A stretch of DNA of 64,000 bases, taken from contig JBBPUQ010000010.1 in the NCBI GenBank assembly GCA_038501195.1, positions 79,501 to 143,500 of the forward strand. The letters are read 5' to 3'. The notes beneath the pieces are model-generated. The model made no database searches. It saw only the letters and a program-made list of their open reading frames with translations, and had not been told where the DNA came from. Shown here piece after piece: positions 1 to 64,000 of this stretch. Position numbers and translations under genes: made by a program. Each line of letters opens with the position of its first letter. Position 1 is the stretch's first letter. The DNA comes from Nemania diffusa. Its lineage: Eukaryota > Ascomycota > Sordariomycetes > Xylariales > Xylariaceae.

Positions 1-3000
1 ACAGGGCGTCATCATCTCATACGATGGCAACAGTGCATCCGGCGCGTGGCCTGCGGGTAGAATATGTCGACTACGGGGACCAATAAAACCACCGGACCCC
101 TGGCAAGGCGACGGCCGGTGTGGGGGGTGGATGCGGTCGCATTTGCAGAGGCCGACAACGCGCCACTGTGGAATCATGAGGGGGCACCTTTTTAGTGTTT
201 CTCGCATCTCCGCACAAAGACAGTGCAGGCATTTTTCCAACGTCAAAAAAATAAAACCAGTACAGTATACACTGCCACACTAGTGTAGGTACCTAATGTA
301 TGAGGGATGTGGGGGGGGAGGCTTCGGCACATTCTATACAGCCTCGCGCGGAATAACTGGCCAACATCGTCCGCCTGATGAATTAGCAGGCGGGTTCGTT
401 AGTACCTAGGTAATTTCTGATTACTGATTGCCACCTTATCTTACCTTACCTATAAGCCTCGCGACTATAGCCGCCACAGCAAGAAATAGAGAACAAAAAA
501 GGATCGACACTGCCAGCCTTACACTTATGCGCGTCGACCAGATCCCCGGACGGAACGGGGCTGCGTTCGCAGGTGCCGATGTGACGAGTCATTCCACGAC
601 GACGCGCAGATGTAGATATGTAATACCTACGTATTCGATGTGACGTCGATCGCTGCCCGTATACGAAAATGGTACCATGGAATAGGACCCGCTACGGGTG
701 CCGTAGCAGATGGTTTTCCCTACCTTACTGTAACCTATCGAATATGGTATGGGCCGGGGAGCGATCCGGTAGACTTGTTGGCGGCAGTACTATGTATGCC
801 TACTGGGACTTGGCATTGCCAAATGCACGGGGCTCTTTCGGTACAAGATATCATACTATATGCACAATACCTAAGTAAAGCACCATGCCGAGCAGCCAGG
901 GTCGAGGCAATCTTTAACGAAACCACCCTTACCACGCCTGAAGAAAAAAGGTAAGCAATTGCAGTGTACAGGACACACTACCCAGGTTAGTGAACAACAA
1001 AAGTACCCCGATGAGGGAAGGCCATGTATTTCTTTTTCTCTTTTTCTCACTAATGTTTGTTACGTACATATCTCTGAGGGCCGGATAGAGCCACGCCATG
1101 GAGTTGATATCGAAAAAGGGGTTCGTTCCCACTACGCTACCCTACCCAGTCTATCAGCATACCTGGGCTTCCTTCACTTTACCTTTGACGGTAATGTAAC
1201 GCAACACAGCAACAAGGTAGAAGCAAATAACAAAAGGACGAGTCAAGTCATACGAGCGATACGTCGTCGCTCAAGCCGCGGCTCTTTTCGGGCGCCGCGC
1301 TGCTCCTGTGCTGTAACAGTACCTCATGCTCAGGAACACCCACCCATGTCGTCCGCCGTCGTACGTAGATCGGGATGGGCAGGTCCCTGCGTACATACAT
1401 ACGGGGAGGACAGGTAAGACCACTACATACATACGTACATGAATGAGGACCCAGTCCTGGCAGGTGTGGACATGTGTGGATAGTGTTGGTACACGACACA
1501 CAGCATGGCATTGCGGCTGTCCCAGTAGCTCGGACGGAAAAGAGGCAAAGGCGTCGGTGGCGGCGGCGGCGCTCGTGTGTCGTCGTTACTGCCTGGCTGA
1601 TGGGTAGTGTATGTATGTTGGTAAACGACCTACTTGATGTATGGCGGACAGAACCTAAATAGAGGGACTGGTAGTTAGCGTAGTTGCACATACATACCTA
1701 CCTGAGGACGCTACTGCTGTAAGGCAAGTGTGGTGTAGCGTGCGTAGTACCTAGTGTGCTCGTCAATCTCGCGCCGGTCGCACTCGGATGCGATCACCCG
1801 TCGTGGCGTCTTGCTGGGATGAGCGGTGCGGCTACCTGCATTGGTGTGAAAGCATCCAATATACATATACATGCAGCATGCAGCAGTACCTAGCAGCAGG
1901 CCCGGGGGGAAGGAAGAGGAAGGGGGAAGGGTGAATTAGGAGGGTACCGGTAGGGGTAGGGGAGAAGAGAAACAAAGGGATCGAACATTGAGGTAGTCAA
2001 AAGTTCATAGCAGGGGAGATCTTGTGTGGGTTGTAGGCAGGTAGGTAGTCTACTTAGGTAGTGTAGTGTAGTGTAGCGTAGCCGGGCCCTGTCGTGGGAC
2101 ATTCGGCCCGCCATGGGCAGGACCACCTAGTTCAGTCATACCGTACGCATGGACTGGTCAGGTGGGCGTAGTTATGTATGGTACCTACGCCGAAGCGAGC
2201 TCGAACCCCCCGGCTCCTCCCCAGGACTCTCTTACAGTGCATCCTTGGGAGGAAAGGTAGTAGCTAGTAGTATTGTAAATCATCAGAAAAAAGAACAAAA
2301 AAAGAACAAGACATTCACAGGTTCTAAGGCTTTGTTTGCATTATCTCCCAATCGCTCGGGACGCTAGTCGATGCGGCCCCCCTTTTCTTATTTACTTCTT
2401 AACGTCGTCTTTTTTATTCAGCCTCCTTTTTCTAATAGTCTAAGCCCGCAGTTAACGATTGAGTTCCGTGCGTCCGTGCCTCGGATAATATCTACTAGTT
2501 GGGAACACAGAACATCTCTCGGCGCTGGCATACATACATACGTTGCTGTAGGCTTTGGGGGATCTCGGAGGATAATAAGACTCACCGTAGAATATGTAAG
2601 ATGGCCCATGGGTACAATGACGTTCGTCGGCCTGAGACATTAACATAAATAGACCATATGTCCCTATTTGGATAGCTATGTATCTAAGTGAAGCAGACCG
2701 TAGCTGATAGGTTACGCAAAGCAGAAATGAGTGTCTATAAAATACGATCGTGTGCGTGTTTCGAACATATACGTACGAATAGCTATCCATCTACAGTGCC
2801 TAAGTACAGCGTAGTTGCTTTGCTGTAGAGTGTGTCTCGTTGCGAGGATTAGTTTCCTGTCTCTACTGTAGATACTTAGATTGCTAAGAACACATTAATC
2901 TCTTTGGCACCCGTTCGCGACTGGGTATCCAGGCCATAGAGTACAGATGGCGTAGTATAGGCTACCCTACCCTACGCATATACTTTCCAATGTTCCATAG

Positions 3001-3312
3001 CTGGCGATCCTGCCCGGCTATGGCGTCGAGGCTGTTGGCTGGGATCGCCGGCCAACCCATGTCCTTATCAGTTCGCTTAAGCTGACTGGGGAGGGACCGG
3101 GGACCCGGCCTTCGTTTGACACCTGGGTCGTTTGGGTTGGGGGTCGAAACAATAATGTATAATCTATGTACAGAAATGGTATCGCGTAGGTAGTAGGTGA
3201 AAAAAGAAGAGGAGGAGGATGGTGTATAGTAGGTACCATGCATTTATCACACCCGCCCACTTTGGCGACACGATCAAACCAAGCCCGGCCTCATAATGTA
3301 ACGTACCCTACT

Positions 3313-3314
<2 letters not shown>

Positions 3315-3362
<48 letters not shown>

Positions 3363-3365
3363 GCG
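3315..3365. repeat. (AC)17 followed by (GC)n microsatellite
   Basis: An uninterrupted run of AC dinucleotides (3315-3348) passes directly into GC dinucleotides (3349-3365), giving 51 bp of strictly alternating purine/pyrimidine. Such tracts are classical candidates for Z-DNA. No gene is adjacent. Confidence 0.95.
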
Positions 3366-4330
3366 TATCCATGACGATATAATCATCTCCCAACCCCCAG
3401 GTCAGTACCCCCTCATCTGAGCATCAGCTGTCCCATCAGCTCTTCCCAGCTCGCGCGCCAATTCCTGCCGTGGCGGGAAAACGGTTGCATGGACACTGGC
3501 GGTCGCCTGTAGTTCGTAGTGCATGTACTATACTGTACTACAGAGGGTAGCGGAAGTAGCGTACAGTAGCGCAGTGTGAGTGAGTATGTACGCATAGGTA
3601 CGTGAAAGTCACGGCGGCCAGGCGTGATTACATATACGGTAGAAGTTTAGCTTACCCAAGGTGTCGGGACTGAATCGTGGGTATTCATGTGCGTCATTCA
3701 ACCCGAGCCGGGCGATCAACGTGTTAGCCATCCCCATTACGGCACCATTACGGTGCGCTGACTGGTCCAAGCTAATCTGCACCTCAGGCCTGGCTTGCAT
3801 CCATGCTTGTTTGCTACTGAGCCAATCAATGCTGGCTTGTCGCCTGAATTGGCAATTGCTACAGTGCTCTAGGTACCATTTGGTCCGCCTAGGAACCAAT
3901 GATTTTGCGCAGAGCTTTACAGAGCAACCATCGCCTCACTACATACATGTATGGATGTCTCTAATATCCCGTATCTTCACAAATATGGTGACCGGTCGTG
4001 GTAGTTATTTGATATATACTGAGTATGGATGAGGCGAGCAATTAGATAAATCGGCACGGCAGGGGCTGCCTGACTTACCTAGGTAGCTCGGGCTGTGATA
4101 TTTATGACCTACTGTATGAAAAATGTGTCCTCCCTTACTTATACTTACCTACCTACCTATTTTAACCTACTTCCTCCGAGCGGGTCATGGGTCACGAGTT
4201 TCGCCCAACTATCCGTCCCCTGAGGCGACGCGTCTCTTCTGATGCTCTTCGCAGACAAGTAGACAGTGCGGGTGACCGGCCAACAAGTGATGAAATCGAT
4301 TACATATAGGTATTCCAAACTCAGGAGCAT

Positions 4331-4382
4331 GTACGTACGTACGTACCTATACATACATACATACATACATACATACATACAT
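4331..4382. repeat. (GTAC)n / (ATAC)n tetranucleotide repeat
   Basis: Four GTAC units are followed by a short break and about eight ATAC units. The run is open in several frames (Tyr/Val/Cys/Met-rich nonsense peptides) but has no coding character. Confidence 0.9.
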
Positions 4383-6782
4383 GACGACTGGCATCGGGGA
4401 ACCGGGCTAATTGCTTCTTCGCCCAGTCATGTGGTGTAAGTAAGTAAGTAATTTTCAGCATTTCAGTAGATAGCATATGCAGAGTTCTGGTTGTACCTGC
4501 CTACAATAGTGTAGTGCATGTCTACTTGCAGGCAGCGCCTCTGCCTTACACCTACTTCCACAACTCCGACAAACTCAGGCTGCTGCATGTGGGTATGCGT
4601 GCGTGAGAGATTCCTGCATTTGTGTAAGCGCGTTGCGATTGCGTGGGCGAGGATCGACCGCGTTTACCTTGGCTCAGGTAGAAGGCGGCGGCGGCGGCAG
4701 TATGTACGGTACAGTAGCATAGGTATGATGACATGACAGGATCCTCATGCTTCCTTTCTTTGGTTTCTTACACTCCAATTACACCACGTATAGGCTCCAT
4801 GAACTCTTACATTACCACGGAGTAAGCGATGCGAACCAGGTCCATCGCATGATTAGAAGCCACGGTCGGCATGAAAGATGACTATGACTGGTGTGGGTAC
4901 CTGGACATGGACATCCTCGCAAAGTGCCCCAGATATAGGGATAACGCGGAAGTGAGCGAAGAGGGAAGGTAGCGTAAGGTACGGAGGTGGCGGATCGGAC
5001 GGGCGCTATGCAAGATGAGCTCCTTTACCAAGATGCTGGGAGCGCCGCCGCGTACAATGCGCAGTCCAAGTCTTAAATCCTTACGCATATTTCTTTTTAT
5101 TTTTTTCTCCTTTACTCAAATCCTTGTTAGACGCATATACGTAGAGCAGCAGCGGATAAGCTGAAAGGCATATGACACCCATCTGCTAGCCTTGGCAAAG
5201 TGCCTGGGTAATAATAGGTTGCTTTTTCTCCGTTGGGCAGCAACTTGATTGGTGCGAGCCATTGGGTAGTCCCGTTTTAGAACACAGTAGCACCGAATAT
5301 TTAATCGAGATGTATTATCTTGGATATGATATATATCTTCTTCTTACCTACCCATCTCAACCCATCTCTCCCCCCATGCGGTTTGATATGCATTCATACC
5401 AGGTACCCGGAATGACCACCTATACGTGGTCCGTTAAGAACCACCCTCGCCCTTTTTTTGCTGCTTTTTATTGTTTTTGTTGAGCTCCCAATCAATATGA
5501 TAGATACTACCGCGGCAATCCCGGTTGATGCCCAACTAGCTATGAATGGAAACGGCGTAAGCCGGTATATGGGGAAAGAATCCCGCGTGAGAAATATGCT
5601 AGGTAGGTATAAGCCCTTGGGCCCCTGATCTTGAGGCCCCCGATGGCGACCCAGCTGCCTGGGAGAAGGCTGAGGAACCCTGGCTTGCTTGGAGACGCTG
5701 ACAAGCCGGCGAGGCAGGGGTCTTGGTTGGGCACGGTATCAAAAGTAAACCACCTACCTAACTGAATCATCATGTACAATATCCCGTAATCCATCTGGTG
5801 AATAAGAGGCGCAGATCATGTTTACCCGATTGTATCTGCTGCTCATTGGCCATCTATTCAACCCCGTGACTCCACGCTTGTCGGGATTCGACATAGTTCT
5901 GGCCATGAACCATGGGTCGTGACGAACAGTCTAACAATCAATTCATGATGGTCCAACTTGGTCAGGTAGCAAGCCATGGTGCTGGAAATGCTCGTTATTG
6001 CTATTGCTAGCGCTGCAACCTAACTGTTGCAACCACTGCTGCGTACGTAGGTACATGCAACAGTTTTCTATACAGTGGAATGGTAACTCGCCAAGGCATA
6101 TCGCAGGCCAGTCACAAAAGCCAAACGACCCTTCTCAGCCATCTTCGAACAAAGCCCTGCCAAACCAGTCCCCACCCCTGTCTTTACGACAGCCTTGAAG
6201 ATTTCAAGAAAAGACCAAAAAAAAACCAAAGAAAAAAAAGGCAGAGGGCAAAAAACGAGCTCGTGAGAGCGTAGACTACCCCGTCTATTGCCTCTTTTTT
6301 TCTATAATCCCTTTTTTTTTTCCTTTTTCCCTGCCCCCCGTTCCCCCCATCCCCAAATACCCTTTTTTGAAGTCAAAAAGTTTCAGGGGTATCCTTAAAA
6401 ACTCCATTCGTACGTACAGCCGTACGCCGCCTCCACTCTATGATTCAACCCATGTTCCTTGTTCAGTGCTTTCTCTTGCATTCGTTGCTGGGTCTATCAT
6501 TCGCCAGAATGTCCTCTGACATGCCCCGGCAGTCCCCAATGGTCACCCTCCCCCCCAAAAAAAAACTTGGTATACTGATACATGGGGCAAGGAAAAAAAA
6601 TAATTAAAATAAAAAAAATAATACAAGCCGGAACGAGGGGGTCGACCGCCACCTCACTCGCATGGCCCACGCCCGGCAACCCACAACTTTCCTGGTGCCC
6701 GATAGGAAAAATGCGTAGCGGTGTAATGAGAGAAGTGGCGGCCCAGCCAAGTCCACGTAGGGGAAAATACACTCCCGGTCGA

Positions 6783-8036
6783 TCAGGACCCGCGGTGAGA
6801 AGACCGACGGCGGTGCTCGCCGCGATTGCTCTCGTACACGTCGAGGCATTTGTGGAGTACTAGAGTAGCCAGTGAATGAGTAACGGGACTCAAAGTTTGG
6901 GGAAGGAGGCAAGACTGATTTGAGAGACCTACTATCGACTATGCGTTCCTCCCACACACCGTATTGATAGTCGACGAGCCCATGTCGTTCTATGCCGTTG
7001 CATAGTCGTACAAGCTCGTTACCCATTTTTGTCAACTGGTCTTTGGTCATCACACCCCGGTTCCGTCGTGGCGTACTGCCGGCGTCAAGCATATCTTTCT
7101 GTTTCTGGAACAAGGACAGCCACGCATGATTGAAGTCCTGCCAGAGTGTGAGCCGATCTTCGAGGAGGCTTTCGTCGTCACCAGTGAGGCCTAGACTCGG
7201 CTATTAGTTATGGATACAAGGACAGTCCAAGCGAGGTGCCAACACCAACCTAGTTCTACGACTTTCGTCAAGAGCCACTCGGATATGCCCAAGAGAGACT
7301 CGCTGGCCGTATGTAGTGCGCCGTTATGGATGTTGGTGAACACTTCCCTGAGCGCGCCCTGATACTGTTCGTAGGCTTCGCCCATCTGGGCATCTGGCAC
7401 GGGTGCGGGCGCAAGTGCGGGCGCGGACACGCTGTATTCCTGCCCTTCGATGACCTGATCGGGCCCGCCCGCCTGTGCCATACCGCTCACTACCGCGCTT
7501 TCGTAACTCTGCTGTAACACTCGTGGATCGCTAGGATTTTGTTGATAGACGGCTGAGGTGCTCGAGGACGCCGTCTGTGGCTGCAGGCCAGCCACCGCCG
7601 CGGCCGCGGCGTTCGTTTGCTCGCTCGGGAAATAAGGGGTGGCAACTTCGGCGGACATCATCTGCAGACCTGCAGCCTGCCGTGACGGGAACTGTTGGTT
7701 CGTATCGTAAACAGCGCCCTGCGCTCCCCCTGGGTACATCATGTTGGGGTTGTACTGGCCGTAGCCCTGTGTTTGTCTGGTATCCTGCCCATACTCAGAG
7801 GGGTACCCCATCGCAGAAAAGGAGGCCGTAGGTTCTTGGTAGTAGCCGCTATACGGCGTGGCCCCCATTCTAGGGCCTGGCGAAGAGCCGCTGAGCGACG
7901 GGGGTCTGAACCTATCTAAACCTCCCGTGCCATAGGATCTAGCTGTGACATTCGGGTCGTTAATGGAAAACCTAGGGTTGGAACTAGAAGAACCTCCGGG
8001 CTGTCCTCGCGACCGCCGCCGAGAGTTGTCCGCCAT
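6783..8036 (-). CDS. conserved fungal hypothetical protein, three exons
   Basis: Proposed CDS complement(join(6783..6859,6933..7190,7250..8036)), 373 aa. The introns are GTTGGT...CTAG (59 bp, with an ACTAAT branch site) and GTAGGT...CTCTAG (73 bp). The start is ATG at 8036, followed by a basic Ser/Arg-rich segment; an in-frame ATG 31 codons upstream is possible. Residues 1-200 are low-complexity (Ser, Gly, Tyr, Gln, Pro), like an intrinsically disordered region. From about residue 215 the protein is an ordered, probably helical domain with motifs such as SEWLLTKVVELGLTGDD, DFNHAWLSLFQKQKDM and YQYGVWEERIVDILHKCLD. I do not recognise a named domain and assign no function. Both splice junctions restore a smooth reading frame, which is good evidence that the gene is real. 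Confidence 0.8.
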
Positions 8037-11000
8037 GCCCTGTGAAACTCTGTCGCTAACGGGCTCGCGTTTTGAACCCAGCCGGTACGTCCCCGGCAAC
8101 GGAGCTGGCTGGGCGTACAGTGCAGCCAATTTGCCTTGTGCCGGCCGCGTCGAGGACCGACTGGCTCACAATATTTCCAAGAAGTCCTGATGGGAAAACT
8201 AGTGGCGGTGTAGCAAGTATCGATATGGAACTCGCAAGAAGGCGTAGTGGAGTGAGTAACTAACCGATTAGGCGAGGATAGATGAACTGTTGCGTGGGGT
8301 GCCTGAGCTGCGGAGAGAGGGTCTTTTATGGTATCCAACGTATCAAGAGAATGTGGCTCCCAGACACGATAAACAGAGTACCGGTGTGTACGTGGAGAGT
8401 TACGTACGGGGTATTTTATATTTAAGTTGGTATAAAATCAGGCGAGGGTGAAACTTGGTTGGAGGGGGGTCGCGAGATCAAAAGTATGAATTTGTTAGTG
8501 TAAACCTAACCTCGAAAAAGCCACGAGTCTATGGTCGAGAGTTTTCGATGCAAAGACTACCGGATTATTGTATGTAGGGCGCAACTGCCATGGCCTGGCC
8601 GCCTTCCGCTGCAAGGTATGATGACGATAGCAACAACAAAAATAACAGTAGTAGCAACACGCAGAGCCTTCAAGAGGTTCTACCTAATCGCGTAGAACAC
8701 ACACACCACACGCGCTAGCTCTGTCTCGAAAGGGCTGATCTATAATGGAGCTAAGTAGGTAGGTGTAGCTCGTTAAACGGTTGTCACTAAATGGTACTGG
8801 GAATATCCTGGCAGCGCTGCAGCGAGAGTTAGCTCAACCAGCGATGACCCTGTTCCTATTCTGTATGATGGACTTGGTAAGCCGCACTATTATGGGTCGA
8901 AGGATGGAGGTTTGTTCGACACAAGTAGCACGAACCTAATTATTCCGGCCTGTTATAAGAGCTTGTTGGGGAACTCGAATCATTCCAATTTGCACCTCGC
9001 ACTTGTAGCCAACAGGATGTTGTCTCTACTGAGTTGAAGGGTGGGCAGTTCATACGTAGACTCAAGACAGGGGGTAGAGTGAAAGCAAAGAACTTGCATA
9101 GGCTTAAACAGGCACTCTAAAATGCAGGCTATAAATACCTAGGTGGTAAATAGGAAGGGAGAGAGGGAGAAACAAAATAATGGAATTAATAAGAAAAAAT
9201 AGATAAAAAATAAAAACAAATTGTTCAAACGCTTGCTGTGATTGTTGTGATATATGATATGGTGAGAAGCAGCAAACATAGACCGCACCTTAGATAGTCC
9301 CTAGGTAAGTAGTTAGATAGGTAGGGGACGTGGAGATATAATAAGAAACGAAGCGGGTGACATATGTCGACTCGGAAGATTTTCACGATCGGGGGATAAT
9401 ATTTATGAGATTATCTCTCTGAGCACATAATACTTGACAGGTACTTACTACCTACCTGGTCCTGCCCATAGGTATAATTAGGTACGTTCTATGAGGCAGG
9501 GTATGAGGAACCGCAAGCTAGTCTCAGTTGTGGAGAAGGCGACAAAACCATGAAGAATACACTACCTTCTAACGCCTCGCTCGAACCTCTTCTCAGACTA
9601 GGAGCTGCTTATACCTACCCAGACCTACCTAGGTAGCGAGCGAGTGGGCAGCGTGGAGCTGGCACAGAACCGGCAAGTGGGTGGTGGTGACTCGGATCTG
9701 GTTACGTAGCACCAGGCACTTCAGCGAGCGCAGGAAGCCAGGGTCCCGAGGGAGGATGGGAAATTGTGAAAAGGGTGGACCAAACGAACGATGTACTGTA
9801 GGTAGCGTGCAGTGAGTGAGGTACTCTGTATGAGGCGTGAGCATTGGCCAGCAAGCAAGCCTCGATGATGAGAGAATGCCGTATCAAGGCAATTGAATTC
9901 GGCATCAATGCCCTGGCTGAGCAGCATAAGTAGCAGAGCATAGGTAGTGAGCGAGTGGACAGGGCTCGAAATGGGGCTTGCTACTAATGAGCTTGCTAAC
10001 TATCTTGGGCGGGACATTGTTGCAGGCTAGTTATTTAGAGATCTGCGTGTGTGCCACATCAGCCCTGGGAAAAGGGGGGGGGTGTGTGCGTAGTGTAGCG
10101 TAGATGAGAGGCCCTTGGCACACTTATGTCATGGTCATGATACTTAGGTCCTAGGCAGGTAATATCCAACGTAGGTAGGAAAGGACCAGCATGAATTTGG
10201 GATAGGTATGTAATAAGTAATATACAAGTGTGTGTGTAGGCTGAGCCAAGCAGGGTCTAGGGATGGTGTCAAAGCTGGTATAGGTGAACAACCTTGACAA
10301 TATAACGATAATCATCGATCGTTATGACGACAAACGACGGCGACGACAACGACGACGATGGGTAAAAGTAGGTCGGCAGGTATGTAGGCAGGCATAGCCT
10401 ACAACCTATAGCCCATAGGTAGCCTATGGGACGTAGGTAGTAGCAATGACGGTGGGTAGGTAGGCAGTGTTACAGAATTACTTGGTTATTAGGAGGCAGG
10501 TAGGGTAAGAAAGAACCAGGTTATGTTCTACAGCGGTTGAGAAGAGGCTCGCCGGATGCAAATGCAAAATGAGTGCAGACGGGATGCAGATGCAGATGCA
10601 GCTACACACACTAGTGAGCTGCCGTATAATGAATGGATCTAGATAAGTATGGATAGACGAGTCCTGGTGCAGATCTGGTGTACCGGTAGTTCCCTGGGAG
10701 AGGCGAGGAAGCTTAGGGCGGTGGGTTCCCGTGAAACAGAGCAGTGAAAAAGCGCCAACGCTTGGAGCTCGGGGAGGAGAGACCTTCTCACCCTCTCAGC
10801 GCCCTCAGCGCCTTCTCAGCCCCATGATTCCAGAACCCCGGGAGGTGGAGGATGCTGGCTGTTGTACGATGCTGTGCTTGTGCTTACCCCCTGTACGCTG
10901 TGAGTAGGTAGGTACGCGGTACCTAGGTAGGTAGGTTAGGTAGGTACGTCTGTGAGTCGAGCTTGGTCGTGAGATGTCGTGGCCTCGCAGATGTCAAACG

Positions 11001-14000
11001 CAAGTCCATGAAACGCTCTCGGCAGACTTACTGACTGTGGAGGTCGGAGGTCCGGATCTATCATAGTGTACAGTATATACTACCTTTAGGTATACTTAAA
11101 ACATATACCCAACCCCCTAGACTAGGAGGCAGTAACACAAAACCAATATCCCTTTTTTCTTCTGTGCGCAGTACTGTGTCTCGTGCGCTTGACTGATATA
11201 TTGCCAGTAATGTGCAAACAGAACATACCTTGGGCCTTGCGCTAGCCAGGAGTGAGTATTCATTGTTTTGTTTCGTTTTGGTTCAATATGTTTTATTTAT
11301 TTTATTTTATTTTATGTACTTTTTCATTCTTTCATCAGTCCAAACCAAACAGGGACAGCATTGGTTTGTTTTGTCGAGCTGAAGTTGGCCAATGGATTGG
11401 CCAATGGTTTCTGATGGAGAATGCAGCTGTGTTTGAAGATCCGTGGATGCGGTCCTTCATCTATTAGAGGATGGTAGAGTACTCCACATGAACACCGTAC
11501 GTGCGTAACAACGAGGCGTGGTCTAGGCAGGTGTGCAGGTAGGAATAAGCAAGGCAACATTTGTTTTTTGTCATCAATAACGCCGGTGTGCTATACATCT
11601 CGAGGTTTGTCATATAAAGGCATACTTAAAGGTAAATTGAAGACAACATAGAAAACCAGACGATACATACGTCTACCTACATATGTTGTGAGGGAGCGTC
11701 AAGTGTGTAGGTACCTAACCTACCGAGAGCACCGGGTACTTTAAGGTACCTATTGATTCCTTAGCTCATTTTGTTACCTGCATATACCTGCCTAAGGTAC
11801 GATATATATAGGCTGATAGAGGTAGGAGGTATGTTCAAACAAACATGGAATGACTTGGCAGGCTACTTACGTACCTCCCTAGTACATGTATACCTATTAT
11901 AGTAAGGTTACTAGGTAGGTGGTGTTTTGTAACCTTATTTTGATAGGTTTGATGTCACGCAGATGGACATCTTGTTTAGATACCTACCTTATGTACCTAA
12001 GGTAGGTAGTATTTAGTATACTTATGTACGAGGCCGCGGCCACTCTTCAAACTTACCTAAGTTATTACCTATTACTTATCATACTAGACCTATTAGGTAT
12101 CAGGCTAACCTCAAACTGCGGGTTGCGATATTGAGGATATATCGACAGATCATGATTGATACCTTAGGTGTCCGTCAACTAAGGTATCCTCGGTCCCGTC
12201 GAGTTAGGCAGGCACAATTATTTCCAGCTGGTTAGGCTTCGGTTTGCTATACGTACCTAAGGTAGGTGATATCAATCAATCGGACTCAACTGGGATTACA
12301 GCGGGCATTGGTGGGTCGGCAAAACCTACCGTACCAGTGTGTAAGTAACTTACCTTATGTATGTGTTAGCGCAACTACTAGGTAGGTATTAATATACGTA
12401 CAGCTGCATGGCTGTACCTACCTCGGCTGGGCGCGGTACTTGCTTGCTTGGCCTCGATTCTTCATCGCACGTAAAGAAAGACTGACTTGCATAGGACGAC
12501 AAACGCGCCGTTTTCCGCTTCAACCAAACAGACACAAGTCCAAGCAAGCGTTTTGAATGGTCTCATTTGCCTCACCGTTCGCCATCGTTATCCACCCCTT
12601 CGCTCCCTATACGACCACCAATCCTGAAATTCAACCATGTTTCTGTGAACCTTTATTGGCCCGGACAGCCTCCTGCATACTGTGAGGATGCAATGTACTG
12701 GTATGGCATGTACTGTAAGGACAGCCGGGAGTTGGGAAAGTTAGCCGGCACCGACTCCGAAAGCCGACTGAAACAAAACTTAGTAGGTAAGCTGGTCTCG
12801 GGTGACGCTCTGTAACCTTTATCTTGAACACCTTACCGTATAATTCCCTCGCTAGGGCCTAGCTAGGGACGCCTTCTACCTCGATGCCTGATTAATACCC
12901 AATCAACTAGGTTACTTCGTTCCTACGATCGTCGCCGAAACTCGACACCTGATGTCTTTTTGGCGAAGCCCTTGCACCGGTGAGGATAGAAAAATTAGTC
13001 CGAGGTCGCCGGGAATCAATCTTCATCCTAGTGTTAGCCTGCTAGTGGTAAGAGAATATATTCTCGAAGATGGTGGTAACGACGTTCTTCGGCACTAAGT
13101 ATTATTACTTATGCGCTTGTTGCTTCAATTAAGTCCTTTCACTATACTGGTGTTGCAGCCCGAGATACTATATAACGAATGACAGCCCCTAGTTCTGCCT
13201 CTATCTAACGGCTTTCTAGGACTAGGTAGGTATACTATAAGGTGGGAACCGGTGATCAGAGCGCCGGGCATTATTCGTTTCGAGAAGACGTTAGCTTCCA
13301 TCTAGAAGTTGCACGATAGGGAACGAAGCCCGGCCCTTGCTAGGTTCATGGTAGTAGGAGGTAGTAGATATCTGGAGTAGGCAGATACCGTTAGTGGGCT
13401 ATGCAGGGATGGTAACAGAAGTCAGGCTAGATCGCAAGCGGGCTGTCTTGCTGGTGCCGGGAAATCACCTGATTTCTACGGACGTTCAGCTTGAATAAAA
13501 TTATTCTAATGCTTAGCCTGGCTAGGTCGAGAGTACACGCTTCCCTACTATACGTGTATGCCAATTTACCGACGTCAGGCTATTCGCATTAGCAGCTCCT
13601 TGCTATTGGGCTCGGCAGACTAGATCCAAAAATACCACCTACAGGGACCCAACGTTGTTACGAATGTAACGTTGAGGAATGAGAAGATTGTCAATCACTA
13701 TTCCTCCCTCTTCCTGTAACACAAAATAGTTAGTGACAATGGGCGGCCTTGTCGACTTTACCTATCTCCCCAAACATCCTCTTTCTAACTGGTGTCCTAT
13801 TGTAAAGCTTGAACCCAGTCTAACATCTTGTGCGGTTTATTAGTGTGGTATAAGTATGCGTACTGATGAATACCAAGTCCCGATATGAGGGGTGAATGTT
13901 AGGTACTTGAGAAGAACTAACCTAAGAATTCTTAGGCCGGATTCTTCCCTATTGCCTGTCCCTGCGTCGGAAATAACGGCCGGTCCTGCATCCGTACCTG

Positions 14001-16180
14001 GTTCTCGGATGCAATGCAACGCCCCAGGGTAACAAGCGCTATCAAGGTAAAACGGGAATGACCACCAGGATTCGTCGATTGGTGCCCGATGTTTCAACTT
14101 CTTTTCAGCCTTGTTCAGAAGGAATACCTATCTGGGTAAGCAGCTATTAAGCAGGCAAGACCTAAAGCAACTGCCGAGGTAAAAAGGATAGGTGGTAGAT
14201 CCTGGAAATGAGGCTGCATAATTACTCCTTTCCTCGTGGCAATGGCGCATAAGCGGCGGCTACACTACACCATCGTCGGCTTGCTAGCCCAGCATTAGCC
14301 TAGGAGAGACTTGCTGTCTACGATGTAACTCCAGGGATAACTATCTTGACTTTTATCACGCCACTTCCGCAGTGGCAACTCGACCGTTGGTATCTAGTGT
14401 ACGACGTACGCATACGCCATTATGAAGCCTGCCTTCACAACAACGCGAATCTAGCGAAGCAAGACAGCTCTTGGCTCGGGCTACTGAGCTTTGTGGTTAG
14501 AGTAGATGCACCGGATTTCACCGGTCAATTCTATAAAAAGAATCCAAGCAAGTCTTCAACTGAAGCGCTTATTCGTTGGATCTTGCTTGTGGATAAGTAC
14601 GCGCGTGTGCATATTGGCCTAAAAGGGAAATATTCGAGAATCCTTCCTAATAACGTTGCATTCGAACCGCCACGTGGGGGACTTTACATAGTAGAAAACA
14701 ATAGGGCGATAACAGGCGTTTCTATCTCCATTCTCGTTGAGATGTAAGACGGCATATTTCCGGGCCGTCGAGGCCACGAACGAACGCTCGAGAGCCGACA
14801 AAAATTTACCGTTGACAAGGTCTATTGCGATCTCATATTCCGCCACTAGAGGCGGGTGGCTTGCGCACGACCTAGTATATACTAAGAACTGCAAGCAAGC
14901 CGGAAGGATACTTGGCAATACGTTTCAGCATAGCGAAATGAAACGTCTGAGCTGTCTTCCCACTTCTACCACGGTATGCCCTTCGCATATGCATCCCCTA
15001 ATTAAGCGTACTCGGGCCAAAGGGTACGATGTAGTATTACCAAGCGATTACTTGACACATTAAGCATACGTACCTTATACGGGCACTTATCTACACTAAT
15101 CTAATGCCTACATACGTAGAGGTCCGAGCGACCTAGAGACTAAGTTCGCTTGCACTTACTGACTTTGAAAAGTTAGATATGGAGTTGTAATAGCATCATA
15201 ATTGTCCCGACCGATAGTCAGTTCTCTTGGGTGTAACGATGGCATATAATCGCATGTCTTACGAACTCTTTCCCAGTGTGCGCATACGCTTCAACATCCT
15301 TGGGATACAGGGGATAATGAATATACTAAGTGCCCAGTCATTGCGTCCAGTCAATATCTGGCATGATGTTGCATCACGGGCCGCTTGTCAGATGTTTTAG
15401 CATGACCAAATGCGTGGTAATTGCCTTAAAAATCCAGCACATATCCTTGAATGGCTAAACTACCTTGGTATTCTGATTGGAATCGCGTCATAACCCACAT
15501 GGCCCACAGGTGGTAAGGCTGGGAAAGAGGTTAGTTTCGAACCTGGGACGCCCCCTTCTAGCTACCTTTGTAAGGTGCTAGTACGCCCATGAAACACGAA
15601 GACGGCTCCGAATTACTTACTCAGTAGCTACTGGCCGGAGGTCCAATGAGGTCACTATTTTGACCGGTACAGTTAGGAGCTATTACTCCTTACTACCTAA
15701 GTATGTAAGTTATGGGTTGTCTAGGTCATTCCTCATTGCTCCTCAAGAACGACCTATAATATGAGCAAATTAGTATTATAGCCCTAGTGTAAATCACAAT
15801 CATGTAAAACGGGGACGCCGATGACGAGCTGAGAAGAGCGGCAAATTCCCTCACGAAAATTCGAAATAACCAGCACAGACCAAGCAGTGGGAGGATTGAG
15901 TCGGTCCTTTTGGGTGTGAAGAACTATCCATACCTCACGCATTTGCTGCTACTTTCTGAAGCTCTTCTACTTGGCTCGGTCATGAAATAGTTACATACTA
16001 ATACATTTTCTGTACACCTACTTCATCTCGTAGAATGCGATTTGAGATGGTTCTAGAAACGGTTCGTACACGCATCCTCCGGTGCTGACAACGAAGAAAA
16101 TATGCTCTGTCGCAAACATATAGCCTGGTTCCTCGGTTAACTCGTTCCTTGAATAGAAAATATATGTAAGGGTGTATTTT
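8037..16180. other. 8-kb region without supportable genes
   Basis: The longest ORFs (14346-14747 on +, 14619-14918 on -) overlap on opposite strands and carry no motif I recognise. TAGGTAGGTA/ACCTAGGT words are dense between about 8.7 and 12.4 kb. The segment 12.8-16.0 kb lacks them and reads like degraded unique or transposon-derived sequence. A palindromic TGTTACGAATGTAACG at about 13655 is isolated. No tRNA or 5S rRNA is evident. Confidence 0.5.
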
Positions 16181-17195
16181 CTATCTCTTGACCCATGCGG
16201 GGCTCTTTCGGGCTTTAACGTGGCCCGGCTTCTTCCTTTCCACAATTCTCGGGTCACGAGTAATACAACCGGCTATAAGCCAAAATTAGCATGTAATGCA
16301 AATAAATGCCATCATTTACTGATGTGGGCTTACCTCGTCTTAATGGCGTTTTTAAAGGCGGTTCGTGAACTACAAGTGCTTTAGAAATGGCCATAGCCAA
16401 TGCCTCTGCCTGGCCGGTGGAGCCACCACCGGCCACCAGGGCCCAAACATTGTACTTATCCAATCTCTCTGTAGACTTCAGCCCCCAGAGAGCACTCTCA
16501 CGATCATGAATTCGGCCAAACGCTTCGTTCATGGGCTTGCCATTGATCAAGACTTCACCAGTGCCTTCAACAAGCCAGGCTCGGGCGATTGAAGACTTCC
16601 GCTTACCGACGCCATGTGACCTGCCAAATTTGTCGATAGGAGTTACTTTTGGGCGATTGAGGAAGATATTAATGTCCCGCCTAAAAGACCGGGTGCCCTC
16701 CTTGACCTCCTCAGGCATCAAATCTGGATGTATCTGATTCAATCTCTTCACCAATGCAATGCACGCCGCGTAATCCCTCGCCTTGACGTGTTCGCCAACT
16801 GACAACCGATATTGGTCCTTCGTTTTCCAGGCGACTCGTTCGACTTGACTATAGTGCAGGGTCGGGAGCCGGGCGTATCTCCGGGCGAGCTCCTGCACAT
16901 GGACGAAACTGTCATTGAATTGAGGAAGCCGCGAGAAGTAGGAGGGCGAAACGGGCATGGGGCGCGCATATGTAGATACGAGTCCTTCGGACTCGAGGTC
17001 GGATTCAATTGGTCCCAGTGCATTTAAGAGTGCGGTATCATTTTGGCGCCGAGGCGTCGTCGCAAAAGCTCGCTTAGGGGCGGACCCTTTTGAATGTGCG
17101 GAGTTGGCAATCGATGGCCATTGTTTTGTCGTCGAGGTTGAGAAGGCCCTCCAGCAACGTATGCCATAGCGCAGGGAAGACATAGTCGCTATCAT
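16181..17195 (-). CDS. MRPS9: mitochondrial small-subunit ribosomal protein uS9m
   Basis: Proposed CDS complement(join(16181..16272,16334..17195)), 317 aa; the intron of 61 bp is GTAAGC...TATAG. The C-terminal half is a typical S9 domain: [13 protein letters not shown] (residues about 195-207), an INGKP motif, the VxGGGxTGQAEA loop, and the conserved basic tail [13 protein letters not shown]...KSPAWVKR encoded by exon 2. uS9 sits at the decoding-site head of the small subunit, with its C-terminal tail reaching the P-site tRNA. The N-terminus is rich in Arg/Ser/Thr with few acids, as expected for a mitochondrial import signal. A second ATG lies four codons downstream of the chosen start. The gene is divergent from eEF1B-gamma. 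Confidence 0.95.
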
Positions 17196-17577
17196 AAAAT
17201 CGGCATGACCAGCGAGGTGTTCGTGCGTGGTGGTGAGCCGAGGCTGCAGCGCCTAATGTTCGTGAGACGTTTTGAAGTTTTCTGTGATAGCTTAGCAAGG
17301 CGACTTCAATCGGGCTGGAGGCTCGATGGTTGATTGGCCGAGCCAAGCTCAATTTGCTTCGCAATTAAGATGCTCCGAATTTCCGGTAGAGGTAGGGCCT
17401 GTGTCCTGCAGGTGCACCGGGCCAGGTACACAGGTACATGCCTCCCCTGCTGTTGCCCCGCCTTCGCGTTGTTGAGAAATTTGAAAGGAAAAAAACTATA
17501 GAAGTGACCAGAACACAACTTTCTCCCAACCTTCCTCCACTCGCAACTTTTTTCCAGCACCAGGCTTCTCAGCAACC
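17196..17577. promoter_or_regulatory. shared divergent promoter of MRPS9 and eEF1B-gamma
   Basis: This 382-bp interval separates the start codons of two outward-facing translation genes and must contain both promoters. The segment just before the eEF1B-gamma start (about 17500-17577) is pyrimidine-rich (CTTCCTCC, CTTTTTTCC), as is common in highly expressed fungal genes. I cannot assign a specific factor site. Confidence 0.6.
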
Positions 17578-19239
17578 ATGGCGCCCTTCGGAAAGATCTT
17601 CACCAGGGAGGTAAGCAGCGTGGTATTTCCTTTGCGTGTTGCTCCTCTATTGCTCTATTATCGATGTGAGTGAGCTGACAGCAAGCTTGTCGCACACGCA
17701 ACAGCTCAACCCCCGCACCACCGCCATCCTTGCGGTTGCGAAGGCCAACGGTCTCGAGCTCGATATTGTCGACGTCGATGCTGCGAGCCCTTCTCCCGAG
17801 CTGCTGCAGCACAACAAGCTCGGCAAGGTTCCTACCTTCCTCGGCAGCGATGGTTTCGCCTTGAGTGAGACGATGGCCATCTCCATCTACAGTATGTAGC
17901 TCCCTCTCCTTGTACGCCCCCCTCTTACCCAGCAACCAATGCACCCCAACGACGCTTACTCGCTTGGGTGCGTGCTCTCGGCACTTGACATGATGACCTA
18001 GACCTTTATTTTAACAGTTATCCCTGGCTGAATCATCTTTGTTGATATCGTTCTACTTTCTGATCCTATGTGCCTCAATACATTTGCCAATCAATTGACC
18101 ACTTATTGGGGTGAAAGATGCTGATTTTCTTTTTAAAGTTACTTCACAAAATGAGAAGACCACTCTTCTCGGTAAGACCAAGCAAGAGTAAGCACTCTCT
18201 CATCATTTTTAGCCTCGATAAAGTGTACTGATTGCTTTGTAGCTATGCCTCTATCTTAAAGTGGATGTCTTTCGCCAACACGGAGGTTCTTCCCCATCTG
18301 GGTGCTTGGTACCGCCCTCTACTGGGCAAGGACCCCTACAATAAGAGGAACATTGACGATGCTATTAAGGCTGCGCAGAAGGCTGTTGCCATTATCGAAG
18401 AGCACCTTCTCCATCACACCTACCTGGTTGGCGAGCGTATTACACTAGCCGATCTCTTCGCTGCTGGCATCATTTCGCGTGGCTTTGAGTTTTTCTGGGA
18501 CACAGAGTGGCGCGCTGAGAACCCCAACATCACTCGATGGTTCCAAACCGTCTACAACCAGCCTATCTACCTAGCAGTTTCCAAGCCTCTTGAGTTCCTC
18601 GAGAAGCCCAAGCTAGTTAACATCCCCCCCAAGAAGGCCGAGCAGCCCAAGGCTAAGAAGGCTGAGCAGCCTAAGGCGAAGCCCAAGGCTGCTCCCAAAC
18701 CCGCCCCAGCCGCCGAGGCCGAGGCTGAGGACGAGCCTGCTCCCGCTCCTAAGCCTAAGCACCCTATCGATCTTCTCCCTAGATCAGAGTACCCTCTAGA
18801 TGAGTGGAAGCGTTTTTACTCAAACAACCCTGCTGACCAGGCCTTGGAGTATTTCTGGAAGACGGTTCCTTTCAAGGATTATTCTATCTGGCAGGTTGAC
18901 TATAAGTACAATGACGAGTTGAGATTGGTCTTCATGTCCAACAACCTGATCGGTGGGTTCAATAACCGCCTCGAGGGCTCTCGCAAGTACCTCTTCGGCG
19001 CCGCTGGCGTATACGGCGAGAACCACGACTCGGTCATTTCTGGGGCCTTCGTCATCCGCGGTGATGAGTACCTACCGGTATTTGATGTTGCTCCCGACTA
19101 TGAGAGTTTCGAGTTCAAGAAGCTAGACCCTAACAACCCTGAGGATCGGGCCGTTGTTGAGTCAAGGTGGAAGTTTGATAAGCCTGTTGTCGTCAACGAC
19201 AAGGAGTACAAGTACGCCGATGGCAAAGTCTTCAAATAA
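17578..19239 (+). CDS. TEF4: translation elongation factor 1-gamma (eEF1B gamma subunit)
   Basis: Proposed CDS join(17578..17610,17705..17891,18139..18187,18243..19239), 421 aa, close to the usual family length. Exon 1 encodes only MAPFGKIFTRE. The protein has a GST-like N-terminal domain (TTAILAVAKANGLELDIV, KLGKVPTF, LSETMAISIY), a GST C-terminal helical domain (YLVGERITLADLFAAG), a Lys/Ala/Pro linker with repeated EQPKAK units (about residues 222-260), and the EF1G C-terminal domain from about residue 262 (LLPRSEYPLDEWKRFYSNN, ending GKVFK). eEF1B-gamma scaffolds the guanine-exchange complex that recharges eEF1A with GTP. Introns sit after codon 11, within SIY|I and within KQ|D. All four exons join in frame. 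Confidence 0.95.
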
Positions 19240-21261
19240 ATGATGACTTCGGCTGAGTTGCGGTGGGATGGTAACGCGTTGATGAGGTTATGCCCAATAG
19301 GAATTGCATAGGAACGGAAATGGAAGGGAATGACGGAATGACCTATCAACGTCTAAGCTGAATCTTGAGCTTAATGATAAGCCTTTGAGATGAAAAAAAA
19401 AAAATAGTAAACTCGTGATACCAACCAACTGAGGCTCCTATGATCTTATTTTCTTGTGAATATGTGAACAAAATCTGAATTATCCATACACCTCAACCCT
19501 AAGTCAAAAGTAATGGTTATTAGATCTAAGCAAGACACGCCAATGTCTTTCCCCTTCGGTAAGGATGGCCAAAATTAGTTAATGACTAATAAAAAGTAGT
19601 ATCGTTACAAGCTTATGTGGGAGGGAGTTATGACACACATTCTATTAGATATCATCACGAGCCCTTCTACAATTAGGCTAATAGGGGTTAGGAGATTAGC
19701 TACAAGGAGCAAACTTCGAAGTAATTACTAATACTACAAATATTCTTCCGAAATTAGCTATATAATAACTTGTTTAGATGCTAGTAGCTACGTGCGCTGG
19801 ACGTATGCCAGATGAAGTACTTGATATTTTCGTTCTTGATGTGGTTCAGTACTGAGGGTGTGAGGAAGAATGATTATACAAAGTCGTGTCTGCTTTGTTG
19901 GTTATAGGGACTTAGTTTAGTACGCGCCACCCGGCATTCATCCTTTGACTTAATAGATAGGCATATAAAGGTAAAGTGAAATTACTCTTGGTTATGGCTT
20001 GTTAGGCACTCAGTTAGCAGAGAACTGCTTCTTTCGTCTGAAGCAGCTCCCGCTAGACCTTTGTTGAGGCGTCAAAGAAGCATACGGGCTGTAGGAGACG
20101 CCGTAAGCCATAAATTCGAAGGATTCCTCTTCGCTCGCTCTACTACTTACTAAATCTTAACTACCTGCTTACTTCTCCTATATTGAGCTATCTACTATAA
20201 ACAGAACACATCAATTTTCCAAGCAAACCAAACAATTTATTATTGACAACCTTTTCTACGACCTCATCACACCGAAAAAATGACCGGCCTTTCCATCGTC
20301 AAGACTAGCAAGACTATCAAGCCACGCCCCGGGTCTAGGGGCAAAGACGATAAAGTCGGCCTTACCTTTGGCAGCTCACGGGGCGACGTATGCGTTATCT
20401 TGTAAGATAGGCTAAGGCCGTGGGATATCGCGCACTCCCTTCCTCTAACCCCCGCTCTCGGGGTACAACGGGCGGTATACGGTGCACAAAGAAGTGATGA
20501 TATGGGAGACTGGTTACATAGACGCGTATGTCTTTTGCCTGGATTGAGGAGATATGATGGGCGATGACGGTCACGGAAACACGTCCACAGATAAATAGGA
20601 ACAGAGTCTTAAATGACATTAGAGAATAATACTATTAGTCGATAGTTTATTAGCTAACGAATGATCGTTGCGTGATACTTGAGAAAGCTGTTTGCTTTTG
20701 AGACCTTATTTCCCTTCTCGGGTTTCCGTTTTAAACGCTATAGACGTTGCATATTGACCATACCTCTTAGATACTTCTCTGCTAAGTAAAGAATATAGAC
20801 ATATATAACAGAGTAATTGCGTACAATACAGCTCTTGCCCGTCTCCCAGTACGCCCAGGCCCTCGTGCGTACTAAATACGCGAGCATGAGCCAACCTCGC
20901 GTTGATACGAAGCATACAGAATGTCTCCTCAGCGCTCATGTATGGACGATGGTCCGCCGTATTCTTTTATATGATTTTGGCGGATCTAGGAAACGAAATC
21001 GAACTTACTCGTCTCCTTATTCCGCGAAGGGCTTGGCTGTGGGTATAGACCTTTGAGCGCTTAAGTGAACCGTCTATCGTACTGAGCAAACGTGATTTCT
21101 AGTTCTAGAATACGCGAGTATGATAGGGCGGACGGGTTGAATGATTTATTCCTCAAGGCCTCATTATACAGGTGATGCCGTATTAGTGAGTCTGACTGGA
21201 CTCAATCACAAGCTAGATGGTTCGGTCGTCTTCTAGAGTATTTCCGCCTCTACAAGCAGCA
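19240..21261. other. 2-kb spacer
   Basis: No conserved coding region is seen, apart from one weak small ORF at 20280 listed separately. The sequence is AT-rich, with several TAATTA/CTAATA-type stretches. The convergent 3' ends of eEF1B-gamma and Sad1 bound it. Confidence 0.5.
20280..20405 (+). CDS. possible small or truncated gene start, 41 codons
   Basis: An ATG in a fungal-like context (CACCGAAAAAATG) follows a CA-rich leader resembling a fungal 5' UTR (CCAAGCAAACCAAACAA). It opens a 41-codon basic peptide beginning MTGLSIVKTSKTIKPRPG. The frame ends at TTGTAAGATAGG, which could be a TAA stop or a GTAAGA splice donor leading to an exon I could not find. No homologue is recognised. It may be a relic or a non-coding leader. 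Confidence 0.2.
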   Translation: MTGLSIVKTSKTIKPRPGSRGKDDKVGLTFGSSRGDVCVIL

Positions 21262-22881
21262 CTATCTCCTCTGCTTCCCCTTAGGCTCTCGCCGCCTCTC
21301 CCATACCTGTAGATACGACTCGCCAAGATAAAGTAGTTCCTTCTGGATGCTCTCCACAAATAGATCTTGACACACGACCCACTCGTCCCGGCCTTTGTCT
21401 TTAAGCTGGACCTTCCACGTCTTGCGTTCCTCCCCCGTGTCGGCAACGTCTTCCTTGGCTCGCACGGCCTCGTGTGTGACGTTGGCGACGAGGTCGTACC
21501 AGATCGGCTCGCCGGGAGGGTGGTCTACAGGGCTCGGCTCTACGTATGGTGATGCGTCCAGGCCGACGCGGGCGTCGAATGTGACGATTGTGGGGTTGCG
21601 CTCTGAGACGAACTTGTTCTTCGAGAAACGCTTGATGTGGAATATGAGGAATGGTGGTAACGGGTGCATTAGCCGGTACCGTTTCCTCTGTGCTAGGTGC
21701 TCCTGGGCTTTTACGCCGTCGTATTTCGATAATATGGTCGTCAGGGGCACTTGGGGGATGATATTCCCCTCTATCTCGTCCTGGAATAGGGGTGCTGCAG
21801 GTAGGTCGAGGGTGAGTAGTAGGAAACGGCTGATATCTGTTTTGACTTCGGCTGCCTCTTCGAACCGTAGCCGGTCACCGACATCGGCCTTTGCTGTGAT
21901 GGCTTGCGACTCGACCTTGAGCTTGCCCTGGAAAATGCGCTGTATGATGCTGCTGCCTGGTTTTGTCTTACTCCCGCCCAATCCTAAATGGAGATTATTC
22001 AAGAACCAAGACAGGAAGTCGACAGGGTCGGACTGTTCCGTCAAGGTGAACTTTTTGTTCGATCTCAGCGAGATCTCCTGAAGGAGTTCGTGTGGTGATA
22101 CGTGGTTCTTGAAAGCGCGCGCGTTCCAGATCTTGCGAAAAAGAATGGCGCAACGCTTAACCAGTTCCGGGCGCGACGAAAAATCCTCGAGTAGAAAGAA
22201 GTTCCGCAGCGGCCCGACATGGGATAGCGCCTGCACCACGACGTTGAGATAGTCGTTCTCTTTAATATTGTTCATGCCCACGTAGCCTGGCGTGTACTGC
22301 TTCCCACCAAGGGTCCACGCCGTCCTGGGCTTGCGATCCAGCTGCATCACCTCGTCTCTGGAGTATCTAGGATCAGAAACGTATTTGATGTCGTCAAGCG
22401 ACTTACTCCTGACCTCGTAGCCTTCGGGCAGAACATAGACCTTCTGGGTGGCCATGTTGATGAAGACGTGGTGGCCATCCTCGAGCGCGTGAAAGTACGC
22501 GTGGGACTTGGGCCCTCTTCCCTGGAAGTACCTCCCACAGACCAGACATGCGTAGACGTTGATGTTAGATAGGCTGATAGAGCAGAGCTTCTCGAAGTCG
22601 AAGTCGAGAACATTGCGGTCTATTGTGTCGAGGTACAAGTCGCCGTAGCCTTCTGTCGGCGCGGATTGTCTTATCGGTGCCTTTGTGGCCTGATCGTCGT
22701 CGAATTCATCAGCGTCGCTCTCGATGTCGGCGATGCTGTCGTCCTGTTTCTCTGACGGTGTCGTGGTTACGGTTCCATTTCCATTTAACTCGGGGCCCTC
22801 ATCGAACCGCGACTTTTTAGACGCGGGCGAGTCGACGCCATACAATTCGTCGAGAGCCTCGGAGGCGTGTCGTTTGGACAT
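21262..22881 (-). CDS. SAD1: U4/U6.U5 tri-snRNP-associated protein Sad1/USP39 family
   Basis: A single exon of 539 aa. The N-terminal 80 residues are acidic and disordered. A ZnF-UBP domain follows (about 85-190) with CLVCGRYFQGRG and the H..H pattern of AYFHALEDGHHVFINM. The USP-like domain runs to the end (PGYVGMNNIKENDYLNVVVQAL, SDPVDFLSWFLNNLH, FLIFHIKRFSKNKF). The usual catalytic Cys of ubiquitin proteases is absent at the NNIKENDY motif. This is normal for the Sad1/USP39 family, which acts in tri-snRNP assembly during pre-mRNA splicing in the nucleus rather than as a protease. The length and motif order match USP39 well. Confidence 0.95.
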   Translation of the reverse strand: MSKRHASEALDELYGVDSPASKKSRFDEGPELNGNGTVTTTPSEKQDDSIADIESDADEFDDDQATKAPIRQSAPTEGYGDLYLDTIDRNVLDFDFEKLCSISLSNINVYACLVCGRYFQGRGPKSHAYFHALEDGHHVFINMATQKVYVLPEGYEVRSKSLDDIKYVSDPRYSRDEVMQLDRKPRTAWTLGGKQYTPGYVGMNNIKENDYLNVVVQALSHVGPLRNFFLLEDFSSRPELVKRCAILFRKIWNARAFKNHVSPHELLQEISLRSNKKFTLTEQSDPVDFLSWFLNNLHLGLGGSKTKPGSSIIQRIFQGKLKVESQAITAKADVGDRLRFEEAAEVKTDISRFLLLTLDLPAAPLFQDEIEGNIIPQVPLTTILSKYDGVKAQEHLAQRKRYRLMHPLPPFLIFHIKRFSKNKFVSERNPTIVTFDARVGLDASPYVEPSPVDHPPGEPIWYDLVANVTHEAVRAKEDVADTGEERKTWKVQLKDKGRDEWVVCQDLFVESIQKELLYLGESYLQVWERRREPKGKQRR

Positions 22882-23592
22882 GTCGGGTTGAGATGGCTCG
22901 GGCGGGGCTTGCGCTTGTATATACTGGTTTTTTTGGAAAATTTGATCGAGAGACTAGATGAGGATGTGCGATTTGGCACATGTAGGTTTGTTGGTTGGTT
23001 GGTTGGTTGATACAATGCTGTAAGATAAGGCTGAGAGCGGCAACATTGGTGCACCTAAAGAATTTATTTTAGTAGACACCCCTCCAATAATAGTGCCACC
23101 ACCCTAGCTGTAGGTTAGGTAGGTACCTACATATGTACCTTAGGTATTTGAGTATGAATATTTAGCTCAAGTACCTGTTACCTAGGTATTTTAAGGAATT
23201 TAGCTTGATCTGATTATTCGTGCCAGAACTCATATAAATTTCCCACCTCTTCAAATATATTCTTCTCTTCTGTGCTTTATATAGTTGTACATAGGGGCTG
23301 TAGCTATCTACTCTGTGTTTAGGTACAACCTATAGTAGCCATTTTGAGCTGACATTCTTTGTCAAATGCGCACAACCTATTAGCCACATAATATCACATA
23401 AATTAACAGTTAAGAAGAAGTCGTGTGTGTGCATGTAATCTATTAACACTATAGGAATTTCTCCGGGTGGGATGATTATTGTGGTTACTAAGCTTGACTA
23501 GATAAGCAGCTGTGTAAACCTAAATACAAACACAAGTGTTATTACTCAAACGGAGAGAATACAATGCTTACCTCGAGATACCACAACAATCC
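22882..23592. other. spacer upstream of Sad1
   Basis: Contains the presumed promoter and leader of the Sad1 gene, including a run of GGTT repeats near 22990. Farther up are dense TAGGTACCTACATATGTACC-like palindromic words at about 23110-23190. No gene is seen. Confidence 0.5.
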
Positions 23593-24201
23593 TGTTGGAA
23601 CCCAGGTTATACCACCAATGATGACTACAGTAGCCTTGTAAACCCTAATGGGTCCTTTCAAATGGGCGTAACTATGAACTGCTCATTGTGAAACCCGGCA
23701 ATTCTGGAGTCCTATGACATGCCATACGCGTGGCTTTCCGCCCATTAGAATATGGGTGATTTTTCACATGACTGGGGATAAGCAGCTAGTCAATTAGAGA
23801 GCGCTTTCTAATGCTAGTAGACAACTTGATTTTTATACCCTACGTTGTTAATACCCAGCCATGTTTCCTGACTTTAGCTCAAGAATTGGGGGGGAAAGCA
23901 TGATGGCATGGAAATACAGCTAGCTGTCTGTACATACAATGACATAAACATCGAAGATGGTGGAGAATATAGGATATATTATATCTGGCTTGCTCAGAAG
24001 AAGGTATTCGACCTCGTGGGTTGCAACAACTGGAGGCGACTCGTTTCATGCTCAAAATCCTGAGGCCTATGTGATTGACCATAACTATCAGTTATAGCCC
24101 TGCAACCCATATTGCAGGCATTGTGTTTATTCATTGGTATTTCTTTAACTTAAGGAAATCAATGGGTGTTGTCAAGTACAGCTTCACCCTGGGTTCCAAC
24201 A
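23593..24201. mobile_element. 609-bp element with 14-bp inverted ends, solo-LTR-like
   Basis: The left end reads TGTTGGAACCCAGG and the right end CCTGGGTTCCAACA, a perfect 14-bp inverted repeat 609 bp apart. The TGTTGG...CCAACA termini resemble long terminal repeats of Ty1/copia-type retrotransposons, so a solo LTR is the leading reading. A non-autonomous terminal-inverted-repeat DNA element is the alternative. The 5-bp flanks (AATCC and CTGCC) do not match, so a target-site duplication is not preserved. There is no coding capacity inside; an internal hairpin CCTGCAA...TTGCAGG occurs near 24100. Confidence 0.55.
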
Positions 24202-24971
24202 CTGCCGCGATCGTCTATTGCAGGCCCAACTGAATCATGAAACTTTTCTCTCTCAAGCTTGTGTTCGGATCTAGTGGTCCCATGGGTGTTTGTAGCCGAA
24301 AAGAACAGGCCCTAATTGACGTGTTAATATATCTCTCGTTCGATCGTATCGGGGGTAGGTCTCGAATACCATCTTTCCTTGCTCGGTACATCAACTAGGA
24401 CTGGTAGTTAGCTTTTGTGGCAAATAAATCTTCAATCGCCTGATACTCACGAAGAACCACATGCTCGCGCCCAGAGCGGTGGCAGTGAATCTGTAGATTC
24501 CAGGCACATGAGCCTTGATGGGACCACCAGCCATTGCGAGGAGCTGGAGCGCAGGGAGGTAATAATGAGTCGACGGTGGTTCTTTAGGGATAAGGCTGTA
24601 CAGGCAGGTCGTCTACTACTTAGGGTACTAAGTATTGTAAGGCAATCGCAATTGTCAGGGCGCGATGATTGTTGTTGTCAGTCGAGTTGATTGCAGATTG
24701 GCGGAGCTCGGAACTGGAAGTGAGGTTCTAGTGGGTTTTACTACCTAAGGTGCCTACCTGGTAGGTATGTAGCCCACCCAAATCAAGCTTAGCGCTTAGC
24801 GCATATTAAATAACCTACATAGGTACCTAAGCACTGTATGGAGCAACTGCACCTTTTGCATTCTGTACCTCTCTGTAGGTAGGTACCTAATCCTACCAGT
24901 GTTACCTACTGCAAATATACCACAATAAACATAAAGGAGAAAGAAGAGTATTACGGGAAGCAGCATGTTTC
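24202..24971. other. spacer
   Basis: No supportable gene. An ORF at 24415-24690 has no recognisable features. TAGGTACCTAA-type words cluster between about 24740 and 24900. Confidence 0.5.
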
Positions 24972-25600
24972 TCAGCTTCTCCTGGTTGTTTGGCGAATGC
25001 TACCAAACAAGCCCGGGAGGAACTCCTGAACGCTTTCGCCCTTCTCTAAGCTATTAATCGCGCCAAAGGCAGTCTTCATCTTGACATCATTTTTCATCAT
25101 TGCTACCTCGCTCTTGTTGATCAGCTTCACGGACTATACGTGCTGGTAGCCAATGAGGTCCTATCGCGGACGAGGTCCACCCCGAGCGTGGTATCGAACT
25201 AGTTGTTGCCGTCAACACCGGCAGCGCAGCTCCACCTCCACTCCCGGAAATACGGAGTTGATCCTACGGTCGCCGTTGTAGTCTCTCGGCCTGCCCGAGC
25301 CCGTGGTCATGCCGATGACGAACATGCTCCCCGCGGCCACCCGTGGCCGGATTCAACGGGCCCCTGTCGCTGACGGGGCAGAATACGAGTATCTTATTTA
25401 CTGTCGCTTCTTTGATGATAGCCGGGTTCATCTTGTCGATCTAGGCCCCTTTTTCGTCGGCCATGATGATTATCCAGCGCTTCGAGATGATATCGACATC
25501 GCGGGATACCACCCAGTCGATGGCTTGACAGAAAACACGGTTAGAAATCCAAAAGGTAGACGAGAGATGCACGCTCGCGGCGGATTCGGCTGTAATCAAT
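24972..25600 (-). pseudogene. decayed subtilase (peptidase S8)-like gene fragment
   Basis: On the minus strand, frames between about 25600 and 25200 read like the second half of a fungal subtilase domain: an ITAESA segment, AIDWVVSRDVDIIS, VFCPVSDRG (where the oxyanion-hole region would lie) and a VFPGVEVE segment. From about 25110 to the TGA at 24972-24974 a typical C-terminal tail follows (MKTAFGAINSLEKG, VQEFLPGLFG). An in-frame TAG after DEKGA and frame changes break it, and the Ser-nucleophile region is missing or scrambled. It is a relic. The family assignment rests on motif resemblance. It lies tail-away from the ankyrin/subtilase-like gene starting at 26380, suggesting related genes once sat side by side. 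Confidence 0.55.
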
Positions 25601-26379
25601 CTCTTATTTACAGCTATTCAATACTCCTGCAGTCTAGCGACGTCGATTTCACATTTGGATAGTGTTGCCGGATGAAGGTTGCTATAACAGTGCTATGGCC
25701 AGTTGATGATTATGGTAAAGGTTGGATTTGCCGTTCGGTCCCGTACTCCAAGAGCCTTCATCCACGTGTTATAGCTGAGATCCGCATAAAGCCCAGCAGT
25801 ATCGTCATGGAGAAAGAAGAAAGAAAAAGTATAAAAAAAACCAGCAATGTTTTATACATTTAATCTACTCTTCTCTAGAACATATTCGGCACCTATACGC
25901 AAATATTATTACAATCTACGTCTACTCGGCTGCCCAACTAGTTTACCGAGAATCGTAACCATATATCCCTATTTTGCTTAAAGCCAGCCTTAAATCATAA
26001 GGCGTACATTCTCGCTCGGTTAGCAGATTCTAACCCCTAGTCAGCAGATAGAAAACTCTATGCTTGAAGATATATCCACAGATGTAGTCATTGCAGGCAG
26101 TAAATAGAGAACTGCATAACGCGTGGATTGATTTGAAGAGGACTTACATTAAGGCAACCACTATCAGGCAGACGCCGCGCACAGGCCTCAGCAATGGAGC
26201 AGAGCGGCGGTGGCGTATTTACTTCTTAATCTTACATGTGTCACCTTAGTGATTCGCCGAAGTATATCCTTAATTATCCCGACATACTTCTCCTGCTCAA
26301 TCGAGTCATTAAACATCCCCGTCTAACGGCAACCAAGACCTCAAGCTCACGCTAGGACCCACCAAGATACAATCATAGA
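25601..26379. other. spacer upstream of the ankyrin/subtilase-like gene
   Basis: Contains the presumed promoter of the gene beginning at 26380 and possibly the lost 5' part of the subtilase relic. No intact reading frame of interest is seen. Confidence 0.45.
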
Positions 26380-29300
26380 ATGTCAATATCTTCGATGCTT
26401 TCTTCTGCCATCCGCACACGTGGCAGCAGCGATAGCCTTCTAACTAATGAGGAGTCTGGTGAAGCCGAAAACACCCCCGATGTCATGAGCACCGATCTGG
26501 AACAGGACACCAGCGAAGATGATGACGAGTCCTTTGACGGGCAGAGGTCGAGCAAGACGGCTCGTAAGCAGAGGGAAGCCTTAAACAAATTCCAGGCAGG
26601 AGAACTCAACTTGAAATCCCAAGCAGGCATAGAGCTATTCGAGAAAAAGTACAAAAAATACTTGACTAACGGGACGGATGGAGACACACTAGTTCACCTC
26701 ATCTTAGGAGAGAGTGAATCCGACAAACTTACCACGTTTCACTTACTCCTCAGGGCCTGCCTCCGACTCATGCCGTCTATCCTCGAGGTCCGCAACCACC
26801 GCGGCGAGACTCCCCTCCATCTAGCCATCGAGCGGCATGGCATATCTTGTATCAGGTGGCTAGTCTTCACAACGCGGAGACCAGCTGAAGCTATCGCCTG
26901 TACCGGGCCCAACAACGGCAACTGCTTACATGCCGCCATCAGACGGCAGGAGAGCTACATCAAATACCTACTGCACTGGTGCGACGAGTCTTCCATCATG
27001 GCGCAGGACGAAGACGGTAATACGCCACTGCACTACGCCGTCGACGCCGAGTACTCTACCAGCCAACAGTTCGATCTCGTCCAGAGTCTGTTGGCCAAAT
27101 GTCCTGGCGCCGCAATTGTCATGAACAAGCTGAACCTCTCGGCATATCAGGTGAGCAAGCGCTCTTGGGCCAAGTGGGATCAGCGCCAGGCGGGAGTTCA
27201 GGAAGACTTCCCTGTACCTACAAGGGAAGAAGAGACCACATCAGATCTTGGACAAAAATTACAACAAAGCCTGAAGACGACTATTCTAAGACAGCAGTGC
27301 GATATCGATACATGGTTGAAGGTCCTTTACAACAAAGGCGAAGGTGCGTACAAAGATTATACCCCCGCCAAATATTATAAACTGCATAGCACTCATTTGT
27401 ATCACACTCTATGTTGAACTAATTCTCTACTTCTAGAGTTAGAGCTACTTTTCGATCTCACGGAATTTGAGGGGTCGACTCCGGGAAACCTCATAACGCG
27501 TTTACGGAACCTAACCTCTTTTCTGCATTTTGACGACACTATAGCCCGCGTTATCATTCCCAGGTTAAGTGAACGAGAGGATGGGTTCCAAGATCGGGGA
27601 GACTTAACGCTCTCTTCTCCTACCGACAAGCCACATATCCATGGTGCGCCAAAGAAAGCCGTGATTGCGGTGTTCGATCTGCTGCGCAAGCACGGCGTTA
27701 AAAAGATCGTACAAGTGGCCGTCGTGGACCGTGGCAATCGACCTTTCGACGATGATATGATCGAGACAGCCCTCTCCGGATTCGACGTCGAGGACTGGGA
27801 CTGGGGAACCCAAGATGTCTGTGCCGAAATGATAAAGCAAGCCGCACCGAACGTCAAGACTTTGAGGCTATATTGGAGCGGCAACGCCGGTGTCTTGGAT
27901 TCCTGGTCAGCTTCTGATGGGTTAGTTCAGTTGCGGGAAGTAAGTTGAAACCCTACGGGAGCGTAGTAGACGGCGTGAGATAATTATGAGATAATTATAA
28001 GTTGCTAATTCTAAGAGCTGTTCAGCTTCTTGAGGTTACCCTCGTAATTGGCAATGTAAGCATTCTATATATACCTACGACCCACTACACCATCTAACTT
28101 ACTCTTCCAGACAGTACAAAGTCACGAGCGGACTATACGCAATATCAAGAATTTTGCCAGGCGATTATGGAGCAACGATGGGAAATTTCGCATCATCGTC
28201 GAATACCCCATTGCGGAGGTGGCGCTGCCTATCAAGCCAGAAGCGTAAGAACTCCCTTAGCAACTTATAATGGGCTCATCCTACCTTTTTCTTTTTCTTT
28301 TTCTTTTTAAGATCGGAGAGATGCTAAAGGTGTTTAGAGAACGCCAACGTGAATTTCTAAAAACACTCTCTGATATTGCCATCAACATGAAGGCGTTTCC
28401 AAACCTAAAAGCCAGTAAAATCGCACTCATCGAGGATGGCGTCGAACCAACGAACGAGAAAGTAGGGTTAAATATAGCAAGAGGCCAGTCGTTTGTGCGC
28501 TTCATGGACGGACGTGTCCCTCCCTGGTGGCATTCCAGAAGCGGTCGCGGCAGCGCCGTGGCTGAGATCTTATGTGACTCCGCCAACCCGGTAGAGCTAT
28601 ACATAGCGCGCGTAGACACTAACCCCGACAACCCCGACGCGTTCTTGCCCTCTGTTTTAAAGGTATGTCTCAACATATATTAAGTCAATATAGGATATGT
28701 ATTGCAAGGCCACCAGTGTCAATACTAATAGTCGTAGGCTATTCGCTGGGCTGTGGCTCTGGATGTTGATATTATATGCCTCGGCGGTCTTCCTGGGATA
28801 CCGTGTCAAACCGACGCAGAAAATGCCCGTGCGCTTGCGATAGAGCTACTTGAGTTCACGAAAAAGGACATTGTCTTGATGAGCGTCCTAAGGTCTCCGT
28901 TAGAATTTGAGGACGAATCCCAGGCTTCTCATCAAAGGTGGGAAGTTGCAGATACCCTGAAGGGTGCAGGGGCATCATTTATAGCAACGAGTAATTCCAA
29001 GGAAGGAGTGGCAGACTTTCTCTTCCCAGGGCAGTATACAGCCCCAGTCGTGGCCAGCAATTCATACCCCACGGCCGATCTCGATGCCGACTCCGTGTCC
29101 TTAGCACTCGCTACCAGCCTAGCAGCTCAAATCCTTAACTGGCGACGTGAAAAGCAGCAAAAGACGAGAGAAGGCAAAGCCCCGTCATGTGCAAACCACG
29201 CTCTAAGTCGAGTAGCGCTAGTGAATGAGACATTGAAACGACTTCAGGATTCTACGGGAAATGTACGCCTTGATAGCTATGAGAGCTGGCTCGCTACTGT

Positions 29301-29433
29301 GGATGATGCAGAGGCGCCCGGTTCCTCGAGAGCTTCTACGACCGGCCATGGTAACTTAAGTGGTTATGACCCGTTTCTTCCAGTAATCCACTGGAGACCC
29401 GTCTCAAACAATAAATCGGGCCATCCATGTTAA
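26380..29433 (+). CDS. ankyrin-repeat protein with degenerate subtilase (S8) domain
   Basis: Proposed CDS join(26380..27343,27437..27939,28026..28055,28111..28244,28338..28662,28738..29433), 883 aa. The donors are GTGCGT, GTAAGT, GTAAGC, GTAAGA and GTATGT, and all phases agree. After an acidic disordered N-terminus (1-75) come ankyrin-type repeats (about 95-255: GDTLVHLILG, RGETPLHLAIERHG, NGNCLHAAIRRQ, DGNTPLHYAVDA). The C-terminal part (about 560-800) aligns by motif with fungal subtilases. The catalytic Asp motif reads IALIEDGVEP (Glu576), the His motif GHGT reads SGRGSA (Arg614), while the Ser motif (DSVSLALATSLAA, Ser771) appears kept. A protease that has lost Asp and His is probably inactive. 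Reading frames are otherwise clean, so the gene seems maintained. Ankyrin and subtilase-like domains occur in fungal NLR-type and allorecognition proteins; such a role here is inference. No NACHT or NB-ARC domain is present. Confidence 0.75.
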
Positions 29434-30059
29434 ATAGTATGCCACTGAAGGCTCATAAAGTACCTAGGTATAAACCCGCAGGGGCACGAATAACGAACGT
29501 ACCTTAGTCAGCAAGAAGTATCACTCATGCCTTAGGTCCCATGACACTTGATTTGAAGTCCTTAAGGGTTCCTAGTAGTATGGTGTTCCAGCCCGCCTAG
29601 TCAATGTCACTGACCGACTCTTGGTGTCCGACATGGGCTTCCTTAATTCCCCTCCCCTCCTTCCCTCTCAGTCTCCTAAAAGACGGGAGCATGGGAGCCG
29701 TTAGGCGATTTGTCCCGGGCGATCAGTATCCCATCTTGTACTCAAAGTGTAGTGCATGGGGTTACAATATCAGTTCCTTTGCCTTCGAGTCACAAGCCCT
29801 CGTTTGCCCCATTAAAATGACGAGCGTAGGTCGTTTACTTCGTCTTTTTCTTCTTGGGGTTGTCGGACTTTGCTTAGGTTGTTGTAGCTGGAGTGATTTG
29901 CTAAACGCTCAGCTGACTGTCCGCTATGCCTTGATCATTAGCCAAGCTGTACTCTTCAAATTGCTAGAACAGTCCCGAATGTAGTGGAACTACGTCTAGA
30001 TCTGCGGATTAGAATTCGGACAGCTCAGAGACTTCAAAATCCAAGCTACCTACTTAGGT
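29434..30059. other. spacer
   Basis: Downstream of the ankyrin/subtilase-like gene. An ORF at 29604-29984 has a hydrophobic stretch (LLRLFLLGVVGLCLGCC) but no family resemblance and no conserved neighbour. I do not call it a gene. Confidence 0.45.
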
Positions 30060-30965
30060 AGGTAGCGGGTAACATATCGATAGCGGAGCAGATCAATTCA
30101 AAGTGATTAAGGACCACTAAATCGAGGATGTTCATAGCAACAGTCCATCCAATCCATATGTTGTCCACCTGTGTGATCTTCTCGATATCAAACACCGCAA
30201 TTGGCTCGCGGTAGAACTCAGGGTCGTCCCCACTTATGGCAATCAAGTGTGCCCGGATTCACACATTCAGGTCACTACGCGAGTATGAAAAGCCGCTGAT
30301 TGTGTTGTGAAGTTCTCTCTCTCGGCCTACAAGGCGGAAGAGCTCGAAAAGACCACGTAGTAAGACAGTTTGACTGCGAGTGTTTTGTCTATCAGCGATG
30401 TCAAGTTCGGATGCTCCGCATTTCACTTCGCTGGTAAGGAATGGAAATTAAATATCGTACGTGGCTATAAAATAGGAGCTCTCTTCCAAACCGTGTCCAA
30501 CTAAGGGTTCAAGCTTTTGCAGTTGTTCCTTAGTAAAAGCCTAATGGTGTTGTTCCGCCGGCGTTAGTAGCCTCCCGGAGACTCTCGAGATGCTTGGAGC
30601 CACGAATTGCTAGAACTTCGGCCGAAACAATTAGCTGCGCAATATCGCGAATTACCCTGATCTCATTTCTACCTCTGGTCGATTGCAAGGTATTCTCGAA
30701 CAGATCATTTTCAAACAATGTATCTTTTGGCGGTGACTATGGTGAGTTCAGGAGCTTGTGGCAAGGCTCTGATATTTTTATATTTACCCGTGAAGCTACT
30801 AAGCCAGCTTTCATAGAGAGGATGTCGATATGGGGCGCTCTTGTGCTCCCGCGGTAATTGGTCGCTCGGTGTCTGTGTTGAGACTGTTTCGGCGTTGATG
30901 CCTGCATCTGAACGTTTGCGACGCAGGGAAACCGATGACTTCTTTCTTGCCAGCGCATCTTGCTC
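30060..30965 (-). pseudogene. decayed DUF7924-type fungal gene
   Basis: Minus-strand frames, read in order, give the motif series I associate with DUF7924-type fungal proteins: SAPYRHPLYESWLSS near the N-terminus, then LFENDLFENTLQSTRGRNE and RVIRDIAQLIVSAE (30530-30718), FTKEQLQKLEPLVG, FPFLTSEVKCGASELDIADR, ELFRLVGRERELH, then YREPIAVFDIEKI and ICSAIDMLP (30246-30060). These pieces are in different frames. There is a TAA between TYDI and FPFLTSE, and the segment usually found before FTKEQL is missing. The gene is therefore dead. Its function is unknown; proteins with this domain are usually found in accessory fungal gene sets. The 3' end dissolves into a TAGGTAGGTAG run. Confidence 0.6.
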
Positions 30966-32198
30966 AACGTTCAGGCAAGTTCCTTAGGAAGCTCAAAACT
31001 TAAAGAAGAGAAATGCGCTAGTTTGCCGCCATCAGATATAGTCTAACCTAATTGAACTAGAACTTATCTAATCTGTTATGCGTAAATGAATGGCTAGGGA
31101 GTAATTAAAACAAGGGACGAACTTACACTTTAGTATGCGTAAGACATACCGGATTGAACCTATGTACCGTAGTATATAATGTATATCTTAGCTACCTAGC
31201 TACCGCTAAAATAGCTTCGCAGCTATCGTGTCCTATCTTGTTTTAAAATGAACAGAGAAGCAGCAGTAAATTCGGACCTAGATGAAAATATAGTTGCGAG
31301 ACCATACAATATATTGCCTCGTAGGGAGGTTGTCAGCCTACCTATGTTCAAGTAGGTATATACCTACCTCCTACTTAGGCGCAACTTCATACCTTGCCTT
31401 ACTCCTTACCGCCTCCCAATTAGCGGTATAACTGTGACTAGGTAGAATGCCTAGGCGTCTGATTAGAAGAGGTTGTATAAAGCTGCGCGGTTTAGCAGGT
31501 AGAGAGAGCCGATACTTTATCTACAAGGTAAGGTGCCTTAGGTACCTGTCTTATCTACAGATACATGTAGGTAGGTTCAGTCCCCGGACTGATGATTGTA
31601 GCACTGCAGAGGTAGCCCCAATGCGTCGACTTACCTTCTGTGTACATAGGTACCTAATCCAACGCAGATCCACCCCCCCCCCCCCCCCCCCCCCAAAAGT
31701 TTCTTTGTTTTCACCACGCGCTGCTGCTTTAGTGTACCTACCTATTCTGCACGGCTACCTCTCTTGTACCATTCCATAGGTACCTGGTTAGCACTACATA
31801 TACCTATGTACGTAGGTATTCCGTACACGCCAACTTCCTAAACAACCTACAGAAGGCATAGGTATGCCAGCTAGATACCCCAAAAAGTACTTTTTTTTTC
31901 TTCTCTCTCTTTCCTTCTTGTGTTCCCCGACAGATCGACTCAACGAAGTAGTCCATTTCCCTCTCCTCGTGAGGGATATTATTTTTAAACAGCCATTGGT
32001 CCATCACGCGCGCAGCTTCGATTTGCATCCGCTCCTGTTGCAATGCGCACTCCTCTGGGTTCCTTGACACTCGCGACATAATCGACCGGACCTTGTTGTT
32101 GGTGTTAGTACAGAGATTGGGCTCTTCTACACGCAATCATAGCTCGTACCTGAGTACGGCGTCGCGTATTTCTTCCCTGGCCTGGCTCGTCAACGGCC
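30966..32198. other. spacer upstream of BUR1
   Basis: AT-rich sequence with many TACCTACC/TAGGTACC words (31330-31400, 31510-31580, 31735-31860) and a poly-C run. The last few hundred bases must contain the BUR1 promoter and leader. No gene is seen; the ORF at 31804-32136 (-) ends in the repeat words and has no family features. Confidence 0.5.
31673..31694. repeat. homopolymer of 22 C
   Basis: An uninterrupted run of 22 cytosines on the plus strand followed by AAAAG. The length may be imprecise because such runs are prone to sequencing error. Confidence 0.9.
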
Positions 32199-34068
32199 AT
32201 GGCGGCAACCGGATACAACAGCGAGAATGGAGCGCCTTCACCTCGATCATTTGCCCTACAACACCAACGACCCCAAAACAGCTTTAAAGGATGCTCGGGC
32301 ATCGACGAGTACGAGCTTCTAGGCAAGCTAGGCGAAGGCACTTTTGGGTGAGAACCTCTCGGTCTTTCTGCTTGAATCTAGATGCTAAACTCGGTATATA
32401 GCGAGGTTCACAAGGCGAGATCGCTGAGGACAGGAGCACTAGTTGCGCTTAAGAAGATCATCATGCACAATGAGAAAGACGGGGTTTGTGACTACCTGCT
32501 GGCTCGGCGCATCTGTGGTTACTGACTAGGCTTCTAGTTCCCTATCACCGCCCTTCGAGAGATCAAGCTTCTAAAGCTCTTATCGCACAAGAACGTGCTA
32601 TCCTTAGAAGACATGGCTGTCGAGCATTATGTTAAGCAAAGTCAGTCCTATATCTGTCAAAGTTGATATTGTAGCACTTGTTCTGACGTGCTCAAAGCCG
32701 ACCAACGAAAACGACCGATTATTTATATGGCAACGCCTTACATGGACCACGATCTGTCTGGCCTGCTCGATAATCCTTCCGTAACATTTACCATACCCCA
32801 GATTAAATGCTATCTACTACAACTTCTCCAAGGTCTCCGCTACCTCCACGAAAATAAGATTCTTCATCGCGATATGAAGGCAGCCAATTTACTCATCAGC
32901 AACAAAGGCATACTTCAAATTGCTGATTTTGGTCTCGCGAGAACTTATGATGGGCCCGTCCCACAGGCTGGTCAAGGCGGCGGCGAGGCAAAACGGGAGT
33001 ACACAAGTTTAGTCGTCACCAGATGGTATCGACCCCCTGAGCTGCTGCTACATCTCAAAAGATATACCACTGCCATTGACATGTGGGGTGTAGGGTAAGT
33101 GTTAGCCTCTGCTCCCAACTCAGAATTTAGCTTACGTAGGGTACAGATGTGTCTTCGGCGAGATGTTAATCGGCAAACCGATTTTAGCTGGTGAGAGTGA
33201 CGCGCATCAGCTCGATATTATTTTTGATCTTGTTGGATCCCCTACCGAAGAGAACATGCCTGGATGGAAGCACTTGCCCGGTGGAGAATCACTTACTCCA
33301 CGGTCAAGGCCAGGATCACTATCGACAAGATTCCGCGAGCATGGCGCTGCTGCTGTATCTATGTTAACGGCGCTTTTGCAGCTTAATTGGAAGACTCGTA
33401 TCAATGCGATCGATGCCCTAGAACATCCCTATTTTAAGACAGCTCCTTACCCAGCCAAGCCAGAGGATATCCCGACCTTTGAAGACAGCCATGAGTTGGA
33501 TCGTAGAAAGTTCCAAGATCGGAAGGCTGCTCTCCCACCAGCTCCTAAAGGAGGGACAGTTGGGGGTGCGTTTAATGAACCTAATGTTGGTTTCGGCAGT
33601 GGGGATGGGTACGGCAACAGGGCGAGCGGTAGGCATCATGGCGGACATCGGAATGGTGAGGATGGTGGACGTCGGCCAGCTTGGGCAAGAGAGCAACCAC
33701 GCCATGAACACCGATTGCCGCCTCGCCCACCGCCTCCTGAAAAACCACCTAGTGGATGGGACGGAGCCCAGGATCAGCAGCATAGCTCTTATAACAGAGA
33801 CAGGGACCGAGATCGAGATCGAGACCGAGACCGGGGGCCAAGGAACCGGGGCGGCGCCAGTCGACTAGATATCGACACTTATATCCCCAGCTATCGTGGT
33901 GCGAGGGATGAGCTGCCGTCACGGGAAGATCGACCTCGTGATGACCGTCGAAGAAGAGATGACCGGCACGAACGGGATCGCAACAGAACCAGTATGACGC
34001 GGAGCCGTAGCCGATCTCCAGTTAGGGATAGAGACCGGGATCGTGACCGAGAGGTGTATCGTCGATAG
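32199..34068 (+). CDS. BUR1: CDK9-type serine/threonine kinase Bur1
   Basis: Proposed CDS join(32199..32347,32402..32483,32538..32640,32698..33094,33147..34068), 550 aa; the introns are 52-57 bp and all in phase. Kinase features in order: glycine loop LGEGTFG (about 44-50), catalytic Lys in ALKK (67), PITALRE helix (79-85), [10 protein letters not shown] (168-177), DFG (188-190), activation segment [21 protein letters not shown] plus RPPELLL marks the CDK9/Bur1 branch, which phosphorylates the RNA polymerase II tail and Spt5 during elongation as the partner of cyclin Bur2. The C-terminal tail (about 380-550) is Gly/Arg-rich, ending in Arg-Asp dipeptide runs (33796-33834, 34018-34068), which are low-complexity and may be length-variable. 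Confidence 0.95.
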
Positions 34069-34418
34069 TTTCGCAATTATCCTCGGCAAGGCCTTAATTC
34101 CACTCCCTTCCCCTAATCCTTTTTCTCCAACAGGACAATGCCACCACTATTGCTCCAAAATAACTCAACGACAAGGTGGATGGTCATTGACCTAGCTGCA
34201 TAATAATGTTCCGGGCAGGTTCAGGAGCTATGGCACAAGTACAAGGGTCGCACGACGGTGAATTTGGACCGGCGTTTGGAGTTGACAAATTAGTGTTTTG
34301 GCCCGGCGGCTACCGGTTTCACGCATGATCTCAAGAAAGGGCAAAACGGAAGACTTTAGGCTAGTATTTTTACTGCCGGGCTCACAGATAGCGATGCACA
34401 CCAGCTAGCTATTATAGA
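34069..34418. other. convergent 3' spacer
   Basis: The 350 bp between the stop codons of BUR1 (+) and the membrane-protein gene (-). It would hold both 3' UTRs. Nothing else is seen. Confidence 0.6.
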
Positions 34419-35321
34419 TTACATGAAACCTGTAAGAGAACCGCTCTCACTGCTTTCCTCGTGAATCGTCTGCCCTATCAAACCCCTTCGCCGTCTCCTG
34501 GGTTGCTCAGCAGTCCGTATCAATTTCCATCGCCGCTCAAATAGGTTATTTGTGTCTATCTTCGCGACAGGCTGTCTTTTATCGGAACGGCGCCAACTTC
34601 CGCTCAGACTTGACCCTTCCTCGTAATACTTTTCATCATCCTCGTCGAGCGAGAGTTGAGGTGTATGCTGTGGCTGTCTCTGTTGGTCCTGCTGGTCTTT
34701 CAGATACCGTCGCTCGGAGGTGGTGTCCAGGCCGAGCAGTACAAATATAAACCTCGACGTGCCGTATAGCATGAAGCCGGCGAAAGTCCCTATAATCACC
34801 GCGCAACCGAGCTTTTAGATTAGACACGTGTTAGTGCTGTGCACTCTTCAAGAAGACATGATAGACCGGCTGGGCTTTCTCCCGCTCTCGTGTAAAAGTA
34901 GCATTCCTTGAAGAACCAGGGTAGCTTACATAGATGTAGAGGTACTATAATAGACCTAAGTTAGCTTGGTGACTCATCCAGGTACATAAACTACTAGGCA
35001 AGTTTGGCGAACGAGTCCAGGCGTGGCCTGTCAACCAAAAACTAGGTAGGGGTTGGTAGAATATAAGAAACACACCTTGAGTTTTACTGCTAAGTTCATA
35101 GCGAGGGACGCGGAACCCAACCCGAAATTGAGCATAAACCATACCGGGGACAGCAGGAAGATGATGGACGCGTAGATCTGATATAGGAGCCAGCAGAGCG
35201 GCGTCGAGAGCACGTATAGCAGACGCGCGACGAACCGGGCCGTCGACAGGGCCAGCGCGCCCGTCGTCTTCAGGGACGCGAGCCAGCTCATTGCATTGGC
35301 GTGCCTTTTCAGGGACTTCAC
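34419..35321 (-). CDS. conserved fungal membrane protein, unknown function, with micro-exon
   Basis: Proposed CDS complement(join(34419..34811,34930..34944,35076..35321)), 217 aa. The start could instead be the in-frame ATG at 35291. The first exon encodes two long hydrophobic segments (TGALALSTARFVARLLYVL and LCWLLYQIYASIIFLLSPVW), the last exon a third (LGCAVIIGTFAGFMLYG followed by FIFVLLGLD), then a charged cytosolic-type tail (QDQQRQPQ, DEDDEKYYEE, RRRRRGLIG). Between the large exons I place a 15-nt micro-exon encoding YLYIY. It is flanked by ATTATAG and GTAAGC and keeps frame; without it exons 1 and 3 also join in frame. I do not recognise a named family. The topology suggests a small organelle or ER membrane protein. 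Confidence 0.7.
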
Positions 35322-37461
35322 ATAATCATTGATTTTCTATTTGATTTTTCTCTCGCTCTCTTCTTTTCTTTTTGTCTCCGGAAGCGTGCGGAGTGTAATA
35401 ATTACAGAGTTACTTGCTCATAGCGGTGGTCGATTTGTGATAGGAATGTATAATGGAGCCACAGCCTTGGCTGGTCGTTTGAACGCCACATTCCATATGT
35501 GTATGCGTAAGTGACAGGTACCTACCTAGAGGTAGGTACGTACTTGCTGGTAGGTACCACCAAAGACCTAATTACGTAAGTGCATAGGTAGGTATAGGTA
35601 CGACAGACTCAGCATTGAAACTGCCAAATTTGGTACGGGTATTAATCCGTTCCGGCGGGGTACGTAGAATCTTAAACGCCCCACGAGATGGATCTAATCT
35701 GGACCTATGTGAGGTAAGCCGAGCTTATCTACATACGTAGGATAGATATCCCTGTCCGTACAGAATAAGGTACCTACATATGTACTTACGGGATATCAGG
35801 GTCCCTATATATCTTATGTACCTACCTCCTAAAGTCTGGACTAAGATTTTCAAATAATTTGATGTTTTATTTTACTTTACACCGTAATAAAACACATACT
35901 CTTGGGCCTATAATTCATTATATTTATCTGTCTTCAGTTCGGGAAGTCCACGATCCGTGCTGCAACCTTGCGAGAGGAATATGCTAATAGTCGGTGACCT
36001 AAAGTGCTATTAGTCACTTCTCCCCCAATGTTTCTTACGTAGCTTCCGTACCTGTAAGGCAGGCTCCCGGGGCAAAAAGTCTCATGACCTTAATCTCATG
36101 CGATGATCCCGTCCTCCCAACCTTTGACATCCGCTTCCTGGCTATCCTCCGCTCACCCCCCAACAGGCATCTCTGGACTCGCTCACCAACCACCGCCTCA
36201 GCCATCAACACCCGGTCTCACTCACCGCTTGCTCCCGCGCGCTCCCACGTTGTGCCTATCCACGAGACCAATTCTCAATCTACAACACTGTATCCATTAC
36301 CAATGTTTTTGACGGATCCCACTTCCGCATAACGCCAGAGGCCGTACCCCCAACATCTGTCTGAACTAAATTGTCTAGCAGCGGAGGTAGGGGTGGAACC
36401 TTGAATGCTTTTGTTGCCTGCCAGAAGCGTCGAACTCATCTACAAACCAGGGGAGTGGTACATGCCGTATGCCAGTTTATACGGGAAGCCAGGTACGTGT
36501 GTATGCGTAATCTAAGGAAATATTTCATTATTTGTTTTGTTGTAATTCACATAGTATTTTCGGTGTGTAGTGAACAATAGGACTTGCTGTTATTTTCTAA
36601 AGCCTTTATATTTCAAGCTTGATACTTGGAGAAGATGGCATGGTTGTCGTATCGGGAATGGAAGGCGAGGGCCCGTGATGTTGAAACTAAGTAGGGTCCC
36701 TTAGTCTCTCACAAGACCTATATATCAGCTACCTAGTTGGCTAAGAAATATGTGTAAGTACGCATATGTAAGAAACATTTCTAGTTGGATGAATGCCGAT
36801 TGGTAGTGTTGGCCCTAGGTTACTTCCAGGCTGGGTCTATCAAGCATTAGCCACGTGACGCGCCATGGTAAGCGCATAGGCCACCAATACAACCTTGTGC
36901 TTAATGGGCTGGTGAGAGCGGGGTGAGGGGTTCTAAATCGAAATGGTAATTCGACTGAGCCATGCCGCTTTTAGCCTCAGCCTAGCCTAAGCAAGACCCA
37001 TCTTTTCATAACCCAACCCGGATTGAAACTTGCACCGTTTTCGATATATGTTGCATATTACTGTACATGAACCGAGATAAATCGAAAGTAGCCGTTTCAT
37101 ATCTAAACGGATTCGAGTAATTCTAGTGACCGTGCAACTGAGACAGCTTCAAGCCGGCGAAAATCAAACATAAGAGCAAAAAAACGTCGAATATAAACAG
37201 GACAGCAAAAAAAATGTTTCACAAGTGCTCGGAGGATCCTCCTAGGGATTGCTACGTACGCGTTTGCTACGTCTCTTTAGTCCTCCCTCGATCCAAAAAC
37301 ACAACCTCCTTTCTCTACCCCCCGACTTTACTGTTTAGTATTGCATACTAGGCATCTAACCATAATTCCTCATGACCTCCATTTATCAAGAATACTCTGT
37401 GGCTTAGAGATTGCCCATTTTTTAGACAGACGTCCGCGACACAGGCAGAATGTGAGCAGAA
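35322..37461. other. 2-kb spacer
   Basis: TAGGTAGGTACC words are dense at 35515-35600 and 35700-35830. A stretch near 36418-36490 reads SVELIYKPGEWYMPYAS in one frame and ends at a GTACGT donor-like site, so it may be a coding relic, but neighbouring frames carry stops and I cannot name it. A CACGTG motif lies at about 36853. Confidence 0.4.
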
Positions 37462-38791
37462 TGTGACGTTTCAGCGAAACAGCTCGTTGGAGGCAATGTC
37501 GTTCCCGTAGCAGTGCAATGTGTGTGCAGCTACACCGTATACACTAGCCGAAACCAAGAGTTCGTAGTCCAGTTTCGCTTGAAATCATTCGCTCTAGATT
37601 TGGAGACTGTAACCCTCGCCCGAAACATCTATGGGTGAGGTCTCCTTCCATGGGCAGCTTGGCGGGGAGGCAGATGCCAATGGCAAGGAGCCCCTATGTA
37701 TATACGTCATGACTCGCATCCCGGGTATTAGCTATTTGGACTTCGTTCTAAGCCATGATATCCCTGATAACTCGCCTGAATGGTTCACCTGGCGGGATTC
37801 CCTCCTTGCTGACATGGCAAGGTTAGTCTAATCTTCTATTATTCCTATGTTCAGCACTTACTATGGATTGCAGGTTCTTTGCTATATCATGGAAACACCC
37901 GCAAATTGTGTGCCACGACGCCCTCCGATCAAAATGCGAGAGAGAACTGAGATTATTGCTTTACCAGCTCGCTTTCGCCCTTTTATCGAATGGTCTCTTG
38001 ATTCCATACCGGCTATATTTTCTCTCCCTATGGTTTTACTTCACAGGGACTTTGGTGACTGCAATATTATCGTTGACAACGTATCCTGCCGTCTTATTGG
38101 AGTTGTCGGCTGGGCTGAAGCTGAAATTGGGTCTTTCGGGCTGAATCTGCACTCTATTGAGACAGTGCGTGCGACACTGCTACAGGGGGTCAAGTTGATT
38201 AGGTCATCAGGACCCTAGGCTTTTCATTTTTTTTTTCTATTTATTAGCTAGCAAGGAGATAGTTCTCTATTAGGGCGCATACGGGCCAGGCGCGGTGTCG
38301 ATGCCTTTGGCATCGACCGAATCGGTCGTTGCGCAGCATTTACAGTAGTTTTGCTACACCAATAATACTTCGATTGCTTTACCAGACTACTGTTTTTTAC
38401 TGCCTCAAATCTCTAGAAGTGATTGAGATGGCCGTGGCCAGTCCTCTAGAGTGCGTTGTGTGTATATTGCACGCTACGTTTCACTATTCAGCCATTTACG
38501 AGCAAATTTCACCTTAAGAACGGCTGGACCAGGTACGACAACTATCACATATTACAAGGGATCTTCTGGAGTGGGTTCCGTAGAGAAGTTGGAGGGTTGA
38601 GTGCCGATACTATTCAAGTTATCCATTCAGTAATGGTTATGCGTTTGCTATTATCGGCGGGCTTTACAAGTAGACTTGCAAATATGCCAGAGCCCAAACC
38701 GATCCAGGATAATGAGAGTGGCGCTTACAGTCTACTCGATCTAGATGGATTGCTACTTAATCATGCAACAAGAGTCGTGCATTTGGCATAA
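37462..38791 (+). pseudogene. decayed APH-type (aminoglycoside-phosphotransferase-fold) kinase gene
   Basis: Consecutive plus-strand pieces read like one fungal APH-family protein: LVGGNVVPVAVQ, EFVVQFRLKSFALDLETVTLARNIYG (37462-37638, ends at TGA), then VSFHGQLGGEAD and EWFTWRDSLLADMARF (37631-), then a clean 52-bp intron (GTTAGT at 37822 to CAG at 37873), FFAISWKHPQ, a frame change near 37950, DSIPAIFSLPMVLLHRDFGDCN, and after about 330 bp HLKNGWTRYDNY to the TAA at 38791. HRDFGDCN matches the APH catalytic HxDxxxxN loop, but the following metal-binding Asp of the usual DWAEAEIG is Gly (VGWAEAEIG). At least two frameshifts make it non-functional. Substrate unknown; fungal members are poorly characterised. 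Confidence 0.6.
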
Positions 38792-39001
38792 TTAGAGAGA
38801 TGACACGGATGTTTAACTCAGTTAGTGGACATTTTACGAAAGTTAGAGCATCAGGCTTCTGGTTTAGTACCTATACCTAGATTTCTATACAGATCGCTTA
38901 CATGAAAGTTAGGATAAATAGAGAATGGCAGAATGAAACCCCAACGATGAAAAATCTCAGCAAGTTCCATTCAAGGAAGAATACCAAATAGGCACGGCCA
39001 A

Positions 39002-39500
39002 TCATAGGATGCCTGCCTCAACAAGAGCAGCCTTGAGATCCTCTATATTCTCCAGTTTTGGATGCGGTTTCCTAGTGTTGAAAACTTTGTGGTTGCCCGA
39101 TTCAGCTTCGAATGAGCCTCATTTGACTGGCAAGCACGCGGGGTGTCATTTACCGACTCGAACGACCAGCCCGTGATCCGGATGGGTAAGGTATTTTTGA
39201 CGACAGAGGACTTCAGTATGACAGTCGCATGGTCGAGAATAAGCCTCGACATAGATTTATCACCACAACCAAGGACCTGAAGACCAATAAGCTTAGTGGG
39301 ATTATTCTGGACAATGTAGTTCACGAAGTCGGGCAAAAGTCCGTGCCCAACTCTAGACAGGTCAGGGATTGGACCTTCTTGACGCTTATAGGCACATAGT
39401 CCATCCTCGTCTGAGACAAAGATATGTCCATGAATGGAGGTAGTATCAATACTTCTCGATCTTAGTGGCCTTCGTCCAGGGAAGCAGTCTGGTAGGGTAC
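39002..39500 (-). pseudogene. fragment of an unidentified fungal gene with a frameshift
   Basis: The minus-strand frame from about 39500 reads LPDCFPGRRPLRSRSIDTT, then IHGHIFVSDEDGLCAY, QEGPIPDLSRVGHG, GLQVLGCGD and RITGWSFESVNDTPR. At about 39100 the sensible frame shifts to HKVFNTRKPHPKLENIE, then LKAALVEAGIL, and the TGA at 39002-39004. The two frames together look like one ordinary soluble protein, with the junction best explained by a one-base indel. No start codon or upstream exon was found. I do not know the family with confidence. Confidence 0.45.
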
Positions 39501-41165
39501 TATGTGATATTTAATATGTCCTTTAACATACGAGCTCAACTATTTGTGGCAAAGAGATGGCGAGACGAACAAGATGCATTCTCTAGTACTCAAAGATCCT
39601 AGTCCACTAATAGGAGTCCATCTGCCACACTTGCCTACGTGTAACATAAAAGATTGTCACACGGCAAAAGCCACGGTATAGGAGCCCCGACCTCGGAGAA
39701 TTCTGAAGCTAATACATACCTCTATTTAGGCCCTCACCAAGATCAAGCCCTGGGCTCAACTGAGACCCTTTAGGCTACCGGCGAGGCGATTGGAGCAAGA
39801 AGGTCACGAGGTTATAAGAGGTCTTAAAAGGTCTCAAAAGGAGTTAGTAAGGGAGGCAACCCCTACCCTTTAGTAATGTGTAGACTAGGCCACCCTTCTA
39901 TACAAATAGGCAAAGATATCAAGATGTTAATGTTAGGTATATATGGAGGAGCCTGTTGAAGAGGCGGCGATAGGCAATCGCGGGATCCTTAGTCAAGAGC
40001 AGGATATTTAGAGGGTGAATCTACCTAGGTAGCTAGGTAGGGATTGGATGAGTAAACCCATTGTAGCGTACTGCTCTAAGTAGGTCTGTACCTACGAGTC
40101 TGTGCGTTATGTAGCCTTTTACAATTAAACTAGGTACCTTTCTTGGACCTGCTAATACCTAGCATCCTTCCTCGTAGTCTTTTAGTTCAAAAGGCATATA
40201 GCAATTAGAATACACAGTCAGTCTCACAGCTATATCCTTTGATTTATACCACTGGCTTGTATTGCTGCACGTATATAGTGATGTAACACGTTCTATAGGC
40301 GCTTTGTAAGGATGCTTAATCAATAGTTGCGTAGGAAGGGCAGCTACGTGACCAGTCGTATATAAGGTATAGAGGATAGTTATAGTCTCTCGTACGTACG
40401 AAAAAAAGCTTCAAAATTTTGAAAATGTTCGGTACCTGCTGAGGCAATCTTGTATCGATTATATTCACGTATTTATAGTCTCTGTACGTATTATATGCTG
40501 GTGGTTACAACTGCGTTGATACCCCTTCGACAGCTAGTTTGTAAGAGGCTATATAACCTACGGGCCTTCGTAGGGCATATATAAAGGTTTACTATGATTG
40601 CCGTCTCAATTAATATTACCTTAGCTATATGTAAGGTGGTTGAGGTTTGCCGTCGCAGAAAAACGCAAATGACACAGTACTTTACGGACCGCCCTTTTCT
40701 GCATAAATTATACATAGTACATAAAATAAGTGCTTCGTTCCAACGGGCAAGTTTGAGCAAAAGCGGCGGGCACGCTAAGCCCAATTTGTATTACCCCTCA
40801 GTGTAGTACACGATAGGTAGAGCACCGCCTATATGTACCTCGGTATCTACCTAAGATGTACCTAAGCTACCTACCTACCTACCTACCTACATACATTGTA
40901 CCTACCTAGTAGGTACTCTGCACTGCGTACCTGGATCATCCACTCCCTACCTGAGTAGGTAGGTATGATGCAGAAAACCTCGGGCGACCAGCTAGGCTAG
41001 GTACATCCCTAGCGTTCGTTATCCAATACCTCAATACCTAATACTACCTATAATTGCTCCTTAAACAAAGCCTCGAAACTTGATTGTAGAGCTGAGATCC
41101 AGCCAAAAATAGAAGTCCAAGTCTCCATCACGCAAGCAGGCAAGCAAGTAGCAAGCAAGCCAAAG
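39501..41165. other. 1.7-kb spacer upstream of the AMPK beta gene
   Basis: AT-rich sequence with TACCTACC runs at 40020-40040 and 40850-40960, and a CAAGCAAGCAAG-type leader just before the ATG at 41166. ORFs at 40491-40806 overlap on both strands and show no conserved features. Confidence 0.5.
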
Positions 41166-42784
41166 ATGGGAAACAACCCGTCGTCGACGGCCAAGTCAGC
41201 TACCCCAACGCCCCCGGCGTCTTCCAATGCCAGCACCACCGCTGCCGACTCTCCACGTGCCTCCAAGAAAGAGCACAAGGAGCACAAGGAGCACAAGAAC
41301 CTCGTCTCGATACATCACCCGCACCACATCCGATCGCCAGCCTCCCTTGAGGCCTCTGTGGTCCAGGCCCAAGGGTCCACCATTTCCAACAGGTCCTCTC
41401 AGTCGAGGCCCCTATCCATCCTAAACCAAGCCTCGCCTATAACGGCACAGTCCGAAAAGCCCGCCGCTTACCCGCGGACCCTTGAACAAAAGCCGAGATA
41501 TGCCGCCGACGCCAGGCACGAGGAGCCTTCCAAGCCTGTAGCCGTTCCTCACTTCCACCCCGAATCAAGCCCCTTTGCCACAGAGTTGCAGCTGGACGAC
41601 GGCCTCCCCACCGGCACAACGTCGAGCAGTGTACAGGACATGACCTATCCTATGCCTCGCCCTCCGCGTCTCCCTCTGCCCATTGAGGAGGAGATTCACA
41701 CCCCCGGCTCGCCCATAGATGCCCCCGACGACACCAACAACCAAGACATTGACGATGCCGGTCCCCTTGATGACCACGCCGATATACCACGCCGTACCTC
41801 GGGGCTCAGCAACGTGACGGATGAAGACGACACCGAGGAATTGCGTGTGGACAAGTCTCGCCCAACACTCCCCACGCGGATAACATGGCTCCGGGGTGGC
41901 CAGAAGGTTTATGTTACTGGAACACCCTTCCAATGGGGTCGGAAACAACGGTTGCTGCCAGCGTGAGTAATGCCCTGAAGGATGGCCGTTCACCGGCTGT
42001 AGAAGTCTCAAGGCCTGGCGTATGAAAGATGATTAACTAAATGGCCTTACCTAAAAATATAAAGTTTGAGCCTCCTTATCAGGAATATTCGCTAATAGTG
42101 TCAAATCCTTAGGGGAGAAGATGGTGTTCTCGAAACTACTATTCGGGTATTCCCAGGCACACATCACATCAAGTTCCTCGTCGATGGGACAATGCAAACA
42201 TCACCAGACCTCCCCACGACAGTAGACTTTGGAAATAACCTAGTTAATTACATCGAAGTCAGCGGAGATGCTTCTATTCCTAGAGAAATAAATATCGAAG
42301 ACGGCGCTCTGAGGGCTGACCTCGATGTCCAGAATCTGCCGTCTAGACCGGGTTCCGCACCTAACATCAAAGGAACAGAGTCAGCTAAAAGGCGAGATAT
42401 TGTTCCAGCCGGCGTGTTTTCCGGCAAACTCCCTCAGTATCTAGATGATTTCGACCAACCCGAAGAATCCAGGCGGTACAGGGCATCTGCGGCTGCTCTA
42501 GAGAAGCTGCCTGCGCCACCAGTTTTGCCTGGTTTTCTCAGCAAGCCAATTATGAACGGCACTACCCTGATCAAGGATGACAACAGCGTCCTAAATATGC
42601 CCAACCACACAGTCCTCAACCACTTAGCTACCTGTAGTATCAGGAATAATGTTTTGGCCTTATCAGCTACTACTCGATACAAAGACAAGGTAAGTCTATT
42701 GTTTTGCTACGCGCTGCTAGGGCCTGGAGATTAATAGTCTGCTAGTACGTGACAACTGTCATCTATAAACCAACGAAACATTAA
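41166..42784 (+). CDS. GAL83: SNF1/AMPK complex beta subunit (Gal83/Sip2 family)
   Basis: Proposed CDS join(41166..41962,42113..42689,42746..42784), 470 aa. The N-terminus MGNNPSS is a good N-myristoylation signal, usual for beta subunits. A long Ser/Pro/His/Lys-rich disordered segment follows, with the repeat KEHKEHKEHKN. The glycogen-binding module (CBM48) begins at about 235 (RITWLRGGQKVYVTGTPFQW) and crosses the first intron (GVLETTIRVFPGTHHIKFLVDG). The C-terminal ASC domain (about 355-470: VLPGFLSKPIMNG, MPNHTVLNHLATCSI, ALSATTRYKDK) ends in exon 3 with YVTTVIYKPTKH, the strand that contacts the gamma subunit. The subunit scaffolds the kinase and directs its localisation under glucose limitation. 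Confidence 0.93.
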
Positions 42785-43838
42785 AATTGTCGCTCTACCA
42801 CGATGTGATTCATCGAAATGATCGTCCCCTACAAAATACGATAGTAGTCGCAGCAGCTGAACTCCCACATCCAATGAACGATATGAATTATAGTATATGT
42901 CCTAAGCCGTATATAGGATGTATTTACTGACAGGCTCCTTGCGCATTCATTCAAATAATGATCTGCTAGGAAAAGTTTCGGTACTCATGTAGGGTAAGAG
43001 TGGTGTGTTAGAGTCGTAGATTCACAAAGTTGAGGAGTATGTTGGGTATTTTTTCAGAAAACTCTATCTGAAGGTAGAAGCCTTTAGTATAAAATAGGAG
43101 TAGGGGACAGGTAACGAGGCCATGAACATCATGAGGGATCGGAATGGGATACTCGGATTTAGGGGGTGAGATATAACGGGAACACGGATAGGTACCTCGA
43201 TTATCAGATCCGTTGCCTGTACTCGAAATAAAGTTGATTGAATACTAGGAATACGAAAATCGCCTTGACAGTCTAAAGCTCAAGCTCTTCTTTTCAGGGG
43301 TCTCTTTCCTTCTCATTGTAAGCGAGTTAGATCCCTTAAGGTCTGGCATTTCATTGCTGCTCTATTCCCATCTCTTATACTACGATATAATTGGTAACTT
43401 ACTCTTCAACTTATAATTCAACATCGTCTCTATTCTACCCAATCTACATGTAATAACCATTTCTCTCTTAAAGATGGTTCATAGAGTAGGTTTAGGTCCA
43501 TAGCTTTCCCTCTTGGCCCTACCTAACCCTCGTGTACAGAATATGAGGACGATGAGTATCCCTCGGCTATATCGTCTCCACTGGAGAGAGCCTCTGAATG
43601 TTGAGATAGGGATGCTAGAGGTAGCCATGGATAAATACCCTAGACATGTTCTAGCGCCGTAGGCCACCGGCCACTTGCTTCTATCATCCTTGGCGCAGCG
43701 TATTCGTGGGGCGACGCGCCTTTAGCTCTACTACGATGTGTCGTATGGCTTCGCGATGCTGATGGCATCTCTTTCCCCGCCCTTTCCGGCTTAGTTGCGG
43801 CCCGGCGATTAAACTTTTCAAGCTCCGTGGTCTTTATT
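42785..43838. other. convergent 3' spacer
   Basis: The 1.05 kb between the stop codons of the AMPK beta gene (+) and KAE1 (-). It holds both 3' UTRs. No further coding potential is supported; a minus-strand ORF at 43640-43945 runs into KAE1 in another frame. Confidence 0.5.
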
Positions 43839-44951
43839 TTAGTCCCGCCATTGAACGTGGACCTCGTCGGTCCGGAAGCGCTGCGTACACGTGCTCTCGG
43901 CGAGCGGGGTCCGGAAGCCGGTCTCGAAGGCGAGGAGCCCGGCATGCGCGATCATGATGCCGTTGTCGATGCAGAAGCGCTCATCGGTGGCGTACACGGA
44001 GCCGCCGCGCTCGGCGGCCATGTGGCCCATCATGGCCTGCAGGCGCTCGTTGCAGCCGACGCCGCCGACGACAAGCACCTGGCCGCTGCCCACGTGGGCC
44101 ATGGCGCGCTCCGTGATCTCGACGAGCATCGCGAACACGGTTTCTTGGAGACTATAACACAACTCCGCGGGCGTGATGCGGACCTCGCCGGCGGCCTCGT
44201 CGACCGGGGGCTCGCCGCGGGCCTCACGGGCGTCCTGCTCGCGCATCTGGGACGCGAGGATGTCGGCGGCGGCGAGGATGCCGCTGAAGCTGCAGTCCAT
44301 GCCCTTGACGGCGTAGGGCAAGTCGAGCAGGACGCGGCCGGAAGCCTCGCGGGCGAGGAGCTCGATGTTGTGGCCGGGGGCGGGGTCGTTGCTGATCTCG
44401 AGGGTGCGCGCGAAGCGGTCGAGGCAGTTGCCAACGGCGATGTCGAGCGTCTCGCCGAAGATGCGGTAGCGCCGCTCCGCGTAGGCGATGACCTGCGTGT
44501 TGCCCCCGGACACGTACAGCACCACGGGGTCCGCGGCGCCCGTGATCTCGCGGCCCATCTCGATGTGGCCCACGCAGTGGTTCACGCCCACGAGCGGCAC
44601 GCCCCAGAGCAGCGAGAGCGTGCGCGCCGCCACCGCGACGCTCTGCAGCGGCGCGCCCATGCCGGGGCCCTTGGTGTAGCAGATGCAGGCCAGCTGCGCC
44701 GGGGACACGCCCGCGGCGCGCAGGGCCGAGCGCGCGATGCGCACGAAGAACGAGCGGTGGTGCTTCGCTGTGTCCTTAGGCAGGAAACCCGTCCCCGGCG
44801 GCGAGACGAAGGTGTGGCGGATGTTGGCGAGGATGGTGGACTTGCCGGTGGCTGGGTCGTGCGCTATTATGCCGATGCCTAGCTTGTTCGCGCTGCCTTC
44901 GCAGCCTAGGGATATCAGCGGTCCGCTCGAGCTGCCTTTAGCCAAGGCCAT
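43839..44951 (-). CDS. KAE1: tRNA N6-adenosine threonylcarbamoyltransferase, KEOPS subunit Kae1
   Basis: A single exon of 370 aa. I chose ATG at 44951 ([20 protein letters not shown]) over an in-frame ATG 37 codons upstream because the extension has no family character. Family motifs in order: LGCEGSANK (about 15-23), [11 protein letters not shown], the metal-binding HCVGHIE (His125 and His129), YVSGGNTQ (146-153), [20 protein letters not shown] and [12 protein letters not shown] near the C-terminus with the metal-ligand Asp. Kae1 transfers the threonylcarbamoyl group to A37 of ANN-decoding tRNAs within the KEOPS complex. The absence of a clear mitochondrial signal argues for the cytosolic enzyme rather than Qri7. 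The gene is very GC-rich with C/G-ending codons, which creates a 351-codon antisense open frame that is not a gene. Confidence 0.95.
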
Positions 44952-47296
44952 GGTTGCGCCTGGTTGTTCGCGTTTATCAGGTAGGCAAAGATGGGATGGA
45001 AGATGGGATGGAGTCAGACGGAGATTGCGGCGAGGGGCAGTGCGTGGATGTCGAAATTTCAAGTCTAGTACGGGTCTTGAGGTGTCAAGATGGAAAGAAA
45101 CCTTTCTACTTTGTCTCTTTGCTTTATTGCTAACAAGAGTATTAAGCTAATATACAGAACTTTAAATAATTGGGTTTAGACTTATCAAAAAAACAAAGCC
45201 CATGAAGTTGGTTGGTTGGAGGGGTAGTTGCATTGAAGTTGATCATGGTGGGGTGGGGGTGGGGCGGCCCGTCGCTATCTGCGGAATGGAATTGCAGCAA
45301 AGTATCATATGCACTAACAGGGGCAATCTAATTCGAATAGGCTCTATCCTCTATCTATCTTGACAAAGGATGCCCTATTTTGTTCACAAAACTATAAAGT
45401 AATAAAACAATAGATCAACGAAAAGGACAATAATCCCGGGGTCTACAGCCAACGGAAAAGTGCACGGTATTGGGTGTACTTACACTATACTGAGGTCAGG
45501 TGGATCATAGAGGATATCATTGGTAGTTTGTCCATGAAAGTGAGGCTGAACATGTAACCTGCATGTGCATTCTCTATCTAGGGATAGGTACAAGTATGTT
45601 AGGTTCCCATTCACCACCTACCATTGCAGTTCTGATATTGTTTTCCCAAGTTAACACTAACATGCAGGCATGATTCAGCAGTAGCTCAACTCGGTAAAAT
45701 AATTCAAGTTGTCGACAAAAACGAAACCATGAAAAGCTCTTACCTCTATCCACTCTGCCTACCTAGGTCGGTAAGGCGAAGAGCTTGGTTCCGGTATTTG
45801 GTTGGTATAAGGTTAATTATGTAAGTGCGCAGAAGTGGGGACACTGCGGGGCCACTCAAGTCAAGGGTCAAAAGAGAACAGGCGGCGGCCTTCCCAGTCC
45901 GGGAGTCCCACAACTTGGCCGACGGCTATTATTCCCTTGACCTAGGGCGGCCTTACTACTCACCTGCCCCGACCATTAGCAAGAAACCGAAAACCAATTT
46001 GGCCCCGTTCACCTCTTTTTTTTCTCCTCGTCTTGCATTGCCCTGCGTCGCAGGCCTCTCTTTTCTTTGGTCTTCAGGGTGTTTTCAAAATCTGGTCCCG
46101 TTTTCGTCCTGGAATGTGCTCCTTCGGGAGCTCTGGTCTCTGCAGGATGGGTGGTGCATGTTTCGCACCTGACACCTTGTCTGACTTCAACGTGGTGAGC
46201 TAGTTACACAACCCATATGTTTCCACAACATCTGCTGACCCTTTGCCTAGTCATATCCAGATTCTCTTCTCCTCCTCTCTCTCTCGCCGTCTGCATGTTC
46301 CCCGAATACCCTAACTTCCACCGGCCGCTTCTTCCCAGGACCATGAAGCAAGGGCCCCGCTATCCAGGCGCATCACTGTGCCACTCTCACTAAGCGCCGA
46401 TACGGGATTTACGGTCAGTATTCGTGTCGCCTAGAAAACAATACCCATCCTGCTACGGGCCTACGCGAGAATAGCATTTTCAGCGTATGGTTTAGAGAAA
46501 CTCTATCTAAGCCTTGTCAACTATGCAGTCGGCGACCGGTCCCCGGCTCCGCAAGACCTTCTTCCAGCCAGCTAAAAGCTTGTCAGGAAACCCTTAGGCG
46601 AACGCCTTGCGGTTTATAATTATTGCTAAACTAGGGACGAATACCGATATTAATCGACAGCCGATATTATTTCTCCGACTAATAACGCTCTTTTCGTCAC
46701 CCTCTCCCCCTATGGCTCATTTCGCACAAAACTCGGATAGGCAAAATGTGTTAGCTAGGTTGTCAGCCTGCGCCTCTTCTCCTACCTTCATGGAGAGCTA
46801 CAACCTCAAACAGCATAATAGCGACTCAAAACCCCCCAACGAAGCACAATACAACCAAGCTTGTTCAGTGCATACCTAACATACACGTCAATCCAAAGCA
46901 GAAGCGAACTACGTCATATGACTGGTCCCATGAGGATGGACGACATTAATGTCGAAGTTATTATTTTCTTAAATATTTATCTGCCCGAAGGTAGCGATAC
47001 GCTTTCTTCTCTTCCACTACGGCATATATATACAGCGAATCTGCCACGATCATCGCCTCTACCACCAATTCACTTCTCGCGGACACATTAACGAAGCGTA
47101 TATACAATCGTTGCTCCTCCCCTTGTCTACCTCTTTCGACCGATGAAAATTGGGTATCAAACAAAAAATTCGATTCGACGACGGGTTAGTCTGTAAGTTC
47201 ATATCCCCAGATGTCGATGTTTTAAGACACTACCTCACACTGAACTGGTAACCAGATGCCTGTGGTTTCCGGCTTAAGGTGATCAGCCGATGCGGT
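44952..47296. other. 2.3-kb spacer upstream of KAE1 and downstream of EPL1
   Basis: The 44952-45300 part must hold the KAE1 promoter. Between 45800 and 46500 the sequence is GC-richer and pyrimidine-rich, resembling a fungal promoter or leader. One candidate initiation site (46147, MGGACFAPDTLSDFN then a GTGAGC donor) leads to no identifiable second exon. I list no gene. Confidence 0.4.
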
Positions 47297-49215
47297 CTAC
47301 GGAGGATGCACGGGTGAGGGCTGCTGGGTTATTGCGGCTTGAACTGGGGCCGCTTGTGTGCCTGGACCCTGAGTTTGAGCTGCCAGCGCCTGCGCCTGCG
47401 CTTTTGCCTGAGCTTGGGCTTGAGCTACGTGCATCAGTGCCTGTGCTTGTGGTATCACAGGTCGATTTGCAGCTTGAAGTTGTGTTATGTCTACCGCCGG
47501 CCTCCGAACAAGGCTAGCTGGGGGAGGAATAGTTGAACGAAACTTCATCTGCCGCAGACTATTGGTGTCAATCTTATACACAGCCGGTTCATCATCATCG
47601 TCATCATCATCGTACTTCCAACGATCGCTCTGGAATGAAGAAGGCTCTCGGGTAGGACTACTCAACCCAGTCGACACCTTTCCAGGACGACGATCAATGA
47701 ATAGACGGCCCAGTCGTCCGACGCGACGACGAAACGAAGGCATCTCTTCTTGGTCCGAGTCTTCTAATGAGGTAGCATGGAAAACGAAGGGCGCAATCGA
47801 TTTCTCCGGTGCCGCCGGTGTTTCATCAATCTCCATCGAGTCCGATGCGGAGGCAGGGGGTGTCATTAAATACGTGGTTTTGGCAGGCCTGAAATTTTGC
47901 TCCTGCTCCTCCTTGACAGGAGGTAGAGGGTCGGCTGTCAAGTCAATATAATTCGAGTTCCAGCGGCGATGCTCCTGAACCTTGAGTTCAATGTTGCTCA
48001 GGAGCTCATGCTGCCTCTCGGCCTGCTTATCACGTAAGAGTGTGAGTTCGACAGGTTCCATAGAGCGACCACCATCCGGACGAACAGTGAGACGAAGTTG
48101 ACTGTGAGAAGCAGCACGAGGTGGTTGTGGAGGCTCTGGTTTGGGGCGTTTTTGTGGCTTGGTATTAACCAAGTCGTCATCATCTGTTTTGATATTAAGT
48201 TTGATCTTTGCTTCCTTCAGTTTGGCACGCTGCTCATAAACTAATTTGTCTGTCTTAAGCAATTCCCGCTTAAGAACCTCTCGCCGATGAGCGAAGACTA
48301 CAAGCTGGCGACCCTCTTCCAGTTCCTTGCGGAGCTTCTTGAGCTTGTCAGCAACTTGCACGTCCCGAGCCCTTGTCTTTCGAGTCTGCCTAACTTCACG
48401 CCTCCGGAAGCAGACATAGGGATCCATGTCATCATGTTCTTGATGCATCTCAAATTTGAGCGAAGGATGAAGGGATTTATTGCCAGCAGTTTGACGGCGA
48501 CCCCTCCAGTACTCATATATGGCTTTGACGTGGCCATGAACGGGCTTCTCACAAATGTGATGGTTTATCGCAGGAGACATCAGTTCATACGGGACAAACG
48601 TATTGTCAACTTCTGCATATGGGGCACTCTCAGCGGCGGTGTCCTCAAATACCTCCATAATACGCTCGAAATTATCTTCAGATAGGTGAGCATTAGTTGG
48701 TCTCTTTGAGTTGTAACTCTTTAAGAATTCATCATCGTCAGTTGTCATGTCGTAGAGACTCCCTCTCAGGGTCTCTTCGACTGTATCTGAAGACTTGATA
48801 TAATTGCGAGGCTCTACATATGGGGTGGGATATAATTCGTCATAATCGGCCTCCACGCTCTTCTGCGGTGGCGGGACGGGGATCTCATTATCCACACTAG
48901 CACCGACACCCTTGAGGGCAGCCTGAAGATGGTATTCCTATTATCACAGACAGGTGTTAATGAAAATGGGTAAGTCTGATATCAGTGACCAATAAACTAC
49001 TAAATTGGTCATCACGTGATAGTGCACGTGACTTATGCCAAAATGGCAAAGAAAAGGAATATACTCACATTTTCTTCGGCTTGTTCGACACCAGTAACTA
49101 TTTGTGATTCAGTTGTGAGGGACTCGTATTCGTTGGCGTCGATCTGGTGCTCTCGGAGGACGGGGAGGGGTGTCTTGATGTTGAGTTTCTTGTATCGCAC
49201 TTTCCTGGTGGTCAT
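47297..49215 (-). CDS. EPL1: enhancer of polycomb-like protein Epl1, NuA4 subunit
   Basis: Proposed CDS complement(join(47297..48937,49069..49215)), 595 aa, normal for fungal Epl1. Exon 1 gives MTTRKVRYKKLNIKTPLPVLREHQ. The conserved EPcA region covers about residues 1-170 (EYESLTTESQIVTGVEQAEENEYHLQ split by the intron, then IPVPPPQ, YIKSSDTVEE, YDMTTDDDEFLKSYN and NFERIMEVFEDTA). A basic coiled-coil stretch follows (RRREVRQTRKTRARDVQ, KLKKLRKELEEGRQL). The C-terminus is low-complexity: Asp run DDDDDDDE and a Gln/Ala-rich AQAQAQAKAQAQ repeat. Epl1 anchors the Esa1 acetyltransferase module in NuA4 and Piccolo. The 131-bp intron carries two CACGTG motifs. Confidence 0.95.
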
Positions 49216-51718
49216 GGTGGGCGGGAGGTTGAGAGGGGCGGAGGCGGAAAAGAGGCGGACCGAGAGGGAAAAACCCCGAAAAAAATCGGGTAATGGATAA
49301 TTTAAGTCATGCGACAATGAAATATTATATTTTCTGATTGATAAACCGGTGTTGAGGTGGTTTTTTTGATGGTCAAACTATTGAGGGCGGACGACGTGAC
49401 GTTGGATTTGGTTTGGGGCGCAAATTTTCGCTGGCTTTTGCTTGGGGGACTCCTCTATTGTTGGGTGGTGCGGGCGTGCTTGGGAGTGCGGTTGTAGTGG
49501 TTGTAGTGGGCGAGTAAACAGCCAAACCAGCGGGCAAAAAGCAAACCAGACCGGGGGGGGGGCGGCCAAACCTTCCCCAGCCAAGAGGCAGCCTAGGTAG
49601 GCAAAGGAATGAGTGATGACTACCTAAGGGAAGTAAACAATGCTGGACGCACTGTACGCAATCACTGTACGGCCTATACAAAGCTGGCGAGAGAAAGGGG
49701 GACCACGTGATGACGGCCTTTAGGTGGTCTAAGCGTGAGACTATAAGGAGCCAATCAAGGATGAAGATTCAAAGGCAATGACACCTTGTCTCCTGTTCTG
49801 GGCATGCGTTATCGGCCGGCCAGCGAGATAAGGGGAGCGTGCATCTGATAAGGATCTCTCATTGGTCAAGACCCATCGGTTTTAGGCTCCCTGGTAATCT
49901 CCCCTCTAATTATTGACGCTACTAGTCGAGTACAATTTAGTGCTGTGGGGATTTACTTGCTCAATGACTACATAGGTATACATGGTGATGGTGTCCTCAA
50001 CTACCTAATCGCTGCATACCGCTACCTATGTACCTACATAGGTAAGACTCAAGAGGGACATAGGTAGGTATCTTACCCCGCAATATTCACTACTGTACAT
50101 GTAGGTAAGCACTTTCCTATAAGCGAGTAATAAATCGACAAAATAGCCCATATACCTACCTACTACCTCACCGATTCTATTTGCTGTGCTGAATACTATA
50201 GAGTCTTCACATTTATCTCAACTTATTCAATGAATACTGACGTGGTTACCTAGTCAAGAGCTTGCATTAGCTGAGCCTGGAAAGCTGCTAACAATATCGG
50301 CTTATAGATTAAATGCTGTGTTGAATGCCACAGTGAAGGCGACTGTAAGCAGTTTGGGGTTAGACCTATTCGCATTATCGTCAATGTTTGGATGAAACTG
50401 TACCTAAGGTGCTCAGCTGCGTCGACTACTCAGCAATAAGCTCAACAATAATATTTGCTCTGGGTTAGGTAGTATCATGCTACATACTACCTACTACATA
50501 GAATAGTGTATGCGTATGCATAAATGACCGTCTTACTGCTATTAATAAAAGAGTCTTCCTCGGAAATCTTGCACGTGTATACATTGATTCCAAGGATCAT
50601 AGATAAGATATCTAGGATACCTACTATGTAGTTATTTATACTTTAAAGTTTACAGCCTTGAGTAACTATATTTAAAGCAGATCACCACCTTGCTATCACC
50701 GACGGTTAATTCATAATCATACTCGATTATCTAGGTATTCTTCCACTGAATTTCTAAAGAATTCTCCGACCCAGCGGGGCGGTTCAAGTGGAGTGCGAAA
50801 CAGTCTAGTGGGGTGGCAAGGGTAGTGGATTTCAACAACGCATATATGTATATTAAAAACCTAGGTACTTACATACGTACCTTAAGATGCCGAACCTACA
50901 TATGTAGACAAATACCTTTCACAAGAATCAGTGTAACATATCTACATCTTGTCAGCTGCCTCCATTGTTACAACATTTTCTATATTTACTAGCTATATAT
51001 ATCTTCTCGTTAGAAGAGAAGCTCTGAGCAGTTCTGACCGCTCATGGCTGGTGGAGTGCTTTCCATTATGCCAACTATATAGATAAGCTTTCCCGAACTT
51101 GGCAAGCTAGATATGCTATGTGACACAATAAGCGGAATCGTTCTGTAGATTTCTATACTCTTTGTGATCCATGCAAGCAGTGGCATAGATGCGGAGGCTT
51201 GTAACCACTTATACATATAGTGTAAATAGGGCCATACATACAATAGACGCAATGTAGTATTACACACACAGCTTAGATCTGTTCTAGCTCTCAAGGACTA
51301 TTACTTGGCGGTTTTCATTCATGGTACACACGACAGCCGAAAGAAGGCAACTCCGGCTATTTTCAATTCCCCCTTTTCTATCCACATCTTCGAGTATCTA
51401 CACTAGGACTTTGAAGATAAATTGGCTCTTTCTTGGCCTGGTTTTAGGTAAAATACTACTTAGGGCTGACAGAAGGGACTGCTTAGCAGGAAAGTCCTCG
51501 AGTGGTTATCGGAATTCTCAACTACAGCAATATTTGTAATCACCATATCATAGTTGTTGCTATGACAATGATAACCTACACAGTTATTCAGGACCTAAAT
51601 AATAAGTACCTAGGTATTTTTTATATGTTACCACCCTACTAGAGGATCTACCCATGGAGCACCCTCTTCACTGCGTTCAGAGGGTGCCAAAAATCGAAGA
51701 CAGCCCAATGATTACAAA
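49216..51718. other. 2.5-kb spacer upstream of EPL1
   Basis: The proximal part (49216-49720) is GC-rich and contains a G9 run at about 49553 and a CACGTG at about 49704, plausibly the EPL1 promoter. From 49970 on the sequence is AT-rich with TACCTACATAGGTA-type words (49990-50170, 50850-50910). The ORFs at 51010-51294 (-) and 51321-51539 (+) show no conserved features. Confidence 0.5.
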
Positions 51719-52051
51719 CAGGTCTTAGCTAGCAAAAACGAAATAAAAACGCCAACTTCAAAGCTAAATACTACCTGTAACAAACAAACAAGTTAAATTT
51801 TAATACAAGCTCTATACTTGTGCAATTTAACGCTATCTGCCAATATATATAATATATAAAATAACATAGTTTTAAAATTATCTTAAAAATCAATTTTATA
51901 TAGCACATATATATATTATATATATTAACAGACACTGCTGAATTACATGAGTATAGCGCCTGTACCAAAATTTCACCTGTTTGTTTGTTGCGGCTGATAT
52001 TCAGCTTTAAAGTTAGGTAGCGTTTGCACCTTGTTTGGGGTGCAAACCCTG
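51719..52051. mobile_element. MITE-like element with long imperfect inverted arms
   Basis: The left arm (51719-about 51838) and the reverse complement of the right arm (about 51940-52051) align over roughly 110 bases. Shared blocks include CAGG at the tip, AAACGC, ACTT(C/T)AAAGCT(A/G)AATA, AACAAACAAACA, AAATTTT and GC(T/G)CTATACT. Most differences have A or T in the left arm where the right has G or C, as expected if repeat-induced point mutation hit one arm more. The centre is extremely AT-rich. The right tip itself folds (GTTTGCACC...GGTGCAAAC). A TA lies near each outer edge, but a target duplication is not certain. The short length and lack of coding capacity fit a non-autonomous DNA element. 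Confidence 0.6.
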
Positions 52052-52474
52052 TCTACGATTATTAAGGTCTTTCTACCTGTATTTGAAGTTGCAGTTTCCT
52101 AGTCTAGTCTCAAGATTTGTGGCTTACGTAAGAAGGTAATTAGCATTGTGGCGTAGTGGCGCAGTGCTATCAACTTCCGCTGTATGCATGGGTATCGCGC
52201 TAGAGGATAGGTACCTAAATGAGTGGGCTCTTGTCCCTCTAAGGCCCCCACGATCTCTAAGACAGACCCTCCAGCCCACTCAGCCTTACCTATCATCCTA
52301 CAACAACAGAATTACCTAAACCCAACCTCCAACTCAGTAACGAACCTTCATAACGAGCCTCCGGCAGCCGCTATTTCATTTCTCCTCCCATAGCTTCAGG
52401 CGACCTCACCCTTCACTCTGATAGAAAGAATCCATTGCCTGATCGTGTGACCTCTAGGAGGGTCTGAACACAAA
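52052..52474. promoter_or_regulatory. calcineurin B upstream region
   Basis: This stretch separates the MITE-like element from the ATG at 52475 and should hold the promoter and leader of the calcineurin B gene. The leader is CA/CT-rich (about 52290-52400), common in fungal 5' UTRs. No specific site is assigned. Confidence 0.45.
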
Positions 52475-53331
52475 ATGGGTAACAGCACTAGCATGGTCCT
52501 GGACAACATTGTCCAAGGAAGCAATTGTGAGAATTGGCTCCGTGGTAACTTTGTTTGGTATGCGCTGACAGGGATATCAATAGTTGATCGCGAAGAAGTA
52601 GAACGGCTAAAGAAGAGGTTTATGAAACTTGACAAAGTACGACGGGAGCCTTGTATGACCACTAAGATACCTATGCTAATAACTACTTCTCTCTGTTTAG
52701 GATCAAAATGGCACGATCGAGCGAGACGAGTTCCTAAGCCTACCACAAATATCGTCAAATCCGCTTGCCACAAGGTACCAACCCCCTTAGCTGTCCTGCC
52801 CATCAACCACCCTAAGCGCGACCGAGACATGCGCTAGGACTTATCAGTTAACGAAATATTCGTTTCTCTAGGCTAATAGCGATCTTTGACGAGGACGGCG
52901 GTGGCGATGTAGACTTCCAGGAGTTTGTATCAGGTCTTAGCGCCTTTAGTAGCAAGGGTAACAAGGAACAAAAGTTGCAGTTCGCCTTCAAGGTCTATGA
53001 TATCGACCGGGACGGCTATATCAGCAATGGAGAGTTATTTATTGTCCTGAAGATGATGGTAGGTAGCAATTTGAAGGACCAACAGCTACAGCAGATTGTG
53101 GACAAAACCATTATGGAAGCCGACTTAGACAAGGACGGCAGGATCAGCTTTGAGGAGTTCACAAAGATGGTTGAAAACACGGATGTGAGCATGAGCATGA
53201 CTCTAGGTGAGTTCTTTAACCATTTTTTTTATGCGGATGCCTTATTTGTGTTACCCGGAGAGCCAAGTGAACTCAACAAACATATACTTTGATATTGGAT
53301 ACTAATGTCTCATGTCACAGACCAATTCTAG
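52475..53331 (+). CDS. CNB1: calcineurin regulatory subunit B
   Basis: Proposed CDS join(52475..52526,52584..52636,52701..52774,52872..53206,53321..53331), 174 aa, the usual fungal length. The N-terminus [11 protein letters not shown] is an N-myristoylation signal. Four EF-hands are present: [37 protein letters not shown] and [13 protein letters not shown]; the linker to the last two has the family-typical [21 protein letters not shown] split. The final exon encodes only DQF plus stop, giving the C-terminus MSMTLDQF. The protein binds and activates the calcineurin catalytic subunit in response to calcium, upstream of Crz1-type transcription factors. The gene has five exons with introns of 57-114 bp, all phase-consistent. 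Confidence 0.96.
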
Positions 53332-54189
53332 GAGATGGAGAATGGGGAATCACAGCAAGAAGATGGCAAAGCACCAAACCCGGTGTTTTCATTCGTCTGC
53401 ATGGCATGTCCACGTGGGAAGAGAACTCGATGATATAGAGTATATTCATTTTCTGAGGCAGATTCATACACTTGGTAGGATTGGCCAGGAATTCAGGGGA
53501 TCGCCAAGTTGGATCCAGGATCTGTATAGTCAAAGAGGGGACTACACTGGAAGCTATCATCAAACAACCGGCCTTCAGGCCAAAACGACATCACAAACCC
53601 AAGTTCAAACTCACACTAAGCGCTATACCCACCTGTTACCCTTCCTAAGTTTTGCTTGTCTGCAGCACTAGATACATGAAGAGAAAATGTGAATATCAGC
53701 TATTGGGCCGCCTTCCCCCTTTTTCAGGACCCAATTACTACTTCTTCAATATGTTAGTGGCAAGTATTATGTTGCATATGGGAACGTAAAGGACACCATG
53801 TTGTATAGATTTCGCTCACTGGCTCGCCTAACAATTAAGTACTAGTAATGACAGTGTACCTCTCAAGTGAACCTGCAAGTGTATTTACACATTGGAGTTG
53901 ATACCTCTCATGTTTGCTAATAGGTTGCTAGAAGTACTTCCTGCTACTGCCACTCGACAACTAGGTACCACTGTATAACTTTGCAGTGCATATTTGACAA
54001 CGGCACCACCACTCTCCTATACCACTACTTCCACCAATGCTTGCCTTGTACTGCAATGAAGTTCACTTCCAGACTACATGTACTCATCACAACACACTTC
54101 CCAACACAAGAATTAACCTCCAATCCTTCACCTTTTATCTGTTCGACATACCAACCTTACTGAACTAATTCGAACTCTCCCTTATCACA
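53332..54189. other. spacer between CNB1 and the coiled-coil gene
   Basis: No gene is supported. The last 200 bases (about 53990-54189) are CA/CT-rich, like a fungal promoter and leader (CACCACCACTCTCC, ATTCGAACTCTCCCTTATCACAATG split across the start). Confidence 0.5.
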
Positions 54190-54791
54190 ATGTCGACAAA
54201 GCAAGACAACAACAGTGTTGAAGACATGGCCAATCTTAAACTAGCCGATCACAAGAACAACACTGCTGAATCCCCAGGCCCTGCCGCAGTAAACAACGAG
54301 GAACACGGCATCACAGGCGACATAGGAACTGCAAGCAAGTCTGAAGCAGCCCCGGAGGATGAGAGCACCATCCTCGAGCTCCAGAAGACGGCTCTCATGC
54401 TGAAGGGGGAGATTATGGAGATGAAGGAACAGGCCCTAAAGCTCAAAGAGGAGGCTTTCGTGGCCCAGGCAGACGCCCGTGAGTTACTGCTGGAGTCATT
54501 CTCTTCCCTTTCTAGTAACTTGAGAGCTCCCGAAATGTCTCGGGGTTATGTTTCGGGAGCATGTTCCGAAAGCTGTGGAACTACGCAAAAGAGTAATTAC
54601 TGACGCCAGCGGTTGTAGTGGAGATGAAGCGCGAGTGCCTCAGACAGTGGGAAGCCCTGCTCCGCCGCGGACAGATCTTCCAGACAAACATGAGCATGCT
54701 GTACACTCTGCGACAGCATGCAATCGACGCCCGCAAGGAAGCCGTTGCGGCGCAGGAGCAGATGATGGAGATGATGACTCGACGCAGATAA
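54190..54791 (+). CDS. small coiled-coil protein, interrupted by an introner-like intron
   Basis: Proposed CDS join(54190..54478,54619..54791), 153 aa. Removing the 140-bp insert (GTGAGT...TTGTAG) joins GCC C|TG GAG in phase 1 and continues the same heptad-like helix across the junction (LKLKEEAFVAQADA then LEMKRECLRQWEALLRR). Residues 1-55 are polar and disordered (NNSVEDMANLK, PGPAAVNNEE). From about 58 onward the protein is a predicted long coiled coil ending QEQMMEMMTRRR. Reading through the intron instead gives a non-helical tail and a stop, supporting the splice model. No family is recognised. It lies 860 bp downstream of CNB1 in the same orientation. Confidence 0.65.
54479..54618 (+). 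mobile_element. introner-like element, copy A (140-bp intron)
   Basis: The whole intron of the coiled-coil gene is about 90% identical to the intron at 56531-56671 in an unrelated gene. Just inside the donor it has GTTACTGCTGGAGTCA; the reverse complement of its 3' end has CAACCGCTGGCGTCA, giving imperfect terminal inverted repeats. The centre holds a perfect 10-bp hairpin stem GCTCCCGAAA...TTTCGGGAGC. It ends at GGTTGTAG followed by exon bases TGGAG. Insertion phase 1. Confidence 0.8.
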
Positions 54792-56142
54792 TCAGTTGCG
54801 CAACATACTAGACTCGTCTCCTGGCGTGTTCTAGGCCTTTTCAATGCTCTCCTTCCCTACCCTACTGACATCGTTTACGGCTGGGTCCTAACACTGTTGA
54901 TTGTCTACGCATGGCATTGGCCACACCTGTCTTGTTCTTACTTGAGCACCAAGACAAATTGCCTTAGGGATAAGGTCAGTGACAAAACAGACAAATACCT
55001 GTAGCTGGTTACTATGTTAACGTGTGATTAAAAACAGATACTTACTTTCGAGCATATTTGAGAGACATGGTGCGTTGGAATGCGGATTGGCAGGCGTCAC
55101 TAGGAAAAGGGATAATCGAGACAGAAGTCGTCGATTTGGTTGTGTACCTCCTAAAGCTGTGTTGTTTGCCGATAAGAAGGCAGGAGCAATCATTTCACCC
55201 TCATCATTTGCTGATAGCTAAAGTCACCATAATTCCCCAAGGCACCTTTCCCCTACGCACTTCCTGCTCTGTCTGTTGGTTTTGGTACCTAGGTATCATA
55301 AGGTTTGCCTGAAAATGGCCTTTTCGCAATAAATCCTGTATCCATGACAATCTTCACGATTAGTATTGATTTTCGTAACTCAAGTGGCATATAAAAATGC
55401 AATCTGTGCCAGCTGTGACGTACACTTGATGGTGCTTTAGAAAATCTTATGCTAGCAACAACTTCAACAGAGCTGTGGATAGGTACGTATCGGTCAGCCA
55501 GGCAGCCAATTATAATCCTTCCCGCCGACAGGATCCCGTCTCGACTTTCCCTCGCTTCGGCTCGCCCTTCCCCTTTCTAGGCTTTACCCAAATGGCACAC
55601 AATGAACCAATCAATGGCCTTAACGCGTCATCTCCACTTTGATATGATGGTGCAAGTCCAACTACAGCTAGCCACCGCCTCGGTTTCGAGCACTTGGTTT
55701 CCACTCCAAAGGCGGTTGTCAACCTAATAGGTGTATTGACTTACAAAATCTACCTAGAAAATTGACGTGCTCTCTGAATCCTCCACATGGCGTTCTGGTG
55801 ATGTTCTTACAAATCCAGCCAGCAAAGAAAGAGCTGTTACAAATCAGCAGATGCTGCAGCCTCCCCTATTGCTAGGCAGGGGAACGATACCTATCACGTA
55901 TTATCTTACATAGACTTGACGGAGTATACGACCGAAATGGCGGCGCAAGCAGTTTATATAAGGCGAGCGAAACTTGCTGTGCAGAGTAGAACAAATGCCG
56001 TTGAGAACCATCTTCCCTGAGGACTGCCTACCATAACTATCTTTAGCTTCCCTCTTAGTGATAAACGAGACATAGTTCGATCACAATATACAATAGTATT
56101 ACTATCTCTCGCATCTCAAAAATCACCGCTGCCGCCGCCAAA
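54792..56142. other. 1.35-kb spacer upstream of the FMN reductase gene
   Basis: Overlapping short ORFs at 55024-55312 show no conserved features. The last 150 bases should hold the promoter and leader of the reductase gene; they contain a TATATAAGG-like box at about 55955 and a CA-rich leader ending GCCGCCAAAATG. Confidence 0.45.
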
Positions 56143-57193
56143 ATGCCTTCCAAGTCCGTGGCCCTCATCACCACGAGCCTACGTCCCGGGCGCGTCGGGA
56201 TTAACGTGGCGGCCTTGGTGCAGCCTATCATAGAGAAAACGCTGGCGGCCGCCGATATCACTCTGAAGCCCGTCGACCTGCGGGACTTCAACCTACCTAT
56301 CTTCAACGAAAACGTCGTGCCCGCAAGTGAGCTAGCTTTCTCCCTTATTTCTAGCCTAGGATGTACACATACTAGCTCCGGCTCCGGCTGAGCAACTGCA
56401 TGCTGTTTTATGTCATCCCACTCTCATAGGGCGGGGGGGCGAGACAATACGAATGAACTAAACTTAACTGTTGATCGAGAATATAGTGGTCCCCGAGTAC
56501 GCGCAGTTCGAGCACGAACACTCCCGCGCCGTAAGTTACCGCTGGAATCATTTTCTTCCCTTTCTAGTAACTTGAGAGCTCCCGAAATGTCTCAGGGGTA
56601 TGTTTCGGGAGCATGTTTTGAGAGTTGTAGAACTACGCAAAAGAGTAATTACTGACTCCAAGCGGTTATAGTGGAGCGCCGAGATATCCAAGTACGACGG
56701 CTATGTACTCGTGATCCCGGAGTACAATTACGGCGGTATGTTGCAAGCTAAACCAATCTAAACCAAGGATTTCCTCTACACATAGCGATACCCCTATCCC
56801 CGTCATCCCGCCCTTCAGACCTAGCATATTATACTAACACGGCTACTTTGCACAGTATCCGGCGGCACTAAGAACGCTATTGACTATTTGCTGAATGAGT
56901 GGAAGGGAAAGCCCCTCGCTATCGTGAGCTACGGCGCGCAGGGCGGGTCCAAGGCGAGCGCGCAGGCCAAGGAGATACTCGCGGGCATGGGCCTGCGCGT
57001 TGCCGAGACGCGCCCCCAGCTCGCCTTCGCCGACGCCAGGGCCGAGATGGGCGGTATCCTAGCCGAGGGCAAGATCGCCGACGCGTCGCGGGCTAAGTGG
57101 GAGGGCCAGTCCGGCGAGATCGTCAAGGCCGCCGAGGAGCTGAAGGAGCTGCTCCTGCAGCCTAACGACGAGGCAAATGCGCCCAAGGCGTAG
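56143..57193 (+). CDS. NAD(P)H-dependent FMN reductase (flavodoxin-like fold)
   Basis: Proposed CDS join(56143..56326,56487..56530,56672..56735,56856..57193), 209 aa. Features: N-terminal beta strand and phosphate loop VALITTSLRPGRVG (FMN phosphate binding), LRDFNLPIFNE, then VLVIPEYNYGVSGGTKNAIDYL, the signature of the NADPH-dependent FMN reductase family, and a helix-strand C-terminal half (KPLAIVSYGAQGGSKA). The enzyme class transfers electrons from NAD(P)H to FMN or quinone-like acceptors, usually as a cytosolic dimer. The second intron is the introner-like copy B, the first (160 bp) and third (120 bp) are ordinary. The 3' exon is GC-rich. The start is supported by the GCCAAAATG context. 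Confidence 0.92.
56531..56671 (+). mobile_element. introner-like element, copy B (141-bp intron)
   Basis: The second intron of the FMN reductase gene. Compared with copy A at 54479-54618 I count 13 substitutions and one single-base indel over 141 positions; most are transitions. Terminal inverted repeats are GTTACCGCTGGAATCA and, from the 3' side, TAACCGCTTGGAGTCA. The hairpin stem GCTCCCGAAA...TTTCGGGAGC is intact. Splicing joins CGC GCC|TGG AGC in phase 0, restoring HSRAWSAEISKYDG. As in copy A, the following exon begins TGGAG. Confidence 0.82.
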
Positions 57194-57548
57194 ATTGGGT
57201 TTTAAAAGGCGAAGGGGGGTGCATTGTTATAGGCTTAGTTCATTTGAAGTTAACGTTATCTGTAGGTTGTTAGAGGGGTTCGTGAAGATCCTCGAAAGCC
57301 CGCGGTGCTTAAATAGATGAATCTATGACGCGGTGAGCTGGAGAGCAAGAATTTTAGTACATCACAGTATATGCCTGGCCTTTCGCAAGAATCTTCCGAT
57401 GAAGTCAAAGCATATGCTGAAAATCTTACCACCTTGACACATTACCTATTAGCGTTTAGCACGTGTAGTTCTGCGCTTTTATTACTATCTGCGAATGATG
57501 TTACCCTCCCTGCGACTATAATAACTCCGTATCACTGTTCACGTTCGG
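57194..57548. other. 3' region of the FMN reductase gene
   Basis: The first part is the expected 3' UTR. An ORF opening at 57371 runs through a hydrophobic segment (TLTHYLLAFSTCSSALLLLS) directly into the repeat at 57549, so a once-coding secreted or membrane-anchored repeat protein is possible. Not supported as a gene. Confidence 0.4.
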
Positions 57549-57905
57549 CGGATGATGCCTCGGGGGATGAAACCTTGACGCATGGACTCTTAACGAGCGA
57601 TGCCTCAATGAATGAACTATCTGCTTCGATGGATGGAACCTCGGCGGAAGGAGCTTCGACAGACGAGGAATCAGCGGACGGAGCCTCGATAGATGAATAA
57701 CCCATGGGCGAAGTCTTGGTGGCTGAGGTCTCAGCGGATGATGCCTAAATCTCGACGCATTGACTCTCAGCGGACGATGCCTCAATGGATGAACTATTGA
57801 CAGATGATGCTTCGGCGGGAGGAGCCTCAATAGACGAGGAATCACCGGACGGAGCCTCGGTAGATGAAGAACGTATGGGCAAAGCCTTGGTGGCGGGCGA
57901 TTCGT
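57549..57905 (+). repeat. degenerate 177-bp direct repeat of coding character
   Basis: The words TGCCTCAATG, GATGAACTAT, GAGGAATCA, CGGACGGAGCCTCG and GGCAAAGCCTTGGTGG or near variants recur with a spacing of 177 bp (for example TGCCTCAATG at 57601 and 57778). 177 is 59 codons, so frame is kept. The plus frame encodes Ser/Asp/Glu/Ala-rich units such as DEESADGASIDE and DEESPDGASVDEE. In-frame TAA and TGA codons in the middle (about 57697-57765) break it. Within each unit an 18-bp sub-repeat of GATGCCTCGGCGGA type is visible. Confidence 0.7.
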
Positions 57906-57963
57906 CGTCGCTGTATTCAAATTTTTCCGGTAAGCCGCTTATTTCCGTGTATAGACATACGAA

Positions 57964-59365
57964 CTAAGAATGTGGTATACGGCCCCAATCCTGCAATTTC
58001 TCTATAATCAAATCTATGGTTTGCTCAAGAACCCCAGCAGCCATCCATCTCGCCCGAGTTTCACTTCCTGGCCTTAATTCGAACGCATAGGCTGCAGCCC
58101 AAAAGCTCTGGTTGACTGACATATTCAGAGTTAGCGTTGCTGCCTTTGACGGGGGCCATAAGTATTTGAGAAGCATAGAAGGCTCTGGAATTGTAATGAT
58201 AACTTAAACAAAGTCTCTTCTATTCTGCGAAATGGTAGGTAGGACAACAAGGGAAATGTCACTAAGAATCACTCACGTGCAGGTCCACGGCGAGAGGTGG
58301 ACGTTCCTAGGTGGGTGAGTGTAAACCCAAGTTGTTGGAATAATTTGGGCACTTCAATAATAGGAGTTAGTTATCTATAATTTGAGCGTTGTATATGAGG
58401 ATTACTGAACAGCGAGAGTCTCGAAGTTCATTAATCTACAGGGAAGGAGCCCTTTATAATGCAAAGACGAGTAGGAGAGGGGAAGAATGGCACCGAAAAT
58501 AGCATACTTTGAGGCCCATACCACCCGTGTAGACCAGTGGCTCTAAATAGAGTTCGTGTGATTAGACTGCCGAGATCAGTTTCGGGAAAGAAGTGCATTG
58601 CGGCGATATCGCGAGATACAATAAAACCAAAGGGCTTTACTACTCGTTCCATCTCTACGAGAAGTTGGAGTGCATTCGCACTATAAGGATTCGGGTGCTA
58701 CGGATTAGCGCTTGCGGCGAAGATTGAACACCTTGTTGGCGAGTTGACAGTTTGGCGATCCCACGAGCACAAAAGAGCAACGAGGTATCATGGCTTTGCC
58801 AAAATAGAAGATAGAAAACTTAGAAACACGAACTAGTTAGGACTAGGCGGGAGACGAGCCATCTATCATGAGAGAATCAGTTCTGGTTTATGGTTTCGGG
58901 TTCTTGCTTTGATAGTTGACGGGTGTGTTTGACACGTACAACATCACAAGCATAGACGACGTCGAAAGCCTCGGTGGCAAACGGGAGCTTCGTGAAGTCC
59001 GCAACTTGGACAAAGCTAACATTACTGATATCCTCCTCTTTACGGAGGGCTTCGGAAAGCCTCTGGGTTGCATCGACATGTTCGCCGGGGTAGTTGACTC
59101 CAACAACATGACCCTCGGGTCGCACCACTCTGGCAATGGCGAAAGTAAGAGCTCCGTCTCGACACCCCAGGTGCAGTACCTTGGAATCCTTGACGACAAT
59201 CGGCTCGAGTAACTCGAAGGCCTCATTATCGGGATGGGGTGGAATACAAGCAGGGCTAAGAAAGCAGGGCCAAAGAGCGGCGGAAGTATCCGGCCGTTTG
59301 GGGCGTGGAAATGTGGTTGTTGGTTCGAGTTTTCGTTTCAAGGCAAAGGGCGGTTTGCGATCCAT
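57964..59365 (-). CDS. class I SAM-dependent methyltransferase (UbiE-like), four exons
   Basis: Proposed CDS complement(join(57964..58115,58277..58351,58508..58697,58940..59365)), 280 aa, a normal size for fungal UbiE-like enzymes. Motif I is VLHLGCRDGALTFAIA (residues 63-78), a variant of the usual LDIGCGPG. The position that normally carries the acidic ribose-binding residue reads GVN, so the Asp/Glu is Asn91. Motif II is VADFTKLPF (121-129), motif III lies around LQLLVEMERVVKPFGFIVSRD. Exons 3 and 4 supply LFQQLGFTLTHLG and FWAAAYAFELRPGS. Splice sites are GTACGT, GTATGC and GTGAGT with clean phases. The first intron (242 bp) is long and its acceptor least certain. Weakened motifs leave open whether it still binds SAM. 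Confidence 0.65.
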
Positions 59366-60244
59366 CGCGTCTGGTCCTGCTGCTATAACCTATTGACGTA
59401 AAACTACGGGATGAAGAAAATGGACCTAATCCAGATGCTTGGGATGTTTCTGATGCTACAAGATGGCCAAAGTGATGTGGTAATATGATGATATAGGGAA
59501 AAGACAGCGACGGCGATAGAGAGAGGTATGATAGCCCACGTCTCCTTCCTGGTCCAACCTGTCTTTTCGAAGTTGGCCGGAAAGCTTAGCACGAGTCTTG
59601 AGAAGACGAGAAAGAACAACTGAATTAGGTAGCTCAGGGTGCTATAAGGTATTAGATAGAGCATACTTCCTACATAGAGGTAATGCAAATATGGCATCTA
59701 CCTCCATAGATACCTCTTTACATAGATGTAGGTAGGTACCATTGATGACCAGAAGAGAGGCCGCCTACATACATATGTAGTAGGTACCTACATATATACA
59801 TGTGTAGGTAGGTACAGATCTCATCGTGCATAATGAAGTTCCCTGGTAGAGGTAAAGCGAAGGCGTAAATATATTGAATTAATCATCCTAGACCATAAAA
59901 TTAATTAAAAAAAGGCATAGGATAAAGCTTCTAGAGTGAAGGTATCGAGCGCGTAGATAGACGGTTTTTGAAGGCATACATAAATACGTTATGTAGAATA
60001 CGCAGTATAGGTAGGTAATAGTAGGTAACATAGCCATTATGTAGGTAGGTAGGTTCCCGGGGGGAATTAATTAACACCAACACAGTTCCACTGTTACCTA
60101 CCTACCTATTATATAAGTCAAGATAAGCTGATAAGCAAGATAAGCTATAAGATATCGATAAGATAGCACGTCGGAACCATCGTCATTCCTCATCTTACTA
60201 CCGTCTTAACGAAATACGTGCTCTGATTACTTCTCAATTTTGCA
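59366..60244. promoter_or_regulatory. divergent intergenic region between methyltransferase and ESS2
   Basis: Two outward-facing genes flank this 879-bp region. It is rich in TAGGTAGGTACC/TACATATGTAGG words (59690-59815, 60000-60110) and in GATAAG motifs on the plus strand (about 60119-60165, for example AGATAAGCTGATAAGC), which match the GATA-factor core. The function of these sites here is inferred from the motif only. Confidence 0.5.
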
Positions 60245-61621
60245 ATGGCTTCATACGATATGAAGACATCCACTACCCTTGTCCGCAAGAGGGACGACCT
60301 CGAGCTAATGCCGCCACCGCCACCCCCGAAACGAATCAAGCGGCCAAAGAAAGTCATTAGCGAAGAGAGCTACACAGACGCGCTCTCCCAGATCATCGCG
60401 CGAGACTTCTTCCCGGGCCTCCTCGAAAGCGAAACGCAGCAAGAGTACCTCGACGCGCTCGACTCGAAGGACCCGGAGTGGATATCGAGCGCAAGCCGTC
60501 GTCTCCAGCACGTCATGACGCCCGGGCGCAAGAGGGTGAGGAGGGGCACGTCGCTCGCACCCGGATCCCAGACACCTCGCGGCGGCTTCGTGGGCGACAC
60601 GCCCGTCTCCGTCTCCGCCGAGTCGACGGCCTCCGCACGCGGCGGCGACGCCGACGAGAACGACCCCGAGATTGACACGAACATGAGCCTCAGTGCGTTC
60701 CAGTCCAAGTTCACGAGCGAGGACAACGAGAGTTTCTACAAGCTGCTGGACAAGCAGAACTCGAAGCGCGCCGAGAAGTACGCCTGGCTGTGGGCGGGCA
60801 ATAAGCTGCCGTCCAAGATGCAGCTCGCGCAGCGCCAGGTCGAGGGCCGGCTTCTCGAAGCAGGGGGGAGGGCGAGTCTGGAGGACGACGGCTTCGGGAA
60901 GAAGGATAGGCTCGCCATCCGAGACCGCGACGACCGCCCCGCGCAGCCCGACACCTGGAAGTCGCTGCCCAACAACTCGCTCATGTTCGCGCCCGACGGC
61001 GTCGAGACGCAGATCCAGGCCGCCAAGGCCGCGTCGCGCGCGCCCCCCAAGGCCGTGAACTACCACAACACCCGCCTGCCCGCCGCGCCCGTCAGCGACG
61101 CAACAGAATCCGTCCCACCCTCGCCCTCCCTCTCCGCGATCCGCGACGCCATCGCCGGCCGCCGGCGTCCCGACAGCGCAGCCTCCTCCTCCATCGCCAC
61201 GGGCAACGAGACGCCGCGCGTAAACGGGTACGCCTTCGTAGACGACGAAGAGCCGGAATACGCCTCTCTAGCCGCGGCCCCGCCGCGCATCGACCTCGGC
61301 CCCGGCGACGCGACGCCGAACCCCTTCGTCATCCAGGAGCAGAGCCGCCGCGAGGCCCTGCACCGCTCTATGGTCGACCGCATCTCGCAGGCGAAGCGCA
61401 CGTCCTCGCGGCTCGGCGCTACCGGCAAGGTCGACCGTACCCCCGTGCCCAAGTTCCCCAGCAGCCCGCGCGTGGCCGGCGGCGGCGGCCTGACGCCCGC
61501 CGCGCAGCGCCTGTGGAGCAAGATCGGGAGCTCGGCCGGCGTCTCGCCCCGCACGCCCTTCGGGCAGAGCGCGCCGATGCGCACGGTTAGAGGGTCCAAG
61601 TTGAAGCACGCGTCCAAGTAA
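60245..61621 (+). CDS. ESS2: splicing-associated protein ESS2/DGCR14 family
   Basis: A single exon of 458 aa. The N-terminus has the family pattern KRIKRPKKVISEESYTD, ALSQIIARDFFPGLLE. The middle has MSLSAFQSKFTSEDNESFYK, LLDKQNSKRAEKYAWLW and NSLMFAPDG. The C-terminus carries FVIQEQSRREALHRSMVDR. These are the conserved blocks of ESS-2/DGCR14, a nuclear protein found in late spliceosomes (C complex), with a fission-yeast relative known as Bis1. Low-complexity Ser/Ala/Pro segments separate the blocks. The gene is strongly GC-rich and C-ending in codon use, producing several long antisense ORFs that are not genes. Confidence 0.93.
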   Translation: MASYDMKTSTTLVRKRDDLELMPPPPPPKRIKRPKKVISEESYTDALSQIIARDFFPGLLESETQQEYLDALDSKDPEWISSASRRLQHVMTPGRKRVRRGTSLAPGSQTPRGGFVGDTPVSVSAESTASARGGDADENDPEIDTNMSLSAFQSKFTSEDNESFYKLLDKQNSKRAEKYAWLWAGNKLPSKMQLAQRQVEGRLLEAGGRASLEDDGFGKKDRLAIRDRDDRPAQPDTWKSLPNNSLMFAPDGVETQIQAAKAASRAPPKAVNYHNTRLPAAPVSDATESVPPSPSLSAIRDAIAGRRRPDSAASSSIATGNETPRVNGYAFVDDEEPEYASLAAAPPRIDLGPGDATPNPFVIQEQSRREALHRSMVDRISQAKRTSSRLGATGKVDRTPVPKFPSSPRVAGGGGLTPAAQRLWSKIGSSAGVSPRTPFGQSAPMRTVRGSKLKHASK

Positions 61622-62102
61622 CTAGCGTAGTAAATCAATTGATAGATGACTAATGAGGAAAGCGCGTGGGATATTTGGACGTGTACGATTTATGTTTACG
61701 GAAGAATAGTGGCATGATTATTATGTGATACCCCAATAGAGAATAAGTTCAACAGGCGCAATACAGTATTAAATTTAATTACGAATATAACAATTACTAG
61801 GTAGATAAAGAACCCGACTTTGCAATTCTAGTGTATTGGTGGGTATTATGAATGATGACGGCATCCCCTACATATGATATGTGATTTTTAAGAGAAAGCA
61901 AACCTTTCATTCCTGGAAATCATCAACAGGGGATTACATTGTCTCTGCCTCCCGATTTAATTTCGCCCAAGCATAGTGATACTACAGAAAACTTTGAAGA
62001 TAAGTTGGCCGATTACTACTTCTAGTCTCCTTGAGATAGTCTCATCATCACTTCTTTTACTTTTTATCTTCGGAATCTTCAGAATCTCCGGAACTTGCTC
62101 AT
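61622..62102. other. convergent 3' spacer
   Basis: Lies between the stop codons of ESS2 (+) and CSE1 (-), and is AT-rich. The TTTACTTTTTATCTTCGG segment near 62057 may be part of the CSE1 3' end. No gene is seen. Confidence 0.6.
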
Positions 62103-64000
62103 CTACGACACATACATAGCTAAAGCCTGCTTGCCTTCATTTGTCAAGCGATCCATATATCCTGCGATGGCGCCATTATGCCGGGTATTGGCTTCCATGA
62201 GGTACTGGCGCACCCACGGTTGTATATCCTGGACCTCGGGGAAATCGTCGCGTGCCGCCTTTTTGCATGTGTTGAGAGGTGTGAAGCCTAGACCAAATCC
62301 GATATCGTCGACATCAGCCTCATTGACAACCTCGTCGCCAGCACCCATGGTCACCTTTGGCGGGTTCATGAGTATGTTGAGCATGGCTTCGCAAGTAAAC
62401 CGCCAGCCCTTGACGTAGCGTTGTGCGAAGGCCCTACTATCTCCCATCGATTTTGCGAAAGAGATGACGGCTGCCTTTCGGTCTACTGGGCGGACAAGCT
62501 GCCCAGATGTTGGCAAGATAATGGTTAAATAGATCTGTGTAAATAAATTGTTTTGCACGAGATCAACTTGACTGACGAAGAAATCCGCTCCGAGATCGGC
62601 CTCTGGCTTAGCTGCTATGAGGTGATAGAACCGCACAAACCGTAGTTTGAATGAGTCTGATGGATTGGATTGGAGCTTAGTGAAGAGAAGCTCCAAGATA
62701 CTCTTGAAATATGGCTCGAGCGAACCTCTGTAATACATCAGTCATTGTCGCATAAAACGAGATAGCTAGTATACGACATACCGAGGTATTGACAATGCAA
62801 CCGACTCCAGGAGATCAAAGGCATTTTGCTCAGTTTTCTTGCCCCTCAAGAGACCTTGAAATATGCCCAGAATAGGTTGAACTTGGTTCTCTGCTACAAT
62901 GTACTGTGTAGCTCTAGGTATTATAGCTATTAATAATCTGGTGAGCGCGGGGATGCTGCCCCTAGTCTCCCAAGTGGCAGGTAGCATCAATGGGGGGACG
63001 AGAGCTTGGTAATGATTAGGTAGTGCCCCTGACGGGTTCAGCTCTAACAACTTAGCGAAAAGCTGGAAGACGTAGGGCATGAACTCTAGCGAACCATTAG
63101 CGTTTTGTCGTTTGAATGGGTTGTCCTACTCCTCACCATTCACTTCCTCTGTGATGACCAAGTTCAGAGGTTCCCAGAGACGATCTTCCAATTTCGAAGT
63201 TCCATTTGGTGAGCCGCAACTGTTTTTAGTTAGCCGGGTCTCTCTTTTGAGATTAGAATTGTTAAAATATTACCTGACTACGGCACCTAGCGCCTCGAAA
63301 TGGTAATAGTAGAATCGCGGGTTACTTGGATTCGCTTTAATGACATTAGTGATTGATACTAGATGATTGAGGACCATATCAACGAAGTCGAGGATGCCCG
63401 TGTTCATGACGATGAGAACACGCATAATACAACGCATAAGGAATTCGTTTTCTTGCATCTTTGCGGGCGAATTTTCCTTTTCAACGAGCTTAAAAAGATG
63501 GTCTAGTAGGTCTTTCGCGAATGGCTCGATGTCGGCTCTGCCAAAGATGCGAGCGCCAGAGTCGTCTGACAGGTACAACAGCCTCTCAACAGCAATAGCT
63601 GCATACGTATATACCACGTAACTAGAAGAACCTAAATTTTGTATGAGAGGCTGGAAAGCAGCCTGCCATTGCTCCTTAGTTAATTGGCTTCGGAACGTGT
63701 ATAGATACTTGATAGCATCCACTTTTGCGATGGGCTCCACGCCAGCATCACCAACCAAGTCGTTCGCGACATGTTGCTGGAAGAAATCGACAACATTGAG
63801 TAGGTCGTTGACAGTCTTCACACCATGCGATGCTGTAACAGCACCTTTGGCTGCAATAGACAGGAAAAGCGAGATTGCGGTGTCCTTGTCCTTCCAGTTA
63901 GACTTGCCTTGCTCCAGATAGTGGTTGATATATCTACCAGTCACAGAGGTGACTAGTTGTTCAAATTTTCTCTGAAGTTGGCGCAGGAAATCCGTTGCAG
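62103..64000 (-). CDS. CSE1: exportin Cse1/CAS, 3' part (truncated by window edge)
   Basis: Proposed exons within the window complement(join(62103..62727,62782..63085,63137..63219,63274..64000)); the frame is open at the window edge and about 578 aa of the C-terminal half are visible. Recognisable Cse1 blocks include TGRYINHYLEQGKSNWKDKD, DAIKYLYTFRSQLTKEQW, FYYYHFEALGAVV, FMPYVFQLFAKLLE and the C-terminal repeats with VRFYHLIAAK and FFVSQVDLVQNNLFTQI. Cse1 returns importin alpha to the cytoplasm with Ran-GTP and is built of HEAT repeats. The three introns are 51-54 bp, with donors GTAATA, GTGAGG and GTATGT, and all phases fit. The start codon lies beyond 64000. Confidence 0.95.

Follow-up and report, generated by a model that had tools for sequence, protein, structure and literature searches.

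Introner-like elements in a xylarialean fungus that appear to insert seamlessly, mostly before TGG

The origin of new introns is an old open question, and whether the introners of ascomycetes move by way of RNA or of DNA is disputed. The closest described systems are the symmetric stwintrons of the Xylariales and the introns derived from them, whose insertion is reported, in the text available, to be seamless and seemingly random as to site (PMC12403724). A broader survey describes ascomycete introner families without terminal inverted repeats or target-site duplications, again as far as its available text goes (PMC9860276).

The family considered here, termed F1, comes from a xylarialean sordariomycete and not from a dothideomycete, and there is high confidence that it represents an introner family whose insertion is seamless and selective for its site. 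In design F1 resembles the symmetric introns known in Hypoxylaceae and Xylariaceae; it differs from them by its target and its GC-rich repeat. With the sister stwintrons and cropped sister introns of these two families, as they are portrayed in the accessible portions of two reports (PMC12403724, PMC9024468), F1 shares the fungal order, the occurrence of short repeated introns in unrelated genes, seamless junctions without target-site duplication, a symmetry with near-terminal inverted repeats, and shorter forms derived via internal deletion. In contrast to those elements as described there, F1 is a canonical intron that needs no G before its donor, where the base is mostly C or A (43/60), and it has no [D1,2] structure starting with GGT, with no second donor nested behind a leading G. 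Its arms, ACCGCTGGAGTCA/TGACTCCAGCGGT, are GC-rich whereas the stwintron NTIRE-10, GUAUAAAAAC, is AU-rich (a comparison with the NTIRE-10 letters as printed in the text), and F1 is strongly biased to TGG (40/60) whereas the stwintron flanks are presented as seemingly random. The ascomycete families of the survey resemble F1 in being similar up to both splice boundaries, gene-biased and present in at least five copies, but by the survey's available text they have neither terminal inverted repeats nor target-site duplications (PMC9860276), while F1 carries an extended inverted repeat no more than 20 nt from its ends and a near-fixed downstream flank. The introner-like elements of Dothideomycetes are likewise near-identical introns in unrelated genes of filamentous ascomycetes and recent gains; they belong to another fungal class and, compared by description, come with no mention of a target motif in the available part of that report (PMC4457414). 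Spy DNA transposons share with F1 a fixed target and the absence of target-site duplication, but the 54 Spy families, as far as the available account extends, were not found as introns, have an AT-rich target and a DDE transposase (PMC4482050); no transposase is linked to F1. A target-specific ascomycete introner family was not found in the literature searched (exclusive of supplements and subscription journals), and an earlier description may exist.

The window, the 64,000-nt stretch of DNA analysed here, belongs to contig C10 of a 55.6-Mb, 16-contig assembly in which the searches were made, and it carries two copies of F1, A and B (Table 1). The first-pass annotation had described these as two introns that match throughout, apart from 13 mismatches and one indel counted by eye, lie in unlike exons in phases 1 and 0, end exactly at the splice sites and look introner-like. 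Each of these points holds: A and B align at 90.07% identity (13 mismatches, 1 gap, E ~1e-48), their resemblance does not extend past the splice sites, beyond which the flanks are unrelated, and both exon joins yield open frames, namely the 153-aa ORF in phase 1 (A) and the 209-aa FMN reductase in phase 0 (B). To that account the present analysis adds the TGG target, the near-terminal inverted repeat, a second family (F2) and the taxon. Among the listed homologs of the FMN reductase the best are those of Xylariaceae and related fungi (85% to Xylariaceae sp. AK1471), and the glutathione S-transferase (GST) host of another copy, L043, is 99% identical to a Nemania diffusa protein over 76% of the query, which places the source in N. 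diffusa or a species close to it.

Table 1. Features of the two F1 copies and their host genes; positions are those of the window.
Feature	Position	Strand	Remarks
F1 copy A	54479..54618	+	140 nt, phase 1, in coiled-coil-like ORF
F1 copy B	56531..56671	+	141 nt, phase 0, intron 2 of FMN reductase gene
Copy A near-terminal inverted repeat, 5' arm	54486..54498	+	
Copy A near-terminal inverted repeat, 3' arm	54601..54613	+	
Copy A central hairpin	54526..54560	+	predicted, 13-bp stem
Copy A branch-point-like CTGAC	54600..54604	+	
Copy A target trinucleotide TGG	54619..54621	+	directly 3' of intron
Copy B near-terminal inverted repeat, 5' arm	56538..56550	+	
Copy B near-terminal inverted repeat, 3' arm	56653..56666	+	1 extra base
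Copy B branch-point-like CTGAC	56652..56656	+	
Copy B target TGG	56672..56674	+	directly 3' of intron; codon of a Trp present in 120/120 listed homologs
Copy A host ORF	54190..54791	+	153 aa, coiled-coil-like by inspection; exons 54190-54478 and 54619-54791
Copy B host, NADPH-dependent FMN reductase	56143..57193	+	209 aa; exons 56143-56326, 56487-56530, 56672-56735 and 56856-57193

A and B are two of at least 60 copies of F1, which lie scattered over 10 contigs. The count is a lower bound, obtained from BLAST queries with A, B and a 127-nt form (best 40 candidates scored for each), and queries with two of the most divergent copies yielded no further places among the best 40 candidates scored for each. 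A 22-nt core pattern with up to three mismatches matched 54 places as against one for a reversed control, while 29-nt and 27-nt patterns from the 5' and 3' ends matched 51 and 52 places as against none for their controls, and every one of these places falls within the 60 copies. Two entries, L005 and L011, were left out as shorter versions of L032 and L031; the ends of L037, L046, L050, L059, L060, L061 and L062 were placed manually on the sequence, and the reading frames of L021 and L041 were likewise picked by hand. Most copies are 140 nt (31 copies) or 127 nt (14 copies) long, with a mean pairwise identity of 0.906 and a minimum of 0.754; L037 is without most of its 5' arm, and L061 has lost its middle and measures 74 nt, although it still precedes TGG. 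Six 127-nt copies, one each on C2, C3, C5, C8, C9 and C10, are identical over 127 bp, so activity of the family must be recent. Comparison of the flanks (300 nt on each side, E <= 1e-3) found 6 similar pairs among 1770 copy pairs, three of them overlapping L009/L029 loci (186 bp apart), one owing to F2, one between two HET paralogs at 67% and one a weak F3-like match, and none represents a duplication carrying the element. The flanks being otherwise unrelated, segmental duplication is excluded. The first-pass annotation had asked for many copies in genes and had set against its reading the case of two copies within duplicated flanks; the search instead recovered at least 60 copies with GT...AG ends, unrelated flanks and, in three genes compared with homologs, seamless junctions.

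All copies carry the sequence signals of introns. Each of the 60 begins with GT and ends with AG (seven with hand-set ends), both splice sites lie within the repeat in 60/60, and all contain a branch-point-like YTRAY motif, whose A stands 15 nt before the last base in 57. In the chosen frame the joined exons provide at least 60 open nucleotides on both sides in 52 of the 60 copies; the exceptions are L018, L024, L026, L029, L033, L051, L054 and L056, the last having stops in all frames on both sides and being the sole copy that looks non-coding. In a genome this rich in GC the open-frame test discriminates poorly, 30/45 antisense joins passing it beside 41/45 sense joins. A Pfam scan of the sense translations of 40 of the 60 copies found a domain across the junction in 25, on one side only in 5 and none in 10; 20 of the 25 score above the curated cut-off, and L013, L034, L040, L043 and L052 score below it. 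Phases 0, 1 and 2 are represented by 41, 15 and 4 copies. Taken together, these signals suggest that F1 copies are spliced from transcripts.

Homologous proteins of three host genes show the empty site directly, and in all three the junction is seamless. The residue after the junction is W in 120/120 listed homologs of the FMN reductase that hosts copy B; it is M in 44/44 homologs of the GST (L043, phase 1, A|TGG), and W in 117/120 and F in 3/120 homologs of an MFS host, with no gap within six residues in either of these two proteins. The CBM1 junction (L021) is gapless against the three PDB chains shown, with W in two and Y in one. In the PDB comparison for L020 the W is kept and a two-residue gap lies a few residues before it, and PDB comparisons of the zinc-dehydrogenase (L047) and GH35 (L039) hosts were uninformative on the junction. 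In the HET domain the elements of L010 and L025 sit at one shared codon boundary, through which 13 other HET motifs of the same genome run uninterrupted. These two elements agree at 131/140 positions, and for each of them more similar copies exist at other loci, which points to independent insertions at this boundary. Judged from homologs and paralogs, F1 insertion would thus have made new introns in formerly continuous coding sequence.

Insertion of F1 is site-selective, mostly before TGG. The downstream exon starts with TGG in 40 copies, TGC in 8, TGA in 3, TCC, TAC and TAG in 2 each, and CAC, TTG and ATG in 1 each, so that T follows in 58/60, TG in 51/60 and TGG in 40/60, as against a background of 2.0% TGG at surrounding exon positions. 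The 5' side is weak, with a pyrimidine at -2 in 45/60 and A or C at -1 in 43/60, and AG precedes the donor in 0/60. No excess of direct repeats that would mark a target-site duplication was detected on either side in registers -6 to +6 (58 copies).

The consensus contains a perfect 13-nt near-terminal inverted repeat, whose arms are set in from the very ends, by 7 nt on the 5' side and by 5 nt on the 3' side, and it resembles its own reverse complement (symmetry z 4.5). It is predicted to fold into a 13-nt near-terminal stem and a central hairpin (-53.2 kcal/mol, z -5.3); the 127-nt form gives z -4.9, and the single sequences of A (z -2.6) and B (z -2.9) are less striking. Each stem pair is kept in 48 to 57 of 57 to 59 copies, and direct pair counts found no covariation, the changes being mostly one-sided. 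Because the reverse complement folds equally well (z -6.1) and the changes are one-sided, an RNA stem and a DNA repeat are not told apart by these data. RNAalifold on all 60 copies returned almost no structure (-2.5 kcal/mol), probably owing to gaps introduced by the 74-nt copy, and Rfam gave no match up to E 0.1 in the part of the window from 51500 to 57900.

The flank comparison of F1 loci also exposed the second family, F2, found at 21 places (21 candidates, all scored) and 156-158 nt long in the 15 copies measured. F2 has in common with F1 the repeat core CGCTGGAGTC...GACTCCAG near its ends, and the two can be close neighbours, an F2 copy lying 81 nt after the F1 copy in L015 and another 141 nt before the F1 copy in L002. 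Its flanks are of another kind: F2 does not precede TGG, and at the 16 of 21 places read the upstream exon ends in CCAG in 11, ATAG in 2, and CCAA, GTCG and ATGG in 1 each, while the downstream exon starts with G in 12/16. Since CAG|G is the usual exon context of introns, this flank is only partly independent evidence, yet CC before AG occurs in 10/12 F2 copies (L071 left out) as against 9.6% in surrounding exons (p 4e-9). The idea that F2 is F1 turned round was rejected, the two families aligning better in the same polarity (global z 2.9 vs 1.3).

In the mechanism proposed here the F1 unit, usually 127 or 140 nt, would be a complete spliceosomal intron in itself, and a new copy would land in sense orientation within a gene, usually immediately upstream of TGG or TGC, adding and removing no host bases and so creating a new intron at once. 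The leading route would run through the excised intron RNA, either by reverse splicing into an mRNA followed by reverse transcription and recombination, or by capture of intron RNA at a break. A slight lean toward movement via RNA over DNA transposition, a reading to which we give an even chance, comes from copy ends that coincide with those of the intron, a location in sense and mostly in coding sequence, the failure to find a duplication, and the absence of any place in the genome with F1 ends (5' and 3' end patterns) beyond the 60 copies. Two observations speak against an RNA route, namely the strong target motif, which is not a known property of reverse splicing, and a clustering on one arm of C10, which this route does not predict.

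The foremost alternative, to which a substantial though smaller chance is assigned, views F1 as a non-autonomous, inverted-repeat DNA transposon. A putative enzyme would insert it at sites resembling CTGG/CCAG without target-site duplication, and the copies that survive would be those that splice. The near-terminal repeat, perfect in the consensus, and the fixed one-sided target would suit such an element, although its arms stop 5 to 7 nt short of the ends and no target-site duplication was detected across registers -6 to +6. Of the 16 copies read of F2, which has that repeat core too, 11 come after CCAG, equivalent to CTGG on the other strand, though with the caveat on CAG|G given above. Helitrons and IS200/IS605 are further transposons that insert without target-site duplication. 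A precedent of that kind is Spy, which in the available account prefers AAATTT (PMC4482050), and introners of DNA type are gene-biased too, according to the portion of the survey at hand (PMC9860276). Clustering on C10 also counts for transposition: this contig holds 20/60 F1 copies as against 4.2 expected, with 13 in its first 1.05 Mb as against 1.1 expected, and F2 is mildly clustered in the same interval (3/21 vs 0.4 expected, p 0.007). Local hopping as the cause of the cluster was rejected, the nearest relatives not being on the same contig (p 0.91). What transposition accommodates less well is that no longer element with F1 ends was found within 3 mismatches, all end-pattern matches being short copies, that one F1 copy of 60 looks non-coding (L056), and that no copy was seen antisense to a recognised domain (Pfam on sense frames only); if coding positions in sense made up some 30% of viable TGG sites, which is a guess, 52/60 would be very unlikely without targeting.

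In the leading model the landing site would be set by the element and not by the spliceosome alone. The flanks of F1 and F2 differ even though one spliceosome serves both families, so site choice probably lies with the element or with a dedicated enzyme. A particular form of this, that the intron picks its site by base pairing of the nearest repeat arm (CCA in F1, CTGG in F2) with the flank (TGG and CCAG), is read from short motifs and is unlikely; if true, it would give spliceosomal introns an equivalent of the exon-binding sequences found in group II introns and account for the complementary flanks on opposite sides in two families under one spliceosome. With its identical young copies, its simple near-fixed target and a sister family that has a related repeat and another flank, F1 makes the route of movement testable, through the need for splicing and through the relation of repeat to landing site, and opens intron birth and site choice to direct study.

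The preference for TGG might instead be a general property of introns or the product of selection on splicing, and so be silent on insertion, but this is very improbable. TGG copies are in phase 0 in 32/40 as against 39% of exon TGGs (p 2e-7), which hints at a coding-context filter, and TGG also follows the first intron of the FMN reductase gene, whose sequence occurs once in this genome. Outside the family, however, TGG follows only 6/300 acceptor-like sites as against 1.2% at other YAGs (p 0.17; a crude comparison, the introns being unverified), which led to rejection of TGG as a general acceptor feature; F2 introns of the same genome do not precede it; and the bias is kept in young copies (27/35 within 5% of the consensus, 13/25 of older ones). 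That the likeness of A and B stems from segmental duplication, gene conversion or a transposon entering pre-existing introns is scarcely credible, for although A and B lie 2 kb apart and L009 and L029 lie 52 bp apart within one gene, the flanks are unrelated, B is nearer to L013 and L007 on other contigs (0.964) than to A (0.907), whose own closest relative is L002, the repeat extends no further than the splice sites in any of the 60 copies, and the dispersal of the copies refutes it. As a minor observation, the intron upstream of L051 was considered as the seed of a third family and set aside, being present at only three places, one of them partial and one at 70%.

Two HET-domain paralogs (L010 and L025) share an introner insertion site. 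In both genes an element of the first family, F1 (at least 60 copies), lies at the identical codon boundary, immediately 5' of TGC, and because each element has nearer relatives at other loci, comparison of their sequences suggests parallel insertion. Among the 60 F1 copies, those that precede the trinucleotide TGG are over-represented in phase 0 (32 of 40, against 39% expected). In the FMN reductase gene, intron 1 likewise ends directly before a TGG, and two further introns, at L051 and L020, which look like old relatives of F1, are followed by TGC and TGG; a genome search with the L051 intron returned only 3 places.

A second introner family, F2, occupies 21 places in the genome, measures 156-158 nt in the copies measured, and has a near-terminal repeat core in common with F1. 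The upstream exon ends in CCAG in 11 of the 16 F2 copies read.

F2 copies, F1 elements at the shared HET site and other introns
Feature	Location	Strand	Remark
F2 introner copy	L015:1722-1877	+	
F2 introner copy	L002:1782-1939	-	
F2 introner copy	L041 from 1040	+	
F2 introner copies	L063-L075		
F1 element in HET-domain paralogs	L010 and L025, each 1501-1640		
Intron resembling old F1 relative	L051:613-758	-	
Intron resembling old F1 relative	L020, 3' of its F1 copy		
FMN reductase gene, first intron	window 56327-56486		single copy in genome

The first 1.05 Mb of C10, the contig holding the window (C10:79501-143500), is a hot region for both families: it holds 13 of the 60 F1 copies, where 1.1 would be expected, and for F2 the figures are 3 of the 21 places against an expected 0.4. 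The copies in this region show no local relatedness. Other features of the window include an AT-rich imperfect palindrome of ~260 bp (51754-52014; 72% self-complementary), a degenerate direct repeat of ~180 bp with 78% identity closely 3' of the FMN reductase gene (57545-57894), and a 150-bp stretch (38338-38487) with 76% identity to L016:2709-2858, likewise on C10.
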